From an uncultured Alphaproteobacteria bacterium (GTDB taxonomy: Bacteria > Pseudomonadota > Alphaproteobacteria > Rickettsiales > CAIJLX01), in the NCBI GenBank assembly GCA_903821695.1, contig CAIJLX010000020.1, positions 1 to 63,613 on the forward strand: DNA of 63,613 bases, given 5' to 3'. Shown piece by piece: positions 1 to 63,613 of the stretch. The position numbers and the translations under genes were made by a program. The notes under the pieces are model-generated. The model made no database searches, had not been told where the DNA came from, and worked only from the letters and a program-made list of their open reading frames with translations. Position 1 is the first letter of the stretch, and every line of letters starts with the position of its first letter.

Positions 1-2
1 AT

Positions 3-623
3 ATTACTATAATAGCTGGGGCAGGGGCGCTTGATATGCATGTGGCGGAGTTTGCTGCTTCGCAGGGGATTGGTGGGCTTGAGTTTTTGAGTGGTGTTCC
101 GGGCACGATTGGTGGGGCGCTGTTTATGAATGCTGGGGCTTATGAGAGTGAGATTAAGGATGTGCTTGTTTGGGCAGAGGGGATTGATACGGCTGGAAAT
201 CTGCAGCGGCTGACGGCGGCGGAATGTGGCTTTACGTATCGGCATTCTTCAGTGCCGGAAGGGTTTGTGTTTACGCGGGCGTGCTTGAAAGGGTTTGTGA
301 AACCGGAGGCGGAGATTCGGGCGCGGATGGAGCAGATTTCGGAGCAGCGGAAATCGACGCAGCCAGTGCGCTCTCGGACCGGCGGAAGTACGTTTGCAAA
401 TCCAGAGGGCAAAAAGGCGTGGCAATTGATTGACGAGGCGGGTGGGCGTGGCTTAACTAAGGGTGATGCAAAAATTTCGGAGATGCATTGCAATTTTTTG
501 ATTAACACCGGCAACGCAACCGCCAAAGATCTGGAAGATTTAGGAGAAGAAGTGCGGGCCAAGGTGAAAGCAAAAAGCGGCATTGATCTGCGGTGGGAAA
601 TACAACGAATAGGGAAGCTATGA
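3..623 (+). CDS. murB: UDP-N-acetylmuramate dehydrogenase (partial, 5' end outside window)
   Basis: MurB reduces UDP-N-acetylglucosamine enolpyruvate to UDP-MurNAc, a cytoplasmic FAD/NADPH step of peptidoglycan synthesis. The reading frame is open to the window edge, so the N-terminal FAD-binding part is missing. Visible family motifs are GAGALD, the GLEFLSGVPGTIGGAL stretch and MNAGAY. The RTGGSTFANP segment carries the serine that acts as proton donor, and WEIQRIG near the end carries the final catalytic glutamate. The stop codon overlaps the next start in an ATGA, so translation is coupled to the transporter gene downstream. Family assignment is secure. Confidence 0.95.
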   Translation: MTIIAGAGALDMHVAEFAASQGIGGLEFLSGVPGTIGGALFMNAGAYESEIKDVLVWAEGIDTAGNLQRLTAAECGFTYRHSSVPEGFVFTRACLKGFVKPEAEIRARMEQISEQRKSTQPVRSRTGGSTFANPEGKKAWQLIDEAGGRGLTKGDAKISEMHCNFLINTGNATAKDLEDLGEEVRAKVKAKSGIDLRWEIQRIGKL

Positions 624-1891
624 CCAAGCGCCGCCGATTTTTTTCTTCACTCTATATACAAGTATTAATCGCGATTATTATCGGGGTGGCGCTGGGACAT
701 TTTGCGCCGGAAACAGCAACCGCCATGAAGCCGCTAGGTGATGGTTTTATTCACCTCATCAAAATGATCATCGCGCCAATTATTTTCTGCACCGTGGTGA
801 GCGGTATCGCGCATATGGATGACATGAAAACTGCGGGCCGAATCGGTATCAAATCGCTCTTTTATTTTGAAGTGCTAACTACCTTCGCGATGGTTATTGG
901 TCTTGTAGTTATCAATGTCACGCAGCCGGGTGTTGGTATGCATATTGACCCCGCCACCATCGATACTTCCGGCGTTAAAAAGTATATTTCGGGTGGAAGT
1001 GAGAAGGTGACAGATTTTTCAGGCTTCCTGCTTGATCTTATTCCGCATACTGTGTTTAGCGCCTTTGCGGAAGGCAATTTGCTGCAGGTGTTGCTGGTTT
1101 CGATAATCATTGCCTGGGCGCTATTACATATGGGTGCGGCAGGTAAGCCGATATTGCAAGCGGTAGAAAAAGCAGGGCAGCTGTTTTTCCGCGTGGTTGC
1201 GTTGCTAATGCATTTAGCGCCAATCGGGGCATTTGGTGCAATGGCGTTTACCATTGGTAAATTTGGTGTTGGCAGTTTGGGTAATTTAGCCTTCTTCATG
1301 GCCACCTTTTATTTGACTTGCATTCTATTTGTATTGGTAGTGTTGGGCCTATTGCTGAAATTGGTGACGGGTCTTAGTATTTTTTCATTGCTGCGTTTTA
1401 TTCGTGAAGAAGTGTTTATTGTGCTTGGCACATGCTCCTCTGAAACTGTTTTGCCCCGCATGATGGAGAAGCTGCAGCAGCTAGGATGCAAAAAATCCAT
1501 CGTTGGCATGGTGTTGCCGACGGGCTATTCTTTTAACCTCGATGGCACTTCTATTTATTTCACGATGGCAGTCGTGTTCCTCGCGCAGGCAACCGATATC
1601 CATCTTTCATTATGGGAGCAATTGGCTATTTTGGGAGTATTGCTATTTACCTCAAAAGGTGCAGCAGCCGTAGTTGGTACGGCGTTTGTGGTGCTGGCGG
1701 GTACACTTAGTGTCACGGGTCATATTCCGGTTACAGCCGTTGCTATTTTGCTGGGGGTTGATCGTTTTATGGCGGAAGCCCGTGCGGTGACTAATCTCAT
1801 CGGCAATGCGGTGGCGACACTTATTATAGCGCGATGGGAAAAATCACTGGATATTTCCACGGCGCGCAACGTATTATCGCGACCATCATGA
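620..1891 (+). CDS. dctA: dicarboxylate/amino acid:cation symporter, DctA-like
   Basis: This is a multi-pass inner-membrane carrier of the DAACS family that imports C4-dicarboxylates such as succinate, fumarate or malate with H+ or Na+. The 423-residue length fits DctA. The conserved core reads SSETVLPRMMEKL, then PTGYSFNLDGTS, then FLAQATDI, a pattern closest to DctA rather than GltP. I chose the ATG at 620 because it overlaps the murB stop (ATGA) and has AGGGAAG just upstream; an in-frame start at 593 would lie inside murB. Its position between murB and ddl is unusual. Substrate is inferred from motif similarity only. Confidence 0.9.
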   Translation: MTKRRRFFSSLYIQVLIAIIIGVALGHFAPETATAMKPLGDGFIHLIKMIIAPIIFCTVVSGIAHMDDMKTAGRIGIKSLFYFEVLTTFAMVIGLVVINVTQPGVGMHIDPATIDTSGVKKYISGGSEKVTDFSGFLLDLIPHTVFSAFAEGNLLQVLLVSIIIAWALLHMGAAGKPILQAVEKAGQLFFRVVALLMHLAPIGAFGAMAFTIGKFGVGSLGNLAFFMATFYLTCILFVLVVLGLLLKLVTGLSIFSLLRFIREEVFIVLGTCSSETVLPRMMEKLQQLGCKKSIVGMVLPTGYSFNLDGTSIYFTMAVVFLAQATDIHLSLWEQLAILGVLLFTSKGAAAVVGTAFVVLAGTLSVTGHIPVTAVAILLGVDRFMAEARAVTNLIGNAVATLIIARWEKSLDISTARNVLSRPS

Positions 1892-2811
1892 AACATGTAT
1901 GTGTATTAAAAGGTGGTCTGTCTAGCGAGCGGGAAGTGTCCCTCAATACAGCTGCCGCAGTAGTTAAAGCATTAAAAGAAGCGGGTTATACGGTTTCTGA
2001 ATTAGATGTGGGTGCGACGTTGGTTGAGGATTTGCGGCGCCTCAAACCGGATGTGGTGTTTAATGCATTGCATGGCACGTTTGGCGAAGATGGGTGTGTG
2101 CAGGGATTGCTTGAGATGTTGCAGATTCCGTATACGCATTCGGGTGTGCTGGCGTCGGCTATCGGGATGGATAAACCGATGGCGAAAGTTATTTTTGAAG
2201 CGGCGGGGATTCGTTGCACGGTTGGCAAAGTGATGAAGCGGGCGGATATTTTGAAGAACCCCAAATCGCTGCCGAAATTACCGCTGGTGATTAAACCAAC
2301 GGCGGATGGCTCGAGCGTTGGGGTGTTGATTCTGACAGAGCAAAAAGATGTCGAAGATATTAGCGAGCTGACATTACCAAATCATGAAGAGTTGCTGGTC
2401 GAGACCTATGTGCCGGGCAAAGAGCTTACAGTTGGGGTGCTTGATGGTAAGGCGCTAGGCGTAATTGAGATTCGCCCGAAAGAAGGATTCTATACATACA
2501 AAAATAAATACACTTCCGGCATGACGGAATATCTCGCGCCAGCGCCGATTCATGCGAAGGTAACGGAAGAGGTGATGCTGATGGCGGAGCTCGCGCATAA
2601 GGCGCTTGGTTGCCGTGGCGTAAGCCGAAGTGATTTCCGTTATGATGACACCAAGGGTGAGCCGGGAGTAGCATATTTGATGGAGATTAATACGCACCCG
2701 GGGATGACGGCGACGTCGCTGGTGCCGAAGCTTGCGGCGGAGGCGGGAATTCCATTTCCGCAATTGATGGATAGGCTCGTACAACTGGCGCAACTTGATC
2801 ATAAATTATGA
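1888..2811 (+). CDS. ddl: D-alanine--D-alanine ligase
   Basis: Ddl is a cytoplasmic ATP-grasp ligase that joins two D-alanines for the peptidoglycan stem peptide. The N-terminal LKGGLSSEREVSL is the family signature. LHGTFGEDG, the ATP-grasp segment LVIKPTADGSSVGV and the metal-binding end MEINTHPGMTATSLVP follow in order. The start at 1888 overlaps the dctA stop (ATGA) and gives 307 residues, the usual length; an upstream in-frame start at 1834 would lie within dctA. It is coupled by another ATGA to ftsQ. Confidence 0.95.
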   Translation: MKHVCVLKGGLSSEREVSLNTAAAVVKALKEAGYTVSELDVGATLVEDLRRLKPDVVFNALHGTFGEDGCVQGLLEMLQIPYTHSGVLASAIGMDKPMAKVIFEAAGIRCTVGKVMKRADILKNPKSLPKLPLVIKPTADGSSVGVLILTEQKDVEDISELTLPNHEELLVETYVPGKELTVGVLDGKALGVIEIRPKEGFYTYKNKYTSGMTEYLAPAPIHAKVTEEVMLMAELAHKALGCRGVSRSDFRYDDTKGEPGVAYLMEINTHPGMTATSLVPKLAAEAGIPFPQLMDRLVQLAQLDHKL

Positions 2812-3746
2812 GAGCGAAGCGCACGAATCCTCAGCCGAAAACTCCGGCAAAAGCGAAACCTGCGCGCGTAAAAAAGACACCTTCAAGCAAGAAGATTAGC
2901 GACGCGCGTCGGCGGCGGCCATTGCTGCGCAAAATCTTTTTTGGCGTGAGTGTCGTTGTTATTTTGCTGGTGGGTTTTGGGCTGTTTTGGGTGTGGCGGC
3001 AGGGTTATGTGCATCAGGCTTGGCGGTCAGTGGAGACAAGCTCTACGAATACGATTGATCGCTTTAGTTTCGCGACGGGATTGGAGCTGAAAGAGATTAA
3101 AATCGAAGGGCATCGTTATGTCTCGAAAGAACAATTATTAGCGGCGACGGGGCTCGATTATCGCAAGCATTATAGCTTGTTGCGTCTGTCGGGGGATGAG
3201 CTGAAAGAGCGGCTGGAGAATATCGAGTTCATTAAAAATGTGATCGTGGAGAAGAAATTTCCGAGCACGATTTTGCTGCGGGTGAGGGAGCGTGAACCGA
3301 TTGCACTTTGGCAAAGCAAAGGCGAAATAAAATTGCTGGATTCAGAAGGCGTGGTGTTGAATGTGCCGAAGAATGCAAGTTTTGCGGGCTTGCCGGTAGT
3401 GGTGGGGCAGGATGCGGTGTTTCATGCCAAAGCGTTGTTTGAGTTCTTGATTAGTGAGCCGATTTTGTTTGGAAAAATTCAGGCGATGAGTTTGATTCAT
3501 GATCGTCGGTGGGATATTTTGCTGAAAAACGGCGTGGTGATTAAGTTGCCGGAAAGCAAACCTGAACAGGCTTGGGGCACGCTCGCGCGATTAGACCAGC
3601 AGCATCAACTTCTTGAAAAACAAATAAAAACCATTGATTTGCGTGTGCCGGACAAATTATATATTTTACCAATGAAAGATATTAATTCGGAAAAGAAGGC
3701 GCAGCAGCCGATGGGTGAAAAACAAGTGCCGGATGACCATGATTAA
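2808..3746 (+). CDS. ftsQ: cell division protein FtsQ
   Basis: FtsQ is a bitopic divisome protein linking cytoplasmic and periplasmic division factors. The 312-residue product has a basic, Lys/Pro-rich cytoplasmic tail of about 40 residues. One membrane helix follows around residues 45-65, then a POTRA domain beginning near LKEIKIEGHRYVSKEQLL and a C-terminal FtsQ beta domain. Its start overlaps the ddl stop (ATGA). The divergent sequence is normal for FtsQ; the call rests on topology, the POTRA pattern and the ddl-ftsQ-ftsA order. Confidence 0.93.
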   Translation: MRAKRTNPQPKTPAKAKPARVKKTPSSKKISDARRRRPLLRKIFFGVSVVVILLVGFGLFWVWRQGYVHQAWRSVETSSTNTIDRFSFATGLELKEIKIEGHRYVSKEQLLAATGLDYRKHYSLLRLSGDELKERLENIEFIKNVIVEKKFPSTILLRVREREPIALWQSKGEIKLLDSEGVVLNVPKNASFAGLPVVVGQDAVFHAKALFEFLISEPILFGKIQAMSLIHDRRWDILLKNGVVIKLPESKPEQAWGTLARLDQQHQLLEKQIKTIDLRVPDKLYILPMKDINSEKKAQQPMGEKQVPDDHD

Positions 3747-4983
3747 ACTTCGAAACGGTATCGTTGCAGTATTGGATGTAGGCTCGAGTAAAATCGCCTG
3801 CATCATTGCGCGTATTGATGGCTCTAAACCGCCGGTGATTTTGGGCATCGGGCATCAGCGCTCGCAGGGTATTCGCTCTGGCTTGATTGTGGATATTAAG
3901 GCGGCGGAAAACGTTATTCTGTCGGCGGTGAATGCGGCGGAAAAAATGGCGGGGTTGTCGATTGAAGATATCGTGGTGAGCCTGTCGAGCAATCTGCTTT
4001 CCTCACACACGATGAGCTTTGATATTGATATCGGCGGCTATGAAATTACGGTGCAGGATATTAGCCGGATTCTCGACCAAGCCCATGCGCAGATTAATCC
4101 GCAGGAGCAGACGATCCTGCACACGATTCCGCATAGTTATATGATTGATAATAATCCGGGGATCACCAATCCGCTGGGTATGTTCGGGCAGAATTTGCGC
4201 AGCCAAGTGCATGTGGTGACGGCGCCGTTAAGTGTGGTGCGTAACCTGCAACATTGTCTCGCGAAATGTAGCCTGAATTGCCAGGGGATTGTGGCAGCGG
4301 GTTATGCATCGGGACTTGCGGCGCTCAATGAAGATGAGCGACAATTGGGCGCGGTATTAATCGATATGGGTGGCGGCACGACGAGCATCGCCATTTTTGA
4401 AAATAATAATTTGATTTATACCGGTAGCATCGCTGTCGGCGGCATTCATATTACAAAGGATATTGCACGTGGACTTTCGACCAGCCTTTCCTATGCCGAG
4501 CGGATTAAAACGCTCTATGGCAATCTGCTTTCCTCTGTGCAGGATGATACGATTTCGATTGATCTGTCGCAGGAAGAAGGCGGTGAGGGTGAGCAGGAAA
4601 TTAGCCATATCGCACGCTCTGCACTGGTCGGGATTATTCGTCCGCGAGTGGAAGAAATTCTGGAGATGATCAGTCAGCATCTCAGCATCAATGGGCATAG
4701 CTCCATTGCCGGTTATCGCTTGGTGTTAACGGGCGGCACCAGCCAGCTGGCCGGCATGCGCGAAGTGGCGACCGAGCATTTCCATGCGCAGACACGGCTT
4801 GCGAAACCAGCCTCGCTTGAAGGCATGGCGGAATCGATCAAAGGGCCTGGTTTTTCGACGGCGATTGGGTTGATTCATTATGTTGAGATTAGCCAGCCTG
4901 TTTCGACCATGGCAGAAGAGGGCAGCTTGAGCCCAACAACACTGATTCCGCGCTTTTTAAAGTGGTTACAGCAGAATTTTTAA
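3733..4983 (+). CDS. ftsA: cell division protein FtsA
   Basis: FtsA is an actin-like ATPase that anchors FtsZ filaments to the membrane. Actin-fold motifs are visible: VAVLDVGSSK near the N-terminus (phosphate 1), LIDMGGGTTSIAIF in the middle (phosphate 2) and LTGGTSQLAGM near the C-terminus (adenosine motif). The C-terminus PRFLKWLQQNF looks like the expected amphipathic membrane-targeting helix. The start is uncertain: ATG at 3733 or 3739, or GTG at 3715. All overlap the ftsQ end, so coupling holds in each case. Confidence 0.95.
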   Translation: MTMIKLRNGIVAVLDVGSSKIACIIARIDGSKPPVILGIGHQRSQGIRSGLIVDIKAAENVILSAVNAAEKMAGLSIEDIVVSLSSNLLSSHTMSFDIDIGGYEITVQDISRILDQAHAQINPQEQTILHTIPHSYMIDNNPGITNPLGMFGQNLRSQVHVVTAPLSVVRNLQHCLAKCSLNCQGIVAAGYASGLAALNEDERQLGAVLIDMGGGTTSIAIFENNNLIYTGSIAVGGIHITKDIARGLSTSLSYAERIKTLYGNLLSSVQDDTISIDLSQEEGGEGEQEISHIARSALVGIIRPRVEEILEMISQHLSINGHSSIAGYRLVLTGGTSQLAGMREVATEHFHAQTRLAKPASLEGMAESIKGPGFSTAIGLIHYVEISQPVSTMAEEGSLSPTTLIPRFLKWLQQNF

Positions 4984-5016
4984 ATTTACTATATGTTGTG
5001 ATAGTTATTGCGCCCT

Positions 5017-5058
5017 TATACTAATTGTGTATTAAATAAGCTTAACAACTTTATTAAC
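5017..5058 (+). promoter_or_regulatory. putative ftsZ promoter with TTAAC half-sites
   Basis: The 109-base gap between ftsA and ftsZ has a good -10-like TATACT (5017-5022) preceded by a weak -35-like TTGTGA at 4996 with short spacing. Two TTAAC elements lie at 5042 and 5054, and another TTAA at 5032. In Caulobacter, CtrA controls ftsZ through TTAA-N7-TTAA sites. Here the spacings are 6 and 8, so these are half-sites at best. Promoter assignment is inference. Confidence 0.3.
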
Positions 5059-5092
5059 AACCTATAATTATATAGCATTTATCGGAGCATTT

Positions 5093-6574
5093 ATGACACT
5101 GAACCTTAAACTTCCCAACCGCCCAGTATTGAAGCCCTCAATTACTGTATTTGGTACAGGTGGTGCAGGCGGAAATGCCGTAAATAATATGATCGCAACG
5201 CAGCTTGAAGGCATCAGCTTCGTGATAGCGAATACCGATGCACAAGCAATGGAACATTCTCTCGCCCAACACCGCATCCAATTGGGTGCATTGATCACTC
5301 AAGGTTTGGGTGCAGGTTCGTATCCGGAAGTGGGTCGTGCTTCGGCCGAAGAAGCGCAACAAGAAATTCTTGATGCGATTAAGGGTAGCAACATGTTGTT
5401 CATCACCGCCGGTATGGGCGGCGGAACGGGTACGGGTGCTGCACCAGTTGTTGCGCGTTTGGCGCGTGAGCAGGGCATGTTGGTTGTTGCTGTGGTGACT
5501 AAGCCTTTCCATTTTGAAGGTGGTCACCGTATGCGTGTGGCGGAAGCGGGTTTGAGCGAATTGCAGAAATATGTCGATACGCTGATTGTGATTCCGAACC
5601 AGAACTTGTTCCGAGTTGTTGATAAAAACACGACCTTCTCTGATGCATTTAAAATGGCCGATAATGTGTTGATGGCTGGCGTTCGTGGCGTGACGGATTT
5701 GATGATGATGCCAGGCTTGATTAACCTCGATTTCGCCGACGTTCGTAGCGTGATGAGCGAGATGGGTCGTGCGATGATGGGCACTGGCGAAGCAAGTGGC
5801 GATAACCGTGCTACGCTTGCGGCTGAGGCGGCAATTTCCAATCCGCTGCTGGATAATGCATCGATGAAAGGTGCACGTGGTGTGTTGATTAACATCACTG
5901 GTGGACCAGACATGACATTGTTTGAAGTTGATGAAGCCGCGAACCGTATTCGCGAAGAAGTCGATTCAGATGCAAACATCATTTTCGGTTCAACTTTTAG
6001 CAAAGAACTCGAAGGCAAAATGCGTGTATCGGTTGTTGCAACGGGTATTGAGCATGAAAGCCAGGCTTTGAAAAGTACAACACCTTATCGCGCTGCTTCA
6101 ACTCCATTGCGTGATCGCGTTTCCGAACCTGCGAAACCAATGTTTACTGCTGCAACGAAGCCCGCAGAAACAAAGCCAGCAACGAATGAAAAACCGGCGG
6201 TGATTGCAACGGTGGTTGATCCTTCATATACCGCTGCAACATCGGGCACGCCAGCACAGGCACCTGCGCAAGCAGAGCGCCCAACTTGGTTGCGCCCAGA
6301 GCAGGCTGCTCCTTTGGCGCCAGAGCCAAAAGCAAAAGCGAAACCAAAAAGTCTGTTTAGCCGCATGGCTGCATTCGCTGGTTTTGCGGATGAGTCGGCA
6401 CCTAGCTATCCGCACCACTCACCACAAGTGACGGCTGCTTCCATGTTTGCTACGCAACAAAAACAGCAAGCACCAGCAGCTGATCAAGTGCCAGCGCAAC
6501 AGCAGCAACAAGCCTCATTCGATGATGATGTATTGGAAGCGCCAGCCTATCTCCGTCGCCGCACTGCGCAGTAA
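5093..6574 (+). CDS. ftsZ: cell division protein FtsZ
   Basis: FtsZ is the tubulin-like GTPase that forms the cytokinetic ring. The GTP-binding signature GGGTGTG is at residues 109-115 in the 493-residue product, and the T7-loop region [11 protein letters not shown] follows near 210-220. The GTPase core ends near residue 320. A long Pro/Ala/Gln-rich linker comes next, then the conserved tail [10 protein letters not shown] that binds FtsA. A long linker is typical of alphaproteobacteria. The start is preceded by CGGAG. The stop codon abuts the hisC stop with no spacer. Confidence 0.97.
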
Positions 6575-7645
6575 TTATTTTTTGTAACTGCTGAGTGCTG
6601 CGATTACGGCTTTGTTTTCGTTTTCTTTGCCGATCGTGATGCGTAACGTCGTTGGTAGGCCATAGCCCTCCATGCGGCGAACGATAATGCCTTGGTCGCG
6701 TAAGTGATCGTCCACAGCTGCAGCATTGCCGAATTCGACCAATAAGAAATTTCCTTGGCTAGGGTAGACTTTATAGCCAAGTTTTTCGAGCTCGGTCGCG
6801 AGCCAATTACGCCATTTGGTATTATGCGCTTTTGATTGTTTTATGAACTCTTGATCATTGAGGGCAGCAATACCTGCGACTTGTGCGGACATCGATACGT
6901 TGAAAGGCCCGCGCGCGCGATTTAAAATATCGGTGATTTCGGGAGAGGTATAGCTCCAACCTAAACGTAAGGAAGCCATGCCGAAAATCTTGGAAAAGGT
7001 GCGTAGCACTACGACGTTTGGATATTCGTTTACTAGTTCGTTGCCTTCGCTGAAATCATCTGCATCGACCAATTCGCAATAGGCGGCATCGAGCACTAGC
7101 AAAATATCTTGTGGTAACTTTTTGCGGAGGTAGGCGACTTTGTCTTTGGACAGATAACTGCCGGTTGGGTTGTTTGGGTTTGCCAAAAATACGATGCGCG
7201 TGCGTGGGGTGACAGCGGCGAGTAATGCTTCCACATCCGCAGTGAGATTTTTCTCTGGGGCTTTGACGGGGACGGCACCCATGCGCAAAGTATAAATCGG
7301 GTACATCAAGAAGCCGTGTTGGCTATAGAGCACTTCATCGCCGACGCCGGCATAGGCGTGGCAGAGGAGGCCGATCAATTCATCGGAGCCGACGCCGCAG
7401 ACGAGCTGTTCGGGGTTGAGGCCATAGGTTTCGCCGAGTTTTTGGCGGAGGGCTTTGCAGGCGCCATCAGGGTAGCGCGAGAGTTTTGGTTCCCAGGCGC
7501 GCAAGGCTTCCACGACTTTGGGGCTGATGCCTAAAGCATTTTCGTTGGAGGAAAGTTTGATGACTTCCTTTTTGCCGGGCAGTTTGGAGGTGCCGGGTTT
7601 ATAGGGTTCGATTTTTAAAATTTCTGGTCTTGCGAGTTTGAGCAT
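6575..7645 (-). CDS. hisC: histidinol-phosphate aminotransferase
   Basis: HisC is a fold-type I PLP enzyme that converts imidazole-acetol phosphate and glutamate to histidinol phosphate in histidine synthesis; paralogues also act on aromatic amino acids. Family features are KLSSNENALG near the N-terminus, FLANPNNPTGSY, DAAYCEL and the PLP lysine in TFSKIFGMASLRLGW. The start at 7645 (MLKLARPEI) gives the usual length of 356 residues and sits one base past the rimK stop, so it is the last gene of the rimB-like/rimK/hisC run. Its stop is back-to-back with that of ftsZ. Confidence 0.92.
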   Translation of the reverse strand: MLKLARPEILKIEPYKPGTSKLPGKKEVIKLSSNENALGISPKVVEALRAWEPKLSRYPDGACKALRQKLGETYGLNPEQLVCGVGSDELIGLLCHAYAGVGDEVLYSQHGFLMYPIYTLRMGAVPVKAPEKNLTADVEALLAAVTPRTRIVFLANPNNPTGSYLSKDKVAYLRKKLPQDILLVLDAAYCELVDADDFSEGNELVNEYPNVVVLRTFSKIFGMASLRLGWSYTSPEITDILNRARGPFNVSMSAQVAGIAALNDQEFIKQSKAHNTKWRNWLATELEKLGYKVYPSQGNFLLVEFGNAAAVDDHLRDQGIIVRRMEGYGLPTTLRITIGKENENKAVIAALSSYKK

Positions 7646-7646
7646 A

Positions 7647-8582
7647 TCAACCCTTACCTTTTGTTTTTGTCTTTCCAGGTTTCGCGTTTTTTTCGATAAA
7701 ATCAATGATCATACCGGCGATATCGATGCCACTGCCTTTTTCTATGCCTTCAAGGCCTGGTGAAGAATTAAGTTCAATCACCATTGAACCAGTTTTTGCA
7801 CGAAGGATATCCACTCCGGCAACATTTAAGCCCATGATTTTGCAAGCACGTACGGCAAGGGTGCGTTCTTCCGGCGTAATCTTAATCGGCTTCGCAACGG
7901 CACCACGATGGATGTTTGCGCGGAATTCACCTTTCTTGGTCGCACGGCGTTCGATGGAAGCCACGACTTTATCGCCGATGACGAAGCAGCGGATATCGGT
8001 TCCGGCAGCTTCTTTAATAAATTGCTGCACTAAGATATGTGCATTCAGACCTTTAAAGGCGCTGATTACGGATTCGGCGGCTTGCTCGGTTTCAGCGAGT
8101 ACTACGCCGATACCTTGGGTGCCTTCGAGCAGCTTAATAATGAGCGGTGCGCCGCCGACCATTTTGATGAGGTCGTCGGTTTCTTGTGGCGAATGCGCGA
8201 AGCCGGTGACGGGTAGGCTGATGCCTTTGCGGGCCAGCAACTGCAGCGAGCGTAATTTATCGCGTGAGCGGGAGATGGCGATCGATTCGTTCAAGGAATA
8301 CACGCCCATCATCTCGAATTGGCGGACAACGGCGGTGCCATAGAAGGTGACCGATGCGCCGATGCGTGGGATGATGGCGTCGATATCATCGAGCACTTTG
8401 CCGCCACGATAATGCACCTCAGGCTTGTGTGGCGAGATATTCATGTAGCAATGCAGAGGGTTGATGACGCGAATTTCATGGCCACGTTCTTTGGCGGCCT
8501 CGATCAAACGTTTGTGTGAATAGAGCTGAGGATTACGCGCTAAAATTGCGAGCTTCATACCTTTTTTTGCTTTTACGACCAT
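7647..8582 (-). CDS. rimK: RimK-type alpha-L-glutamate ligase
   Basis: RimK is a cytoplasmic ATP-grasp ligase. In E. coli it adds glutamates to the C-terminus of ribosomal protein S6. The N-terminus [18 protein letters not shown], the central [12 protein letters not shown] and the C-terminal [12 protein letters not shown] are characteristic. The start at 8582 has AAGGG about ten bases upstream and overlaps the preceding gene by 10 bases; ATG 8558 (303 residues, E. coli-like N-terminus) is equally possible. The C-terminus ends in a short Lys/Gly-rich tail. Cotranscription with the RimB-like protease supports S6 modification as its role. Confidence 0.9.
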
Positions 8583-9037
8583 GTCGGATAACCCTTTTTC
8601 AGTTTGCTCTTTAATACTTTGCCACACAGATACGATTGATCTGGATGAACCACGCAGTTTTTAAGTGCGGTGCGACCCAATAACATCCGGAACCGCATTT
8701 TTTTTCGATTCGTAAGGCTGACTTCCGCCTCCCAACTTTTGCCATTGAGCTGAAGCGGAATTTTAATGATGTAGCGTAGTTCCTTTGCGCCACCCGAATC
8801 GGTGACATAACGCCGATCAACCATCGGTGCCATGCACTCGACCACGACGTTGTTATTTTTCTGGATGGGGTAGGTGTGAAAACGGATAAAGCGAACACCG
8901 CCCCGGCGCACGACTCGCATTTTCGTGGCATGCAAAGCGGAGGTGCGGGCACCTGTATCGATTTTGGCTTTAATATAGGGAATGCCGAGGAAGGGAATGT
9001 TCATCCATTCGCGCCAACCTAGTTTCAGCTTTTCCAT
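8573..9037 (-). CDS. RimB/retropepsin-like protease (ATP-dependent zinc protease family)
   Basis: This 154-residue protein matches the family long annotated as ATP-dependent zinc protease and later described as the retropepsin-like RimB, which works with RimK in tuning S6 glutamylation. The aspartic-protease motif [10 protein letters not shown] lies near residues 27-36. [13 protein letters not shown] and [13 protein letters not shown] in the second half are the other family blocks. It is upstream of and overlaps rimK by 10 bases. Proteolytic activity is inferred from the DTG motif and family. Confidence 0.85.
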
Positions 9038-9058
9038 GAGAGGAAATGGCTTTAGGGC

Positions 9059-9229
9059 CTAGCTTTTCAGCTTTTCTTCCTTGAATTCCACGTGCTTGCG
9101 GATAACCGGATCATACTTACGGAATTTGAGTTTTTCCGTTTGTTTCTTCGGATTGCGCTTTTTCACCAGGTAAAAGCCAGTATCAGCTGTGCTAACCAGC
9201 TTTACCAACATTACATTTTTCTTTGCCAT
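9059..9229 (-). CDS. rpmG: 50S ribosomal protein bL33
   Basis: This 56-codon gene is easily missed. The protein starts [20 protein letters not shown] and continues with the typical bL33 block [21 protein letters not shown], ending [15 protein letters not shown]. It lacks the CxxC zinc-binding pairs, so it is the cysteine-free form that does not need zinc. It lies between the RimB-like gene and the small lipoprotein on the same strand. Confidence 0.95.
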
Positions 9230-9289
9230 AACTGCCTCGGATTTTGAAGTAAGGAGCGCCTTCTAGGCTATTTGCTTGAGGATGTCAAG

Positions 9290-9502
9290 TTATTGCAATG
9301 GTCCGTAATAGCGTTCTTGCGCCTTATTATATTGGGCGGTGGTGCAATCTAGGTAAGCCTTTGTATTTGGCTCATAACCTAGCGATAGGCAGTTCTTTTT
9401 CGCCATGTCGATAAATTCTTCGGATTTGCTTTTGGTAACGCCCATGCTCTGGCAGCCGGCAACTAACGAAACCAGAACCGCGGCGGTGAGAAACTTTTTC
9501 AT
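9290..9502 (-). CDS. small lipoprotein, function unknown
   Basis: The 70-residue product begins MKKFLTAAVLVSLVAGC, a lipoprotein signal with the lipobox cysteine at residue 17. The mature part is about 54 residues and has two further cysteines (KKNCLSLGY and LDCTTA) that could form a disulphide. The start at 9502 is preceded by GGAGC. I do not recognise a family beyond a general small proteobacterial lipoprotein; it probably sits in the outer or inner membrane facing the periplasm. Confidence 0.75.
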   Translation of the reverse strand: MKKFLTAAVLVSLVAGCQSMGVTKSKSEEFIDMAKKNCLSLGYEPNTKAYLDCTTAQYNKAQERYYGPLQ

Positions 9503-9720
9503 TCGAGATTGCTCCATTGATTGATCAAAATTGATTGGCTTAACTATACCCCCACCATATAAAGGCGCAATATTTTTTTGGAAGTTTCTGAGCAATAAAA
9601 GAAGGTGTTCCTCATTGATTTTTTATGGCTAAAAGCGTGTGCCTGACGAATCCGCAATTTATAACTAGATTTTTGCCACGGCACTGAGTAGCTTGCCCTT
9701 CTTTTCTAAGGGTTTTTGAG

Positions 9721-11013
9721 ATGGGTAATGTTGCAGTAATTGGCTCCCAGTGGGGCGATGAAGGTAAAGGTAAGATTGTTGATTGGCTTTCAGAGCGTGC
9801 CGATGTTGTGGTGCGTTTCCAAGGCGGGCACAATGCAGGGCACACCTTGGTGGTCGATGGCGTTACCTATAAACTGAGCTTGCTCCCCTCTGGAATCGTG
9901 CGCGGTGGCAAAGTCTCGGTCATCGGTGGTGGCGTTGTAGTTGATCCACATGCATTGCTCAAAGAAATTGCTGAAATCGAGCAAAAAGGCATCAAAGTAA
10001 ACCCACAAAACCTCATTATCGCCGAAAATGCACCGCTCATTTTACCACTACACCGCATGCTAGATAACGCCGCAGAAGCCCATCGTGGTGCGGCGAAGAA
10101 GATCGGTACGACAGGTCGTGGCATTGGTCCGGCCTATGAAGATAAAGTAGGTCGCCGAGCGATTCGGATGTGTGATTTGGCGGATAATGATATGTTGGCG
10201 CAGCGCGTGTCTGAGCTGGTCGATTACCACAACGTCTTCCGCCGTGGGGTAGATATGCCGCAGGTGAAGGCAGAAGAATTACTGGCGGAACTCAAAGAAG
10301 TAGCACCAAAAATTCTGCCATTTGTACAACCAGTCTGGCGCGTGCTCGATCAATATCGCAAACAAGGCAAACGCATTCTATTTGAAGGTGCCCAAGGCAT
10401 TATGCTTGATACGGATCATGGTACTTATCCATATGTAACTTCTTCTAACACGCACCCGGGCGCTGCATTTGCAGGGGCTGGCGTTGGTTTGAAATCGCTG
10501 AATTATGTATTGGGGATTACGAAAGCTTACACTACGCGTGTGGGCAGTGGGCCTTTCCCAACCGAGCTTGAGAACGAGATTGGCGAGCGTTTGGGGCAGC
10601 GGGGGCATGAATTTGGCACCGTTACCGGGCGTAAGCGCCGTTGCGGGTGGTTTGATGCGGTGATGGTGCGCCAGGCCGTGAAAACGACCGGTATGGATGG
10701 CATTGCACTAACCAAGCTCGATGTATTGGATGGGTTTGAGACCTTAAATATCTGTATTGGATATGAATATGCGGGCAAAAAATATGATTATTTCCCGGCT
10801 TCGATCAATATTCAGGCAGGGGTGAAGCCGATTTATGAAACGCTGGAGGGCTGGAGCGATACGACCCAAGGGGCGCGTAGTTTCAAGGATTTGCCAGCAA
10901 ATGCGGTGAAATATGTGCGTCGGATCGAGGAATTGGTGGAAGCGCCTGTCGCAGTTCTATCCACTAGCCCAAAACGCGAAGATACAATCCTAGTCAAAGA
11001 CCCATTCTTGTGA
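9721..11013 (+). CDS. purA: adenylosuccinate synthetase
   Basis: PurA is a cytoplasmic enzyme that makes adenylosuccinate from IMP, aspartate and GTP, the first committed step to AMP. The P-loop [11 protein letters not shown] is near residue 9, [11 protein letters not shown] contains the catalytic histidine region, and [13 protein letters not shown] and [20 protein letters not shown] follow. The length of 430 residues is standard. AAGGG lies eight bases before the start. The 218 bases upstream (9503-9720) hold the divergent promoters of this gene and the small lipoprotein; I see no other gene there. Confidence 0.97.
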
Positions 11014-11051
11014 TAAAATAACCTCTGATTTTAATGGGTTAGGGGTTTTCT

Positions 11052-13214
11052 TTGGCAGTAAAAAAGAATAGTGGCGGTGCTCGCGATATCGAAAATATGG
11101 TGTCGGACCAAGATGACTTGCCCACCAGCGCGCTGGATGAGGCGGTAGCTGTAGCTGCAAAAAGCCGTAGCGATAATCAAGATTCCTTCTCTATGCCGAT
11201 TGGTTCGGATGCCGTTCAGTTGCTGCGGCTTAATACCAAATATGTGGTGGAAGAAGCTTCTACCATCAAAGAATTAAGTACGGAATTTGCCACTGCCTAT
11301 AAAATACGAGAGAAAAAATTGTTGCGAAAGTCGGTGGGCGATACGGAGCAATATATGCTCGTGTTTCAGAAGAATTTTGCGCCACGTATTCGCGCGATTG
11401 CGAAGTTGATGGGTGGAAGTAATGGCAATTTCCAGAATGTCTCCGAGGCAGGCACGGTTTACCTTGAGGGCACAGGTCAAACGCATTTTGCTATTATTTT
11501 GCCCTATGTAAACGGCACACGCTTGAGTACAATATTGGCCAAAGAAGGCCAATTGCCTGAAAAATTTATTACCCAGATCATTATTCCTTCGGTAAATAAT
11601 GCTCTTAATTTTTTAGCTAAATATGGCGTGTTGCATGGTAATATTAATCCCAATACCCTGATTTTTCAGCCAGAGCTGGAACGTATTGTCGTTACCGAAT
11701 GTTTCTCAAATTATTGCGGGTTTACCCAGCCTAGTTTTTATGAGCCGTTGGAGCGGGCGCAATGTTCGCCGATCGCCAAAGGCGAGGCGGATGAAACGGC
11801 GGATTTATTTGCATTAGGAGCGGTGTGCGCTACTGCCCTGCAAGGGTCTGGACTGTTTGATTCGGGTAAGGAAGCTTCGTTGCTTGCAGAACGCTTTGTC
11901 AAAAGTACCTATAATGCATATGTGGTGCAACCAGAGCGCTTCGGTGCAGTAAAAGATTTTCTGCGCGGAGTGTTACAAGATCACCCTTCAGAGCGCTGGA
12001 GCGTTGAAGACGTACTTGAATGGCAGGCGCGCAAAAAAAGCTCAGTCAGTAATACCGAACATCCATTAAAAGAATCGCTGACCGGTTATGATTTTAACGG
12101 TAAAAGCCATTTAGGGCGGCGTGCGCTGGCGCATGAAATGTATCTGCATTGGACACCAGCGAAACTTGAAGTCAAAATTGAAGAGCTGGGGCGTTGGTTG
12201 CGTTTGAATGTGATGCGGGCAGATCTTTCGGATGAACTCGATAGCACCATTGGGCCAGCAAGGCGTAAAGATGCGGTGATCCAAGATGATGACCTGACTA
12301 AAGTTATTACAGTACTCGATTCGGATGGTCCTATCCGCCATAACGAGTTTTCGGCTTCGGGTTATGGATTGCCGCAAATGCTCGCCTATGGTTTGGGTCG
12401 TGGTAAGCGCGAATATGGCCAGTTTGTTGCCGATTGCTTTAACCATGGGCTGTTAATGCAATGGTTGGAATTGCAGCCAGCTTTGGAAGATTATGATTAT
12501 TATAAGATGTATTGGAACCCAACGGCAGTTGCAAAATATCTGCGCATTGGGTCGCTTGGATTTGGATTGGAGCGGGCGCTGTATGATATGAACCCTGGCC
12601 TTCCATGCCAAAGCCAGATGATTGCAAAATCTTGTGTGCTTTCATTGGATGAATTATTGAAGGCGCTGGACGAAATTGCAGAAGAGGCGCAGGAAAAGAG
12701 CGACCCTATGGATCGCCATATGGCCGCCTATATTGGCAGCAAACTACATTTGGATGATGAGATTCGAATCAAGTCTGTGCGCCATTTTCCACAATTTGCG
12801 AAGAGCCCGCAATTATTGATGTTGGCATTGCTTACTCTGGCGCAAGCCGAAACCAAAACCAAAAATCTTAAAAATCTCTGCCGCTGGATATTGAAGCGTG
12901 TGGTGCCGTTGATTGATTCGGTGCAGGGGAAGTCGATCCGCAAAGAATTCCAAGCTGCTGTTATTGAGGCAGCGAAATCGGGCGATATTCAGGAGCTATT
13001 TACGGTTATCACCAGCCCGAATTTTATTAAACGCGACGCCTTTGGGTTGAGCGAAGCAATGAAGCAATATCACCGGGTGACGACTGAAATTAATTCGTTA
13101 AAGAAGCAAGATAGTATCGAGCGTGTCGCATACCAATATGGTCTTAAGATCGCGGTACTGAGTTCTTATGCGGTGTGCTTTGGAACGATGCTAGCCTTAG
13201 TGATGCAACTTTAG
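11052..13214 (+). CDS. tail-anchored protein-kinase-like protein, probable pseudokinase
   Basis: The 720-residue protein has an acidic N-terminus and then a protein-kinase fold spanning about residues 65-330. The catalytic-loop equivalent is HGNINPN (195-201): the Asp normally following His-Gly is Asn, and there is no DFG (TECF instead). TADLFALG and DHPSERW match the aF/aG-side landmarks of kinases. No glycine-rich loop is evident. A helical region follows, and a single membrane helix occupies the last 25 residues, so the protein is probably tail-anchored with the kinase-like domain in the cytoplasm. The start is TTG (11052) after AGGGG; ATG 11097 is an alternative. Function unknown; catalysis looks unlikely. 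Confidence 0.7.
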   Translation: MAVKKNSGGARDIENMVSDQDDLPTSALDEAVAVAAKSRSDNQDSFSMPIGSDAVQLLRLNTKYVVEEASTIKELSTEFATAYKIREKKLLRKSVGDTEQYMLVFQKNFAPRIRAIAKLMGGSNGNFQNVSEAGTVYLEGTGQTHFAIILPYVNGTRLSTILAKEGQLPEKFITQIIIPSVNNALNFLAKYGVLHGNINPNTLIFQPELERIVVTECFSNYCGFTQPSFYEPLERAQCSPIAKGEADETADLFALGAVCATALQGSGLFDSGKEASLLAERFVKSTYNAYVVQPERFGAVKDFLRGVLQDHPSERWSVEDVLEWQARKKSSVSNTEHPLKESLTGYDFNGKSHLGRRALAHEMYLHWTPAKLEVKIEELGRWLRLNVMRADLSDELDSTIGPARRKDAVIQDDDLTKVITVLDSDGPIRHNEFSASGYGLPQMLAYGLGRGKREYGQFVADCFNHGLLMQWLELQPALEDYDYYKMYWNPTAVAKYLRIGSLGFGLERALYDMNPGLPCQSQMIAKSCVLSLDELLKALDEIAEEAQEKSDPMDRHMAAYIGSKLHLDDEIRIKSVRHFPQFAKSPQLLMLALLTLAQAETKTKNLKNLCRWILKRVVPLIDSVQGKSIRKEFQAAVIEAAKSGDIQELFTVITSPNFIKRDAFGLSEAMKQYHRVTTEINSLKKQDSIERVAYQYGLKIAVLSSYAVCFGTMLALVMQL

Positions 13215-13216
13215 TT

Positions 13217-13693
13217 ATGATGGTGAGACTTTTCTTTTTAGTGAGCCTGTTGCTAGCGCCCTTTTGTATAATAGCGGCGGAAGAGCTTGCGCTTCCGCGC
13301 TTTGTTTCCATTAAAGCAAATGACGCCAATATTCGTACAGGGCCTGGCAAACGTTATCCGCTGAAATGGCAAATTTCGCGCAAGAATGTGCCAGTAGAAG
13401 TGCTGACAGAATTTGAACAATGGCGAAAAATTCGTGATGTATCGGGTGATGAAGGTTGGGTACATCAGAGTATCCTTAGCGGCAACCGATATATCATTCT
13501 GGAGTCGGAACAAATTATGCGCCGATCCGACAGCAAAAGCAGCCGGCCGACGGCAAAATTGGAGGCCGGCGTGATCGCAAGACTTAAAACTTGTACCCCG
13601 GAATGGTGTCAGATTGAGGTCAATGAAGTGGCCGGCTGGGTGCCTCGCAAGAGCGTCTGGGGCGTCTATACCCACGAAAATCTCGCGCATTAG
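13217..13693 (+). CDS. secreted SH3-domain protein
   Basis: The 158-residue product begins with a cleavable-looking signal peptide (MMVRLFFLVSLLLAPFCIIAAEE). Two bacterial SH3-like repeats follow: one around KANDANIRTGPGKRYPLKWQ with DEGWVHQSIL, the second ending at VAGWVPRKSVWGV. Such SH3_4-type proteins are periplasmic and often bind peptidoglycan. The start lies two bases after the pseudokinase stop, so the two genes are cotranscribed. Partner and ligand are unknown. Confidence 0.8.
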   Translation: MMVRLFFLVSLLLAPFCIIAAEELALPRFVSIKANDANIRTGPGKRYPLKWQISRKNVPVEVLTEFEQWRKIRDVSGDEGWVHQSILSGNRYIILESEQIMRRSDSKSSRPTAKLEAGVIARLKTCTPEWCQIEVNEVAGWVPRKSVWGVYTHENLAH

Positions 13694-13752
13694 TAGTATT
13701 TGTGTGGCATTTTTGCCACGGTCGAGTATAAAAAACCATCTATGCTATTGAG

Positions 13753-13767
13753 TTAACGTACTGTTAA
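13753..13767 (+). promoter_or_regulatory. CtrA-type binding site (TTAA-N7-TTAA)
   Basis: TTAA (13753-13756), seven bases, TTAA (13764-13767), followed by C, matches the published full CtrA site of alphaproteobacteria exactly. It lies 25 bases before the histidine kinase start, where it could repress or activate. Binding is inferred. Confidence 0.5.
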
Positions 13768-13774
13768 CCAGACC

Positions 13775-13783
13775 TGTGGATAA
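13775..13783 (-). promoter_or_regulatory. DnaA-box-like nonamer
   Basis: TGTGGATAA on the plus strand is TTATCCACA on the minus strand, the strict DnaA-box consensus. It is isolated, eight bases after the CtrA-type site, and eight bases before the kinase start codon. A single box suggests regulation rather than an origin. Confidence 0.4.
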
Positions 13784-13791
13784 CTATCCGC

Positions 13792-15330
13792 ATGACGCAC
13801 GAAAACAAAACAATATCGCTCCGTTCCCGTTTAAGGACGAAGTTTTTAGATTTATCTCTCAAGCGCAAGCTGGTGACCATTGTGATGGTGACCAATACGC
13901 TGACGCTGTTTCTCGCCTGTACGATTTTCATTATTTATAATGTGCGCGAAGCAAGGCAATCACTGGTGCGTGAGTTGGAGATGTTGGGTGCAGTCGTAGG
14001 CAGCCGAAGTGCGGCGGCGATTACCTTCGCGGACCAAACATTAGCAAAAGACAATTTGGCGGCGCTGCATGCCAAAGCTGTGATTACGGCGGCATGTATT
14101 TATAATGCTGAGAAGGAAGTGTTTGCGAATTATACGAATAAGCCATGCCCCTCCAATATGGAGATCGGATACCAATTTGGTTCGGAACGTGCGTCGATTT
14201 ATCGCCCGATTTCATTAGGTGGCGAGATGGTAGGATATATCTTTATCGAATCCGAACTGAGTGAAATTCATGAAGAAATTCAGAACTATCTATTATTTGC
14301 GGCAGCCATTGCACTAGCAGTGATGGTGGGCTCTTCCGCACTTTCCATCCGATTGCAGCGGATGATCTCACAACCGATTTATAATTTAGTGCAAGTAGCC
14401 CGAGAAGTATCCCTGCGCAAGAATTATGCGGTGCGTGCAGAGAAAGTGAGTAAGGATGAGCTGGGCGTGCTTTCCGATACGTTTAACACCATGCTCTCCC
14501 AAATTCAGGAGCGCGATGAGGCGATGACGCACTTTAACCAAGTGTTGGAGCAGAAAGTAACCGAGCGTACGCACGACCTGGAAGTAGCAAAGGAAGTGGC
14601 GGAATCGGCGAACCTCGCCAAAAGCCAATTCCTTGCCAATATGAGCCATGAATTACGCACGCCTATGCATGCGATTTTAAGCTTTGCCTCCTTCGGTCAG
14701 GAAGAAATCGATACGGCAGAAAAAGAAGAGCAGCTAAAATATTTTACCCGGATTAAAGATAGCGGCAATCGCTTGCTTACCTTGCTCAATAACTTGCTCG
14801 ATCTGTCGAAACTCGAATCCGGCAAAATGGAATATGCGATGCAGCAAAATGACTTGCGCAAAACGCTTGATTCGGCGTTCAAAGAAGTGGAAGGTTTGAT
14901 CCTCAAAAAGCATCTCAATTATGTGGTGGAAGATACGCGTACTGAGTCGATGATGGTGCTTGATAACAACCGCATCATGCAGGTGATTAATAATCTGCTC
15001 TCTAATGCGATTAAATTCTCACCGGAAAATAGCACGATTTCGGCCATTTTAGATTCCACCGTTATGCCCGATGACAACCGGCCTGCGATGCGTTTGCAAG
15101 TGCGCGATCAGGGTATGGGCATTCCAGAAAGCGAACTGGAACTGGTATTCGATAAGTTTGTTCAGAGCAGTAAAACCCGCACCGGAGCAGGGGGCACAGG
15201 TTTGGGCCTTGCCATCTGTAAGGAGATTATTGCCGGCCATGAGGGCGAAATCTGGGCTTCCAATAATTCAACAGGCGGTGCCTGTTTCACTTTCCTACTG
15301 CCGTTAGAAAAACTTTTAATCAACACATAA
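13792..15330 (+). CDS. membrane sensor histidine kinase (CHASE8-like sensor, HAMP, HisKA, HATPase)
   Basis: The 512-residue kinase has membrane helices near residues 27-50 and 168-187. They flank a periplasmic domain of about 115 residues that looks like CHASE8 (SRSAAAITFADQTLAKDNL). HAMP follows at about 188-240, then a coiled-coil linker. The phospho-acceptor H286 lies in SHELRTP. The ATPase domain has N box NNLLSNAIKFS (400-410), G1 DQGMGIP (439-445) and G2 GGTGLGL (467-473). All catalytic motifs are intact. The response regulator follows 15 bases downstream. The signal is unknown. Confidence 0.92.
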   Translation: MTHENKTISLRSRLRTKFLDLSLKRKLVTIVMVTNTLTLFLACTIFIIYNVREARQSLVRELEMLGAVVGSRSAAAITFADQTLAKDNLAALHAKAVITAACIYNAEKEVFANYTNKPCPSNMEIGYQFGSERASIYRPISLGGEMVGYIFIESELSEIHEEIQNYLLFAAAIALAVMVGSSALSIRLQRMISQPIYNLVQVAREVSLRKNYAVRAEKVSKDELGVLSDTFNTMLSQIQERDEAMTHFNQVLEQKVTERTHDLEVAKEVAESANLAKSQFLANMSHELRTPMHAILSFASFGQEEIDTAEKEEQLKYFTRIKDSGNRLLTLLNNLLDLSKLESGKMEYAMQQNDLRKTLDSAFKEVEGLILKKHLNYVVEDTRTESMMVLDNNRIMQVINNLLSNAIKFSPENSTISAILDSTVMPDDNRPAMRLQVRDQGMGIPESELELVFDKFVQSSKTRTGAGGTGLGLAICKEIIAGHEGEIWASNNSTGGACFTFLLPLEKLLINT

Positions 15331-15345
15331 AGAGGGTATGGTGCC

Positions 15346-16359
15346 ATGGCTATTACAGGATTAACAATGAAGCCCACGAATGTCGCAAGTTCGAATCAAT
15401 CGGCCGGTAATATGGCGGAACTTTCGCGCATAGTGAATATACTGGCAGTGGATGACGAGGAGATGAACCTCGAAATTCTGATGAAGCATTTAAACAAAGC
15501 CCAGTTCCGCGCAGTGCCGGTGCAAAGCGGTGAAGCGGCATGGGAATATTTAGTAAATAATCCCGGCAAAGTGGATATCGTCATCCTGGATAAAATGATG
15601 CCCGGTATGAGTGGTATTGAGCTGCTGCGCAAAATTAAAGCCACCCCTACTTTAAAAAACCTGCTGGTTATTCTGCAAACAGCATCTGTTGGCACCGCAG
15701 AGATGATCGAAGGTATTCAGGCGGGTGCTTATTATTATGTAACGAAGCCATATGCCGCTGAATTACTGCTCTCCATTACTCGTTCCGCTGCACGCGATTT
15801 TTTGGAGATGGAAAAGCTCCGCCAGCAAGCCACCCATAACACCCGCATTTTAGAGGTCACCGAAATTTGCCACTTCTCGATCCGTACTCCAGAAGATGCT
15901 CATATGCTCGCGCTTCATCTGGGCAGCTTCTTCACCGAAACATTGGCGATTTGTACCGGCCTTTCAGCTCTCATGGAAAATGCCATTGAGCATGGTAATC
16001 TCGGCATCGGTATCGACAATAAACGCAACTGGCTAACCGATGGCACCTGGAACAAAGAATTCCAAGCCCGTCTAAATGCACCGGAAAATGCCCATAAAAA
16101 AGTGATGGTCAGCTTCCAGAAATTACCCGAAGCAGCCCGCATTCTGATTAGCGATGAGGGAGATGGTTTCCATGCCAGCTCTTTCCAAAAACTCGATCCT
16201 TCTCGTCTTACCTCACCCAACGGCAGAGGCATTGCGATTGCCGCAATGGCCAAGGAATACACTATTGAATATTTGGGCGATGGCAGCAAAGTCTGCATGA
16301 CCATCCCCATTTCCGGCTCCAGTTCGGGCGGTGAAACCTCGATCCAAAACCTGAATTAG
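15346..16359 (+). CDS. response regulator with C-terminal RsbW-like ATPase domain
   Basis: The 337-residue protein starts with a receiver domain: acidic pair at 36-37, phospho-acceptor D82 in VILDKMMPG, conserved K134 in VTKP. The second half (about 190-330) is a GHKL ATPase of the anti-sigma-factor/RsbW type, with MENAIEHGN as N box, DEGDGF as G1 and GRGIAIAAM as G2. Such proteins may phosphorylate anti-anti-sigma factors or act as histidine-kinase-like outputs; none is encoded nearby. It is cotranscribed with the upstream sensor kinase, its likely phosphodonor. Confidence 0.88.
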   Translation: MAITGLTMKPTNVASSNQSAGNMAELSRIVNILAVDDEEMNLEILMKHLNKAQFRAVPVQSGEAAWEYLVNNPGKVDIVILDKMMPGMSGIELLRKIKATPTLKNLLVILQTASVGTAEMIEGIQAGAYYYVTKPYAAELLLSITRSAARDFLEMEKLRQQATHNTRILEVTEICHFSIRTPEDAHMLALHLGSFFTETLAICTGLSALMENAIEHGNLGIGIDNKRNWLTDGTWNKEFQARLNAPENAHKKVMVSFQKLPEAARILISDEGDGFHASSFQKLDPSRLTSPNGRGIAIAAMAKEYTIEYLGDGSKVCMTIPISGSSSGGETSIQNLN

Positions 16360-16411
16360 ATTAATAGTAGCGGTTTCCCTAAATTTGATTATGCTGCGGC
16401 CTCTTTTTTAC

Positions 16412-16502
16412 GGAGGGGTGGCCGAGCGGTTGAAGGCGCACGCCTGGAAAGTGTGTATACGGCAAAACCGTATCGTGGGTTCGAATCCCATCCCCTCCGC
16501 CA
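16412..16502 (+). tRNA. tRNA-Ser (anticodon GGA)
   Basis: The acceptor stem GGAGGGG pairs with CCCCTCC, and CCA is encoded. The D arm GTGGCCGAGCGGTTGAAGGC, an anticodon stem CACGC/GTGTG with loop CTGGAAA, a long class II variable arm (TATACGGCAAAACCGTAT) and the T arm GGGTTCGAATCCC are all visible. The prophage begins right after it. I found no second copy of the 3' half in the window. Confidence 0.97.
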
Positions 16503-16509
16503 TTAACTG

Positions 16510-16548
16510 CTTTTGGAAATTCTCCGTTTCGGGTGAATGTTCCAAAAG
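16510..16548. repeat. inverted repeat just downstream of tRNA-Ser
   Basis: CTTTTGGAAATTC (16510-16522) is complemented by GAAT-G-TTCCAAAAG (16535-16548): 13 base pairs with a one-base bulge and a 12-base loop. It begins eight bases after the tRNA end. There is no T-run, so it is not a standard terminator. It may be part of the left attachment region or a recombinase site. Confidence 0.55.
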
Positions 16549-16578
16549 TCCCCACGCTGTGCGACCTTTTCAGGTCAT

Positions 16579-16689
16579 AGCTGTGTACTTACCCATTTCC
16601 CCCAAATCCTGAAACTCCCCGAAGAAACCCTCTCTCCCGCCAAATGTTCTCTGCGGGCTGTGCACCTGTCACCGCACAAGTACACAGCT
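16579..16689. repeat. 12-bp perfect inverted repeat flanking an 87-base spacer
   Basis: AGCTGTGTACTT (16579-16590) and AAGTACACAGCT (16678-16689) are exact reverse complements. They lie in the 333-base gene-free stretch between the tRNA and the first phage gene (16503-16835), which otherwise shows only the repeat at 16510. The left end of the prophage or promoter control of the recombinase operon are possible roles. Confidence 0.5.
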
Positions 16690-16835
16690 TAATCGCCCGT
16701 AATGCCTTGTTTTCGGAATCCGTGATTTCAGATGTGCGTTGCATCTCCAATTTCTCACAGCATTTCATAGATATACTGGCTTCTTCCAATATGTGCGGGA
16801 TTGTTGATTTCAGCAGTCAGAAGTATTCTGGCAGC

Positions 16836-17033
16836 ATGGAAAAGAACATCGATACATTAACGGACGAACAAAGATTAAGCGAAGTCGCAGGAATACTTGC
16901 GGCAGGTATTGTTCGTTTCAAAGAACGCCAGAAACAGAGTAAATCTGCGCCTTCTGGAGAACTTCCACTGGACTTCGTGCCAACCAGAAGCATGTGTGTA
17001 ACCGTAACCAAAACGGAGAAACACCATGAATAA
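16836..17033 (+). CDS. small conserved protein of the recombinase operon
   Basis: The 65-residue product (MEKNIDTLTDEQRLSEVAGILAAGIV at its start; I give the ATG at 16836 rather than 16644) resembles the small proteins that commonly precede DUF2924 and a serine recombinase in alphaproteobacterial elements. It overlaps the next gene by 8 bases. It has no signal peptide or recognised catalytic motif. Function unknown; co-occurrence suggests a recombinase accessory role. Confidence 0.65.
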   Translation: MEKNIDTLTDEQRLSEVAGILAAGIVRFKERQKQSKSAPSGELPLDFVPTRSMCVTVTKTEKHHE

Positions 17034-17478
17034 CAATGTACTGGCACAGGTTGCGGCTCTACCAAAAATGGGTGCGCCTGAGCTTAAGAAAATGTGGAAG
17101 GAATTGTATCGCACCGATCCTCCTCCATTCAACAAACCCTACTATGTAAAACGGCTCGCTTACCGCATTCAGGAGGTTGCCTTCGGAGTTGATAGCAGCC
17201 GAGTCGATAAGCGACTGTCTGCCCTCTGTGAACGCGACCTGGATAAACCAGCAAAGGAACGCAAGCGGCTTGAAGTGCATCGCCCAGCCACTGGCACACG
17301 ACTCATGCGTGAATGGAATGGGCATGAACACCATGTTGCCGTCCTTGAGGATGGCTTCGAATATAAAGGCCAGCGGTACACAAGCCTCTCGGCAATCGCA
17401 CGCAAGATAACTGGCACGCGCTGGAACGGATTGGTTTTCTTCGGACTCAAACGAATGAAGGATTACCGCCATGCTTGA
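17026..17478 (+). CDS. DUF2924 family protein
   Basis: The 150-residue basic protein has the DUF2924 pattern: LPKMGAPELKKMWKELYRTD, YVKRLAYRIQE, and a C-terminal block with GFEYKGQRYTSLSAIARKITGTRWNG, which resembles an R-x-W-NG DNA-related motif. Members are almost always immediately upstream of a large serine recombinase, as here, with an 8-base overlap. The role may be recombination directionality or DNA binding; unproven. Confidence 0.85.
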   Translation: MNNNVLAQVAALPKMGAPELKKMWKELYRTDPPPFNKPYYVKRLAYRIQEVAFGVDSSRVDKRLSALCERDLDKPAKERKRLEVHRPATGTRLMREWNGHEHHVAVLEDGFEYKGQRYTSLSAIARKITGTRWNGLVFFGLKRMKDYRHA

Positions 17479-18814
17479 AGCAAAAAGAAAAATCCGCGCA
17501 GCGGTCTACACCCGCAAATCACATGAGGAAGGGTTAGAACAAGAATTCAATTCGCTGGATGCACAGCGCGAAGCTGGTGAAGCCTTCGTTATCTCACAAC
17601 GCCATGAAGGTTGGACACTGGTTGCCGACAATTACGATGATGGCGGTTTCAGCGGCGGGTCGATTGAACGCCCAGCCCTCAAGCGGTTGATGAAGGATAT
17701 TGAGGATGGCAAAGTGGATGTGGTGGTGGTTTATAAAATCGACCGCCTGACACGCTCGCTTACGGATTTTTCCAAGCTGATTGAAGTTTTTGACAGGCGG
17801 AACGTATCGTTTGTTTCCGTGACCCAGCAATTTAACACCACCACCTCCATGGGACGGCTGATGCTGAACGTCCTGCTTTCATTCGCGCAGTTTGAGCGTG
17901 AGGTCACAGGCGAACGCATCCGCGATAAGTTTGCCGCTTCCAAAAAGAAAGGCATGTGGATGGGCGGTGTACCGCCGCTGGGATACGACATCATTGACCG
18001 CAAACTGGTGATTAACGAAGCCGAAGCTAAGGCAGTGCAGCACATCTTCGCACGGTTCGCGGAAATTGGCTCAGTCACCGACTTGGTGCTTGAGTTACGC
18101 AAAACAGGCTACCGCAGTAAAACCTATCTCAGCCAGAGCGGCAGAACGAAAGAAGGCCGTTACCTTGATAAAGGAACCCTTTATAAAATATTGGGCAACC
18201 GAGTTTACATCGGCGACATTGGTCACAAAGGGCAATACTACCCTGGCTTACATCAGGGAATTATTGACCGAGAAATATGGGATAAAACGCAGGCGATAAA
18301 AGCGATTGATCCGCATATCCGCAAAATCCAAAACCACCACATTCCCTCCGCCCTGCTGAAAAGCGTGATGCGATGCTCAGGTTGCGACTCTGGCATGACA
18401 CCTACACACACGCGCAAGAACGGAAAACTCTACCGCTATTACAGCCCGAACGCCGTCATGAAAAAATCATGCGGCACTTGCCCCGTCGGCAACGTCCCTG
18501 CAGGTGAAATTGAAAGCATCGTGTTCGGGCAGCTAAAGGCATTATTCAAAACACCAGAAATGATTGTCAGGGTGTGGGAACAAGCACGGGAGCATGACAC
18601 CAACATCAAAGAATTTCATATCCGCGAAGCATTTACCGACATTGACCGCATTTGGGATGAACTGTTTCCAAGGGAACAGGAGCGCATTGTCAAACTGCTG
18701 GTCGAGCGTGTGATTGTAGGAAAAAATGGCGTTGATGTCCGCATCCGTGCAGGCGGTGTCGGCTCGCTGGTAACGCATGTACGCGCACTTCAGGCAGAAA
18801 AGGAAATGGTATGA
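17471..18814 (+). CDS. large serine recombinase (probable prophage integrase)
   Basis: The 447-residue protein opens with a resolvase-type catalytic domain. The nucleophilic serine is in AVYTRKSHEEG, IDRLTRS carries conserved arginines, and SFAQFEREVTGERIRDK is helix E. The recombinase domain follows (GVPPLGYDI), then a zinc-ribbon domain around MRCSGCDSGMTP with a later CGTCPVG. This is the likely integrase of the 16.5-55 kb prophage. Its location next to tRNA-Ser suggests the site of insertion, although large serine integrases recognise only a short core, so a tRNA 3' duplication is not required. Confidence 0.92.
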   Translation: MLEAKRKIRAAVYTRKSHEEGLEQEFNSLDAQREAGEAFVISQRHEGWTLVADNYDDGGFSGGSIERPALKRLMKDIEDGKVDVVVVYKIDRLTRSLTDFSKLIEVFDRRNVSFVSVTQQFNTTTSMGRLMLNVLLSFAQFEREVTGERIRDKFAASKKKGMWMGGVPPLGYDIIDRKLVINEAEAKAVQHIFARFAEIGSVTDLVLELRKTGYRSKTYLSQSGRTKEGRYLDKGTLYKILGNRVYIGDIGHKGQYYPGLHQGIIDREIWDKTQAIKAIDPHIRKIQNHHIPSALLKSVMRCSGCDSGMTPTHTRKNGKLYRYYSPNAVMKKSCGTCPVGNVPAGEIESIVFGQLKALFKTPEMIVRVWEQAREHDTNIKEFHIREAFTDIDRIWDELFPREQERIVKLLVERVIVGKNGVDVRIRAGGVGSLVTHVRALQAEKEMV

Positions 18815-19230
18815 GCAAAAACATGGAATATCTCGGTAACGGTGTCATCAATATCCATATCCCCTTCGCGGTGAAACGGCGCGGCGGCAGAAAATTGATA
18901 CTCTCTCCCAATGGTGACAACGCTGTTTTTGAAGCCAAGCCACATCAAGACAATTCGCTCATCAAGGTACTGGTTCGCGCTTATAAATGGCGCAGGCATT
19001 TTGAAACCAGCAAATATAAATCACTCGATGAATTGGCGGAAAAACTGGAGATAAATAAATCCTATTTGGCACGGGTGATGCGCGTGAATTATCTCGCGCC
19101 TGACATTAAGGAATCTATTCTCAATGGCACTCAGCCGCGCACGCTCACTACTACGGAACTATTGAAGCCATTTCCCGAAGCGTGGGTGGAACAGCGCGGT
19201 TGGTTCGGATTTTCTAAACCGCAGCTTTGA
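18811..19230 (+). CDS. recombinase-associated HTH-like protein
   Basis: The 139-residue protein overlaps the recombinase stop by ATGA. An N-terminal beta-rich part (VINIHIPFAVKRRGGRKLIL) precedes a helix-turn-helix-like segment SLDELAEKLEINKSYLARVMR, similar to ParB/KorB-type HTHs. Homologues regularly follow DUF2924-recombinase pairs. It may act as a DNA-binding accessory factor for excision or regulation. Its 3' end overlaps the convergent S24 gene by 17 bases. Confidence 0.7.
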   Translation: MSKNMEYLGNGVINIHIPFAVKRRGGRKLILSPNGDNAVFEAKPHQDNSLIKVLVRAYKWRRHFETSKYKSLDELAEKLEINKSYLARVMRVNYLAPDIKESILNGTQPRTLTTTELLKPFPEAWVEQRGWFGFSKPQL

Positions 19231-19732
19231 TAATTCGGGTCACAACACCCCAGATTTGAAAGCCAGTGTCCGCACCAATTTCAATGGGACGATAATTATC
19301 GTTCTCGGGCATCAAAGACAGTGCATTTTTGGTTTTGTGCAGCCGTTTTACGGTTAAATCACCATCAACCGCCGCGACAACAATGTTGCCGTTCTTTGCT
19401 TCAAGACCGCTATCCACCACCAGAATATCATCTGGTTCAATCCCAGCATTAATCATTGAATCGCCAAATGCCTGGACGCAGAATGTTTTTGCAGGATCGC
19501 GCACCAAACATTCAGAAAGATTTAGTGTGTCGCCCACATGATCATCGCCCCAACAAGGACTGCCAGCCGCAACTTTGCTTGCATACAAAGGGATTTGCCA
19601 CCCTTGGTTTTCTACGAAATCTTTTACCGCATCATCCATGCTTGCGGGTATCCGAACAGTAATAGTTTTCTCACCGTATTTACCTGTTCCTTTGGGCCGA
19701 CCTGCTCCAGCTCGTGCGCCACCCCTAGCCAT
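19214..19732 (-). CDS. UmuD/LexA-like S24 autoprotease with predicted RHH DNA-binding N-terminus
   Basis: The C-terminal two thirds are an S24 protease: cleavage site A56-G57 in SKVAAGSP, serine S92 in FGDSM and lysine K129 in LTVKRL. The 37-residue Ser-Lys spacing is that of LexA and UmuD. The N-terminus is not the usual LexA winged helix: an AT-hook-like GRPKG (11-15) precedes KTITVRIPASMDDAVKDFV (22-40), which reads as a ribbon-helix-helix motif. No umuC is adjacent. Position at the divergent promoter of the early genes, beside a perfect palindrome, suggests an SOS-cleavable phage repressor. UmuD-like polymerase accessory is the alternative. Confidence 0.8.
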   Translation of the reverse strand: MARGGARAGAGRPKGTGKYGEKTITVRIPASMDDAVKDFVENQGWQIPLYASKVAAGSPCWGDDHVGDTLNLSECLVRDPAKTFCVQAFGDSMINAGIEPDDILVVDSGLEAKNGNIVVAAVDGDLTVKRLHKTKNALSLMPENDNYRPIEIGADTGFQIWGVVTRIIKAAV

Positions 19733-19779
19733 AAATATCCTCGGTTGTAATTCTCTATTGCAAAATCGTTAATTAGATA

Positions 19780-19798
19780 GAATAATGCAACATTATTC
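19780..19798. promoter_or_regulatory. perfect palindrome, candidate operator of the S24 regulator
   Basis: GAATAATG-CAA-CATTATTC has 8-base perfect arms. It sits in the 98-base divergent gap between the S24 gene and the unknown gene pair, 33 bases before the latter's start. Operator function is inferred from position and symmetry. Confidence 0.55.
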
Positions 19799-19830
19799 AA
19801 AAATCAACGGGCAAATATAGGGATGGGAGT

Positions 19831-21072
19831 ATGGCAGTATCAATCAGAACAGTGGTTAGTCACGTACCCAAACCTATGTGGAAAACGTATTGCGAACACC
19901 ACAACATCTCCTTTGCTGAACCAATTGATTGGGAGCAGGAAGACAAGGCTGTAGCGTCCGCTCTCGAAGATGCGATTAATGCTCTGCCCCAAGCCGAATA
20001 TGAACCAATTCACGCCCACCTAGAACGCATCAATGTAGTCGCCAGCGAGCGTGGCATCAAAGCGTTGATCAACGCGAGCGACAAACCAGATGAGATGACT
20101 GCAAAACTCGAAGCCATGGAAAATAGCCACCACCGCGCCATGGCGATTTTCATTGAGAATGAAACCCTTTTCAAAACCGCCGAGGAACTCCTCTTTGTAG
20201 ATTTCAAAGTCGAAGGTAGGTCGTGGCAGCACTACTCCATTAAAATGGAAGATGCGCTCGAAACTATTACCGAAGAAGATGCGAACGAATTCGCCTTCGA
20301 GGTGGCAAAAATTATTCGCCACAATTTTGATAACCGTGAAGAATGCTGCGGTGAAGTTTATAAACGCTATTCCGATGGCACGCGCCAGATCAGTGTGTAT
20401 GTGAACGATCTTCCAAACAGCAATATTCAGGTTGAGAAAAAGAAACTACAGCGCGTGAGCACTAAGAAAGCGATTGTTGCGGCTGTGGTGTATGACCCAC
20501 AGACAAAACAGCTTTGCACGGTAGTTGACGGTGGCAAAGAAAATCATGATCTGGTTCGCCAAGCCTTTGCCAAAGCTATTCTGAAACAGGAAGCCACCGA
20601 ATTCATTGCCTCTGAACCTGTCCGTTTCGCTATTGATAAATTCCAGTCCCGCCCCATTGCTCCACTGCTTCAGACGAAGCCTGAGCACAATATTGAGGTG
20701 GTGCGAGTACGGAAATTAGATCTATCCACCAATACGCCCTTTAAACACATCATCACTGTCGATGCGATGGCGAATGGCAAGGATTCGGATATGTATGCGC
20801 TTCGCACATTTTTCGATGAAAATGGCGCGTTGTATTCCAAATATAATCTGTTCCATGTAGTTCTGAGCTTCCACTTCCACCCGAAGGCAGGTGGAAAGCG
20901 GGGCCATGTGATTCATCTTTCACTCAAGAAGAACGGCTCTGACCTCAAGCACCTGAAAGAGGATGATCGCCAGATGATCGAAGGCTACTTGAAGCAATGG
21001 GGAATCCTTGAAGATATCGTGACGGAACAGGCGGAAACCCCAGAAGCAGCAACCGAGAAGGAATATGCCTAA
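19831..21072 (+). CDS. unknown protein, first of a two-gene unit
   Basis: I do not recognise this 413-residue soluble protein. It has no signal peptide or membrane helix. It starts MAVSIRTVVSHVPKPMWKTY and is helix-rich to about residue 130. A mixed region follows, with a Val-rich strand-like stretch (KKAIVAAVVYDPQTKQLCTVVDGG), then VVLSFHFHPKAGGKRGHVIHLSLKK near 350-372. The C-terminus is acidic. It is the first rightward gene under the palindrome and overlaps the next gene by 8 bases, so the two products probably act together. Replication initiation, defence or counter-defence are all open; nothing in the sequence decides. Confidence 0.6.
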   Translation: MAVSIRTVVSHVPKPMWKTYCEHHNISFAEPIDWEQEDKAVASALEDAINALPQAEYEPIHAHLERINVVASERGIKALINASDKPDEMTAKLEAMENSHHRAMAIFIENETLFKTAEELLFVDFKVEGRSWQHYSIKMEDALETITEEDANEFAFEVAKIIRHNFDNREECCGEVYKRYSDGTRQISVYVNDLPNSNIQVEKKKLQRVSTKKAIVAAVVYDPQTKQLCTVVDGGKENHDLVRQAFAKAILKQEATEFIASEPVRFAIDKFQSRPIAPLLQTKPEHNIEVVRVRKLDLSTNTPFKHIITVDAMANGKDSDMYALRTFFDENGALYSKYNLFHVVLSFHFHPKAGGKRGHVIHLSLKKNGSDLKHLKEDDRQMIEGYLKQWGILEDIVTEQAETPEAATEKEYA

Positions 21073-21970
21073 AAACCGCTATGAATGGCTGATTAACCTC
21101 TTCGACACCAGCGAACACATCACTCATGCCGAGGCAGCTTTTCAGGACAGGCTGACATGGTTTGATGCGCTGGTGAAGGAAAAGGCACTCGTTCATTCGG
21201 GAAATGTAAGCCGCCTTTTGTGTCCGCAGTGCGATGAGCCTCACGACATCGCTGTCGATCCTTCCACCTTCAAAGGCTACTGCGTTGAGGCTGGCCATAT
21301 TTCTTTCCCAGCCGAGCAGATAATGAAATACCAAGCTGCCTCCGCATGGCTGATCGAAGCAGCACGCAAATCCCTCAGCATCGCCGCTACGGACAAGAGC
21401 AAAGATATAATCACTGGCACATGCTGGAAAATTGGCTCGGCGCGGTTGGAAAAGAAACTTCGCCCTATTTACCTGTGCCGTGGCTATGATTCATCAAAGA
21501 AAGCTGTAAATGACGGCATAGCGGCTCTGGCTGACGAAACTGGTATAATCTTCCTCACATCTCCTCACCAGCAGAACCCAGAGAAAATTGGCGCACACCG
21601 CGCTGTTTCGCTGATGATGTGCCTGGGCAATACGCCCAATAAGAGCTTCATCAATGCGGATGTACTAGGACGGATGTGGAATAATCAGCCCGCTGAGGAT
21701 GGCCAGCTTACTCACTCAGCTGATTACCGTAACGTGACGCTGAATGGCACAACGCACCATTTCCCTGGCGATGGACAGCGTGCGTTTGTTCAACATCTCA
21801 TAGAGCTTCATAAAAAAGGCCAGAAATCCGCCAAGACCTCGGAAGTTATGAGTGCCATTGGCATAGAAAGTACCCGTCGCATCAGCAATCTGTTCAACGG
21901 CCACGCGACATGGAAAACTCTAATTGGGTATGGCAACCCACGTGGCACATGCCACCTTCGGATCAATTAA
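21065..21970 (+). CDS. unknown zinc-ribbon protein, second of a two-gene unit
   Basis: The 301-residue product has an N-terminal zinc-ribbon-like segment (LLCPQCDEPHDIAVDP then GYCVEAGH, residues about 46-77). A central domain carries many hydrophobic/charged alternations. The C-terminal 60 residues read like a helix-turn-helix (SAKTSEVMSAIGIESTRRISNLF) followed by a wing ending in HLRIN. This suggests a DNA- or RNA-binding protein. It is translationally coupled to the preceding unknown gene. I cannot name a family. Confidence 0.6.
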   Translation: MPKNRYEWLINLFDTSEHITHAEAAFQDRLTWFDALVKEKALVHSGNVSRLLCPQCDEPHDIAVDPSTFKGYCVEAGHISFPAEQIMKYQAASAWLIEAARKSLSIAATDKSKDIITGTCWKIGSARLEKKLRPIYLCRGYDSSKKAVNDGIAALADETGIIFLTSPHQQNPEKIGAHRAVSLMMCLGNTPNKSFINADVLGRMWNNQPAEDGQLTHSADYRNVTLNGTTHHFPGDGQRAFVQHLIELHKKGQKSAKTSEVMSAIGIESTRRISNLFNGHATWKTLIGYGNPRGTCHLRIN

Positions 21971-22073
21971 TCCGCATTCCTCACCAATCTCCTAACAAGC
22001 TGAGGCTCTAACTCCTCACCAGTCACCTGCGAAATTCTCCCTGGTTACATCAACAAACCAAGGAGAAGCATCA

Positions 22074-22304
22074 ATGACTGGAACATTCCTTAATCCCAAG
22101 GAACTGGCCCAACGCTGGAAAATATCACCAAGCACCTTAGAGCGGTGGCGGTGGTTAGGCGTTGGCCCAAACTTTATCAAAATCGGCGGACGCATTCGTT
22201 ATCGGCAAGAAGAAGTCGATGCGTATGAAGCCACGCACGACGAAGGCGCAATTCGGCAACTCGCCCAGCAAAACATGGCTTCCGAGCCAGAGGGGGTTGC
22301 ATGA
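22074..22304 (+). CDS. excisionase-like HTH protein (MerR/AlpA type)
   Basis: The 76-residue protein begins FLNPKELAQRWKISPSTLERWRWLGVGP and continues IKIGGRIRYRQEEVDAYEA, the classic winged-HTH layout of phage excisionases and AlpA-like regulators. AAGGAG precedes the start. It may bend DNA for excision with the serine recombinase or regulate early genes. It heads the operon of replication genes. Confidence 0.8.
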   Translation: MTGTFLNPKELAQRWKISPSTLERWRWLGVGPNFIKIGGRIRYRQEEVDAYEATHDEGAIRQLAQQNMASEPEGVA

Positions 22305-22504
22305 GCACGCGCATCACCCTCGAGCAGCTGACGCACATGAAGATCGGCGAGATCGCCAACCTTAGTCAGCAAGAAATCCAAGAACTTATCCGCGATGCCG
22401 ACGAGTCCATACGCAAAGCAAAGCTGCTTCGCAAGTGGCTGGACGGTGCGCTCGAAGTTCAACGCCGTCAACGCGCCAAAAAACAACCAACCAAAGGAGA
22501 ATAA
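22301..22504 (+). CDS. small phage protein, unknown
   Basis: The 67-residue helical, charged product overlaps the excisionase-like gene by 4 bases (ATGA). It has a Lys/Arg-rich C-terminus and no recognised motif. Codon phase and coupling support a real gene. Function unknown. Confidence 0.55.
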   Translation: MSTRITLEQLTHMKIGEIANLSQQEIQELIRDADESIRKAKLLRKWLDGALEVQRRQRAKKQPTKGE

Positions 22505-22505
22505 A

Positions 22506-22796
22506 ATGTTTAAATCCAAACTCGAAAAACTTTTCAAAGATGATTACACGGCAAAAAAGCTGCCTGAAAACATCCGTATCCCTGCACTGGGTGCGATTCA
22601 TGAAGAAATCATCAAGCCGATTGCTGAAGCCACTCTTGATGAGTTGGAATTTGCTGCGCTGGCGTTGGACAAGGAAGCGGATGCAATCACCACATGCGCT
22701 TACGCCATCCGCCGTCTGTACAAAGAGGCACGCAGCAAAGGTGCGCTTGGTGGTGAAAACATCCTCGATGCGCTGGCTCGCAAAGGGGGTGAATAA
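22506..22796 (+). CDS. small phage protein, unknown
   Basis: The 96-residue product starts MFKSKLEKLFKDDYTAKKL after AAAGGAGAATAAA. It is helix-rich with an Ala/Leu-rich centre (LDELEFAALALDKEAD). Its last base is the first base of the following start codon, so it is coupled to the RecA-like ATPase gene. It could be an accessory of the recombination module; no family recognised. Confidence 0.6.
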   Translation: MFKSKLEKLFKDDYTAKKLPENIRIPALGAIHEEIIKPIAEATLDELEFAALALDKEADAITTCAYAIRRLYKEARSKGALGGENILDALARKGGE

Positions 22797-23653
22797 TGAC
22801 GCTCCCTATCATCAGTGCCGATGAACGCCTTAAGGAAACCAAGGGCATCAAAGGCTGCATTTTTGGCAAAAGCGGTATCGGTAAAACGTCACTGCTGTGG
22901 ACGATGCCCGCTGAAACCACGCTGTTCTTTGATCTTGAGGCTGGCGATCTGGCGATTGAAGGCTGGCAAGGCGACACCATCCGTCCGCGCACCTGGCAGG
23001 AATGTCGTGATTTTGCGGTGTTCATTGGTGGAGCTAACCCGTCTTTACGCGATGACCAGCCTTACAGCCCAGCGCATTACGCCGCCGTATGTGAACGCTA
23101 CGGCAACCCTGCTGCACTCGATAAATACGAAACGATTTTTATCGACTCCATCACAGTAGCGGGTCGTCTCTGCTTCAACTGGTGCAAAGGGCAACCGCAA
23201 GCATTCAGCGAAAAAACTGGCAAGCCAGATACGCGCGGTGCTTACGGGCTTCACGGTCAGGAAATGATCGGCTGGCTTACCCATCTGCAGCACACGCGCG
23301 GCAAGAACATCTGGTTCGTCGGCATTCTCGACGAAAAGCTGGATGACTTTAACCGCCGTGTTTACCAGCCGCAGATTGAAGGCAGCAAAACGGGGCTGGA
23401 GCTTCCTGGCATCGTTGATCAGGTGATCACCATGGCGGAAATGCCGACAGAGAGCGGTACGTCATTCCGCGCCTTCATTTGCCACACCCTCAATGAACAA
23501 GGCTTCCCCGCGAAAGATCGCTCGGGACGGCTGGAACTCATGGAGGAGCCGCACCTCGGACGGCTCATGGAAAAGGTCAAAGGCAAAGTGCGCCCTGCGT
23601 CTGAACGCCTGACCCACGCAATCCCCCAAACAACCGAAACACAAGGAGAATAA
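22796..23653 (+). CDS. RecA-like phage ATPase (AAA_24 / Sak4-like)
   Basis: The 285-residue protein has Walker A GKSGIGKTS near residues 24-32 and Walker B-like YETIFIDSI near 116-124, the RecA-core layout of the phage AAA_24 family. Sak4-type members promote single-strand annealing together with a phage SSB. An SSB-like gene, a helicase and an exonuclease-like gene follow immediately, which supports a recombination role. It has no N-terminal RecA interaction segment, consistent with Sak4. Confidence 0.75.
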   Translation: MTLPIISADERLKETKGIKGCIFGKSGIGKTSLLWTMPAETTLFFDLEAGDLAIEGWQGDTIRPRTWQECRDFAVFIGGANPSLRDDQPYSPAHYAAVCERYGNPAALDKYETIFIDSITVAGRLCFNWCKGQPQAFSEKTGKPDTRGAYGLHGQEMIGWLTHLQHTRGKNIWFVGILDEKLDDFNRRVYQPQIEGSKTGLELPGIVDQVITMAEMPTESGTSFRAFICHTLNEQGFPAKDRSGRLELMEEPHLGRLMEKVKGKVRPASERLTHAIPQTTETQGE

Positions 23654-23656
23654 TTT

Positions 23657-24244
23657 ATGAGCTGGAACGATTTCAACAATGCAGAAGATCAGAATAGTTT
23701 TGATCCGCTGCCAAAAGGCACTCTCGTTAAAGTGCGGATGACCATCAAACCAGGCGGTCACAACAACGAGCAAAAAGGCTGGACTGGCGGATACGCCACT
23801 CGCAATGCCACCAGCGGCGCAGTTTACCTGAACGCTGAGTTTGTGGTGCTGGAAGGTCAGTATGCCCGCCGCAAAATCTGGAGCCTGATTGGGCTGCACA
23901 GCGAAAAAGGTGAAGAATGGGCAAACATCGGCCGCTCGTTAATCAAAGGCATCCTCAATTCCGCGCGTGGCATTGGCAACAAGGATAATTCGCCTGCCGC
24001 ACAGAACGCACGCCGCATCAACGGCCTCGGCGATCTGGATGGGATCGAGTTCCTTGCGCGTGTCGATATGGAAAAAGACCAGAACGGCAATGACAAAAAC
24101 GTCATCAAATACGCCGTCACCAGCGACAATAAGGAATATGCCGCATTGATGGGTCGTGGTGGTTATACCGCCGCACCCGCCACTGCTGCATCGCCAAGCC
24201 AACCCCAAAAACCAGCAGGCAATATGCCTTCTTGGGCACAGTAA
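23657..24244 (+). CDS. probable phage single-stranded DNA-binding protein
   Basis: The 195-residue protein has a central beta-rich region (VKVRMTIKP, YLNAEFVVLEGQYARRKIWSLIGL) reminiscent of DUF669-type phage proteins. The Pro/Ala/Gln-rich C-terminal tail PQKPAGNMPSWAQ resembles SSB-type flexible tails. Its place between the RecA-like ATPase and the helicase fits an SSB partner. The call is by context more than by sequence. Confidence 0.55.
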   Translation: MSWNDFNNAEDQNSFDPLPKGTLVKVRMTIKPGGHNNEQKGWTGGYATRNATSGAVYLNAEFVVLEGQYARRKIWSLIGLHSEKGEEWANIGRSLIKGILNSARGIGNKDNSPAAQNARRINGLGDLDGIEFLARVDMEKDQNGNDKNVIKYAVTSDNKEYAALMGRGGYTAAPATAASPSQPQKPAGNMPSWAQ

Positions 24245-24256
24245 GGGGGTGGCATA

Positions 24257-25918
24257 ATGTTACTGAGACCCAGACAGAAAGAGCTTGTCGCCAACACGGT
24301 AGCAGCCCTGAAAGAGCATGGAAACACGCTGGCCGTTGCCCCGACGGGTGCTGGCAAGACCATTATGCTTTCAGCGGTGCTCGGTGACTTGTTCAAAGAC
24401 GACATTAGCAAAGCCTGTGTGCTGGCGCACCGCGATGAATTGACGGTTCAAAACCAAACCAAATTCAAGCGCGTGAATCCGCACCTCAGCACCAGCGTTT
24501 ACAACGCTTCCATCAAGACGTGGCATGGCGATGTGACATTCGCCATGGTGCAGACCCTCTCGCGGGAAAGCAACCTCGCCACCATGCCAGTGCTGGACGC
24601 GCTGGTGATTGATGAAGCGCACCACGCAAGGGCTGACAGCTATCTACGCGTGATTGAACACTCCCAGAAAGTGAACCCTGCCGTCAAACTGCTGGGCATG
24701 ACCGCTACGCCGAACCGAGGCGATAAGCTGGGCTTGCGTCCTATTTTCAGCAACGTGGCGGATCAGATCACCGTTAAGGAATTGATCGCTTCTGGTCACC
24801 TCGTACCACCACGCACTTTTGTGATGGATGTGGGTGTGCGCGACGAACTGAACAAAGTCCGCAAAACCGCCCTTGATTACGATATGGGCGCGGTTGCCAA
24901 CATCATGAACACCTTGCCGATTAACGATGCGGTGGTGAAACACTGGCAGGAAAAAGCCGGTGACCGCAAAACCGTGGTGTTCTGCTCGACCGTCAAACAT
25001 GCACAGGATGTGGCGGCGAGTTTCAACGCCGCTGGCGTGCCTGCCGTGTTCGTGCATGGCGATATGTCGGAAACCGAACGCAACAATACCATCGCTGCCT
25101 ATACCTCGGGTGAAGCGCAGGTCATTGTTAATGTGGCGGTACTGACCGAAGGCTGGGACTTCCCGCCCACTGCCTGCGTGGTGTTGCTGCGTCCAAGCTC
25201 TTACAAATCTACCATGGTGCAGATGATCGGTCGCGGCCTTCGCACGATTGATCCCAATGAGCATCCAGGTGTGGTGAAAAAAGACTGCATCGTGCTGGAT
25301 TTTGGTACGGCAAGTCTGATTCACGGTGCGCTTGAGCAGGAAGTTGATCTGGATGATCACAATCAGGATGGTGACGCGCCTTATAAGGATTGCCCTGAAT
25401 GTGGCGCATCCGTTCCCATTGCCACCAGAGAATGTGCGCTGTGCGGCTATGTATGGGAAAGTGCGAACACTTCCAAGACGTTGGGCAGCAACGATTTCGT
25501 GATGACGGAAATCGACCTGCTGAAGCGTTCCAGCTTCCTGTGGTGCGACCTGAATAATGATGACCGCTATTTCGTGGCGACGGGTTTCAATGCCTGGGCT
25601 GGCGTGTTCCACAAAGATGGTGACTGGCACGCCGTTGGCGGTCGCAAGAATGAGCAGCCGAAGCTACTGGCATCGGGTGAGCGCATTGTGTGTTTCGCCT
25701 CGGCGGATGATTATCTCAACCTCTTTGAAAGCGAGGATACGGCTCACAAAACCCGTTCGTGGCTGCACCAGCCCGCAACGGAAAAGCAGCTGCAATATCT
25801 GCCACCGTCCTGCCGCCATGATTACAACCTGACGCGCTACAAGGCTTCTGCCTTGATGACCATGCAGTTCAACCGCCAGGCCATTCATAGTGCCATCAAT
25901 AGCGGGAGGGCAGCATGA
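24257..25918 (+). CDS. SF2 DEAD/DEAH-box helicase with zinc ribbon
   Basis: The 553-residue helicase has Walker A APTGAGKT (28-35), DEAH (119-122), motif III MTATP (148-152) and motif VI QMIGRGLR (322-329). A four-cysteine zinc ribbon follows (C379, C382, C393, C396) and then a phage-specific C-terminal domain. This UvsW/RecG-like class unwinds branched DNA in phage replication and recombination. It overlaps the next gene in an ATGA. Confidence 0.9.
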   Translation: MLLRPRQKELVANTVAALKEHGNTLAVAPTGAGKTIMLSAVLGDLFKDDISKACVLAHRDELTVQNQTKFKRVNPHLSTSVYNASIKTWHGDVTFAMVQTLSRESNLATMPVLDALVIDEAHHARADSYLRVIEHSQKVNPAVKLLGMTATPNRGDKLGLRPIFSNVADQITVKELIASGHLVPPRTFVMDVGVRDELNKVRKTALDYDMGAVANIMNTLPINDAVVKHWQEKAGDRKTVVFCSTVKHAQDVAASFNAAGVPAVFVHGDMSETERNNTIAAYTSGEAQVIVNVAVLTEGWDFPPTACVVLLRPSSYKSTMVQMIGRGLRTIDPNEHPGVVKKDCIVLDFGTASLIHGALEQEVDLDDHNQDGDAPYKDCPECGASVPIATRECALCGYVWESANTSKTLGSNDFVMTEIDLLKRSSFLWCDLNNDDRYFVATGFNAWAGVFHKDGDWHAVGGRKNEQPKLLASGERIVCFASADDYLNLFESEDTAHKTRSWLHQPATEKQLQYLPPSCRHDYNLTRYKASALMTMQFNRQAIHSAINSGRAA

Positions 25919-26109
25919 TTGACCCGACCGACTTTGAAAAAGACTGCATGGCAGCAGCGTTGAAGCCACTTGGCGAATATGTCGCCGAGATTGGCATGCA
26001 CCGTTCCTTTGCGGAAATGACCAAGCATGAGGTGCTTACCATCATCGAAGTGGTGGTGACGGCTTATCAGGATCGCATGCGCGAGGGTAGCTCGGAGGTG
26101 CCGTTCTGA
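25915..26109 (+). CDS. small conserved phage protein (DUF6511-like)
   Basis: The 64-residue product contains AAALKPLGEYVAEIGMHRSF and VLTIIEVVVTAYQDRM. I recall this pattern from a small family found beside helicases in alphaproteobacterial prophages; the DUF number is from memory. It is coupled on both sides (ATGA upstream, one-base overlap downstream). Function unknown. Confidence 0.6.
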   Translation: MIDPTDFEKDCMAAALKPLGEYVAEIGMHRSFAEMTKHEVLTIIEVVVTAYQDRMREGSSEVPF

Positions 26110-26861
26110 TGTTGGATTTCAATCACAGACCCACCTTTACCGAAACACTCAACACGCTGATTGATGCGGCGTTGGTGGCAGAACAGAAAACCAAACCCGA
26201 GCGCGACTATATGGGCGCGTCACGGCTTGGCGTTTCCTGCCAGCGTGCGCTTCAATACGAATTTACGCATACGCCGAAGGATGAAGATTTCTCTGGGCAG
26301 ACGCTGCGTATTTTTGCCGCTGGTCATGCGTTTGAGGATATGGCGATCAAATGGCTTCATGCCGCTGGTCTGCAATTATTCACGCGCAAACAAAACGGTG
26401 AAGCCTTTGGTTTCTCTGTTGCTGGCGGCCGCATCCGTGGCCATGTCGACGGCATTATCAACGGTGCGCCCGAAACGCTGGGTTTGAGCTTCCCTATGTT
26501 GTGGGAGTGCAAATCCATGAATGCCAAGTCGTGGAAAGACACTGTCAAAAATGGCGTGGCGAAATCTAAGCCCGTCTATGCCGCGCAGATAGCGATTTAC
26601 CAGGCATATATGGAAGGCACGGTTGCTGGCATTTCACGCAATCCCGCGCTGTTTACCGCCGTTAATAAAGACACCGCCGAGATTTATCACGAGCTCGTAC
26701 CGTTTGATGCTGCCACCGCGCAGGCAGCAAGTGATCGCGCTGTGATGATCCTGCGTGCCACGGAAACTGGCGAGTTGATGCCGCGCTTCACCGCCGACCC
26801 TGAATATTATGAATGCCGATTCTGCTCCTACCGACAGCGGTGTTGGGAGGGGAATGCATGA
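26109..26861 (+). CDS. Cas4/RecB-like PD-(D/E)XK nuclease
   Basis: The 250-residue protein shows the PD-(D/E)XK order: GHAFED (H73, E76), GHVDGI (D114), WECKS (E133, K135) and a downstream AAQIAIY (Q160). Four cysteines (C44, then C236, C239 and C245 near the C-terminus) are spaced as in Cas4-type [4Fe-4S] nucleases. In phages such enzymes process DNA ends for recombination. No CRISPR array or cas gene is present here, so adaptation is not its evident role. Confidence 0.8.
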   Translation: MLDFNHRPTFTETLNTLIDAALVAEQKTKPERDYMGASRLGVSCQRALQYEFTHTPKDEDFSGQTLRIFAAGHAFEDMAIKWLHAAGLQLFTRKQNGEAFGFSVAGGRIRGHVDGIINGAPETLGLSFPMLWECKSMNAKSWKDTVKNGVAKSKPVYAAQIAIYQAYMEGTVAGISRNPALFTAVNKDTAEIYHELVPFDAATAQAASDRAVMILRATETGELMPRFTADPEYYECRFCSYRQRCWEGNA

Positions 26862-29005
26862 GTCATGACTGGAAAGATTTTAACGATGCACGCACCCAAA
26901 CCACACCCAAAGAAGAAGCAACCATCTCAGTTGATGAGATTAAATCACTGCTTCTCGGCAGGCTACGCGAGGCTTTGCATTACCTATTGCCAGCTGGCGT
27001 CATCAGGAACGGAAAGTTTCATGTTGGTGATATTCATGGCAACAAAGGCGACAGCCTCGTTGTTGAACTGAACGGCACGAAAGCTGGTCAGTGGCATGAT
27101 TTTGCAACGGGTGAAGGTGGCGATGTTATTGCCCTCTGGGCTGGTGTGCATGGCAAAGACACGCGCAGCCAGTTCCCCGATGTCATCAGCGCAATCCATG
27201 AATGGCTGGGCAGTCCGTGCAAGCCTGTCCCGAAGCATGTGCTATCGGCTGAAACGGAAGACCTCGGCCCCGTTACGGGCAAATGGGATTATCAGGATGC
27301 GGACGGCAACCTGATCGCCTGCGTTTACCGTTACGATCCGCCGAGCGGCAAGCAGTTCCGCCCATGGGATGTAAAGACACGCCGCAACCGCGCTCCCGAA
27401 ATCAGGCCACTCTACAATCAACCAGGCATCAAGGCTGCAAATGCCGTTGTGCTGGTTGAAGGTGAAAAAGCCGCGCAAGCATTAATCGATGCTGGCGTGT
27501 GTGCCACCACTGCCATGAATGGGGCAAACGCACCAACTGACAAAACTGACTGGTCACCTTTGGCAGGTAAGCATGTGATCATTTGGCCTGATCACGACGA
27601 GCCAGGTTTCAAATATGCGGAAAGCGTAGCCGCTCGCCTCAAGACACTCGGCGTTGCTTCGCTGGCAGTGCTTGCCGTCCCCAATGGCAAGCCAGAGAAA
27701 TGGGATGCAGCGGACGCTGTGCTTGAAGGCATGGACATCGGTGCATTTCTGGTATCCGCCACTCGCGCCACTGTCGCCCCCACTACCGCCATTCCTGCAT
27801 TTTCGGTCGGGCATTATCTGGATGACGATACTCCCATGCCGTCTGACATTGTTGCGCCGCGCATACTCACGCCTGGTGGATTGCTGGTACTTGGCGGCGC
27901 ACCGAAGGTTGGCAAAAGCGATCTGCTGATCTGCTGGCTGGCCTACATGGCAGCAGGAATACCGTTTCTCGGTATGACACCCGCGCGACCGCTCAAGATT
28001 TTCTATCTGCAAGCAGAGATTGGTTATTATTACCTGCGCGAACGGCTGAAAAAGCTGAACTTTGACCCAAACTTAATGCCGCTCGTGCGCGACAATCTGG
28101 TGGTCACACCCCAAGTGCGGATGCTGCTTGATGAGGGCGGCGTTGAAAAAATGGTCGATACCATCCTCGGGCATTTTGTTCCGTCCGAGGTGGATGTGAT
28201 CGTCATTGATCCGCTGCGTAACGTCTATGACGGCGGTAAATCTGGCAGCGAGAATGACAACAGCGCGATGCTGGCGTTTTTGCAGGATCGTATTGAGGGC
28301 GTGCGCCACCGCATTAATCCGAATGCTGGCGTTATCCTTGCCCACCACACCAAGAAAATTACCAAAAAGCTGCTGGAAGAAGATCCATTTCAAGGCTTGA
28401 GTGGCGCAGGAAGCCTGCGGAGTTTCTACACCACGGGCATCATCATGTTCCGTCCCGACGAGAGCCGCAGCATCAAGCAATTGATGTTTGAGCTCCGCAA
28501 TGGCGAAGGCTTGGAAAACAAATATGTCGACAAGATTGACGGCAGATGGCGCGAACTGGAACTCGAATCCGCGCGGCTGGTGAACAAGGATTACGGCCAG
28601 AAGCTCGATGCGGAACGCCGCAGGAAGCACGATAAAATTTTGGAAATCATCTTTGATGAGGCTCGCAAAGGCGAACTCTACACCAGCAGCATGTTTTGTC
28701 AGGTGTGGGAACACAAGGCGGAACTGGGTGGCAGGCATTCGATCCGCGACCGCATCGAAGTGCTGACTTCCAAAGGCTACATCAAGTTTGTGAAGGAAGG
28801 TGCGGCACGCTCGCGCAACGGATTTTTATGCGTTGAAGGCATGGAAACGCCGACTGACAAAACTGACATTGATCCTGTCACGGGTGAGATCACCACCATT
28901 TTCAAACGGCTGCTTCCAACGCATTTCCGCTCCCCTTCGGACGGCGGTCTGATGCCTGTCGAAGACCCCGAAGTGTGGATTTATCACGAGGGGGCAAGCG
29001 AATGA
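26858..29005 (+). CDS. phage primase-helicase (TOPRIM plus RepA-like ATPase)
   Basis: The 715-residue protein combines an N-terminal primase-like region and a TOPRIM domain (VVLVEGEK at 197-204, PDHDEPG at 244-250) with a RepA/DnaB-like ATPase. The ATPase has Walker A GAPKVGKS (347-354), Walker B VIVIDPLRN (about 446-454) and the sensor-like ILAHHTKK. The C-terminus resembles a winged helix. It should prime and unwind at the phage origin. The start at 26858 overlaps the nuclease stop (ATGA); an upstream in-frame ATG at 26813 lies inside that gene. Confidence 0.88.
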   Translation: MSHDWKDFNDARTQTTPKEEATISVDEIKSLLLGRLREALHYLLPAGVIRNGKFHVGDIHGNKGDSLVVELNGTKAGQWHDFATGEGGDVIALWAGVHGKDTRSQFPDVISAIHEWLGSPCKPVPKHVLSAETEDLGPVTGKWDYQDADGNLIACVYRYDPPSGKQFRPWDVKTRRNRAPEIRPLYNQPGIKAANAVVLVEGEKAAQALIDAGVCATTAMNGANAPTDKTDWSPLAGKHVIIWPDHDEPGFKYAESVAARLKTLGVASLAVLAVPNGKPEKWDAADAVLEGMDIGAFLVSATRATVAPTTAIPAFSVGHYLDDDTPMPSDIVAPRILTPGGLLVLGGAPKVGKSDLLICWLAYMAAGIPFLGMTPARPLKIFYLQAEIGYYYLRERLKKLNFDPNLMPLVRDNLVVTPQVRMLLDEGGVEKMVDTILGHFVPSEVDVIVIDPLRNVYDGGKSGSENDNSAMLAFLQDRIEGVRHRINPNAGVILAHHTKKITKKLLEEDPFQGLSGAGSLRSFYTTGIIMFRPDESRSIKQLMFELRNGEGLENKYVDKIDGRWRELELESARLVNKDYGQKLDAERRRKHDKILEIIFDEARKGELYTSSMFCQVWEHKAELGGRHSIRDRIEVLTSKGYIKFVKEGAARSRNGFLCVEGMETPTDKTDIDPVTGEITTIFKRLLPTHFRSPSDGGLMPVEDPEVWIYHEGASE

Positions 29006-29015
29006 AACCGTCCGT

Positions 29016-29182
29016 CAAACTGATGCAGTTGACCCGCAAACTGTCAAACTGCCGCAAACTGGAATCGAGCGTTTTCAAGGCTTTGAGAGCGATTCCAGTT
29101 GGACACGTCAAACTGCGGCGCAAACTGGGTCAACTGGCGCAAACCCCAGTAAACGCAACAGTTTTTCTCTCACCCCAGTTTG
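29016..29182. repeat. CAAACTG iteron-like cluster, candidate phage origin
   Basis: Six direct CAAACTG copies start at 29016, 29037, 29045, 29055, 29109 and 29121, one inverted copy is at 29176, and CAACTG/CAGTTG variants lie between. A CACACA-TAAA-TGTGTG hairpin follows at 29195-29210. The cluster lies directly after the primase-helicase gene, the usual place for a phage origin. A 97-residue frame (29002-29295, ATGA start) covers the repeats, but its protein is just Arg-Lys-Leu repetition with no family, so I do not call it as a gene. Confidence 0.45.
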
Positions 29183-29291
29183 TCATCTCCCTCCCACACA
29201 TAAATGTGTGTGTGAACCCCTTTTGGGAGTTCACCGCTCACATGTGCCGTGGGTTGGAGGGATGCACAGCATTAACCCAACAGGAGGCTCT

Positions 29292-29774
29292 ATGACCAAC
29301 CCCAAACCAATCCTACTTAGCCTTGACCTTGGCACATCCACAGGCTGGGCAATTCGCAACGAATACGGTCGCATCGTCAGTGGCACGGCAAGTTTCAAGC
29401 CACGCCGCTTTGAAGGCGGTGGTATGCGTTATCTGCGTTTTGAACGCTGGCTCAATGAAACACGCAATGTTTCTGGGCGCATTGACGCTGTTTATTTTGA
29501 AGAAGTGCGCCGTCACATCGGTGTTGATGCTGCCCATGCTTATGGCGGCTTCCTCGCGCAGCTTACTGCCTGGTGCGAACATCACAGTATTCCCTACGAG
29601 GGCGTGCCAGTCGGCACAATCAAACGCTTCATTACCAGCAAAGGCAACGCCAGCAAGGATCAGGTGATCGCTGCCGTGCAAGCCCTCGGTCACAAACCCG
29701 AGGACGACAACGAGGCTGACGCGCTCGCGCTCCTGCATTTTGCCATCGAACAACATGACCAAGGGAGGAAATAA
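29292..29774 (+). CDS. RuvC-like Holliday junction resolvase
   Basis: The 160-residue protein has the RNase H-like fold order of RuvC: D12 in LSLDLGTSTGWA, E70 in VYFEEV, and the acidic pair D139/D143 in EDDNEADALALL near the C-terminus. AGGAGG precedes the ATG at 29292. In phages it resolves branched DNA before packaging. The stop overlaps the next start by one base. Confidence 0.85.
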   Translation: MTNPKPILLSLDLGTSTGWAIRNEYGRIVSGTASFKPRRFEGGGMRYLRFERWLNETRNVSGRIDAVYFEEVRRHIGVDAAHAYGGFLAQLTAWCEHHSIPYEGVPVGTIKRFITSKGNASKDQVIAAVQALGHKPEDDNEADALALLHFAIEQHDQGRK

Positions 29775-30049
29775 TGAAAGGAGAAAACTTACTCAAACAC
29801 GCCTTGCAGATCGTGGAAGATCGCCGCGCACAATACGGCGACTCCACACAAATGTTTAACGAGGTAGCAAAACGCTGGTCGATTACGCTGGGCGTCGAAG
29901 TCAGCCCAACCGCTGTTGTGCTGTGCCTGATTGATCTGAAGCTGGCACGCCTGCATCACACACCACACCACCTCGACAGCATTACCGACATTGCTGGTTA
30001 TGCTGCCGTGCTTGCTGAGATTACGCAAGGAGGTGTCTATGGGAGATAA
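29774..30049 (+). CDS. DUF6378-like phage protein
   Basis: The 91-residue protein reads LKHALQIVEDRRAQYGDSTQMFNEVAKRWS then LCLIDLKLARL, DSITDIAGYAAV. I recall this as the DUF6378 family of phage proteins that often carries a nucleotide-pyrophosphohydrolase-like helical pattern. It is coupled to the RuvC-like gene. Function unproven. Confidence 0.7.
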   Translation: MKGENLLKHALQIVEDRRAQYGDSTQMFNEVAKRWSITLGVEVSPTAVVLCLIDLKLARLHHTPHHLDSITDIAGYAAVLAEITQGGVYGR

Positions 30050-30422
30050 ATGGACACACGAAAAGGTGGCGGATCATTTTGAGGAAGCGATTCAAACACT
30101 CAAACGCCTGCCACCTGTGAAGGTGAAAGGCTACTTCAACGTATGGCCTGAGGTGGTGCATACGCCGAACGAGCTGATGTTCCAGGAAGCGTTCCCCATT
30201 CGACTGCGTGCTGCGCCTGACGCTATCTCACGCCTTGAGCAGACGTTTGAGTGGATGACGTGGATTGAGGTGGAGGAGCGTAAGCTGATATGGAAGCGTG
30301 CTGCGCGTGTGCGGTGGAAAACTATCTGCTGGGAGTTTGGGTGCGACCGTTCAACAGCGTGGCGCAAGTGGGTGATTGCCTGCACCAAGATTGCAACGCA
30401 CTTAAACGCGCAGGATCGTTGA
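30039..30422 (+). CDS. DUF6362-like phage protein
   Basis: The 127-residue product starts MGDKWTHEKVADHFEEAIQT after AAGGAGGTGTCT. It ends in RVRWKTICWEFGCDRSTAWRKWVIACTKIATHLN, a helix-turn-helix-like segment. It matches what I recall as DUF6362 (from memory), found before the packaging genes of alphaproteobacterial prophages. It overlaps the preceding gene by 11 bases. It could regulate late genes. Confidence 0.7.
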   Translation: MGDKWTHEKVADHFEEAIQTLKRLPPVKVKGYFNVWPEVVHTPNELMFQEAFPIRLRAAPDAISRLEQTFEWMTWIEVEERKLIWKRAARVRWKTICWEFGCDRSTAWRKWVIACTKIATHLNAQDR

Positions 30423-30424
30423 TG

Positions 30425-30444
30425 AAAAGTGTTGCAACACTTTT
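30425..30444. promoter_or_regulatory. 20-bp perfect palindrome
   Basis: AAAAGTGTTGCAACACTTTT is a perfect palindrome two bases after the DUF6362 stop. TTGCAAC recurs upstream (within DUF6362) and TTTGCAACATTTT follows 20 bases downstream. It may be an operator at the boundary between early and late genes or a stem-loop terminator with a short T-run. Confidence 0.45.
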
Positions 30445-30550
30445 GTTCTCTACATTTGCAACATTTTCTGGCATTATGACACACATAATCGCGAGAGGTG
30501 CGTGCAACACACGACCTCACAAAATCCCCCTCAACGTCAAGCTCACACAG

Positions 30551-30596
30551 GCCCCCCACGGCTTAGGTACTTCCGCGCGAAGTCCTATGCGGGGGC
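30551..30596. other. nested inverted repeats, candidate cos/packaging site
   Basis: GCCCCC (30551-30556) pairs with GGGGGC (30591-30596) around the near-palindrome ACTTC-CGCGC-GAAGT (30569-30583). The 284-base stretch 30423-30706 otherwise has two weak hairpins (30634-30650, 30654-30669) and no convincing gene. Its G/C-rich dyad symmetry in front of the late genes resembles cohesive-end sites of lambda-type phages. Assignment is speculative. Confidence 0.25.
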
Positions 30597-30706
30597 GCAA
30601 GGCGCAGGATTTCGCCAGCGACAGAATAAAAATAGCGATTTCGTTTCGCTAATGGGCAAAGCAAAGCCCTGAAAAAACGCCATTAACTTAAAAGTAGAAC
30701 CGAAAT

Positions 30707-31957
30707 ATGCACGTTTCGCTTACAGCAACCGAGCGCGTAATTCCCTATGCGCGTAATCCAAGGAACAACCAGGCAGCAGTCGCCAAGGTCGCAGCCAGCA
30801 TCCGTGAATTCGGATGGCGGCAACCGATTGTGGTGGACAGCAACATGGTGGTGATCGTCGGTCACACACGCCTGCTTGCCGCCCAGCAACTGGGCTTGGA
30901 AAAAGTCCCCGTCCATGTGGCGGAAGGATTAACCGATGCACAGGTGAAAGCCTACCGCCTCGCGGACAACCGCACGCATGAAGAAGCGGAATGGGACAAT
31001 GAACTGCTCGCCATCGAACTTGGCGAATTAAAAGATTCAAATTTTGATCTCGGATTAACAGGCTTTGACGCTGACGAACTGGAAGCCTTGTTTAATGACG
31101 CGGCTTTGGAAGGATTAACCGATGATGACGCGATACCTGAAGCACCTGAAACTGCCACCTCACGTCTGGGCGATGTATGGGTTCTGGGTGAACACCGTCT
31201 GCTCTGCGGAGATGCTACAAGCCCTGATGCTTATGCTCGGCTGCTTGGCGGCAACCCTGTAGACATGGTCTTTACCGACCCGCCTTACAATGTGAATTAT
31301 GGCGATACCGCCAAAGATAAGATGCGTGCCAAGGGCGGCGCAAAAGCTGGCCGCAAGATTATGAATGATAATCTTGGCGATGATTTCTACGGCTTCCTGC
31401 TGGCAGCATGTACCAATGCCGTTACCCATTGCAAGGGTGCGCTCTACATCTGCATGTCGTCATCCGAACTGGATACACTGCAAAAAGCCTTCCGTGAAGG
31501 CGGTGGACATTGGTCAACCTTCATCATCTGGGCAAAAAATACATTCACCCTTGGTCGCGCTGATTATCAACGCCAGTACGAACCGATTCTTTATGGCTGG
31601 CCAGAAGGCAACAAGCATTTCTGGTGCGGAGCGCGTGACCAGGGCGATGTGTGGTTTTTCAATAAGCCGCGCACCAATGACCTGCACCCCACCATGAAGC
31701 CCGTGGAACTGGTGCAGCGTGCTGTTGAAAATTCCAGCAAGAGCCGTGACACGGTTCTGGATTGTTTCGGCGGCTCAGGCTCGACGCTGATTGCGTGCGA
31801 GAAAATTAACCGCGCCGCACGGCTTATTGAACTCGACCCGAAATATTGCGATGTGATTATCAAACGCTGGGAAGATTTTACTGGCAAAAAAGCGACCAAC
31901 GAAGAAGGCCAGCTATTTGCTGACCTTCAAGCGGAACGCCTTGGCGCAGAGGCTTAG
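30707..31957 (+). CDS. ParB-domain DNA methyltransferase (N6-adenine/N4-cytosine)
   Basis: The 416-residue protein joins an N-terminal ParB-like nuclease-fold domain (NPRNN, VIVGHTRLLAAQQLG, about 1-120) to a beta-class amino-methyltransferase. The catalytic motif is DPPY (191-194) and the SAM-binding FGGSGST comes after it (354-360). Such phage enzymes modify phage DNA to evade host restriction or to regulate packaging. No cognate restriction enzyme is near. The first gene after the 284-base regulatory gap. Confidence 0.9.
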   Translation: MHVSLTATERVIPYARNPRNNQAAVAKVAASIREFGWRQPIVVDSNMVVIVGHTRLLAAQQLGLEKVPVHVAEGLTDAQVKAYRLADNRTHEEAEWDNELLAIELGELKDSNFDLGLTGFDADELEALFNDAALEGLTDDDAIPEAPETATSRLGDVWVLGEHRLLCGDATSPDAYARLLGGNPVDMVFTDPPYNVNYGDTAKDKMRAKGGAKAGRKIMNDNLGDDFYGFLLAACTNAVTHCKGALYICMSSSELDTLQKAFREGGGHWSTFIIWAKNTFTLGRADYQRQYEPILYGWPEGNKHFWCGARDQGDVWFFNKPRTNDLHPTMKPVELVQRAVENSSKSRDTVLDCFGGSGSTLIACEKINRAARLIELDPKYCDVIIKRWEDFTGKKATNEEGQLFADLQAERLGAEA

Positions 31958-32427
31958 GCAATTCGGTAGATACGCTCACCGCTCTCAGCTTTATCGCTGG
32001 CGATGGTGAGTCCCAGTTTTTTCTTAAGGTTCGCCATTGAGCCATGCACCGTGTGCTTTTGCCAGCTGGTGACATCCATAATGGCTTGGATGGTTGTGCC
32101 TTGGCGCAGCATGTCGAGCATGGTGGATTGTTTGGAAACACGCTTCGGTTTTTCAGCTGGTGATTGTTCCTCTGGCTGTGCTGCGCTCGGTGTTTTGCCG
32201 ATGGCAGCGAACCCCTCGTCGGTGATGAGGTAAAGCACCTCTTTGCCGTTCGGCTCGCTGGGATGGAATTGGGCTTTGCGTTTGACGCATCCCTTCTTGA
32301 GCAGCGCATCGATGACTTTCGTCTGCGCGGCAGTTGGTATGTGGCTCATAAAATTGCGGATGCAATTCTCAGGCGCAGCGGCTGCTTGTTCGAGGATGGT
32401 CTGCTGGGTTTTGCTTAATTCGGTCAT
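31954..32427 (-). CDS. DUF3489 protein
   Basis: The 157-residue protein has an N-terminal wHTH-like region (TQQTILEQAAAAPENC). Its C-terminal domain KQSTMLDMLRQGTTIQAIMDVTSWQKHTVHG is the hallmark of DUF3489, a predicted HTH family common in prophages. It is the only leftward gene in the late half, convergent with the ParB-methyltransferase (4-base overlap) and divergent from the cytosine methyltransferase, so it may control either. AAGGAA precedes its start. Confidence 0.8.
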   Translation of the reverse strand: MTELSKTQQTILEQAAAAPENCIRNFMSHIPTAAQTKVIDALLKKGCVKRKAQFHPSEPNGKEVLYLITDEGFAAIGKTPSAAQPEEQSPAEKPKRVSKQSTMLDMLRQGTTIQAIMDVTSWQKHTVHGSMANLKKKLGLTIASDKAESGERIYRIA

Positions 32428-32537
32428 GGGTAGGTTCCTTTTTGTTGGTGGTTAATGCCCCGCAGGACACCGTCATGAATGCTTGGAAAAACACGCTTAT
32501 CAACTTGAATAAGCAGAAATAGTGATGATTTTTGAAT

Positions 32538-33521
32538 ATGTTAAACGTGCTAGACCTGTTCTCTGGAATTGGGGGGTTTTCCCTCGGATTTGAGCGGGCG
32601 GACTGGCATACCATCGGCTTTTGCGAGATCGAGCCGTCATGTCAGCGTGTATTGGCGAAACACTGGCCGAATACGCCGATTATCTCGGACATTAGGAACT
32701 TAAACGCGACTTCTGCGCCAGATTCCGTCGACATTATCTGTGGTGGTTTTCCCTGCCAGGACATTTCCGTGGCGGGCAAGAAAGCTGGAATCACGGGCAG
32801 TCGCTCAGGACTTTGGAAAGAATACGCACGATTAATCAACGAACTGAAACCGCGCTATGCAATTATCGAGAACGTGGCAAACCTGCGATCTAGTGGACTT
32901 GTTACCGTCCTCACGGATTTATGGCAGATCGGGTATGATGCGGAATGGCATTGCGTACCAGCTTCCGCCCTTGGCGCACCTCACAGACGCGACCGAATCT
33001 GGATTATTGCCTACCCCAACCGCGAGCGATGCAACGGTGGGCGAGATATTCGGGAAAAACGATACATTCAAGGTGACCAAGAGCGGTTCGATTCGAAAAT
33101 ATACGAAGAATGGCATCGGGGGCAGCCTGGGTCTGGCTCGGTATGTGAAATTCTGGCCGACACCGTGCGCGCGGGATTGGAAGGACACGGCAATCTCACT
33201 GGAGATGCTCGCCCGCGAGGGCAAATCCTTCAGCCGTCACAAGTTAGCCTGCTGCGTAGCCTTGGAGGAAATCCATGGTGGGGAAATGAACCAGAAATCT
33301 CACGATTAAAGGATAATGGCTTAAACCCTGACTGGGTGGAATGGCTGATGGGTTTTCCTATCGGCTGGACAGAAGGCGGAAGCCGCAAAGAACGGCTTTG
33401 CAGCCTTGGCAACGCAGTTGTGCCGATCATCCCCGAGATGATTGCCTTCAGCATTAACGAATACGAAAAAACCTATGTCCACACCAACCTATCCCGTCAG
33501 CACGATTGCGAAACTGTTTAA
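32538..33521 (+). CDS. DNA (cytosine-5) methyltransferase
   Basis: The 327-residue enzyme carries motif I DLFSGIGG near residue 6, the catalytic Pro-Cys in GGFPCQDIS near 72, motif VI ENV near 111, motif VIII RRDRIW, and motif X SLGNAVVP near the end. The target-recognition region between VIII and X is short. ATG 32538 is used; a TTG two codons earlier is possible. The solitary gene probably protects phage DNA. It overlaps the terminase small-subunit gene by 47 bases. Confidence 0.9.
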   Translation: MLNVLDLFSGIGGFSLGFERADWHTIGFCEIEPSCQRVLAKHWPNTPIISDIRNLNATSAPDSVDIICGGFPCQDISVAGKKAGITGSRSGLWKEYARLINELKPRYAIIENVANLRSSGLVTVLTDLWQIGYDAEWHCVPASALGAPHRRDRIWIIAYPNRERCNGGRDIREKRYIQGDQERFDSKIYEEWHRGQPGSGSVCEILADTVRAGLEGHGNLTGDARPRGQILQPSQVSLLRSLGGNPWWGNEPEISRLKDNGLNPDWVEWLMGFPIGWTEGGSRKERLCSLGNAVVPIIPEMIAFSINEYEKTYVHTNLSRQHDCETV

Positions 33522-34035
33522 CCTGACCGAACGGCGGGTGCAGCAGCTTGCAAGCGATGGTGTCATTCCAAAAGCCGAGCGCGGCAAATACGACCTTGTC
33601 GCGTGCGTGCGCGGATATATCGCCTTCCTGCAAGATCGCGCCTTCGGCAAAGAAGTGATCCATGTCGATGCTCACCAGGAGCGAGCAAGGCTGCTGAAAG
33701 CACAGGCCGACAAAACCGAACTGGAGGTGAAAACGCTTAAAAGCGAACTGATCCCCTCCAATGAAGTGGAGGCGCAATGGGCTGGGCTGGTGGTGGCGTT
33801 TCGTTCCCGCATGCTCGTTCTACCAACGCGCGGAGCGCATCTAGCCATAGGACTCAAGGAGTTTCATGAAATCGAAAGTGGCCTGAGGGAGCTGGTGCAT
33901 GAAGCATTAACCGAGTTATCCCTCTATGACCCAGACACAATCAGCAATCCTGATTTCCAAGATAGCGAAATTGGCAGCACCGCCGCCGAACATGAAGGTG
34001 AGCCAGTGGGCGGACAGCCATCGGCAACTGAGTAG
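33475..34035 (+). CDS. terminase small subunit (Nu1-like)
   Basis: The 186-residue protein begins with a winged HTH (STIAKLFNLTERRVQQLASDGVIPKAERGKYDLVACVRGYI), as in lambda Nu1. A coiled region (ERARLLKAQADKTELEVKTLKSELIP) follows, the usual part that contacts the large subunit. It recognises the packaging site. Its 5' end overlaps the methyltransferase gene and its 3' end overlaps the large-terminase gene by about 110 bases if the latter starts at 33926. Confidence 0.85.
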   Translation: MSTPTYPVSTIAKLFNLTERRVQQLASDGVIPKAERGKYDLVACVRGYIAFLQDRAFGKEVIHVDAHQERARLLKAQADKTELEVKTLKSELIPSNEVEAQWAGLVVAFRSRMLVLPTRGAHLAIGLKEFHEIESGLRELVHEALTELSLYDPDTISNPDFQDSEIGSTAAEHEGEPVGGQPSATE

Positions 34036-35770
34036 CGAAGCCAGCGCAGAACCTGGCAGATGGAATACGAACCGCGCTCCCTATCAACGGGAGATCATGG
34101 ACGCATTATGTGATCCACGGGTGGAAACCGTGGTGATTATGTCCTCTGCCCAGATCGGCAAGACTGAAGTTATTAACAATATCATCGGCTACCACGTCCA
34201 TCTCGACCCGTCGCCGATACTGCTCCTCCAGCCTACGCTTGAAATGGCGGAAGCATGGAGCAAAGACCGTTTCGCACCGATGCTGCGTGACACAGATGTG
34301 TTGCGCGGATTGGTGAAAGACCCGCGCACGCGCGATAGCGGCAATACGCTTTTGCACAAACGCTTCCCTGGTGGTCACATCACCATGGCGGGTGCAAATT
34401 CGCCAGCATCACTGGCGAGCCGTCCTATCAGGCTGGTGCTATGCGATGAAGTGGATCGTTATCCTGCCTCGGCGGGTACGGAAGGTGACCCTGTCAGTCT
34501 TGCGAAAAAACGCACGACGACTTTCTGGAATCGTAAGCTGCTGCTTACCTCCACCCCGACAATCAAGGGGGCGAGCCGTATTGAGGCGGCATTCGAGCAA
34601 AGTGATCAACGGCATTTTCATGTGCCATGCTCACAATGCGGCGAATACCAGACGCTGAAATGGGGCCAAGTGAAATGGGACAGCGGAGATAATGGCCACA
34701 AGCCAGAAACCGCCCATTACGTCTGTGAGCATAACGGTTGCATCATCGTTGATAGTGATCGGCACGCAATGCTGAAGGCAGGTCGCTGGGTGGCAGAACA
34801 GCCGCTCACCGATATTGCTGGCTTTCACATTAACGAGCTTTACAGCCCGTGGGTGACGTTTGCCCAGACCGTGACGGACTTTCTGCGGGCAAAAACCCTA
34901 CCAGAAACCCTCAAAACCTGGGTGAACACATCCCTTGGCGAGCCATGGGAAGAAGCAGGCGAAACGATTGAAGCCGATGTCCTGCTGAATCGAAAGGAAA
35001 GCTGGGGATCGGATGCGCCCGAACAGGTGGTGCTTGTCACCGCCGGTGTCGACGTGCAAGGCGACCGATTGGAGATCGAGGTCAAAGGCTGGGGTGTTGG
35101 CGAGGAATGCTGGTCACTGGATTACCGTATTTTTTACGGCGATCCCGCGCAGGATTTAGTGTGGCGTGAGTTGGATGCTTACCTGCTGAAACCTATCCGC
35201 AGCCAAACGGGCGTGTATCTCAATATCGCCTGTGTGTGCGTGGATTCTGGTGGTCACCATACGCAAGCTGTCTATGAGTTTTGCAGTGCGCGTGCGATGC
35301 GGGGTGTGTTTGCCGTCAAAGGTATTAACCAGATGGCAAAGCCGCTGGTGGGCAGACCAAGCAAAAACAATCGGTACAAGCTGAGGCTTTACCCGATTGG
35401 AACGGATACCGCCAAGGAAGTGATTTACAGCCGCTTGCGTATTACCGAGCCAGGGATTGGATACTTCCATTTCCCACTCGAACGCGACCGCGAATATTTC
35501 CTGCAGTTGACGGGTGAAAAGCAAGTCACCCGCTTTACCAAAGGCGTAGCTCGGCGCGAGTGGATTAAAATCCGCAGCCGCAACGAGGTACTTGACTGCA
35601 CGGTGTATGCGCTGGCGGCATTTAAGCTGCTCAATCCTAATTTGGCACAGCTGGCTGAAGGGTTGGAGCTTGCACCGCGCGTCATGCCCGAAACGGACAC
35701 AACAGAAACGACAAATTCAAAACCCCAGGCGCAGTGGATACCGCGCATGGACAACTGGTTATCGAGATAA
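33926..35770 (+). CDS. terminase large subunit (GpA type)
   Basis: This ATP-driven packaging motor and nuclease is of the lambda GpA family. Walker A-like SSAQIGKTE and Walker B LVLCDEVDRYP are present. The CxxC of PCSQCGEY and the nuclease-domain block VTAGVDVQGDRLEIEVKGWG follow, with ICVDSGGH-like residues further on. The 614-residue length is standard. The start could be ATG 33926 or 33992; the second gives less overlap with the small subunit. GpA-type terminases usually cut at cos sites. Confidence 0.92.
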   Translation: MTQTQSAILISKIAKLAAPPPNMKVSQWADSHRQLSSEASAEPGRWNTNRAPYQREIMDALCDPRVETVVIMSSAQIGKTEVINNIIGYHVHLDPSPILLLQPTLEMAEAWSKDRFAPMLRDTDVLRGLVKDPRTRDSGNTLLHKRFPGGHITMAGANSPASLASRPIRLVLCDEVDRYPASAGTEGDPVSLAKKRTTTFWNRKLLLTSTPTIKGASRIEAAFEQSDQRHFHVPCSQCGEYQTLKWGQVKWDSGDNGHKPETAHYVCEHNGCIIVDSDRHAMLKAGRWVAEQPLTDIAGFHINELYSPWVTFAQTVTDFLRAKTLPETLKTWVNTSLGEPWEEAGETIEADVLLNRKESWGSDAPEQVVLVTAGVDVQGDRLEIEVKGWGVGEECWSLDYRIFYGDPAQDLVWRELDAYLLKPIRSQTGVYLNIACVCVDSGGHHTQAVYEFCSARAMRGVFAVKGINQMAKPLVGRPSKNNRYKLRLYPIGTDTAKEVIYSRLRITEPGIGYFHFPLERDREYFLQLTGEKQVTRFTKGVARREWIKIRSRNEVLDCTVYALAAFKLLNPNLAQLAEGLELAPRVMPETDTTETTNSKPQAQWIPRMDNWLSR

Positions 35771-35772
35771 AT

Positions 35773-35976
35773 ATGGCATTCACACAAATACAATTGGACG
35801 CGCTGGAAGCGGCAATCGCCTCTGGCACACTCGAGGTACGCACAGGCGATAAGTCCGTGCGCTACCACTCGCTCGACGAAATGATCAAGCTGCGTGATGT
35901 CATCCGCAATCAACTGAACGCTGACGCGCAGTCAAAGACCAGCCGCGCCAGCTTCGCATCATTTGTGAAGGATTGA
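35773..35976 (+). CDS. gpW-like head-tail joining protein
   Basis: The 67-residue product (FTQIQLDALEAAIASGTLEV, then VRYHSLDEMIKLRDVIRNQL) matches the gpW family, a small protein that completes the head. ATG 35773 lies two bases after the terminase stop and one base is left before the portal start. The order terminase-gpW-portal is that of lambda. Confidence 0.85.
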   Translation: MAFTQIQLDALEAAIASGTLEVRTGDKSVRYHSLDEMIKLRDVIRNQLNADAQSKTSRASFASFVKD

Positions 35977-35977
35977 T

Positions 35978-37498
35978 ATGTGGTTAGATGACATCATAGG
36001 GGTGTTTTCGCCTCAATCTGCCTTCAAGCGTAAGCAAGCCCGTATCGCAATCGACGTGCTTGCGCGTGGCTATGAAGGCGCGAAAACTGGCAGACGGATT
36101 GATGACTGGATCACCAGCGGCACATCCGCCAATGCGGAAATCGGTGGCGCGGGCAATCGCCTGCGCGAGCGATCACGCGATCTGGTGCGGAATAATTGCT
36201 ACGGCAATAAAGCCATTGAGGTGTTCGTTGGTAATGCCATCGGCACAGGTATTACCGCACAGGCAACCACAGATTCGGATCGGCTGAATAAGCAGATCAT
36301 GGATGCATGGCGCGACTGGTGTCAATTTTGTGATGCTGACGGCGACCTCGACTTTGAAGGCATACAGTCACTGGCTGCGCGTGCCATGTTTGAAAGCGGC
36401 GAATGTTTTATTCGCTTTCGGGACATTGGTTTCAGCAAAACCATGCGAGTGCCTATGCAGTTGCAGGTGTTAGAGGCTGATTTCCTCGATACGGCAAAAA
36501 CCACTACGGGCGACAGTGGCAACGTCATTCGCCAAGGCATTGAGTTTGACAGCCAGAACCGCCGTGTTGCTTATTGGATGTGGCCGCAGCACCCAGGCGA
36601 AAGCATTGTTGGTAAAACCAGCTTTCAAAGCGTGCGTGTGCCAGCGGATCAGATTTTACACATCTTCCGCAAGCTGCGTCCTGGTCAATATCGCGGCGTG
36701 ACCGCCTTCGCTCCTTCGATGGTGCGGCTTCGTGATCTCGACGGTTACGACGATGCAGAATTATGGCGCAAAAAGATTGAGGCTTGCTTTGCCGCCTTCG
36801 TTGTTCAAAACAATGGCGCGGACGGCCCGATTGTTGGCAACGTAGCACGCAAAGGTAATGCCGCTGGCGGTGAACCTCAGAAAATTGAGGAGTTCCGCCC
36901 TGGCATGATTGAATATCTCCAGCCTGGTGAGGATGTCCGTTTCGGTAATCCCAGCAGCGACGGGAACTATGAATCCTACGAGCGCGTGCAGCTTCACGCT
37001 ATCGCCGCAGGGCTTGGCATTACTTACGAGCAGCTGACAGGTGACTTGTCACAGGTGAATTACAGCAGCCTCCGCGCAGGATTGCTGGAGTTCCGCCGCA
37101 CTGTGGAAATGATCCGCTGGCAGGTGCTGATCCCTAAATTATGCGCTCCCATATGGCGGCGGTTCATTGACCGTGCGTTGGTGGCAGGGGTGATCAGCAA
37201 GGCTGACTATGCCGTTAGCTGGACACCGCCGAAATTCGAGATGATCGATCCGCTCAAAGACGCGCAGGCCGACACTTTGATGATCCGCAACGGAACATTG
37301 ACGCAGAAAGAAGCCATCGCACGTCAGGGCTTTGACCCAGACAAGCAGCTTCAAGAGATCGCCGCAACCAACAAGCAACTCGATGATCTGGGCGTGATCC
37401 TTGATTCCGACCCACGCAACACAGCCAAGAGCGGGATGGTGCAAACAGAAAACTCAGGAGTACAAACCAATGACAGCAGCAAAAATTCCAAAGATTGA
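35978..37498 (+). CDS. phage portal protein (lambda family)
   Basis: The 506-residue protein forms the dodecameric ring at the capsid vertex through which DNA enters. Recognisable blocks are the N-terminal LRERSRDLVRNNCYGNKAIE, WCQFCDADGDLDF, ILHIFRKLRPGQYRGV and LTGDLSQVNYSSLRAGLLEFRR. The length and motifs fit the lambda gpB family. Its 3' end overlaps the capsid fusion gene by 29 bases. Confidence 0.93.
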   Translation: MWLDDIIGVFSPQSAFKRKQARIAIDVLARGYEGAKTGRRIDDWITSGTSANAEIGGAGNRLRERSRDLVRNNCYGNKAIEVFVGNAIGTGITAQATTDSDRLNKQIMDAWRDWCQFCDADGDLDFEGIQSLAARAMFESGECFIRFRDIGFSKTMRVPMQLQVLEADFLDTAKTTTGDSGNVIRQGIEFDSQNRRVAYWMWPQHPGESIVGKTSFQSVRVPADQILHIFRKLRPGQYRGVTAFAPSMVRLRDLDGYDDAELWRKKIEACFAAFVVQNNGADGPIVGNVARKGNAAGGEPQKIEEFRPGMIEYLQPGEDVRFGNPSSDGNYESYERVQLHAIAAGLGITYEQLTGDLSQVNYSSLRAGLLEFRRTVEMIRWQVLIPKLCAPIWRRFIDRALVAGVISKADYAVSWTPPKFEMIDPLKDAQADTLMIRNGTLTQKEAIARQGFDPDKQLQEIAATNKQLDDLGVILDSDPRNTAKSGMVQTENSGVQTNDSSKNSKD

Positions 37499-39494
37499 GC
37501 GTAAAGACCTGCCGCTACAAACACGGTTGGCAAGTTTTGAAGAACAACAGGCGGAAACGGAGGATCGCGTATTCAATGTGATCTTCACGACTGGTGCAAT
37601 CGTTCGCCGCTACAATTTTATGGCAGATGAATCCTACGACGAAGAACTGGTGGTGAGTCCCACCGCTCTACGGCTCGGAAGATTGAACTCAGGAGCCGCC
37701 CCCGTCCTTGATACCCATTCTGATTTTACCCTTGAGAATATCAAGGGTGTGGTGATGGGCGGCAGCGCACGCATTGAAAACGGACTTGGCTATGCCAGCC
37801 TAAAAATCGACGGCGGCGTGGAGAATGAGTCCGTCATTCGAAAAATTCGGGATGGCATCATCCGGAATGTCAGCGTTGGCTATCGTGTCCACCGGTACGA
37901 GGTCATACGCAGTGAAGGCACAGTGCCGCTTTACCGTGCCGTCGACTGGGAGCCTTACGAAATATCACTTGTTCCCATCGGGGCGGATGCTGGTGCTGGC
38001 ATTCGTTCCAACCCTCACACATTTCCGTGTGAGATTATCAATCCTCAACCTTCTAAGGAGTTAAGACTTATGACCGACATCGACAACAAGCCGCAGGAGC
38101 AGGATACTCCTGCAACCCCGCAAACGGAAACCCCTCCCGCTGCGAATCCTCCAGCAACAGACCCGCAACCTGCAGCACCAGCTTCTACAGAAGAAGCGCG
38201 TGCCGAAGGTGCTCGCCTTGAACGCCAGCGTGCAGCGGAGATCACCAAGATCACCCGCTCTGCCATGCTGCCTGACACATTTGCCCAGAAATTGGTAAGT
38301 GACGGCACTGCCATTCCTCAAGCCCGTAAATTGGTGCTGGATGAATTGGCACGCAAAAGTGGCGAAAACGGAGAAATCCGCCCGCAGATTTCCATCGTGC
38401 GTGACGAGATGGACTCAGCGCGTGCCATGGTGGAAAATGCATTGCTTCACCGCCATGATCCAAAAACCTACAAGCTGGATGACGGCGCACGCGAATACCG
38501 TGGCATGACATTGATGGAAATGGGGCGTGACTTGCTGGAACGCAGGGGCATTCGTTCTCGCGGTCTTTCCAAGTCGGAAGTGGCAGGTGCAATGCTGGGA
38601 CTGGAAATGCGCGGTGGCTTTCACTCCACCAGTGATTTCCCTTTGATTCTGGCAAACGTAGCAAACAAAACGCTGCGTGCCGCCTATGAGGCTGCTCCCC
38701 AGACTTTCAAAGGGTTTTCACGCCAGACCACGAACCCAGATTTCAAAACCATCGCCCGCACACAGTTGGGTGATGCACCTTCGCTCGAGAAGGTAAATGA
38801 ATCTGGCGAGTTCAAACGTGGGACTGTCAGCGAGGCTCGTGAACAATACGCGCTTGCCACTTACGGCAAGGTCGTGGCTGTTACGCGCCAAACCATCATC
38901 AATGATGATCTGGGTGCATTCACCCGTTTGCCAGAGATGTTCGGCCGCGCTGCTGCCGACCTCGAAAGCGATACGGTGTGGGGCATTATTACCAGTAACC
39001 CGAACATGGGTGATGGTGTGGCACTGTTCCATGCCACCCATGGCAACCTTGCTGGTGCTGGCGCAGTCATCAGCGTGGCAACACTTGGCGATGCGCGTGC
39101 GGGTATGCGTAAACAGAAAGGCTTGAATGGACGCTTTATCAACGTCATGGCCAAGTATCTGATAGTGCCTGCTGCCATTGAAACGGTGGCCGAGCAATTC
39201 GTGACCCAGACCAACATCGTCTACACCAAGAACACCGATTATAATCCGTTTGCCAACAAGCTACAGGTTATTGCGGAGCCTCGTCTTGATGCTGCCTCGG
39301 CGATTTCCTGGTATCTCGCCGCTGATCCTGCCCAGATCGATACCATTGAGTATGCGTATCTCGAAGGACAGCAAGGCGTTTACCTTGAGAGTCGTGTTGG
39401 TTTCGATGTGGATGGTGTGGAACTGAAAGCCCGCCTCGACTTCGCTGCCAAGGCTATTGATCATCGCGGTTTCTGGAAAAACCCAGGCGCATAA
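37470..39494 (+). CDS. prohead protease / major capsid protein fusion
   Basis: The 674-residue protein combines an N-terminal HK97-type prohead serine protease with a C-terminal major capsid protein. The protease part has H83 in DTHSDF and S135 in RNVSVGY. A Pro/Thr/Ala-rich linker spans about residues 195-250, then a scaffold-like helical part (245-350), then the Mu gpT-like coat domain (about 360-674). Separate protease and capsid genes are absent, so one polypeptide provides both. AGGAG precedes ATG 37470, which lies in the portal gene. Confidence 0.9.
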   Translation: MTAAKIPKIERKDLPLQTRLASFEEQQAETEDRVFNVIFTTGAIVRRYNFMADESYDEELVVSPTALRLGRLNSGAAPVLDTHSDFTLENIKGVVMGGSARIENGLGYASLKIDGGVENESVIRKIRDGIIRNVSVGYRVHRYEVIRSEGTVPLYRAVDWEPYEISLVPIGADAGAGIRSNPHTFPCEIINPQPSKELRLMTDIDNKPQEQDTPATPQTETPPAANPPATDPQPAAPASTEEARAEGARLERQRAAEITKITRSAMLPDTFAQKLVSDGTAIPQARKLVLDELARKSGENGEIRPQISIVRDEMDSARAMVENALLHRHDPKTYKLDDGAREYRGMTLMEMGRDLLERRGIRSRGLSKSEVAGAMLGLEMRGGFHSTSDFPLILANVANKTLRAAYEAAPQTFKGFSRQTTNPDFKTIARTQLGDAPSLEKVNESGEFKRGTVSEAREQYALATYGKVVAVTRQTIINDDLGAFTRLPEMFGRAAADLESDTVWGIITSNPNMGDGVALFHATHGNLAGAGAVISVATLGDARAGMRKQKGLNGRFINVMAKYLIVPAAIETVAEQFVTQTNIVYTKNTDYNPFANKLQVIAEPRLDAASAISWYLAADPAQIDTIEYAYLEGQQGVYLESRVGFDVDGVELKARLDFAAKAIDHRGFWKNPGA

Positions 39495-39520
39495 TCTCTG
39501 GTCACTACGTTTAACCCCAT

Positions 39521-39542
39521 GCGGCTTCAAGCCGCTTTTTTT
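39521..39542 (+). terminator. rho-independent terminator after capsid gene
   Basis: GCGGCTT-C-AAGCCGC forms a 6-7 bp stem (39521-39535) followed by seven Ts. It would attenuate transcription between the capsid fusion and the decoration-protein gene. Confidence 0.75.
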
Positions 39543-39565
39543 GTATCTAAAATAGGAGAATACCA

Positions 39566-39901
39566 ATGAAAAACTTCATTATGGAAGGCAAGACTCTCAC
39601 CCTGACTGCCCCGTATGCCCTGACTTCTGGTCAAGGCTTGCTGGTCGGTTCAATTTTCGGTGTGGCATCGGGTGATGCTGCAATCAGCACCGAAGTAGAA
39701 GCAATCACTGACGGTGTGTTCACGCTTACCAAAGCAACGGGTGCGGCATGGACAGTCGGTGCGCTGATCTACTGGGATAACGCCGCGCGTAACTGCACCA
39801 CCACGGTTGCCACCAACAAACTGATCGGCGTGGCGCAAGCTGCTGCTCTTTCTGGTGACACGGTGGGCAATGTGCGCCTTAACTCAGCGTTCATCAGCTA
39901 A
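39566..39901 (+). CDS. capsid decoration protein (DUF2190)
   Basis: The 111-residue beta-rich protein (GKTLTLTAPYALTSGQGLLVGSIFG, WDNAARNCTT, LIGVAQAAALSGD) matches DUF2190, which coats or stabilises the head in many phages. AGGAG precedes its start. It follows the terminator at 39521 and shares its last base with the next start codon. Confidence 0.9.
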   Translation: MKNFIMEGKTLTLTAPYALTSGQGLLVGSIFGVASGDAAISTEVEAITDGVFTLTKATGAAWTVGALIYWDNAARNCTTTVATNKLIGVAQAAALSGDTVGNVRLNSAFIS

Positions 39902-40212
39902 TGAGTGTTTTTAACACAGCGATACAGGCATTGTTCAATGATCGAAACCTTGCGGTTGATGCCACTTTTATTCCGCAGGTAGGCGTATCGAAGCCAGTGC
40001 GTGTGATTACCCGTGCGCCTGACGTGTATCAAAATGTCGGACAGTCGGTGATTGAAACCCCGAGCCTGGTGCTTGAGGTGCAGGTCTCTGACTGTCCCAC
40101 AATATGCCAGGGCGACCAGTTTATCATTGATGCAATTGCTTATACCGCGCAGGGCGAACCTCGGCGCGATAGCGAGCGGTTGTTATGGCAGGTAGATTGC
40201 TATGCGTCTTGA
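39901..40212 (+). CDS. head-tail joining protein
   Basis: The 103-residue beta-rich protein (FIPQVGVSKPVRVITRAPD, LVLEVQVSDCPTICQGDQFII) fits the position and composition of FII-like head-tail connectors. It is coupled on both sides (one base of overlap upstream, 11 downstream). Family assignment is by context and length. Confidence 0.65.
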   Translation: MSVFNTAIQALFNDRNLAVDATFIPQVGVSKPVRVITRAPDVYQNVGQSVIETPSLVLEVQVSDCPTICQGDQFIIDAIAYTAQGEPRRDSERLLWQVDCYAS

Positions 40213-40867
40213 AGCAGCGATTAAAGGCGATCTCCATAAATTCATGGAGCAGCAGAAGATTGCGGCGGAAACCGCTGTTACTGCTGGCGTAGCGGAGATC
40301 ACCGACCGCATTAAGAACGATCTGCGAGGGCAAGTCTCGGGTGCTGGGCTTGGCAGTAAGCTGGCGAAAAGCTGGCAAGCCAAGCTCTACCCCAAGGGTA
40401 AGAAATCGATTGATGCTGCTGGCTGGGTGTTTTCCAAAGCACCGAAGCTAATCCGCGCCTTTGATGAAGGCACGCTGATTAAAAGCAAAGACGGTTTCTT
40501 TCTGGCAATCCCCACCGAAGCCGCTCCGAAGCGTGGTGTCGGTGGAAAACGCATCACCCCATCGAATTTTCCTGAACACACATTGGGGCGGCTACGTTTT
40601 GTGTATCGCCCTGGGAAAATATCACTGCTGGTGGTGGACGGGTTGCGTGCAGGCACTGGCAAGCGCGGTGGCTTCCGTAAGGCTTCGGACAGCGCACTAA
40701 AAGCTGGTCGCGGCATTGCCACGGTCGTCATGTTCCTGCTGCTGCCGCAAGTGAAGTTAAAAAAACGTCTTGATTACAAGTCAGTGGTGAATCGGTGGGA
40801 GCCTCAGTTACCGCAGGCAATCATTAATCATTGGCCAGAGGGAAATTCAAATGACCAGCAAACGTGA
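40202..40867 (+). CDS. tail-completion protein (DUF6441-like)
   Basis: The 221-residue basic protein has a helical N-terminus and the segments AAGWVFSKAPKLIRAFDEGT and FPEHTLGRLRFVYRPGK. I recall this as DUF6441 in prophages of this type. In lambda-like order it occupies the place of the neck/tail protein Z. It overlaps both neighbours. Confidence 0.65.
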   Translation: MRLEAAIKGDLHKFMEQQKIAAETAVTAGVAEITDRIKNDLRGQVSGAGLGSKLAKSWQAKLYPKGKKSIDAAGWVFSKAPKLIRAFDEGTLIKSKDGFFLAIPTEAAPKRGVGGKRITPSNFPEHTLGRLRFVYRPGKISLLVVDGLRAGTGKRGGFRKASDSALKAGRGIATVVMFLLLPQVKLKKRLDYKSVVNRWEPQLPQAIINHWPEGNSNDQQT

Positions 40868-41288
40868 ACAGATATTCGACCGCCTCACTACCAAGGTAAA
40901 AACCTTGGAAAGCGCAACCGTCAAGGTTTACCGCAATCTGGATAAGCCTCAGAAGATCACATCGGGTGGCATTATCATCCTGCGCGATGGTGGCGGCGAA
41001 GAACCTGAAGTGCTGCTCTCTCCGCTCACCTATATTTACGAGCATCTGGTGACGGTGGAAATCATGGTACAAAATCCTGATCCCGCGATCAGAGACAGCA
41101 TACTGGATGCGCTGCTCGTCAGTATCGGTGGTGTCATCAATGCCAATCGCACGCTCGACGGACTGGCGGAGTGGATCGAGGCGCGATCACCCGATTTTCA
41201 GGAAGAATCCATTGAGGGAGCAGCCAGCATCCGCACCGCCACGGTGCTGATCATGGTGCGCTTCTTCACGACTGACCCGCTCAATTAA
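40851..41288 (+). CDS. tail terminator-like protein
   Basis: The 145-residue protein (REQIFDRLTTKVKTL, then VTVEIMVQNPD and ASIRTATVLIMVRFFT) has the size, beta pattern and position of gpU-type tail terminators, which stop tail-tube growth and attach to the head. It precedes the tail-tube gene by 23 bases. Confidence 0.65.
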   Translation: MTSKREQIFDRLTTKVKTLESATVKVYRNLDKPQKITSGGIIILRDGGGEEPEVLLSPLTYIYEHLVTVEIMVQNPDPAIRDSILDALLVSIGGVINANRTLDGLAEWIEARSPDFQEESIEGAASIRTATVLIMVRFFTTDPLN

Positions 41289-41311
41289 TCAACCTAACAG
41301 GAGTAATATTT

Positions 41312-42586
41312 ATGGCTCGATCTTATGGCTCGGCAGCAACTCTGCTTGCCTTGAAAGAAGTAACCTATGGGCTTAAGCCCACTGGTAACTGGGAAAAGTT
41401 TGCGTTTGTATCCTCGGATTTAAGCGCAGAACAAAATCTAATTTCATCCGATCTGCTTGGGCAAGGACGCGAACCACGCGCACCTTTCCGCGATGTCATC
41501 AACGATGAAGGCAATCTGGTCATCCCAGTAGAAGGCCGTGATTTTGGCCGCTGGCTACAACTTCTTCTCGGCAATCCTGTATCGGCTGGCGTTGCGGCGA
41601 CGGGTGACATCACCTTTACCGCAAACCCGAGCGCAACCCATACCATCACCATTAACGGCGTGGTGTGGACGTTCGTTGCCAGTGGTGCGACGGGTACGCA
41701 AACCAATATCGGCGCGAACCTTGCCGCCACGCTCACACAGTTGGCAACTGACTTAAATGCCTCAGTAAATGCCAGCATCACGCCTGTAACTTATGCAAAT
41801 GTAGGCGGCACTAAGCTCGGATTCACACATGATACGCTAGGTGCTGCAGGTAACGCATTCACCATCGCATCAGGCAATGCCAACGGGGTGGTAAGCGGTG
41901 CAACGCTCTCAGGCGGTGGTTACACTCATACTTTCATCAGCGGTGCAGCGAGCCTTCCGTCCTTTGCAGCAGAAATCGGCCATGCCAATGTGCCTGCCTA
42001 TTTTGTGCATACGGGCTGCATGCTCAATAGCATGGCGATGAATTTCCAGCGTTCTGGCTCTGCCAATGCCACGCTGAATATCATTGCCCAGGGCGAAACA
42101 CGCTTTGCATCCACGCAAGGCGGCACGCCGACAAGCCGTGTTTACAAGCCATTCAGCCAATTTAATGGCTCGATCAAGCGTAACAACATATCGCTGGCGA
42201 ACATCACGGGAGCGCAGTTTACCTACTCCAACGGCATGCAAGCCGTACCCACCATTCGTAATGATGCGCTGATCGAAGGCGTTGATCCGACCACAATTTC
42301 CGTCAACGGCAGCATTGACGTGCGCTTCGCCGATACCGTGCTGGTGGATGACGCAATTAACAACACCGCGATTGAACTGGAGCTTGCCTACAAGCTGGCT
42401 GGGCTAGAGGGTAATAACTTCTCGCTCACCTGGACATTCCACGAAGTTTATTTGCCGCGACCGCGCATTCCTGTGTCGGGACCAGGCGGCGTGCAAGCCA
42501 GCTTCAACTGGCAAGGCGTGTTCGACGACTCTCTCACAAAATCCGTCACTGTCGTTCTGAAAAACGACATCACCACTTACCCATAA
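41312..42586 (+). CDS. major tail tube protein
   Basis: The 424-residue beta-rich protein begins MARSYGSAATLLALKEVTYG and has FRDVINDEGNLVIPVEGRDFG, typical of siphophage tail-tube proteins. The mid-section (about 95-215) is a Thr/Ala/Gly-rich insertion resembling a surface Ig-like domain, which explains the greater length than the usual 300 residues. GGAG precedes the start. Confidence 0.85.
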   Translation: MARSYGSAATLLALKEVTYGLKPTGNWEKFAFVSSDLSAEQNLISSDLLGQGREPRAPFRDVINDEGNLVIPVEGRDFGRWLQLLLGNPVSAGVAATGDITFTANPSATHTITINGVVWTFVASGATGTQTNIGANLAATLTQLATDLNASVNASITPVTYANVGGTKLGFTHDTLGAAGNAFTIASGNANGVVSGATLSGGGYTHTFISGAASLPSFAAEIGHANVPAYFVHTGCMLNSMAMNFQRSGSANATLNIIAQGETRFASTQGGTPTSRVYKPFSQFNGSIKRNNISLANITGAQFTYSNGMQAVPTIRNDALIEGVDPTTISVNGSIDVRFADTVLVDDAINNTAIELELAYKLAGLEGNNFSLTWTFHEVYLPRPRIPVSGPGGVQASFNWQGVFDDSLTKSVTVVLKNDITTYP

Positions 42587-42595
42587 GGAGAAGTT

Positions 42596-43117
42596 ATGCT
42601 CAGATTAAATCTCAAAAAAGAACCGTACTGGCTCGATTTACCCGCAGGCGTGAAGGTCAAGGTGCGCCCGCTTTCCACCGCCATCATGAGCGCAGCGCAG
42701 TCCTCGGTGATTAAACAGATCACCGACTGGCGGCAGGAGCGTAAATCCCGCCTCGATATTGGCACAGATGTAAGTGACCTGCCTGATGTGGATGACGAAT
42801 TAACCCGCCTCGGGCTTTCGGAATCCATGCTGATAAAAGCCCTTGCCTGTGGCGCAGTCATTGAATGGCAAGGCGTGCTTGCAAGCGTTGGTGATACAGT
42901 TCCGCAAGTGAACCACCAGACCGTCAGTGATCTGATGGACATCTGGTTTGTGGCGCAGGAGTTCTGGAAACAATACACAGCGTCACTTTCGCTATTGGAA
43001 GCCGAGGGAAACGCATCAGGGCTCGCAGCAGCTGGCACTTCGGCGGCGGGTCTGGATATTGCAAAGGATGCCACGACGAAGAACTCCCGTGCAGCAAAGG
43101 TGAAAAAAGCCAGTTAA
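42596..43117 (+). CDS. tail assembly chaperone, upstream product
   Basis: The 173-residue protein (DLPAGVKVKVRPLSTAIM, LADLMDIWF-like helices) is placed between the tube and tape-measure genes, as lambda gpG. It binds the tape measure during tail assembly. Near its end is a run AAAAAA (43103-43108), and the frame one base back stays open from at least 43102 to 43398, suggesting a longer frameshift product. Confidence 0.75.
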   Translation: MLRLNLKKEPYWLDLPAGVKVKVRPLSTAIMSAAQSSVIKQITDWRQERKSRLDIGTDVSDLPDVDDELTRLGLSESMLIKALACGAVIEWQGVLASVGDTVPQVNHQTVSDLMDIWFVAQEFWKQYTASLSLLEAEGNASGLAAAGTSAAGLDIAKDATTKNSRAAKVKKAS

Positions 43118-43398
43118 CGGGCGAACTCTGCCCCTACATCCAGCATGAACCCACCACCCATGAAGGGTTTGAAACGTGGGAAATCATCCTGCGGTGCAGT
43201 GGGCAACTGAAACTTTATCCCAGCGGCAAGATCGCGGGGTTCGACATTCCAACCATTTTAAGCGTGACCCATGTGCTTGGCTACGAGCCGCGAGCACTCT
43301 TGCTTCTGCTCGACTATGCCGAGGCAGGGTTACGAGAGGCAATCCGTAACCATGGCAACAGCAACTCAGAACATTTCGATCAGGATAGCGGTCGTTGA
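43102..43398 (+). CDS. tail assembly chaperone, -1 frame extension (no own start codon)
   Basis: This 98-codon frame has no ATG, yet encodes a plausible protein (ELCPYIQHEPTTHEGFETWE, SGKIAGFDIPTILSVTHVLGYEP). It ends inside the tape-measure gene (stop 43396-43398). It lies one base behind the upstream chaperone frame, as lambda G and GT, so it is probably reached by a -1 slip near GAAAAAAG at 43102-43109. The 0-frame pair AAA AAA can re-pair in the A site; the P site would read GAA, a mismatch, so the exact site is open. Confidence 0.65.
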   Translation, partial: EKSQLTGELCPYIQHEPTTHEGFETWEIILRCSGQLKLYPSGKIAGFDIPTILSVTHVLGYEPRALLLLLDYAEAGLREAIRNHGNSNSEHFDQDSGR

Positions 43399-45553
43399 CG
43401 GCGATAAGGTACGCCGTGAATTAACGCTCACTGGTGAAGCGGGACAGCGTGCGCTTGCCAGAATTAAGGACGCCACTGCGCCTGCAACAAAATCGCTGGC
43501 TGCGGTGAATGTCGTTGGTGAGCAAGTGCGCTATGGCATGGAGAATCTTGCTGGTGGCACTGGCTCTCTGGGTGCAAGCCTAACCCGCCTTGGCCCCGTG
43601 GGTCTGGCTGCTGCGGCAGCGATTGGTGCGCTTGGATTGGCGGTTGCTGGCGGTATTAGAGAATTCAAGGAAGCGGAACAGGCACTTAACCAACTAAACG
43701 CTGCACTTAATGCCACTGATTTTTCTGCTGGCGTTACGGCGAAAGAAATTACTGCGCTCGGTGAAGCTGTTGAAGGCAACACCTTGTTCAAGAAGGAAGC
43801 GATACAGCAAGCCGCTGCTTCGCTTACCTCTTTTCAGAATGTAGCGGGTGAAACCTTTACCCGCGCACTAAAACTATCAGCCGATCTGGCGGTGCGGCTA
43901 GGAACGGATTTACCGTCTGCCGCTGATATGCTGGGCAAAGCACTGGAAGCTCCAGAAGAAGGGCTTGGTAGACTGGCGCGGAAATTCAGTGACCTATCGC
44001 CCGCACAGAAGGAAGCAATCGACAACTTCGTTAAGCTGGGGGATGTCGCTTCTGCCCAGGCAGTCATCCTTGAGCATCTGGAATCCAAAACCAAAGGGCT
44101 GGCAGAAGCACAGGCACAGGGATTAACGGGTGCTGCTGACACATTGGGTGATGCATGGGACGATTTGCTGGAATCGTTTGGTAGAACCATCAGTGAATCA
44201 GGCGCGGCTCAAGTCAGCCTGAACTTGCTCACCAAAGCGGTGCGCGGCTTGCAAGAAGCGATTAATCCAACACGCGAGCAGCGCAAAAGCGAACTTGAAG
44301 AAGAAATCAGCAGCCTAAAGGATAGCTTTGGCACGAAGGTGGATCAGTTCGTGCTTGGCAGTGCACCAGTGCTTGAGCAGAAAAAACGCGAACTGCAAAA
44401 GATAAATGAGGAACTTGCCGCCGAACAGAAGAAGGCGGATGAAGAAATACAGAACGCCCGCACCGCCGCTGAAAAAGCTGCGGCCGAGCGGCGCAACAAC
44501 CAGCTGCTCGAGCTTCAGAAGAAATATCTGAAAGAATATGAGGATGTAACACTCACCGCGCAGCAGAAAATCCTGCGTGATGCAGAGGAACGCCGCAAGC
44601 AGATCGTAGCTCTGAACAAGGGTGATACCAACAGCGATGCCGCAAAAGAAGCATTGGCTGCGCTTAATGCCTCCACCAAGGCAAAGCTGGCTGACGCTAA
44701 TAAATCCACAGCAAAGACTTCTGTTGGCAGCAAAAAAGATGACAGCGAGGAAAAACGCGCTCGTGCAATTGAGGAAATCAATCGCGGAATATTGCGAACC
44801 AAGCCTTCCTATGACGTTGCCAAGCAGGCACTGGACGAGTGGAAAACCAAGCTGATTGAAAACCTTGGCGGCGCGAGTGAAGCCAACCAGCAGTATATCG
44901 ACAAGATCGAACAGATCTATTCGGTGAAGCTAAAGGAAATTTACGACAAGTCATTGCTCGATAGCGATAAATGGGAGGACGGCGCAAGCCGCGCTCTCAA
45001 ACGCTATGCGGATGAAGCCACCAATGCGGCAAAAAACGCTGAGGATTTATTCGGCAGTGCTGCCAGCAAGGTGGAAGATACACTGGTGGATATGGTCACC
45101 ACGGGCGAGTTTTCGTTCAAAAAGCTGGGCGATCTCGTACAGTCCATTGAGCAGGACATTTTGCGGATGTTCATCCGTCAGCAGGTTACTGGCCCCATCG
45201 CAGGTGCGCTGGGTGATTTTGTCAAAGGTAGTGGCGGCGATATTTTCGGCAGCATCTTCGGTAGCCTGTTTCATGATGGCGGTGTGGTTGGCGCATCCAG
45301 TGTTGCCCGTCGCGCTGTGCCTTCGCATCTGTTTGCAGGTGCGCCACGCTTTCATAATGGCCTGATGCCTGACGAGTTCCCCGCCATTTTGCAAAAGGGC
45401 GAAACAGTGCTGCCACGAAACACCAAAATGGGCGGCAACAATATCACCTTTAATATCACCACCCCGAACGCCCAGAGCTTCATGGATTCCCAAGGGCAGA
45501 TCATGAGCAAGCTGGCGACCCAGATGGGGCGGCATAAATCGAGGAACGGATAA
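43352..45553 (+). CDS. tail tape measure protein
   Basis: The 733-residue protein sets tail length. The N-terminus IRIAVVDGDKVRRELTLTGEAG is typical of lambda-type tape measures. An Ala/Gly-rich hydrophobic segment (LGPVGLAAAAAIGALGLAVAGG, about 85-105) and long coiled-coil regions (for example 330-460) follow. The C-terminus ends SFMDSQGQIMSKLATQMGRHKS. ATG 43352 is used since the longer frame starts inside the chaperone. The stop shares bases with the next start. Confidence 0.9.
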   Translation: MATATQNISIRIAVVDGDKVRRELTLTGEAGQRALARIKDATAPATKSLAAVNVVGEQVRYGMENLAGGTGSLGASLTRLGPVGLAAAAAIGALGLAVAGGIREFKEAEQALNQLNAALNATDFSAGVTAKEITALGEAVEGNTLFKKEAIQQAAASLTSFQNVAGETFTRALKLSADLAVRLGTDLPSAADMLGKALEAPEEGLGRLARKFSDLSPAQKEAIDNFVKLGDVASAQAVILEHLESKTKGLAEAQAQGLTGAADTLGDAWDDLLESFGRTISESGAAQVSLNLLTKAVRGLQEAINPTREQRKSELEEEISSLKDSFGTKVDQFVLGSAPVLEQKKRELQKINEELAAEQKKADEEIQNARTAAEKAAAERRNNQLLELQKKYLKEYEDVTLTAQQKILRDAEERRKQIVALNKGDTNSDAAKEALAALNASTKAKLADANKSTAKTSVGSKKDDSEEKRARAIEEINRGILRTKPSYDVAKQALDEWKTKLIENLGGASEANQQYIDKIEQIYSVKLKEIYDKSLLDSDKWEDGASRALKRYADEATNAAKNAEDLFGSAASKVEDTLVDMVTTGEFSFKKLGDLVQSIEQDILRMFIRQQVTGPIAGALGDFVKGSGGDIFGSIFGSLFHDGGVVGASSVARRAVPSHLFAGAPRFHNGLMPDEFPAILQKGETVLPRNTKMGGNNITFNITTPNAQSFMDSQGQIMSKLATQMGRHKSRNG

Positions 45554-46155
45554 TGCCCACATTTCATGAAGTACAGTTTCCACCCAAAGTCGCTTATGGC
45601 GCATCGGGTGGCGCGGAGTTTAACACCAGCATTACCACTACTTTCTCAGGGTTCGAGCAACGCAATGTCAACTGGCAAAAAGCGCGTGGACGCTGGGATG
45701 TGTCGACTGGCATTAAAACCAAAACCGATATGGACATCCTGCAGGCGTTTTTCCGCGCTCGTTACGGTAAAGCCTATGGCTTCCGCTTCAAGGACTGGAG
45801 CGATTACCAAGCGGTGGGGCAAACGCTCGGCACAGGGAATGGCACGCAAACAGCCTTTCAGCTGACAAAAACCTATACCAGCGGTGCTTACAGCTACAGC
45901 CGCGACATTAAGAAACCCGTCACTGGCACAGTAAAAATCTACCTGAACGCCGTGCTTCAAGGCGCAGGCTTCAGCGTTGATCTCACCACTGGGATTGTCA
46001 CTTTCTCTGCCGCGCCTGGTGCGGGTGTAATTGTGAGCGCGGATTTTGATTTCGATGTGCCAGTGCGCTTTGACACCGACACGCTGTCTGTGCGTGCGGA
46101 CGGCCCAGGCATATTTGTCTGGGATGCAATTCCAATTGTGGAGATACGCTTATGA
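45553..46155 (+). CDS. distal tail protein (DUF2460, GTA-type)
   Basis: The 200-residue protein opens FHEVQFPPKVAYGASGGAEFNT and contains WQKARGRWDVSTGI and RARYGKAYGFRFKDWSDY, the DUF2460/TIGR02217 signature. In Rhodobacter GTA this protein is the distal tail ring under the tube. It is the first of the four-gene GTA-type block. Confidence 0.92.
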   Translation: MPTFHEVQFPPKVAYGASGGAEFNTSITTTFSGFEQRNVNWQKARGRWDVSTGIKTKTDMDILQAFFRARYGKAYGFRFKDWSDYQAVGQTLGTGNGTQTAFQLTKTYTSGAYSYSRDIKKPVTGTVKIYLNAVLQGAGFSVDLTTGIVTFSAAPGAGVIVSADFDFDVPVRFDTDTLSVRADGPGIFVWDAIPIVEIRL

Positions 46156-47012
46156 GAACCGCATCAAGTAATATGGCCGCGCATCTGGCGGGTGAAGTTA
46201 CCAGCCTTGCAGTGTGCTGGAAGCTCACTTTAACCAGCGGCACGGTAATGGGCTTCACCGATCACACCGATGATCTGACTTTCAGCAGCCAGCTTTATAA
46301 AGCCGCGACGGGTTTTTCACCCACCAGCGTGGAAACCAAGGATAAATTCAGCGTCGATAATCTAGACGTGGCAGGAATCCTCGACGCTGCAGCAATCACC
46401 GAAGCTGACATCATGGCTGGCAAATATGACTTTGCTGAGATTGAAATCTTCATGGTGAATGTCACTGATCTCTCGCAAGGATCAATCACGCACCGCCGTG
46501 GCTGGCTTGGTGAAGTGAGTTTGAAGAACGGACAGTTTGTCGCCGAAGTCCGTGGTCTGGCACAAAAATTACAGCAGAATATCGTCGAGCTTTACAGCCC
46601 CACATGCCGCGCTGTGTTCGGTGATACGCGCTGCAAAGCCAATCTTGCCAGCTACACGGTGGGTGGAACGGTCAACACCATCACCAGCCGCCAGATATTT
46701 ATCAGCAATTCTATGACACAGGCGGCGGGGTATTTCTCCAGCGGCGAAGTGGTGTGGCTCACTGGCGCGAACGCAGGACGGCGCATGGAGATTAAAGAGT
46801 TCTCCAACAAGCAATTCACATTGGTGCTGCCTATGCCAAACAACGTGGCTGTGGGCGACACCTTCAACGCCATTGCAGGATGCGACAAAACCATCGGCAC
46901 TTGCGTGGCAAAATTCAATAACGCCGTCAATTTTCGCGGTGAGCCTTACGTTCCAGGCATGGACAAGATGCTCGCCACCTCAGCAACATCCAATGATTTA
47001 CAAAGCGTATGA
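46152..47012 (+). CDS. tail hub protein (DUF2163, GTA-type)
   Basis: The 286-residue protein has the DUF2163/TIGR02218 pattern: VTSLAVCWKLTLTSGTVMGFTDH, RRGWLGEVSL and the conserved cysteine segment SPTCRAVFGDTRCKANL. A C-terminal CDKTIGTCVAKFNN block follows. The cysteine cluster may bind an Fe-S cluster, as reported for GTA hub proteins. It overlaps the previous stop in an ATGA. Confidence 0.92.
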   Translation: MRTASSNMAAHLAGEVTSLAVCWKLTLTSGTVMGFTDHTDDLTFSSQLYKAATGFSPTSVETKDKFSVDNLDVAGILDAAAITEADIMAGKYDFAEIEIFMVNVTDLSQGSITHRRGWLGEVSLKNGQFVAEVRGLAQKLQQNIVELYSPTCRAVFGDTRCKANLASYTVGGTVNTITSRQIFISNSMTQAAGYFSSGEVVWLTGANAGRRMEIKEFSNKQFTLVLPMPNNVAVGDTFNAIAGCDKTIGTCVAKFNNAVNFRGEPYVPGMDKMLATSATSNDLQSV

Positions 47013-47449
47013 CACATTCACAGGACATCGTAATCCAAGCTCGTACATGGCTTGGCACGCCGTTTCACCATCAGGCGCGACTTAAAGGCAAAGGCTGTGA
47101 CTGCCTCGGCCTGATTGTCGGCGTGGTGGATGAACTCGGATTAAAGGACACCCATGGTCAGCCCCTCGCTGCCTATGACGAAGTGACCTATTCCAGAGAG
47201 CCTGACGGCGCATATCTTACGCAAAAGCTCACCGCCTTGCTTGAAGAAGTGCCGTTTACAGAAGCCCAAGCTGGCGATCTGGCTTTGTTTACCGTGCGCG
47301 ATAACCCGCAGCACATGGCACTCCTAACGGATTACGAAGGCACGCTCGGCATGATCCATTGCTACGCGCAGGCGCGGCGCGTGGTTGAGCATCGCCTCGA
47401 CGATGACTGGAAATCAAGACTTGTGAAGGTATTCAGATGGCAGCAATAG
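47009..47449 (+). CDS. NlpC/P60 tail peptidase (GTA-type)
   Basis: The 146-residue protein is a cysteine peptidase with nucleophile C32 in GKGCDCLGL and the histidine in DNPQHMALLTDYEG. It matches TIGR02219, the tail-associated peptidoglycan endopeptidase of GTA and GTA-like phages, which helps the tail through the cell wall. It overlaps both neighbours (ATGA upstream). Confidence 0.9.
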   Translation: MTHSQDIVIQARTWLGTPFHHQARLKGKGCDCLGLIVGVVDELGLKDTHGQPLAAYDEVTYSREPDGAYLTQKLTALLEEVPFTEAQAGDLALFTVRDNPQHMALLTDYEGTLGMIHCYAQARRVVEHRLDDDWKSRLVKVFRWQQ

Positions 47450-50400
47450 TTTTAGCAGCTGCGGCCAGTTCCGCCGCCACATCGCTCGGCGCAGGCACGT
47501 TCTTTGCCGCCGTAGCTGGTGGTGCGGGTGGATTTCTGGGTGGGTTCGTTGACCGCGCTATTTTCGGCGGTGGCAAGGCACGCATCAATCAGGAAGGCTC
47601 ACGCCTGACCGATTTAATGGTGCAGGCTTCCACCTATGGCAAGGCAATCCCTGTCGTTTACGGCAATGCCCGTATTGCAGGAAACGTCATCTGGTCACGC
47701 CCGATTCAGGAGCATGTGACCACCAGCACGCAATCCTCTGGCGGTGGTAAAGGTGGCGGCGGAGGTGGTGGCGTGGAAACCACTACGACCAGCTACACCT
47801 ACACGGCTTCACTGGCAGTGGCTATTTGCGAGGGTGCAATCAGTGAAGTGGTGCGCGTATGGGCGGACAGCAAACAGTTGGATTTAACCCAAGGCAGCTA
47901 CACGCTTTATCTGGGTGACGAAACGCAACTGCCTGATACCTATATCTCATCGTTCTATACGGCTGGGCAAACGCCAGCCTATCGCGGCATGTCCTATGTG
48001 GTGATTAAGGATTTCCCTCTAGGGGATTTTGGCAACCGCATTCCGAACTTTACCTTTGAGGTGCGCCGCACGCTGAAGAAACCCTTCGACCTTGAGGACA
48101 AGATTAAAGACATCACCATTATCCCTGGTGCTGGCGAGTTTGTATATGACACGGTGGTGCAGGAAAAAACCAGCGGGCAGCAGGACGTTTCAGGCAACTT
48201 CGTTCAGGGCGGCAAAGTTACCAAACTGAACCTGAACAATCTGAATAACAAAGCCGATATGCTGGTGGCTCTTGATAACCTGAAAGCCAATCTCCCGAAT
48301 GTGGAATGGGTGTCGGTAGTGGTTAACTGGTTTTCCGACTCCGTCGACCCCGCTGTGAGTATCATTAGGCCTGCGGTGGAGTTTGACGGTCAAGGAGCGC
48401 GTGTTGCGCCCGATGATTGGGCGGTCGGCAGCTTTACACGCGCGACTGCACACGAGATTCTGACGTTCCCAGACGGCACTCCCACTTACGGCGGAACGCC
48501 GACCGATAAAAGCATTGTGCGGCTATGTCAGGAGTTAAAGGCGCGTGGCTATAACGTGCTGTTTTACCCGATGGTGCAAGTGGACACCATCACGCCACAA
48601 AGCAAGCCATGGCGCGGCAGGATTACGGCTACCACCATAGCGGATGCAAATAACTTCTTCACGCGCACCAATGGCTACAACGGATTCATCACACACTATG
48701 CCAACCTCAATGTGGGCGGCGTGCTGCTGAAGAACAACATCGATGCCTTCATGATCGGATCAGAGTTAATCGGTCTGACCCAGTACATGAATCCGACGGG
48801 TGTTTTCCCTGCGGTGACCCAACTTAAAAGCCTTGCAGCTACGGTGAAATCCGCTGTCGGCGCAGGCGTGAAAGTGATGTATGGCGGCGACTGGAGCGAA
48901 TATCATTCGGTAAACGGCTGGTATAATCTCGACCCGCTATGGTCGGATTCCAACATCGATGCGGTGGCAATTGATTGCTATTTCCCGCTCACGCCAGATC
49001 TACCGCAATCGCAGATCGACTATCAGGCGATTTACGATGGGTGGACGCAGGACGAAGGCTGGGATTATTACTGGGACGGCACGCGCACCACTCAAACCTT
49101 CTATTCAGGCGCAACCTACGCCTGGAAGAATGTGCAGCACTGGTGGAACAGCACCCACACCAATCCCGATGCCAGTGGCACAGCATGGACTGCCAAGATG
49201 AAGCCGATCTGGTTCTCCGAGCTTGGCTTTCCTTCGGTGGACGGCTGCGCGAACCAGCCCAACGTATTCGTTGACCCTGACTCGGTAGAGAGTTTCTATC
49301 CTCGTGGCAGTCGCAGCAGAGTGGACTTTCTGGCGCAACGTACCGCGCTTGATGCATCCATCGATTATTTGGATGCACAAAACGCACTGGAGGCTAATTT
49401 TATTCCACGCAAGTTTATCTGGACGTGGGACGCACGGCCGTTCCCATTCTTCCCCGACCTCGGTTCGGTGTGGGCGGACGGCAGCAACTGGAAAACAGGG
49501 CATTGGGTGCAAGGCAAGCTGGGGCTGTCAAACCTCGGCCAGATCGTTGCCGATCTGCTGAAAAAGGTTGGCTACGATACGACGATGTATGACACCAGCC
49601 GCCTGACAGATATTGTTTCTGGCTTCATCATTACGAACCGCCAAACGGTGCGTGCGTGCCTCGAACAACTATCGACCGCTTACTTTTTTGACATGGTGGA
49701 GTCGGATGGTCTGCTGAAATTCATCAAGCGGGGAAAGATTTCCAACACCACGGTGGACTTTACCGAACTGGTGCCAGGTGATGATGCGATCAACACTTTT
49801 AGCATTACTCGCACGCAGGAACTGGAATTGCCACGCCAGGTGGATGTGATTTATCTGAATCGCACGGCGGATTATCAGGCAGGCACGCAATCCTCGCAGC
49901 GGCAAACGGTGAAGGCGGTGGATTATGCTACGGTGAACCTGCCGATTGTGCTTTCCGATCAGGAAGCAAAAGTGGTGGCAGATGTCACCCTTTACAATGC
50001 CTGGGTGGGACGTGTGCAGTATCAATTCACTGTGCCGCCGAAATACGCACTGCTTGAGCCGACCGATGTGATTACTGTCACGAAGGATGGTGCATCTTAT
50101 GTGATGCGCGTGAATTCGACCAAGCTGGTGCGGAATGGGATGCAGGAAATCATGGCGGTTGCGGAGGATGTCAGCAGCTATGATTTCTATAATCCTGCTG
50201 GTACTGGAACACCGAACTTACAGCCACCAACGAGCATTTCCGCCACACGGCTGGAATTGCTCGACTTGCCAGCATTTCCTACCGATGCAGTAACGGATGC
50301 ATATCTGCGTTATGGCGTAGTGGGCTTGGGTGGCGACTGGACAGGTTCGGCGGTTTACCGCTCGGATGATGGTGGCTCAAACTATGCGCTGATGCAAACG

Positions 50401-51159
50401 CTTACGGCGCAGGCAACCATCGGTGCAGTGCTGAACATCATTCCCGCAGGAACGGTTTACACCTGGGACGATAGCACCACCATTGATGTGCTTTTAACCT
50501 TTGGTCAGCTGCAAAGCGTGACCGACATTGCCGTGCTGAATGGCGCGAATGTATGCGTCATCGGCGATGAGGTGATTCAGTTCCAAACCGCCACACTGCT
50601 TGATACCAACAAATACCGCCTCTCAAACCTGCTGCGTGGGCGGCTTGGAACGGAATGGGCTGTCAGTGGCCATGTCGCTGGCGAGCGTTTTATCATGCTG
50701 ACAAACGCTCTGGCGCGTGAGCTTATGGCTTCTTCTGGCTGGAGCATTAGCAAGAAGTACAAGCCCGTAACGATAGGCTCTACGCTTGGGGCAACAACCG
50801 CGCAGGACTTTACCTATGCGGCAAGAGCCTTAAAGCCCTATGAGCCCGTGCATATCGTGGGTAGCCGCAACACAGGTGGTGATCTCACCATCAACTGGAA
50901 GCGGCGCACACGGATCGGTGGCGATTGGCGGGATGCAGTGGACATTCCGCTCTCCGAGGAATCAGAACGCTACGAGGTAGAAATCATGCAAGGCGTAACG
51001 CTGAAGCGCACGATTACTGGCCTGACATCGCCCACAACCATCTACACCGCCGCACAGCAAGTGACCGATTTCGGATCGGCACAAAGCAGCGTGCTGGTGA
51101 ATGTCTACCAGCTTTCAGCGGCTGTTGGACGAGGAAATGCGGGCATAGCCACCATCTAA
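47437..51159 (+). CDS. GTA-type baseplate megatron with TIM-barrel glycosidase-like domain
   Basis: The 1,240-residue protein has an N-terminal hydrophobic Ala/Gly segment and a Gly-rich loop (GGGKGGGGGGG), then a TIM-barrel-like domain (about 280-690). That domain includes KVMYGGDWSEYHSVNGW, PLWSDSNIDAVAIDCYFP and WFSELGFPSVDGCANQPNVF. A phage tail-hub domain and fibronectin-like C-terminal domains follow. It is the counterpart of Rhodobacter GTA gp15, the tail tip that contacts the receptor. The barrel probably cuts or binds a surface glycan. Confidence 0.92.
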   Translation: MAAIVLAAAASSAATSLGAGTFFAAVAGGAGGFLGGFVDRAIFGGGKARINQEGSRLTDLMVQASTYGKAIPVVYGNARIAGNVIWSRPIQEHVTTSTQSSGGGKGGGGGGGVETTTTSYTYTASLAVAICEGAISEVVRVWADSKQLDLTQGSYTLYLGDETQLPDTYISSFYTAGQTPAYRGMSYVVIKDFPLGDFGNRIPNFTFEVRRTLKKPFDLEDKIKDITIIPGAGEFVYDTVVQEKTSGQQDVSGNFVQGGKVTKLNLNNLNNKADMLVALDNLKANLPNVEWVSVVVNWFSDSVDPAVSIIRPAVEFDGQGARVAPDDWAVGSFTRATAHEILTFPDGTPTYGGTPTDKSIVRLCQELKARGYNVLFYPMVQVDTITPQSKPWRGRITATTIADANNFFTRTNGYNGFITHYANLNVGGVLLKNNIDAFMIGSELIGLTQYMNPTGVFPAVTQLKSLAATVKSAVGAGVKVMYGGDWSEYHSVNGWYNLDPLWSDSNIDAVAIDCYFPLTPDLPQSQIDYQAIYDGWTQDEGWDYYWDGTRTTQTFYSGATYAWKNVQHWWNSTHTNPDASGTAWTAKMKPIWFSELGFPSVDGCANQPNVFVDPDSVESFYPRGSRSRVDFLAQRTALDASIDYLDAQNALEANFIPRKFIWTWDARPFPFFPDLGSVWADGSNWKTGHWVQGKLGLSNLGQIVADLLKKVGYDTTMYDTSRLTDIVSGFIITNRQTVRACLEQLSTAYFFDMVESDGLLKFIKRGKISNTTVDFTELVPGDDAINTFSITRTQELELPRQVDVIYLNRTADYQAGTQSSQRQTVKAVDYATVNLPIVLSDQEAKVVADVTLYNAWVGRVQYQFTVPPKYALLEPTDVITVTKDGASYVMRVNSTKLVRNGMQEIMAVAEDVSSYDFYNPAGTGTPNLQPPTSISATRLELLDLPAFPTDAVTDAYLRYGVVGLGGDWTGSAVYRSDDGGSNYALMQTLTAQATIGAVLNIIPAGTVYTWDDSTTIDVLLTFGQLQSVTDIAVLNGANVCVIGDEVIQFQTATLLDTNKYRLSNLLRGRLGTEWAVSGHVAGERFIMLTNALARELMASSGWSISKKYKPVTIGSTLGATTAQDFTYAARALKPYEPVHIVGSRNTGGDLTINWKRRTRIGGDWRDAVDIPLSEESERYEVEIMQGVTLKRTITGLTSPTTIYTAAQQVTDFGSAQSSVLVNVYQLSAAVGRGNAGIATI

Positions 51160-51189
51160 AACTTAACAATTTAACCAAAGGAATATCCG

Positions 51190-51903
51190 ATGCCCAATAA
51201 CACCGGACGATTACTGCTGCCTTATATTCTGCAATCGCAGTCACAAAAGGAAGTCACCCATAACGATGCGCTCAATATTCTCGACGTGCTGATTCAGGCA
51301 GTCGTGCAGGAAGTGGGCTTGAACACGCCGCCTGGTAGCCCAACGGTTGGGCAATGCTGGGTGGTGGGTTCATCCCCTACGGGCGCATGGGCAGGAAAAG
51401 CCAGCCAGATTGCTCAGGCAGCGGATGGTGGCGGCTGGTTCTTTGTCGCCCCATTTAAGCGGCTGAAGCTCTGGAATGAAACCACCGACGAATACGTGAT
51501 GTTCGACGGCACAAACTGGGTGTCCGAAGGATTGCTGCTCAAGGAAACAGGCGAATATCTGCGGGTGGAACACAAAACTGAAGATGTGACTGTCAACACA
51601 GGCGCATTCAAGGACACCACCATTCAGATTCCCGACCGCGCCATTGTGCTGGCGGTCAACGTGCGCGTGATTACGGCAATCACCGGCGCGACATCCTATG
51701 GCATTGGGGTTGCTGGCGACACCACACGCTACGGAAACTTGATCGGCACTGCGCTGGATTCCACCAATATCGGCATCACCAGCCCACTGGCGTATTACGC
51801 CAACACCGCTATCCGCCTGACCGCGAACGGCGGCAACTTCACGGGCGGCGTGATCCGCACGACGATGCAATACCTCAAACCTCGCGGCCCATGGACATGG
51901 TAA
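51190..51903 (+). CDS. DUF2793 tail protein
   Basis: The 237-residue protein contains LPYILQSQSQKEVTHNDALNILDVLIQ and FVAPFKRLKLWNETTDEYVMFDG, the DUF2793 signature. It is common after the GTA-type tail block and is thought to be a tail fibre or baseplate decoration. The C-terminal half is beta-rich and variable. A short intergenic AAAGGAA precedes it. Confidence 0.88.
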   Translation: MPNNTGRLLLPYILQSQSQKEVTHNDALNILDVLIQAVVQEVGLNTPPGSPTVGQCWVVGSSPTGAWAGKASQIAQAADGGGWFFVAPFKRLKLWNETTDEYVMFDGTNWVSEGLLLKETGEYLRVEHKTEDVTVNTGAFKDTTIQIPDRAIVLAVNVRVITAITGATSYGIGVAGDTTRYGNLIGTALDSTNIGITSPLAYYANTAIRLTANGGNFTGGVIRTTMQYLKPRGPWTW

Positions 51904-51907
51904 TTTT

Positions 51908-52267
51908 ATGACAACACATCCAGCAAAACATAATCTCTACGTCTATCGCGGTGCGACTTTATCAGAAGCCGTTACCTGGAAGGACGAAAATGGCATTCCG
52001 ATTGACCTGACAGGGTTCACAGCACGGATGCACATGCGGGAAACAATGGATTCCGCAACGCCATTTCTCACACTCACCACGGAAAATGGTGGGATCACCC
52101 TGGGCGGCGCAGCTGGCACGATTGATATCCTTGCCTCGGCAACCGCTACCTCTGCCATTACGGCCACGGCTGGCGTGTACGATCTGGAGTTGGTGGCTTC
52201 GGACACAATCACCGTCACCCGCCTGTTGGAAGGAATCGTCTTTATCAGCCCAGAGGTAACGCGATGA
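51908..52267 (+). CDS. small tail-associated beta-sandwich protein
   Basis: The 119-residue protein (NLYVYRGATLSEAVTWKDENG, IDLTGFTARMHMRET, YDLELVASDTITVTRLLEG) looks like the Ig-like upper baseplate proteins found with fibres. The start lies four bases after the DUF2793 stop, and its stop overlaps the next start in an ATGA. Confidence 0.65.
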   Translation: MTTHPAKHNLYVYRGATLSEAVTWKDENGIPIDLTGFTARMHMRETMDSATPFLTLTTENGGITLGGAAGTIDILASATATSAITATAGVYDLELVASDTITVTRLLEGIVFISPEVTR

Positions 52268-52662
52268 CCGATGTAATCACCATCAATGAAGTAATCCAAA
52301 TTGTCAAAGTCGAGGATAAGCGGATCAATGTCGTGACGGTAGGCACTCAGGGGCCACCAGGCACAGGCGGAAGCGGCAGCACTCCGCACACTGAACAAAC
52401 CACTGTGGATTTTGGCAATGCCAGTGGCGGTGAAAGCGATCTGGCAATTGTCGCGGTTGCAGCTGCATGGGTCACGAATGGCTCAGTCATTCTTTGCAAT
52501 GCCGCAGGCGTGAGCACGCCCGACCACGATCCTGAAGATGCTGCACTGGAGGGCATTACCGCCATTGCCGCCAATCTGAATGAAGGCGTTGGTTTCGATG
52601 TGGTAGCGCGTGCGCCGCAGGGAAGCTGGGGACGTTTTAACATCAACATCATAGGAGTTTGA
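52264..52662 (+). CDS. tail fibre component with short collagen-like stretch
   Basis: The 132-residue protein has an N-terminal beta region (INEVIQIVKVEDKRINVVTVG), a short collagen-like GTQGPPGTGGSGS joint, and a C-terminal domain ending APQGSWGRFNINIIGV. It resembles small phage fibre tip or chaperone proteins. It is coupled to the preceding gene. Confidence 0.6.
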   Translation: MTDVITINEVIQIVKVEDKRINVVTVGTQGPPGTGGSGSTPHTEQTTVDFGNASGGESDLAIVAVAAAWVTNGSVILCNAAGVSTPDHDPEDAALEGITAIAANLNEGVGFDVVARAPQGSWGRFNINIIGV

Positions 52663-52663
52663 T

Positions 52664-54091
52664 ATGAGTATTATTCTAAAATCTGGCGATTCCGCCGACC
52701 TTGCTTCGGTGGACGCAAACAAGCGGCTGAAGGTCAATCTGCCTATGGCACTGGCCGACTCTGGCTATTCTGTGATCGCTGGGGAATCCCATGACGGTGC
52801 AAACGGAGAACCTCGCCTGGTGCGAGCGGCACGAGTTTCAACGGATGGTCGCTTGCGCGTGGGCGTGGACAACATTTACTGGGCGGACACCTTCAACCAT
52901 ACAGTGGTGGACGGCAGTGCCTATCAATGCGTCACCGCCACAGCAACACTTGCCATGACAGGCGGTTTTCTGGTGTTCAATGCGGGCAACTCGGTAGCTT
53001 CCGCTGCGGTGGCACGGGTTCAAACCTTTAAAACCTTCCCACTGCATCCTGCTGGTTCATTGGAAGTAGCGTTCCGCCAGCGTTTTGCCATTAACCCGAT
53101 TGCTAACAATGTCTGCGAATTTGGGCTTGGCTTTGCCGCCACGACTGCCACGCCGACCGATGGGGTATATTTCAAGATCAACACCGCTGGGGTGCTGGTC
53201 GGGGTGATGAACATCAACGGCACGGAAACCACAACTGCGCCGATGTCTGCCCCTGTCGCTGGTGAAGTACGCCATTATCGTATCGTGATCGATCAGGATC
53301 GCATTGAGTTCTTTATTGATGGTGTGCTGGAAGGCGTAATCCTATCACCAAATACCGCCGCAGCCGTATCGCTATCGCGTTGGCAACCACTGCTGATGCG
53401 TTGCTACAACGCCGCCGCGACGGGTTCAGCGCAGCGTATGGAAGTTGCTGACATCTCGGTGATCGCTCGTGATCTGGCATTAAACCGCCTCTGGCCAACG
53501 GCAATGGCAGGTGCTGAGTATGGCAGCTACAACAACCCTCGTGGCTCGGCAATGGGTCAATCAGCCAACTATGTGAACAATACCGCGCCTGTATCTGCCA
53601 CGCTTTCCAACACGGCGGCAGGCTACACCACGCTGGGTGGGCAGTTTCAGTTTGCGGCAGTGGCTGGAGCGGAAACGGATTATGCACTGTTCGGATTCCA
53701 AGTTCCCGCCGCCGCAGCGGCTGGTGGAAACCGCAATCTGGTGATCCGTGGCATTCGCATTGAAACCTTCAACATGGGAGCGGCTTCCGCTACCACGCCA
53801 ACGCTGCTGCAATGGGCATTAGGTGTTGGTGCAACGGCCGTATCGCTTGCCACGGCAGATTCCATCACTGCAGGAACACGCGCTCCACGCCGTGTGCCAC
53901 TCGGAATCCAGTCCATGCCTGTTGGCACAGCCATTGGTGGCTCACTCACACCAATTGATGTGAACCTCGACACACCGATTTATGTCGCGGCAGGCACGTT
54001 CCTGCACATCATCCTGCGTATGCCTGTCGGGACAGCAACCGCATCGCAGATCATCCGTGGGCTGGCGATGATCAACGGCTACTTCGAATAA
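52664..54091 (+). CDS. putative tail fibre / lectin-like protein
   Basis: The 475-residue protein is Ala/Thr-rich and beta-rich. A central block (YWADTFNHTV to about VADISVIARD, residues 70-270) looks like a concanavalin-A-like lectin domain. The C-terminal 190 residues form a second beta domain with many Gly/Thr. It lies last in the tail operon before a terminator, the usual site of the host-range fibre. Function is inferred from position. Confidence 0.65.
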   Translation: MSIILKSGDSADLASVDANKRLKVNLPMALADSGYSVIAGESHDGANGEPRLVRAARVSTDGRLRVGVDNIYWADTFNHTVVDGSAYQCVTATATLAMTGGFLVFNAGNSVASAAVARVQTFKTFPLHPAGSLEVAFRQRFAINPIANNVCEFGLGFAATTATPTDGVYFKINTAGVLVGVMNINGTETTTAPMSAPVAGEVRHYRIVIDQDRIEFFIDGVLEGVILSPNTAAAVSLSRWQPLLMRCYNAAATGSAQRMEVADISVIARDLALNRLWPTAMAGAEYGSYNNPRGSAMGQSANYVNNTAPVSATLSNTAAGYTTLGGQFQFAAVAGAETDYALFGFQVPAAAAAGGNRNLVIRGIRIETFNMGAASATTPTLLQWALGVGATAVSLATADSITAGTRAPRRVPLGIQSMPVGTAIGGSLTPIDVNLDTPIYVAAGTFLHIILRMPVGTATASQIIRGLAMINGYFE

Positions 54092-54118
54092 ACCCAACCT
54101 TTAATCAATCAAGACCAG

Positions 54119-54141
54119 CCGCCCTTTGAGGCGGTTTTTTT
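54119..54141 (+). terminator. rho-independent terminator after tail genes
   Basis: CCGCC-CTTTGA-GGCGG (54119-54134) followed by seven Ts ends the tail operon before the lysis genes. Confidence 0.85.
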
Positions 54142-54345
54142 ATGCCTGGAGGAAACATGACCCAAGAACAAGAAGCAGAACATCTCGACGTACACGTTGC
54201 CGTGTGCGCGGAGCGATACAAGTCGCTGGAAGGACGGCTCGACCGCATTGAGCGCGTCATGTGGTGGATGCTCACCACCTTAATCCTAGCCCTGGGTGGC
54301 ATGCTGTTTCAGCTTGTCGTCTTACTGGGAGGGAGGATTTTATGA
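54142..54345 (+). CDS. small single-helix membrane protein of the lysis module
   Basis: The 67-residue product has an acidic, coiled N-terminus (EHLDVHVAVCAERYKSLEGRL) and one membrane helix at about residues 40-60, like XhlA-type or holin accessory proteins. A second start at ATG 54157 (MTQEQEAE) has better spacing to GGAGG. It overlaps the following gene by 4 bases. Confidence 0.65.
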   Translation: MPGGNMTQEQEAEHLDVHVAVCAERYKSLEGRLDRIERVMWWMLTTLILALGGMLFQLVVLLGGRIL

Positions 54346-54767
54346 TTACACTTCTCGGATCATTATTGGGCTTTCTCTCAGCCGCTTTCCCAGACTTCCT
54401 GAAGCTGTTCCGTGACGCGCAGGATCGCAAGCACGAGCTTAAAATCCTCGAATTGCAGATGCAGCAACAGGCTCAGGGGCATGTAAACCGCCTGGAGGAG
54501 ATTCAGGTGAATGCGGACATCGCCGAATCCCAAGCCCTCTACAAGACCTACAACGTAGGGATTCGCTGGGTGGACGCGCTGAATGGCACGGTGCGCCCCG
54601 TCATCGCCTACAGTTTCTTCATTCTCTATGCGATGGTGAAGGTAATGCAGTTTTCCGCTGACATGCCATGGCTGCTGTGGACGGCAGAAGATCAGGCGAT
54701 CTTCGCTGGCATCATCAGCTTCTACTTTGGCCAGCGTGCAATGGCAAAACTGCGGAGTGGTAAATGA
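54342..54767 (+). CDS. probable holin (GTA 3TM-like)
   Basis: The 141-residue protein has a short N-terminal hydrophobic segment, a charged coiled helix (KHELKILELQMQQQAQGHVNRLEE) and two C-terminal membrane helices (about 88-107 and 116-134). The arrangement resembles the 3TM holins beside GTA endolysins. ATG 54342 overlaps the previous stop and the endolysin gene follows coupled. Holin role is inferred from position and topology. Confidence 0.65.
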   Translation: MITLLGSLLGFLSAAFPDFLKLFRDAQDRKHELKILELQMQQQAQGHVNRLEEIQVNADIAESQALYKTYNVGIRWVDALNGTVRPVIAYSFFILYAMVKVMQFSADMPWLLWTAEDQAIFAGIISFYFGQRAMAKLRSGK

Positions 54768-55204
54768 GGCACATTTCCAAGCAAGGGCTTGACCTTATCT
54801 GCCGCTTTGAAGGGTTCTCGCCAGTCATTTACATCTGCCCCGCAGGCTATCCCACCATCGGTTACGGCCACCTGATAACCGCAGCCAACAAGGAACGGTT
54901 TCTGGATGGTGTGGATGAGGACGAAGCCTTGGAACTGCTCCGCAGCGATGTCGGCAAAGCCGAACGCGCTGTGCTGCGCCTGATTGCTGTGCCGCTCACG
55001 CAGGGGCAGTTCGACGCGCTGGTGTCGTTTACCTTCAACTTGGGCAGCGGTGCGCTCCAGCGTTCCACGCTCCGCCGAAAAGTGAATCGCGAGGAGCATG
55101 ATGACGTGCCAGCCGAATTAATGAAATGGGTCTGGGCTGGCGGCAGGAAACTGAAGGGATTAGTGAAGCGGAGAAAAGCGGAAAGTTTATTTTATAGAAC
55201 GTAA
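54764..55204 (+). CDS. phage endolysin (GH24 lysozyme)
   Basis: The 146-residue enzyme cuts peptidoglycan between MurNAc and GlcNAc. E16 in RFEGF, C25 and T31 (CPAGYPTIGYGH) give the E-x8-C-x5-T triad of GH24, with Cys instead of Asp as in some lambdoid lysozymes. No signal peptide is seen, so the holin should release it. Its last 18 bases overlap the convergent CDF gene. Confidence 0.92.
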   Translation: MRHISKQGLDLICRFEGFSPVIYICPAGYPTIGYGHLITAANKERFLDGVDEDEALELLRSDVGKAERAVLRLIAVPLTQGQFDALVSFTFNLGSGALQRSTLRRKVNREEHDDVPAELMKWVWAGGRKLKGLVKRRKAESLFYRT

Positions 55205-55807
55205 TTCTTTCCGTGCTAACCTTATAATCCGCCATGAGCCGGAAATGGCCAACCAGCCGAGAATGGCGGCGACAATAATATCTGGCCAGCTGGTGTTGGA
55301 GGCGAATACACCAGCTGCGGCGATCATCACGGCGATATTGCCGATGGCATCGTTGCGGCTGCATATCCACACGGATTCGCGGTTGCTATCACCGCCACGG
55401 TATTTGTAGAGCAACACCGCGCAGCCCACATTAACTGCCAGCGCAACAACGCTGATAACAGCCATAATAAACGGTTCTGGTAGCTCGGGCTGTAACGCGT
55501 GGTGCAACGTCTCAAAGGCCACCCATACCCCCACCAAGCCCAAAGAAATGCCCTTGAACATCGAGGCTTTGGCTTTCTGGCGGAGGGATAGATTCAGCAC
55601 ATAGAGGCTGATGCCGTAATTGGCGGCATCGGAGAAAAAATCCGCACTATTGGCCAGCAGCGATACGGAATGCGCGGCATAGCTTGCTATCATCTGCGCC
55701 ACGAACATCACCGCGTTGGCAACCAAACATATCCAGAGCACCTTTCGGTAAGCTCCTGATACGTCTGGTTGCTCGTCATCATTACAATTGTCGTGGCATA
55801 AACTCAC
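55187..55807 (-). CDS. CDF-family metal cation exporter (short form)
   Basis: The 206-residue protein has about five or six membrane helices. The TM2 motif SVSLLANSADFFSDAANY carries D-x3-D, and the TM5 equivalent reads RNDAIGN where many CDFs have H/D-x3-D. Zn/Co/Cd/Ni antiport is the family role. The cytoplasmic C-terminal domain typical of CDFs is missing, so it is a short form. Its start overlaps the lipoprotein stop, and its end overlaps the phage endolysin gene. Confidence 0.85.
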   Translation of the reverse strand: MSLCHDNCNDDEQPDVSGAYRKVLWICLVANAVMFVAQMIASYAAHSVSLLANSADFFSDAANYGISLYVLNLSLRQKAKASMFKGISLGLVGVWVAFETLHHALQPELPEPFIMAVISVVALAVNVGCAVLLYKYRGGDSNRESVWICSRNDAIGNIAVMIAAAGVFASNTSWPDIIVAAILGWLAISGSWRIIRLARKELRSIK

Positions 55808-56238
55808 AGATTTTTACCTGTCATTTCCTTGCAAATATGCGCGATGCGGTCTGCATGTTCAACCCAACCCTTGCCTTCTTTCTGCTTTTTATCCGCAACT
55901 TTGGTGGCGCATGCGGAAGCAAGCTCTTTAGGCGGCAGTTTTTCTTCTGCATCCGCTGTGGTGAGGTCATCCATCTGGCGGCAGAGCGTTTTCATTTCTC
56001 TGATTTCGGGCGTGCGCTTCAGACGTTGGCGTTGTTGCGTGCCGTGACGCCCAGTGGTGCGAACTTTTTGCAAGCTGGCTGGCCATTCTGCTTCATTCAG
56101 GCACGCAAGGCGTAGCGTCTCTTTTCGGTCGGCTGCGGTGGTGGACTCAGATAGTTTTTGGTCGAGTGTTTGGGGTGGTTGAGATGCACAGGCTGATAAA
56201 AGTATCAGTGCAGTGCTGATGATTATAGCTTTTTTCAT
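55804..56238 (-). CDS. metal-cluster-associated lipoprotein, unknown
   Basis: The 144-residue product begins MKKAIIISTALILLSACASQ, a lipoprotein signal with the lipobox Cys at 17. The mature region is charged and helical, with four further cysteines (LACLNE, LCRQM, SACAT, HICKEM). Translation is coupled to the CDF gene. No family recognised; an envelope metal-binding or accessory role is inferred from neighbours. Confidence 0.7.
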   Translation of the reverse strand: MKKAIIISTALILLSACASQPPQTLDQKLSESTTAADRKETLRLACLNEAEWPASLQKVRTTGRHGTQQRQRLKRTPEIREMKTLCRQMDDLTTADAEEKLPPKELASACATKVADKKQKEGKGWVEHADRIAHICKEMTGKNL

Positions 56239-56266
56239 GGTTCTACCTATAGAATGGTTAAACATT

Positions 56267-56285
56267 CCTGACGAAACTCGTCAGG
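56267..56285. repeat. 8-bp hairpin upstream of lipoprotein-CDF operon
   Basis: CCTGACGA-AAC-TCGTCAGG is a perfect 8-bp stem with a 3-base loop, 29 bases before the lipoprotein start. It lacks a T-run on the plus strand; on the minus strand it is followed by AATGTTT. It may be a regulatory hairpin or part of the terminator of the czc genes. Confidence 0.55.
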
Positions 56286-56293
56286 TTTGGGGA

Positions 56294-56340
56294 GTGCGAC
56301 GGGAAGGTCATGTCGCTAAACTTGTTCCTTCCCGTCGCAC
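56294..56340. repeat. 14-bp perfect inverted repeat between metal operons
   Basis: GTGCGACGGGAAGG (56294-56307) and CCTTCCCGTCGCAC (56327-56340) are exact reverse complements with a 19-base loop. They lie between the His-rich protein gene and the lipoprotein gene. A long RNA stem, or an operator for a metal regulator, is possible; no regulator gene is in the window. Confidence 0.6.
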
Positions 56341-56377
56341 CTACGATCAGAAGCACCATGCCTCTGGTCGTATTCAT

Positions 56378-56638
56378 TTACTGGCCTTTGCCTTTTGCTT
56401 CGGGCTTGCCAGCTTTTTCCTTATCATGACCGTGACCATCGCCTTCCTTGTGGTCATCATGATCGCCATCCTTATGGCCTTCATGCTTGCCGTGATCTTT
56501 GTGGTCACCGTCTTTGTGTTCGTGCTTTTCCATTTTCTTGCCATCTTCGGCTTTATGCTCACCGGCAATGGCAGGTGCGGTAGTGCCAATCACCAGCGCG
56601 AGGGCAGATGCGGTAAGCAGAAATTTCAGGTTGGTCAT
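56378..56638 (-). CDS. secreted histidine-rich metal-binding protein
   Basis: The 86-residue product has a signal peptide (cleavage near AIAGEH at 25-27) and a mature part made of His/Asp/Lys/Glu/Gly, with 11 histidines between residues 28 and 71. Such periplasmic proteins buffer Zn, Ni or Co. It follows czcA by 30 bases, so it belongs to the efflux operon. Confidence 0.8.
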   Translation of the reverse strand: MTNLKFLLTASALALVIGTTAPAIAGEHKAEDGKKMEKHEHKDGDHKDHGKHEGHKDGDHDDHKEGDGHGHDKEKAGKPEAKGKGQ

Positions 56639-56668
56639 AGATACTCCTTGTTGGGTTGGTTAAAAAAA

Positions 56669-59600
56669 TTACAGTTCCTCCTTCGCCAGCAAGTCACGGG
56701 CGAGGTTGAACCGTTTGTAAATGGCTGGAAGCACCAGCAACGTAAGGATGGTTGCGGTGATGAGTCCGCCGATCACCACTGTCGCCAGGGGTTTTTGCAC
56801 TTCTGCGCCTGCGCCTGTGGCAATCGCCATTGGCACGAAGCCCAAGGAAGCAACAAGCGCAGTCATCAGCACGGGGCGGAAGCGGGAAAGCGCACCTTCG
56901 ATGACGGCTTTGTTCGCCTCGATGCCTTCACGCACCAGCTGGTTGATACGGGTAATCATCACGAGGCCATTAAGCACCGCCACGCCTGAGAGTGCAATCA
57001 AGCCTACCGCCGCCGAGATGGAGAACGGCATACCGCGCAGCCAGAGGGTGATGATGCCGCCCGTGAGTGCCAGTGGCACGCCAGAGAACACCAGCAAGGC
57101 TTGTTTGACCGAGCCGAGCGCGGTGAACAGCAACAGGAAAATCATGAAGAAACACGCAGGCACCACAACGCCGAGCCGTGCCTTGGCTTCCTCAAGATTT
57201 TTGAATTGCCCACCCCATTCCAGCCAGTAGCCAGCGGGGATTTGCACCTTGCTGCCGATAGCGGCCTGTGCGTCCTTCACAAACGAGCCGATGTCACGTC
57301 CGCGCACGTTGGCTTGCACCACCACACGGCGTTTGCCGTTCTCGCGGCTGATTTGGTTGGGTCCGTCGGTGACTTCCAGCTTCGCCACCTGCTTGAGGGG
57401 GATATAGGCTGGGCGGGTGTGTGGTTGACCACCAATGCGGTCGGCCATATTGTCATCATCGATGGGCAGCAACACGGGCAGGTTTTCCAACACGGTGAGG
57501 TCTTGCCGCATGGTATCTGGCAAGCGTACCAGAATATCAAAGCGGCGATCCCCTTGGAACACCAAGCCAGCCTCGCGCCCACCCACTGCAATCGAAAGCA
57601 CATCCAGCACGTCGCTGACATTCAGACCGTAACGGGCGATGGCGTTTTTATCGAGCTTCACCTCCAGCATTGGCAGGCCGCTGGTTTGCTCCATCTTCAC
57701 ATCCGCCGAACCATCAATCGTTTTGAGTGTTTGCACCAGTTGCGAGGCAGTTTTTTCCATCACGGCGAAATCATCGCCGTAAATCTTCACCGCTACGTCC
57801 GAACGCACGCCCGAAATCAGCTCGTTAAAGCGCATCTGAATCGGCTGGGTGAATTCGTAGTTATTCCCTGGAACGTCAGACACGGCTTTGTTGATTTTAC
57901 TCAACACTTCTTCCTTGGTTGTGCTGGAATCTGGCCACTGTTCTTTATCTTTCAGGATAATGAACGTGTCGGATACGTTGGGTGGCATCGGGTCAGAGGC
58001 CATTTCCGCCGTACCCGTTTTAGAGAACACAAACTCCACCTCTGGCACACTGCTCACGGCGCGTTCCACGGCGAATTGCAGTTCCTGTGATTGTGTGAGC
58101 GAGGTGGAAGGAATCCGCATCGCGTGCATGGCGATGTCTTTTTCATCAAGCGTTGGGATGAATTCCTGCCCCATCGTGGAAAACAGCACGAGTGAGAACA
58201 CGAAGCCAGCCGCTGCTGCGCTGATAACTTTCATCGGCGCACGCAATGCCCAATGCAAAGCAGGTTCATACCAGCCTTTGGTTTTTTGGATGATGCGGCT
58301 TTCTTTTTCCTCCACATTGCCTTTCACAAAAATGGCAATCATGGCAGGGACAAAAGTGAGCGACAGCACGAAGGCGGCAATCAGCGCAAAAATCACTGTC
58401 ATCGCCATCGGCTCGAACATCTTGCCTTCTACACCGCTAAACGTCAGCAGTGGGATATACACCATGATGATAATCGCCTGACCGAACACGGAGGGTTGAA
58501 TCATCTCTCGGCTGGCCACCATCACTTCATGCAAGCGTTCTTGCAGGGTGAGTATTCTTCCTTCATGGTGCTGGCGGTGCGCCAAGCGGCTCAGGCAGTT
58601 TTCAGTGATAATAACTGCGCCATCTACAATCAGCCCGAAATCAAGCGCACCAAGGCTCATCAGATTGCCGCTGATGCCAGCGCGTATCATGCCCATGCTG
58701 GTCATGAGCATGGAAAGCGGAATGACCAGCGCGGTAATCAGCGCGGCGCGGAAGTTGCCCAGCAGCAGGAATAGAATCACGATGACGAGCAACGCGCCTT
58801 CGATGAGGTTTGTCTGCACTGTGCCGATAGTGCGATCCACCAACTTGGTGCGGTTCAGTACCGTTTTGGCGTGGATACCTTCGGGCAATGATTTATTAAT
58901 TTCCGTGATCTTTCCGTCCACCGCTTGCGATACGGTGCGGCTATTCTCGCCAATCAACATCAGTGCCGTGCCAACCACCACCTCATAGCCGTTTTCAGAA
59001 GCCGAACCCGTGCGGAGTTCCTTGCCGATGCCAACGGTAGCGATGTCTTTCAAATAAATAGTAACACCGCCACGGTTTGCCACCACGATATTGCCAATCT
59101 GCTCGGCGTTCTCGATACGCCCATCCGCACGCACCACATAGGCTTCGCCGCTGCGCTCGATATAGCCAGCACCAATGCTGGTGTTGTTACGCTCCAGTAC
59201 ATTCACCACGTCCGAAAAACTAAGGCCAAGCGCCAGCAGCTTTTCAGGGTTGGGCTGCACATGATATTGCTTCACATAGCCGCCAATGGCATCGACACCC
59301 GCCACACCCTTCACGCCTTTCAGCTGAGGGCGAATAATCCAATCTTGTACGGTGCGAAGGTAGGAGGCTAGTTCCACATCCGAGTTCATGCGCTGGCCTT
59401 CGGGCGTGAGGTAGCTACCATCGGATTGCCAGCCAGCCTTGCCATCTTTTATGTCTGCGCCTTTGCCGCGTGGGTGTTCATATTCCACCGTCCACATATA
59501 AATCTCGCCAAGGCCAGTCGAGATTGCGCCCATCTTCGGGTCAACGCCTTCGGGAAGGCTTTCTTTTGCTTCCGCGATGCGTTCATTCACCTGAGCGCGT

Positions 59601-59917
59601 GCGAAGTAAATATCCACGTCATCGCGGAATACAGCTGTTACCTGAGAGAATCCGTTGCGCGAAATCGAGCGGGTGTATTCAAGACCAGGAATCCCCGCCA
59701 GTGCTGTTTCCACTGGGAATGTCACCTGCTTTTCTACTTCCATCGGTGAAAATGCCGATGCAGCGGTGTTGATCTGCACCTGATTATTGGTGATGTCAGG
59801 CACGGCATCAATCGGCAGGTTCTTAAGTGAGTACATGCCAAACACCGCGACTGCCAATGTGAGCAGCGCAATCAAATAGCGGTGATGCAGTGAAAATCCT
59901 AAAATACGTTCGATCAT
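56669..59917 (-). CDS. czcA: heavy-metal efflux RND pump, CzcA-like
   Basis: The 1,082-residue inner-membrane proton antiporter exports Zn/Co/Cd/Ni-type cations. The TM4 motif DFGLIVDGAVIITEN (426-440) carries the Asp and Glu residues typical of HME1-type CzcA, not of the Cu/Ag pumps. An inserted loop (about 148-181, GKGADIKDGKAGWQ) is seen in CzcA relatives. Twelve membrane helices are expected in the RND pattern. The metal range is inferred from the motif. It is followed by the His-rich gene and preceded by czcB by 15 bases. Confidence 0.93.
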   Translation of the reverse strand: MIERILGFSLHHRYLIALLTLAVAVFGMYSLKNLPIDAVPDITNNQVQINTAASAFSPMEVEKQVTFPVETALAGIPGLEYTRSISRNGFSQVTAVFRDDVDIYFARAQVNERIAEAKESLPEGVDPKMGAISTGLGEIYMWTVEYEHPRGKGADIKDGKAGWQSDGSYLTPEGQRMNSDVELASYLRTVQDWIIRPQLKGVKGVAGVDAIGGYVKQYHVQPNPEKLLALGLSFSDVVNVLERNNTSIGAGYIERSGEAYVVRADGRIENAEQIGNIVVANRGGVTIYLKDIATVGIGKELRTGSASENGYEVVVGTALMLIGENSRTVSQAVDGKITEINKSLPEGIHAKTVLNRTKLVDRTIGTVQTNLIEGALLVIVILFLLLGNFRAALITALVIPLSMLMTSMGMIRAGISGNLMSLGALDFGLIVDGAVIITENCLSRLAHRQHHEGRILTLQERLHEVMVASREMIQPSVFGQAIIIMVYIPLLTFSGVEGKMFEPMAMTVIFALIAAFVLSLTFVPAMIAIFVKGNVEEKESRIIQKTKGWYEPALHWALRAPMKVISAAAAGFVFSLVLFSTMGQEFIPTLDEKDIAMHAMRIPSTSLTQSQELQFAVERAVSSVPEVEFVFSKTGTAEMASDPMPPNVSDTFIILKDKEQWPDSSTTKEEVLSKINKAVSDVPGNNYEFTQPIQMRFNELISGVRSDVAVKIYGDDFAVMEKTASQLVQTLKTIDGSADVKMEQTSGLPMLEVKLDKNAIARYGLNVSDVLDVLSIAVGGREAGLVFQGDRRFDILVRLPDTMRQDLTVLENLPVLLPIDDDNMADRIGGQPHTRPAYIPLKQVAKLEVTDGPNQISRENGKRRVVVQANVRGRDIGSFVKDAQAAIGSKVQIPAGYWLEWGGQFKNLEEAKARLGVVVPACFFMIFLLLFTALGSVKQALLVFSGVPLALTGGIITLWLRGMPFSISAAVGLIALSGVAVLNGLVMITRINQLVREGIEANKAVIEGALSRFRPVLMTALVASLGFVPMAIATGAGAEVQKPLATVVIGGLITATILTLLVLPAIYKRFNLARDLLAKEEL

Positions 59918-59932
59918 GATATTCCCCTGCGA

Positions 59933-61060
59933 TTAATGTGCGTGTTCCGCACCGGCTTTGCCGATGTCGGCTTTCACCACGAAACTGTTTTTGGCGACGT
60001 AATGCTGGCCAGCCGTGAGGCCGCTTCTGATTTCCGTCCAAGTCGCATCGCTCATGCCTGTTTCCACGGGCTGCGCTTTGTACTCACCACCTTCTTCGCG
60101 CACAAACACCACGGTGTTACCTTCCATGCGCTGAATGGCTTCCGTTTTTACCGCAAGCGGGGCTTCTTTTTCAGACAGCACAACATCAGCGCGGATATTC
60201 ATGCCCGAACGCCAATGATTATCGGCATTCTCAATCACCGCACGCGCCACCACCGTCTGGCTGGAGGCTTCAGCGGTGGGCAGCACCAGCGCAATCGTGG
60301 TGTCAGTATTAATAGGGTCATCAAGGCATTGGATGCGGACTTTCTGACCAGCTTTCAGCTTCTCACCATCTTTTGAGAAAATGAATAATTCCGCCCATAG
60401 CTTGCTCAAATCGGCTACCACGAATAGCGGCATATCCGCCGCCAGTTCACCCACATTAGCATTGCGAGTAATGATGGTGCCAGAAACAGGTGACTTTACC
60501 GCATAGACTTGCAAGCTATCGTTGCTCTCCACCGTTGCCAGCGTGTCGCCAGCCTTCACCACTTCGCCAGGCTCTTTTACTACGCTGCGAATCACACCGG
60601 GGAAGCGTGCCTTCACCTGTGCAGTAGTGTTTTGGTTCAGGGTCACGCGACCGCTGACGCCCACGGTCTCCTGCACCATCGCGCTGCCAGCTTGCAGAAT
60701 CTCGATATTCAGATTCTTCACCGCATTGTCGCTAATTTTGCTTCCCTCATCATGGCCACCTTCTTCGCCGCCATGCCCATGCTCATCGGCTTCACCATGT
60801 TCCTCAGCATCAGCGGGTTTGGCCTCCGCATGATCGTGGCCATGTTCATCGCCATGTGCGTGTTCATCCTTATCTCCGTGCCCGTGATCGCCACCTTCGG
60901 CATGGTCGTCTTTATGTTCATCGCCGTGGCCATGCTCGTCTTTATCTGCATGGGCGTGATTCTCCGCTGCGGGTTCTTTCGCATCCCCACCAAGCGTAAG
61001 ATATGCGCCGCCAGCAATGGCCAGCAACAGTGTTAATAGAATGAGGTTACGCTTATTCAT
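59933..61060 (-). CDS. czcB: RND efflux periplasmic adaptor, CzcB-like, with His-rich arm
   Basis: The 375-residue membrane-fusion protein links pump and outer-membrane channel. After an N-terminal membrane anchor (MNKRNLILLTLLLAIAGGAY) comes a His/Asp/Glu/Gly-rich arm with 17 histidines between residues 35 and 103. The adaptor core follows, with lipoyl-like KSPVSGTIITRNANVGEL and a C-terminal domain ending near KNSFVVKADIGKAGAEHAH. The arm may collect metal in the periplasm. It overlaps czcC by 8 bases. Confidence 0.93.
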   Translation of the reverse strand: MNKRNLILLTLLLAIAGGAYLTLGGDAKEPAAENHAHADKDEHGHGDEHKDDHAEGGDHGHGDKDEHAHGDEHGHDHAEAKPADAEEHGEADEHGHGGEEGGHDEGSKISDNAVKNLNIEILQAGSAMVQETVGVSGRVTLNQNTTAQVKARFPGVIRSVVKEPGEVVKAGDTLATVESNDSLQVYAVKSPVSGTIITRNANVGELAADMPLFVVADLSKLWAELFIFSKDGEKLKAGQKVRIQCLDDPINTDTTIALVLPTAEASSQTVVARAVIENADNHWRSGMNIRADVVLSEKEAPLAVKTEAIQRMEGNTVVFVREEGGEYKAQPVETGMSDATWTEIRSGLTAGQHYVAKNSFVVKADIGKAGAEHAH

Positions 61061-62381
61061 GATTCTCTCCCGATTTTTGTAGTGTGCTAAGGCGTGTGGC
61101 GGTCAACCGTTCTACTTGCGCCTTGGCCGTATGAAATTCGCGTATCGCTTCAATCTGTTGTTGCTTCACCCCGAACAGACTGCGCTGCGCGTCCAGCACT
61201 TCGAGGTAGGGGAAACGCCCCAAACCATAACCCTCACGCGCTAGGCGGAAGGCTTTATCGGCAGAAGGCAGGATTTCGGTTTTGAGTGTTTCTGCCTGCA
61301 CATAGGCGTTTTCCATACGCTCATGCGCCTGTGTCAGTTCCGCGCTGGTGTTGAGCGCCAGTTGGCGGTTATCCATTTCCGTGCGGCTGACCTCATGGCG
61401 AGCTTTCTCGATATTGCCACGGTTGGCATTGAACACGGGGATGGGCAGCGACACACCGACGATAAACGCCTGATCGCCACTATCGCGGAAGTCGCGCACC
61501 CCAACACTTAGGCGCGGATCAGGAATGGCATTGGCCTGTTCCAGTTCCAGACGCGCTTTCGATTGCTCTAGGCTACTATTCAGCTTCACCAGATCAGGAT
61601 TGGTTTTCAGCCTTTCTTCCAGCGATGCAGCCTCTGGCTTCGCAATGGCATAGAACGCCGTGCTATCAAGCGGCAGGGTGAAGCGTTCTTCACCCATGAG
61701 CGCGGCCAATTTTTTACGGGAAATATCACGCTCACGGTTCGCCTTATCAAGCGCGATGGTAGAGGTGGAGCGTTCCACTTCCGCACGGCTTTTCTGCATA
61801 AGAGGAGCAGCGGCGGCATTCACACGCACGCTGACCGATTTTAGCACATCCACGGCCAGTTCTTTCTGCTCGGTGGCAAGGCGCACATTTTCTTCCGCCG
61901 CCACCACATCCGCATAGGCGGTGGTAACATCGCGGATCACATCAAGCGTTGCCGCCTGTTCATCGAGCGACGCGATTTCTAACCCTTTACCCGCAATGCT
62001 TTCCCGTGCCGAAATCTTCCCGCCGATAGTAATTTCCTGCGTGACCCCATAAGTCACTTCTGCCGAATCAAACCCTTTATAGGCTCCTTGACCCGCAACA
62101 TTTTCCGCTTCCACGCCCACTTCGGGGTTTACCCATGCCCCAGCTTGCCGCTGTTCACCCTTTGCAGCAGCAACGCCGCTGCCAAATGCTTTCAAGCGGG
62201 GTGACTGTGCGAGTGCCTTGGCAACCGCATCATCCAGCGTAAAGCCAGTGGTTTTCACGGGTGAGGCCACAGCAGCAGGTGGCGGTGCATCAGGTTGCTT
62301 TTCTGGTTCAGCGTAAGCAGGCACACTGGTTAGCATGGTGGCGCAGAGCAGCCACACGGGGAGCTTATATGGGTTTGGCAT
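61053..62381 (-). CDS. czcC: outer-membrane efflux channel, CzcC-like (TolC family)
   Basis: The 442-residue protein has a signal peptide (cleavage near AYAEPEK at about 24) and the two-repeat OEP structure. Landmarks are SPRLKAFGSGVAAAKGE, ANAIPDPRLSVGVRDF and GRFPYLEVLDAQRSLF. It forms the trimeric exit duct of the Czc complex. It is the first gene of the pump operon after the small Cys/His-rich gene, separated by 101 bases with a CAGGC-GCAA-GCCTG hairpin (62459-62472). Confidence 0.92.
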   Translation of the reverse strand: MPNPYKLPVWLLCATMLTSVPAYAEPEKQPDAPPPAAVASPVKTTGFTLDDAVAKALAQSPRLKAFGSGVAAAKGEQRQAGAWVNPEVGVEAENVAGQGAYKGFDSAEVTYGVTQEITIGGKISARESIAGKGLEIASLDEQAATLDVIRDVTTAYADVVAAEENVRLATEQKELAVDVLKSVSVRVNAAAAPLMQKSRAEVERSTSTIALDKANRERDISRKKLAALMGEERFTLPLDSTAFYAIAKPEAASLEERLKTNPDLVKLNSSLEQSKARLELEQANAIPDPRLSVGVRDFRDSGDQAFIVGVSLPIPVFNANRGNIEKARHEVSRTEMDNRQLALNTSAELTQAHERMENAYVQAETLKTEILPSADKAFRLAREGYGLGRFPYLEVLDAQRSLFGVKQQQIEAIREFHTAKAQVERLTATRLSTLQKSGENHE

Positions 62382-62482
62382 TGGGAGTTCTCACACTTAA
62401 TTCCTTGGATAAACACAAAAAGACATGCGACATTAGAGCACCTGAATAGGCACTCTTTCAGGCGCAAGCCTGCTTTATGGAA

Positions 62483-62803
62483 TTAAGCGTGTGAGGGTGG
62501 TTTGAGTGGTGGCCCGACCACTACGGATGTCGTGGCATTCTGCTCAAGAACGAAAACCGTGCGGCTGGAAACCGTCATCGGCGCAGCTACGGTCAGGTTA
62601 GGCATGGCCGATACATGAGGACAGCAGCAATGGTGTCCAGCGTTAGCCATCTTTCCATCATCCTGCTTTTCGCTCTTGGATTGTTTCTCAGATTTTTCAG
62701 TCCTCTGGCAATTATCGCCTTCACAATTCATATCGTATGCGTGTGCGATAGGCGCAACAAGCATAGAAAAGGCGATAAAGAGTGAAAGGATGACTTTTTT
62801 CAT
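62483..62803 (-). CDS. small secreted Cys/His-rich protein upstream of czc
   Basis: The 106-residue product has a signal peptide (MKKVILSLFIAFSMLVAPIAHA). A Lys/Ser/Glu-rich middle holds NCEGDNCQ, then GHHCCCPHVSAM follows, and the C-terminus is PPLKPPSHA. Similar small proteins stand at the head of czc/cnr-type operons and probably bind metal in the periplasm; the DUF is not certain. It leads the leftward metal operon. ATG at 62815 (four residues longer) is possible. Confidence 0.7.
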   Translation of the reverse strand: MKKVILSLFIAFSMLVAPIAHAYDMNCEGDNCQRTEKSEKQSKSEKQDDGKMANAGHHCCCPHVSAMPNLTVAAPMTVSSRTVFVLEQNATTSVVVGPPLKPPSHA

Positions 62804-62909
62804 GGAAAGTATCATAACTGAATATGGTTAAGTTTCAACTAAGATATTTGATCATCTAATGTTTTCTGATGGAATTTTTCGGTAGATGTAGTAAAAAAGC
62901 TATGGTCTG

Positions 62910-63081
62910 TTCTGGCTGCTTCTGGCTTCTGCGAGAGAAACTTCAAGAGGCTGGCATACAGCACACCGCCAGAAACCTAGTTCAAAGATGTCCAATAAAA
63001 TCCAGAAGATGGCTCTGTAACTAAGGTGTTAGGCCAATTACACATCCAGCGTCGTCCAGAGAGATTTCTTGCAATCCAGAA
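62910..63081. repeat. cluster of TTCTGG/CCAGAA repeats before integrase
   Basis: TTCTGGCT at 62910 and 62920, CCAGAA at 62969, TCCAGAA at 63001 and 63075, TCCAGA at 63055 and TCCAGC at 63045 form a cluster of direct and inverted copies, some ten bases apart. The 314-base stretch 62816-63129 contains nothing else I can name. Short repeats near a P4-type integrase gene are often its arm-binding sites. Confidence 0.4.
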
Positions 63082-63129
63082 AATTTATGAGTAGATTTAG
63101 GTGTAGATTTTCGGGAAGGACTCGAACTT

Positions 63130-63475
63130 ATGGCACTCACGGAACTGGCAATTAAGAACCTAAAACCCAGAGAAAAATCCTATCGTGTTACCGATGGCGG
63201 CGGGCTTTGTATTGAGGTTTCGCCTTCCGGCAGCAAGCTATGGCGGTGGCGGTATTACTTTCAAGACAAGCCACAAATGTTGGCCTTGGGAAAATATCCG
63301 GCTGTTAGCCTTGCCCAAGCCAGAAGGCTGCGAGATGAAGCTCGCGAGAAGGCCAAAGAGGGCAAACAGCTTACTCGTGAGAAAAAACTCCAAAAACAAC
63401 GCAACCAGCATCAAGGCGAAAACAGCTTTGAGAAAGTGGCAATCCGCTGGATGGAAACTAAGCACACGGGGCTTA
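63130..63475 (+). pseudogene. tyrosine integrase N-terminus (P4-type), broken by IS
   Basis: The preserved 115 codons are the DUF4102 arm-binding domain of P4/CP4-57-type integrases: LTELAIKNLKPREKSYRVTD, GGGLCIEVSPSGSKLWRWRY and LGKYPAVSLAQARRLRDEA. The core-binding and catalytic domains are cut off by the insertion at about 63476. The frame runs three codons into the IS and stops. It may have belonged to a metal-resistance island next to the prophage. Confidence 0.85.
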
Positions 63476-63613
63476 GGCACTGTTAACAAACCTCAAGTTT
63501 GATAAAGGCAAGGGCAAGGAATGCCATGAAAGTGGAATCGAGTTTGTCGACCCTCAGTGCAAGCCGTCTATTTTCCTTGATTTTCTGGAACATATTTTCA
63601 ATGCGTCTTCGCC
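63476..63613 (-). mobile_element. IS5-family-like insertion sequence end (partial)
   Basis: The end begins GGCACTGTTAACAAACC, resembling terminal repeats of IS5-family elements (IS427-like), after a TTA that may be the target. The minus strand (63483-63613, open at the window edge) encodes a transposase C-terminus reading RRIENMFQKIKENRRLALR then DKLDSTFMAFLALAFIKL, the IS5-type DDE end. The rest lies outside the window, and its opposite end cannot be checked. Confidence 0.75.

What the first reader, a model, noticed from the sequence alone, without database searches (positions are those of the whole stretch)
43100..43398. Likely -1 programmed frameshift in the tail assembly chaperone
A 98-codon frame without any ATG overlaps the end of the first chaperone gene and the start of the tape-measure gene, exactly where lambda has the G/GT frameshift. 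A six-A run preceded by G lies in the overlap. The heptamer G-AAA-AAA is not the canonical X-XXY-YYZ, so the slip may be an unusual one.
Basis: partly seen in the sequence, partly recalled or inferred. Interest (0 to 1): 0.5.

Follow-up and report, generated by a model that had tools for sequence, protein, structure and literature searches.

The report
Ordinary tail-chaperone frameshift, site relocated
A phage tail gene here is read in two overlapping ways through a standard ribosome slip, at a classic slippery spot about 96 bases upstream of the suspected one; the case is ordinary, but it suggests a role for a protein family of unknown function.

Summary
The second frame is real, and a -1 programmed frameshift of the lambda G/GT kind is strongly supported by comparison. 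The proposed site and the "unusual slip" are wrong. G-AAA-AAA (43102-43108) occurs in 3 of 27 distinct relatives, near-identical to each other. The shift site is GGGAAAC at 43006-43012 (zero frame G_GGA_AAC), the only canonical X_XXY_YYZ heptamer in frame in this gene; it shows no change on a tree of 27 distinct relatives, and the wobble pattern of variation switches from zero frame to -1 frame there. In 78 of 84 distinct loci examined, GGGAAAC, AAAAAAC or AAAAAAA stands at the homologous place (tally in full report). A stem-loop about 7 nt downstream is a family-wide feature, but not significant in this window alone. Expected products: a 173-aa G-like chaperone and a 267-aa GT-like fusion. 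Rhodobacter phage records already carry such a joined gene. The T part is related to Pfam DUF7697, whose matches nearly always sit behind such a site; no paper in the held library names DUF7697. New member of a known kind.

The parts
42596..43117 (+). Zero-frame chaperone ORF (G-like), 173 aa
   Evidence: PHROG 313 'Tail assembly chaperone' E 6e-8; no Pfam match at E 1.
43006..43012 (+). Slippery heptamer GGGAAAC, zero frame G_GGA_AAC
   Evidence: Only canonical X_XXY_YYZ in frame in the ORF; no inferred change on 27 distinct rows; heptamer at this place in 78 of 84 loci (and tally).
43020..43052 (+). Possible stimulatory stem-loop (arms 43020-43029 and 43043-43052), 7 nt after the heptamer
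   Evidence: Family-wide excess folding right after the heptamer; 9-pair helix, 96.1% of cells paired. Not significant for the window alone.
43012..43398 (+). -1-frame T-like domain, 128 aa plus stop; fusion product of 139 + 128 = 267 aa
   Evidence: Conserved protein with invariant C17, C20, C27, C40 in 24 rows; -1-frame wobble pattern from the heptamer on; AlphaFold2 pLDDT 83.6.
42931..43398 (+). Whole stop-to-stop extent of the -1 frame; no ATG in it
43102..43108 (+).
   Evidence: Present in 3 of 27 distinct relatives, near-identical ones.
41312..42586 (+). Tail tube (major tail) protein gene upstream
   Evidence: Pfam Phage_tube_2 E 1.5e-43.
43352..45553 (+). Tape-measure protein gene; start 43352 is inference (one search lists 43271)
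   Evidence: Tape_meas_lam_C E 5.6e-24 and TMP_2 E 1.6e-9.

Best explanation
A tail assembly chaperone gene of a long-tailed prophage makes two proteins from one start. Most ribosomes read 42596-43117 (G-like, 173 aa). A minority slip back one base when GGA and AAC of G_GGA_AAC (43006-43012) are in the P and A sites, helped in this family by a stem-loop starting 7 nt downstream, and continue in the -1 frame to 43398, giving a 267-aa GT-like fusion. By analogy with lambda, the G part binds the tape-measure protein and the T part brings in tail-tube subunits. Shown by sequence comparison: the second frame is coding and the frame switch lies at the heptamer. Inferred: that ribosomes really slip here, how often, the role of the stem in this copy, and the assembly function.
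For: Only canonical in-frame heptamer. No change in the heptamer on 27 distinct rows; changes per site peak at zero-frame position 3 upstream (5.42 against 2.44 and 1.47) and at -1-frame position 3 downstream (3.67 against 1.47 and 1.90); best change point 9 nt before the heptamer, the top 14 from -12 to +3. Canonical heptamer at the homologous place in 78 of 84 distinct loci (and tally); in the tblastn-placed set, 40 of 42. In five loci (L032, L049, L062, L067, L068) the -1 frame opens only 0 or 3 nt before the heptamer and has no ATG/GTG/TTG in the next 90 nt. Gene order tail tube, chaperone, tape measure. PHROG 313 match. Rhodobacter phages RcKemmy and RcOceanus annotate a joined two-piece chaperone at the matching place. 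Stem-loop signal across 46 loci. The zero-frame tail after the slip is predicted disordered (residues 138-173).
Against: No protein or expression data. The stem-loop is not significant in the window itself (z 0.01; p 0.207). Six of 84 loci lack the heptamer. Fold matches of the T part to tape-measure chaperones are weak (0 of 96 matches at E 0.001 or better), and solved structures gave nothing significant. Many relatives are close kin, so the counts are not independent events.
Confidence: 0.95

Rival explanations
1. The shift occurs at the reader's G-AAA-AAA run (43102-43108), an unusual slip of tRNA-Lys on AAA AAA.
For: The run is in the overlap in the right phase for a -1 shift.
Against: Found in 3 of 27 distinct relatives. 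The 31 codons of -1 frame upstream of it are conserved as protein and would not be made.
Confidence: 0.02
2. The second frame is a separate protein with its own internal start or by translational re-initiation, without a frameshift.
For: Some relatives have an upstream ATG/GTG/TTG in the -1 frame, e.g. TTG 69 nt or ATG 147 nt upstream of the site. Two phage records annotate two separate CDS.
Against: The window has no ATG/GTG/TTG in the frame before 43264. In five loci the frame opens only 0 or 3 nt before the heptamer with no start codon in the next 90 nt. Non-standard starts such as CTG or ATC cannot be excluded by sequence.
Confidence: 0.02
3. RNA polymerase slippage on the A-run makes mRNAs with changed length.
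For: Six As in a row are present.
Against: The run is short and not conserved, and lies downstream of the frame switch. Where the heptamer is GGGAAAC there is no long homopolymer.
Confidence: 0.005
4. The second frame is the remnant of a frameshift mutation in a once-single gene (pseudogene).
For: Decayed copies do exist: the second copy on contig C72 of this genome, L034 and L037.
Against: The same two-frame layout recurs in 78 of 84 loci including annotated phage genomes, with purifying selection in the -1 frame.
Confidence: 0.005

Closest known systems
Phage lambda G/GT chaperone and the conserved -1 frameshift of long-tailed phages (review PMC5009743, passages; Xu, Hendrix and Duda 2004 seen only as a citation)
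   Same: Position between major tail and tape-measure genes, overlapping -1 frame, canonical heptamer, G-only and GT-fusion products.
   Different: Heptamer GGGAAAC (lambda's GGGAAAG is recalled); overlap of 34 zero-frame codons after the site; T part with four conserved cysteines. No experiment here.
Rhodobacter phages RcKemmy and RcOceanus tail assembly chaperones (GenBank MW677517, MW677520)
   Same: GGGAAAC, same gene order, T part homologous (tblastn E 2e-8 and 3e-7), joined CDS in the record.
   Different: About 31-33% protein identity.
Caulobacter phages phiCbK (AAAAAAC) and Colossus (GGGAAAC), pre-tape-measure chaperones (PMC3556154, passage)
   Same: Same two heptamers; the Colossus chaperone is the best named fold match of the G part (E 1.1e-3).
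   Different: No sequence match was tested between them and the window.
Pfam DUF7697 (PF24752)
   Same: C-terminal part of the T domain aligns; relative L019 scores 70.3 bits; matches sit behind a slip heptamer in 10 of 11 and 23 of 26 loci.
   Different: The window's own T part scores 17-18 bits, below the 27-bit cut-off.

Membership tests
lambda G/GT-type frameshifted tail assembly chaperone | Gene lies between the major tail protein gene and the tape-measure gene | tested here: met
   Phage_tube_2 upstream, Tape_meas_lam_C downstream.
lambda G/GT-type frameshifted tail assembly chaperone | Overlapping -1 frame without its own start, under selection as protein | tested here: met
lambda G/GT-type frameshifted tail assembly chaperone | Canonical slippery heptamer at the frame switch, conserved in relatives | tested here: met
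lambda G/GT-type frameshifted tail assembly chaperone | Homology to known tail assembly chaperones | tested here: met
   G part: PHROG 313 E 6e-8; both parts match Rhodobacter phage chaperones. Fold matches are weak.
lambda G/GT-type frameshifted tail assembly chaperone | Both G and GT proteins made, in a fixed ratio | not testable with these tools
   Needs expression data.
lambda G/GT-type frameshifted tail assembly chaperone | G binds tape measure, T binds tail-tube protein | not testable with these tools
   Needs biochemistry.
lambda G/GT-type frameshifted tail assembly chaperone | Downstream stimulatory RNA structure (common, not defining) | tested here: inconclusive
   Present across the family, not significant in the window.
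Pfam DUF7697 (PF24752) | Score over the curated cut-off of 27 bits | tested here: not met
   18.4 and 17.6 bits. Related through L019 (70.3 bits), not filed as a member.

The most novel reading that the evidence does not exclude
DUF7697 and this window's T part form one family of cysteine-motif, probably metal-binding T domains of tail chaperones that are reached only through a -1 frameshift, so database entries that show them alone are truncated. The heptamer's last base is never G because it is also the first base of a near-invariant Arg codon of the T frame, so a protein constraint selects the slip codon.
Probability: 0.45. Interest if true: 0.4.

Novelty: new member of a known kind. Interest (0 to 1): 0.27.

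Why it matters
It corrects the site and gives a clear comparative case for the frameshift in an alphaproteobacterial prophage lineage. It offers a role for a Pfam family of unknown function and a rule (GGGAAAC, AAAAAAC or AAAAAAA directly before R[IL]...W) by which annotation could join these genes.

Tried and rejected
The G-AAA-AAA site: rejected, not conserved and downstream of the frame switch. Internal initiation: not favoured. An upstream Shine-Dalgarno-like stimulator was looked at by eye only (GGAAG ends 4 nt before the heptamer, too close by the spacing I recall); nothing is claimed. The idea that the host avoids AAG as slip codon because it has a second lysine tRNA was not supported: of 38 tRNA matches in the held genome, the 30 that had loci were given to ARAGORN; one is tRNA-Lys(UUU), none tRNA-Lys(CUU). 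Of the other 8 (82-91 bases long), only the one inside the window was run, tRNA-Ser. Rfam gave two sub-threshold matches only. PDB searches by sequence and by fold gave nothing significant; a missing match does not show a new fold. The change-point fit was not given a permutation test. A paper search for gene transfer agent, frameshift, tape measure and chaperone led to a Wolbachia paper (PMC10299305, passages) about a +1 shift in another gene; not relevant here.

Full report
Observation. The chaperone ORF is 42596-43117 (173 aa). The -1 frame is open 42931-43398 without ATG. The six-A run preceded by G is at 43102-43108. Neighbours are a tail tube gene (Phage_tube_2) and a tape-measure gene (Tape_meas_lam_C), the right place for a G/GT chaperone. 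PHROG 313, tail assembly chaperone, matches the ORF at E 6e-8.

Where the frame switches. Relatives came from viral contigs (17 loci with the G protein; 11 with the T protein; 28 with a T alignment) and genome contigs (8); many are the same contigs. The -1-frame protein is conserved well upstream of the A-run, with WHFGGG..YC..C....LPC..GE...TGE.CPY as the commonest pattern. Directly before it stands GGGAAAC at 43006-43012, in the phase G_GGA_AAC and the only canonical in-frame heptamer in the ORF. On 27 distinct GGGAAAC rows the heptamer shows no inferred change; L065, L066 and L079, also GGGAAAC, were left out as too distant. Parsimony changes per site upstream of the heptamer are 2.44, 1.47 and 5.42 at zero-frame positions 1, 2 and 3; in the 90 nt after it they are 1.47, 3.67 and 1.90, so the most variable position becomes the third base of the -1 frame. 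A two-regime Poisson fit raises the log-likelihood from 9.2 to 65.2; the best change point is 9 nt before the heptamer and the top 14 lie from -12 to +3. At the A-run columns G-AAA-AAA is found in 3 of the 27 rows: window, L038 and L003.

Breadth. My tally of distinct loci: 31 viral contigs (31 with the heptamer); 8 genome contigs (6); 6 phage records opened of 15 that matched (6); the window and the second copy in its own genome (2); L089 (1); 10 further DUF7697 loci of the class search (9); 26 further ones of the phylum search (23). Together 78 of 84. Loci that repeat a place already counted were dropped, some recognised by equal contig length only: L001, L080, L082-L088, L090, L091, and L073 on its second appearance. 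Misses: L034 (the stretch with the slip site is missing, tape-measure gene interrupted) and L037 (T remnant fused to a capsid-gene piece); L077 (no heptamer at the place; the frames look merged; 3.4-kb contig); L096 (no heptamer, looks degenerate), L116 (near a contig start), L103 (looks like a P-type ATPase, below the Pfam cut-off). Types among the 78: GGGAAAC 36, AAAAAAC 35, AAAAAAA 7; 70 are distinct by 120 nt. Among these 70, at the 60 other codon offsets a canonical heptamer occurs in 0.14% on average and 4.3% at most. The 23 phylum-search sites were placed with the help of heptamer plus motif, so their position is not independent; the 42 loci were placed by tblastn without regard to the heptamer, and 40 of them have it.

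No other entry. In L032, L049 and L062 the -1 frame opens right at the heptamer and in L067 and L068 3 nt before it; none of the five has ATG, GTG or TTG in that frame in the next 90 nt. Other relatives do have possible starts further upstream. In 6 of 70 distinct loci the zero frame ends one codon after the heptamer, in the others 20-56 codons after it, so the zero-frame tail looks dispensable; in the window it is predicted disordered (pLDDT under 50 at residues 138-173; the slip follows residue 139).

Stimulator. In 46 distinct loci the 43 nt right after the heptamer fold better than dinucleotide shuffles (mean z -2.12, 87% of loci below -1); none of the 35 other offsets tested has a mean below -0.86. 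Against random synonymous versions of the -1 frame the mean z is -2.22 and 29 of 46 have p at most 0.05. In 23 aligned GGGAAAC rows a 9-pair helix with a 7-nt spacer keeps 96.1% of cells paired, with two pairs changed on both sides; its covariation score is 0.242 against at most 0.202 for slid versions. For the window itself the result is negative: z 0.01, synonymous p 0.207, and three longer or shifted folds not better than shuffles (z 0.12, 1.54, 1.21). The loci are related, so these are not 46 independent tests.

The T part. It has 128 residues; R1, W8, H9, G13, Y16, C17, C20, C27, C40, G52, W56 and G90 are invariant in the 24 rows. In the wider set H9 and Y16 vary. The AlphaFold2 model has pLDDT 83.6. 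Among 96 viral fold matches none reaches E 0.001; the best is an uncharacterised protein (E 0.025), followed by tape measure chaperones of Enterobacter phage F20 (0.055), Klebsiella phage Solomon and Escherichia phage vB_EcoS_W011D (0.2 each) and Serratia phage Scapp (1.1). For the G model (pLDDT 70.2) the best named match is the pre-tape measure chaperone of CcrColossus, E 1.1e-3. Metal binding is my inference from the cysteines. The T part is related to DUF7697: 18.4 bits, under the cut-off of 27, while relative L019 scores 70.3. DUF7697 matches were found in 10 of 289 genomes of the class and 13 of 398 of the phylum, and in 1 of 14 control genomes, Caulobacter vibrioides, whose locus I did not open. 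They sit behind a slip heptamer in 10 of 11 loci (one of these below the cut-off) and 23 of 26. No paper in the held library holds the word DUF7697, and none holds DUF1799 together with frameshift; other libraries were not searched.

The last base. All 78 heptamers end in C or A, none in G, although A_AAA_AAG is the more shift-prone in E. coli (PMC5009743, passages). That base begins the first T codon, which reads Arg in 76 of 78 loci and Leu in 2. CGN and AGA/AGG can give Arg, GNN cannot. That the protein constrains the slip codon is inference; the reverse cause is not excluded, though the 7 AAAAAAA loci also reach Arg.

Known cases. [quoted passage not shown] PMC3556154 (passage) gives AAAAAAC for phiCbK and GGGAAAC for Colossus. 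PMC3483164 (passages) predicts GGGAAAC in KL1. PMC5313236 (passage) points to AAAAAAC in Loki. PMC8601537 (passages) says RcZahn lacks clear evidence for the frameshift, unlike most of its Rhodobacter phages. The records of RcKemmy and RcOceanus carry a two-piece joined chaperone CDS. PRFect (PMC10274946, passages) predicts such sites. The system is therefore a new member of a known kind.

Noticed in passing
L002 (own genome, contig C72), 615-2239, minus strand: A second, decayed copy of the chaperone region (77% identical DNA) keeps GGGAAAC, but its -1 frame runs on into a homologue of the window gene 46152-47012 with no tape-measure gene between.
   Followed up: partly
L037 3074-4192: In another alphaproteobacterial genome a piece of the T domain is fused in frame to a piece of the prohead/capsid gene: a prophage remnant left by a deletion.
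   Followed up: partly
L067 2157-2854 and L068 2157-2854: Nostoc phage Nsp-JY21 and Synechococcus phage Sc-Yong805-1 have AAAAAAA at the homologous place, but their records annotate two separate genes instead of a joined one.
   Followed up: partly
window 45553-51159: The tail tip module (DUF2460, phiJL001 Gp84-like, NlpC/P60, GTA TIM-barrel and Rcc01698-like domains) resembles that of Rhodobacter gene transfer agents (resemblance of the set recalled).
   Followed up: no
window 42983-43025: A weaker fold signal over and just before the heptamer (window starting 36 nt before the first downstream base: mean z -1.38 in the GGGAAAC group, -2.27 in this window); an attenuating hairpin or chance.
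   Followed up: no
window 37401-39494: A long ORF whose C-terminal part matches phage capsid families (Phage_capsid_4, Mu-like_gpT); the N-terminal part may be a fused prohead protease.
   Followed up: no
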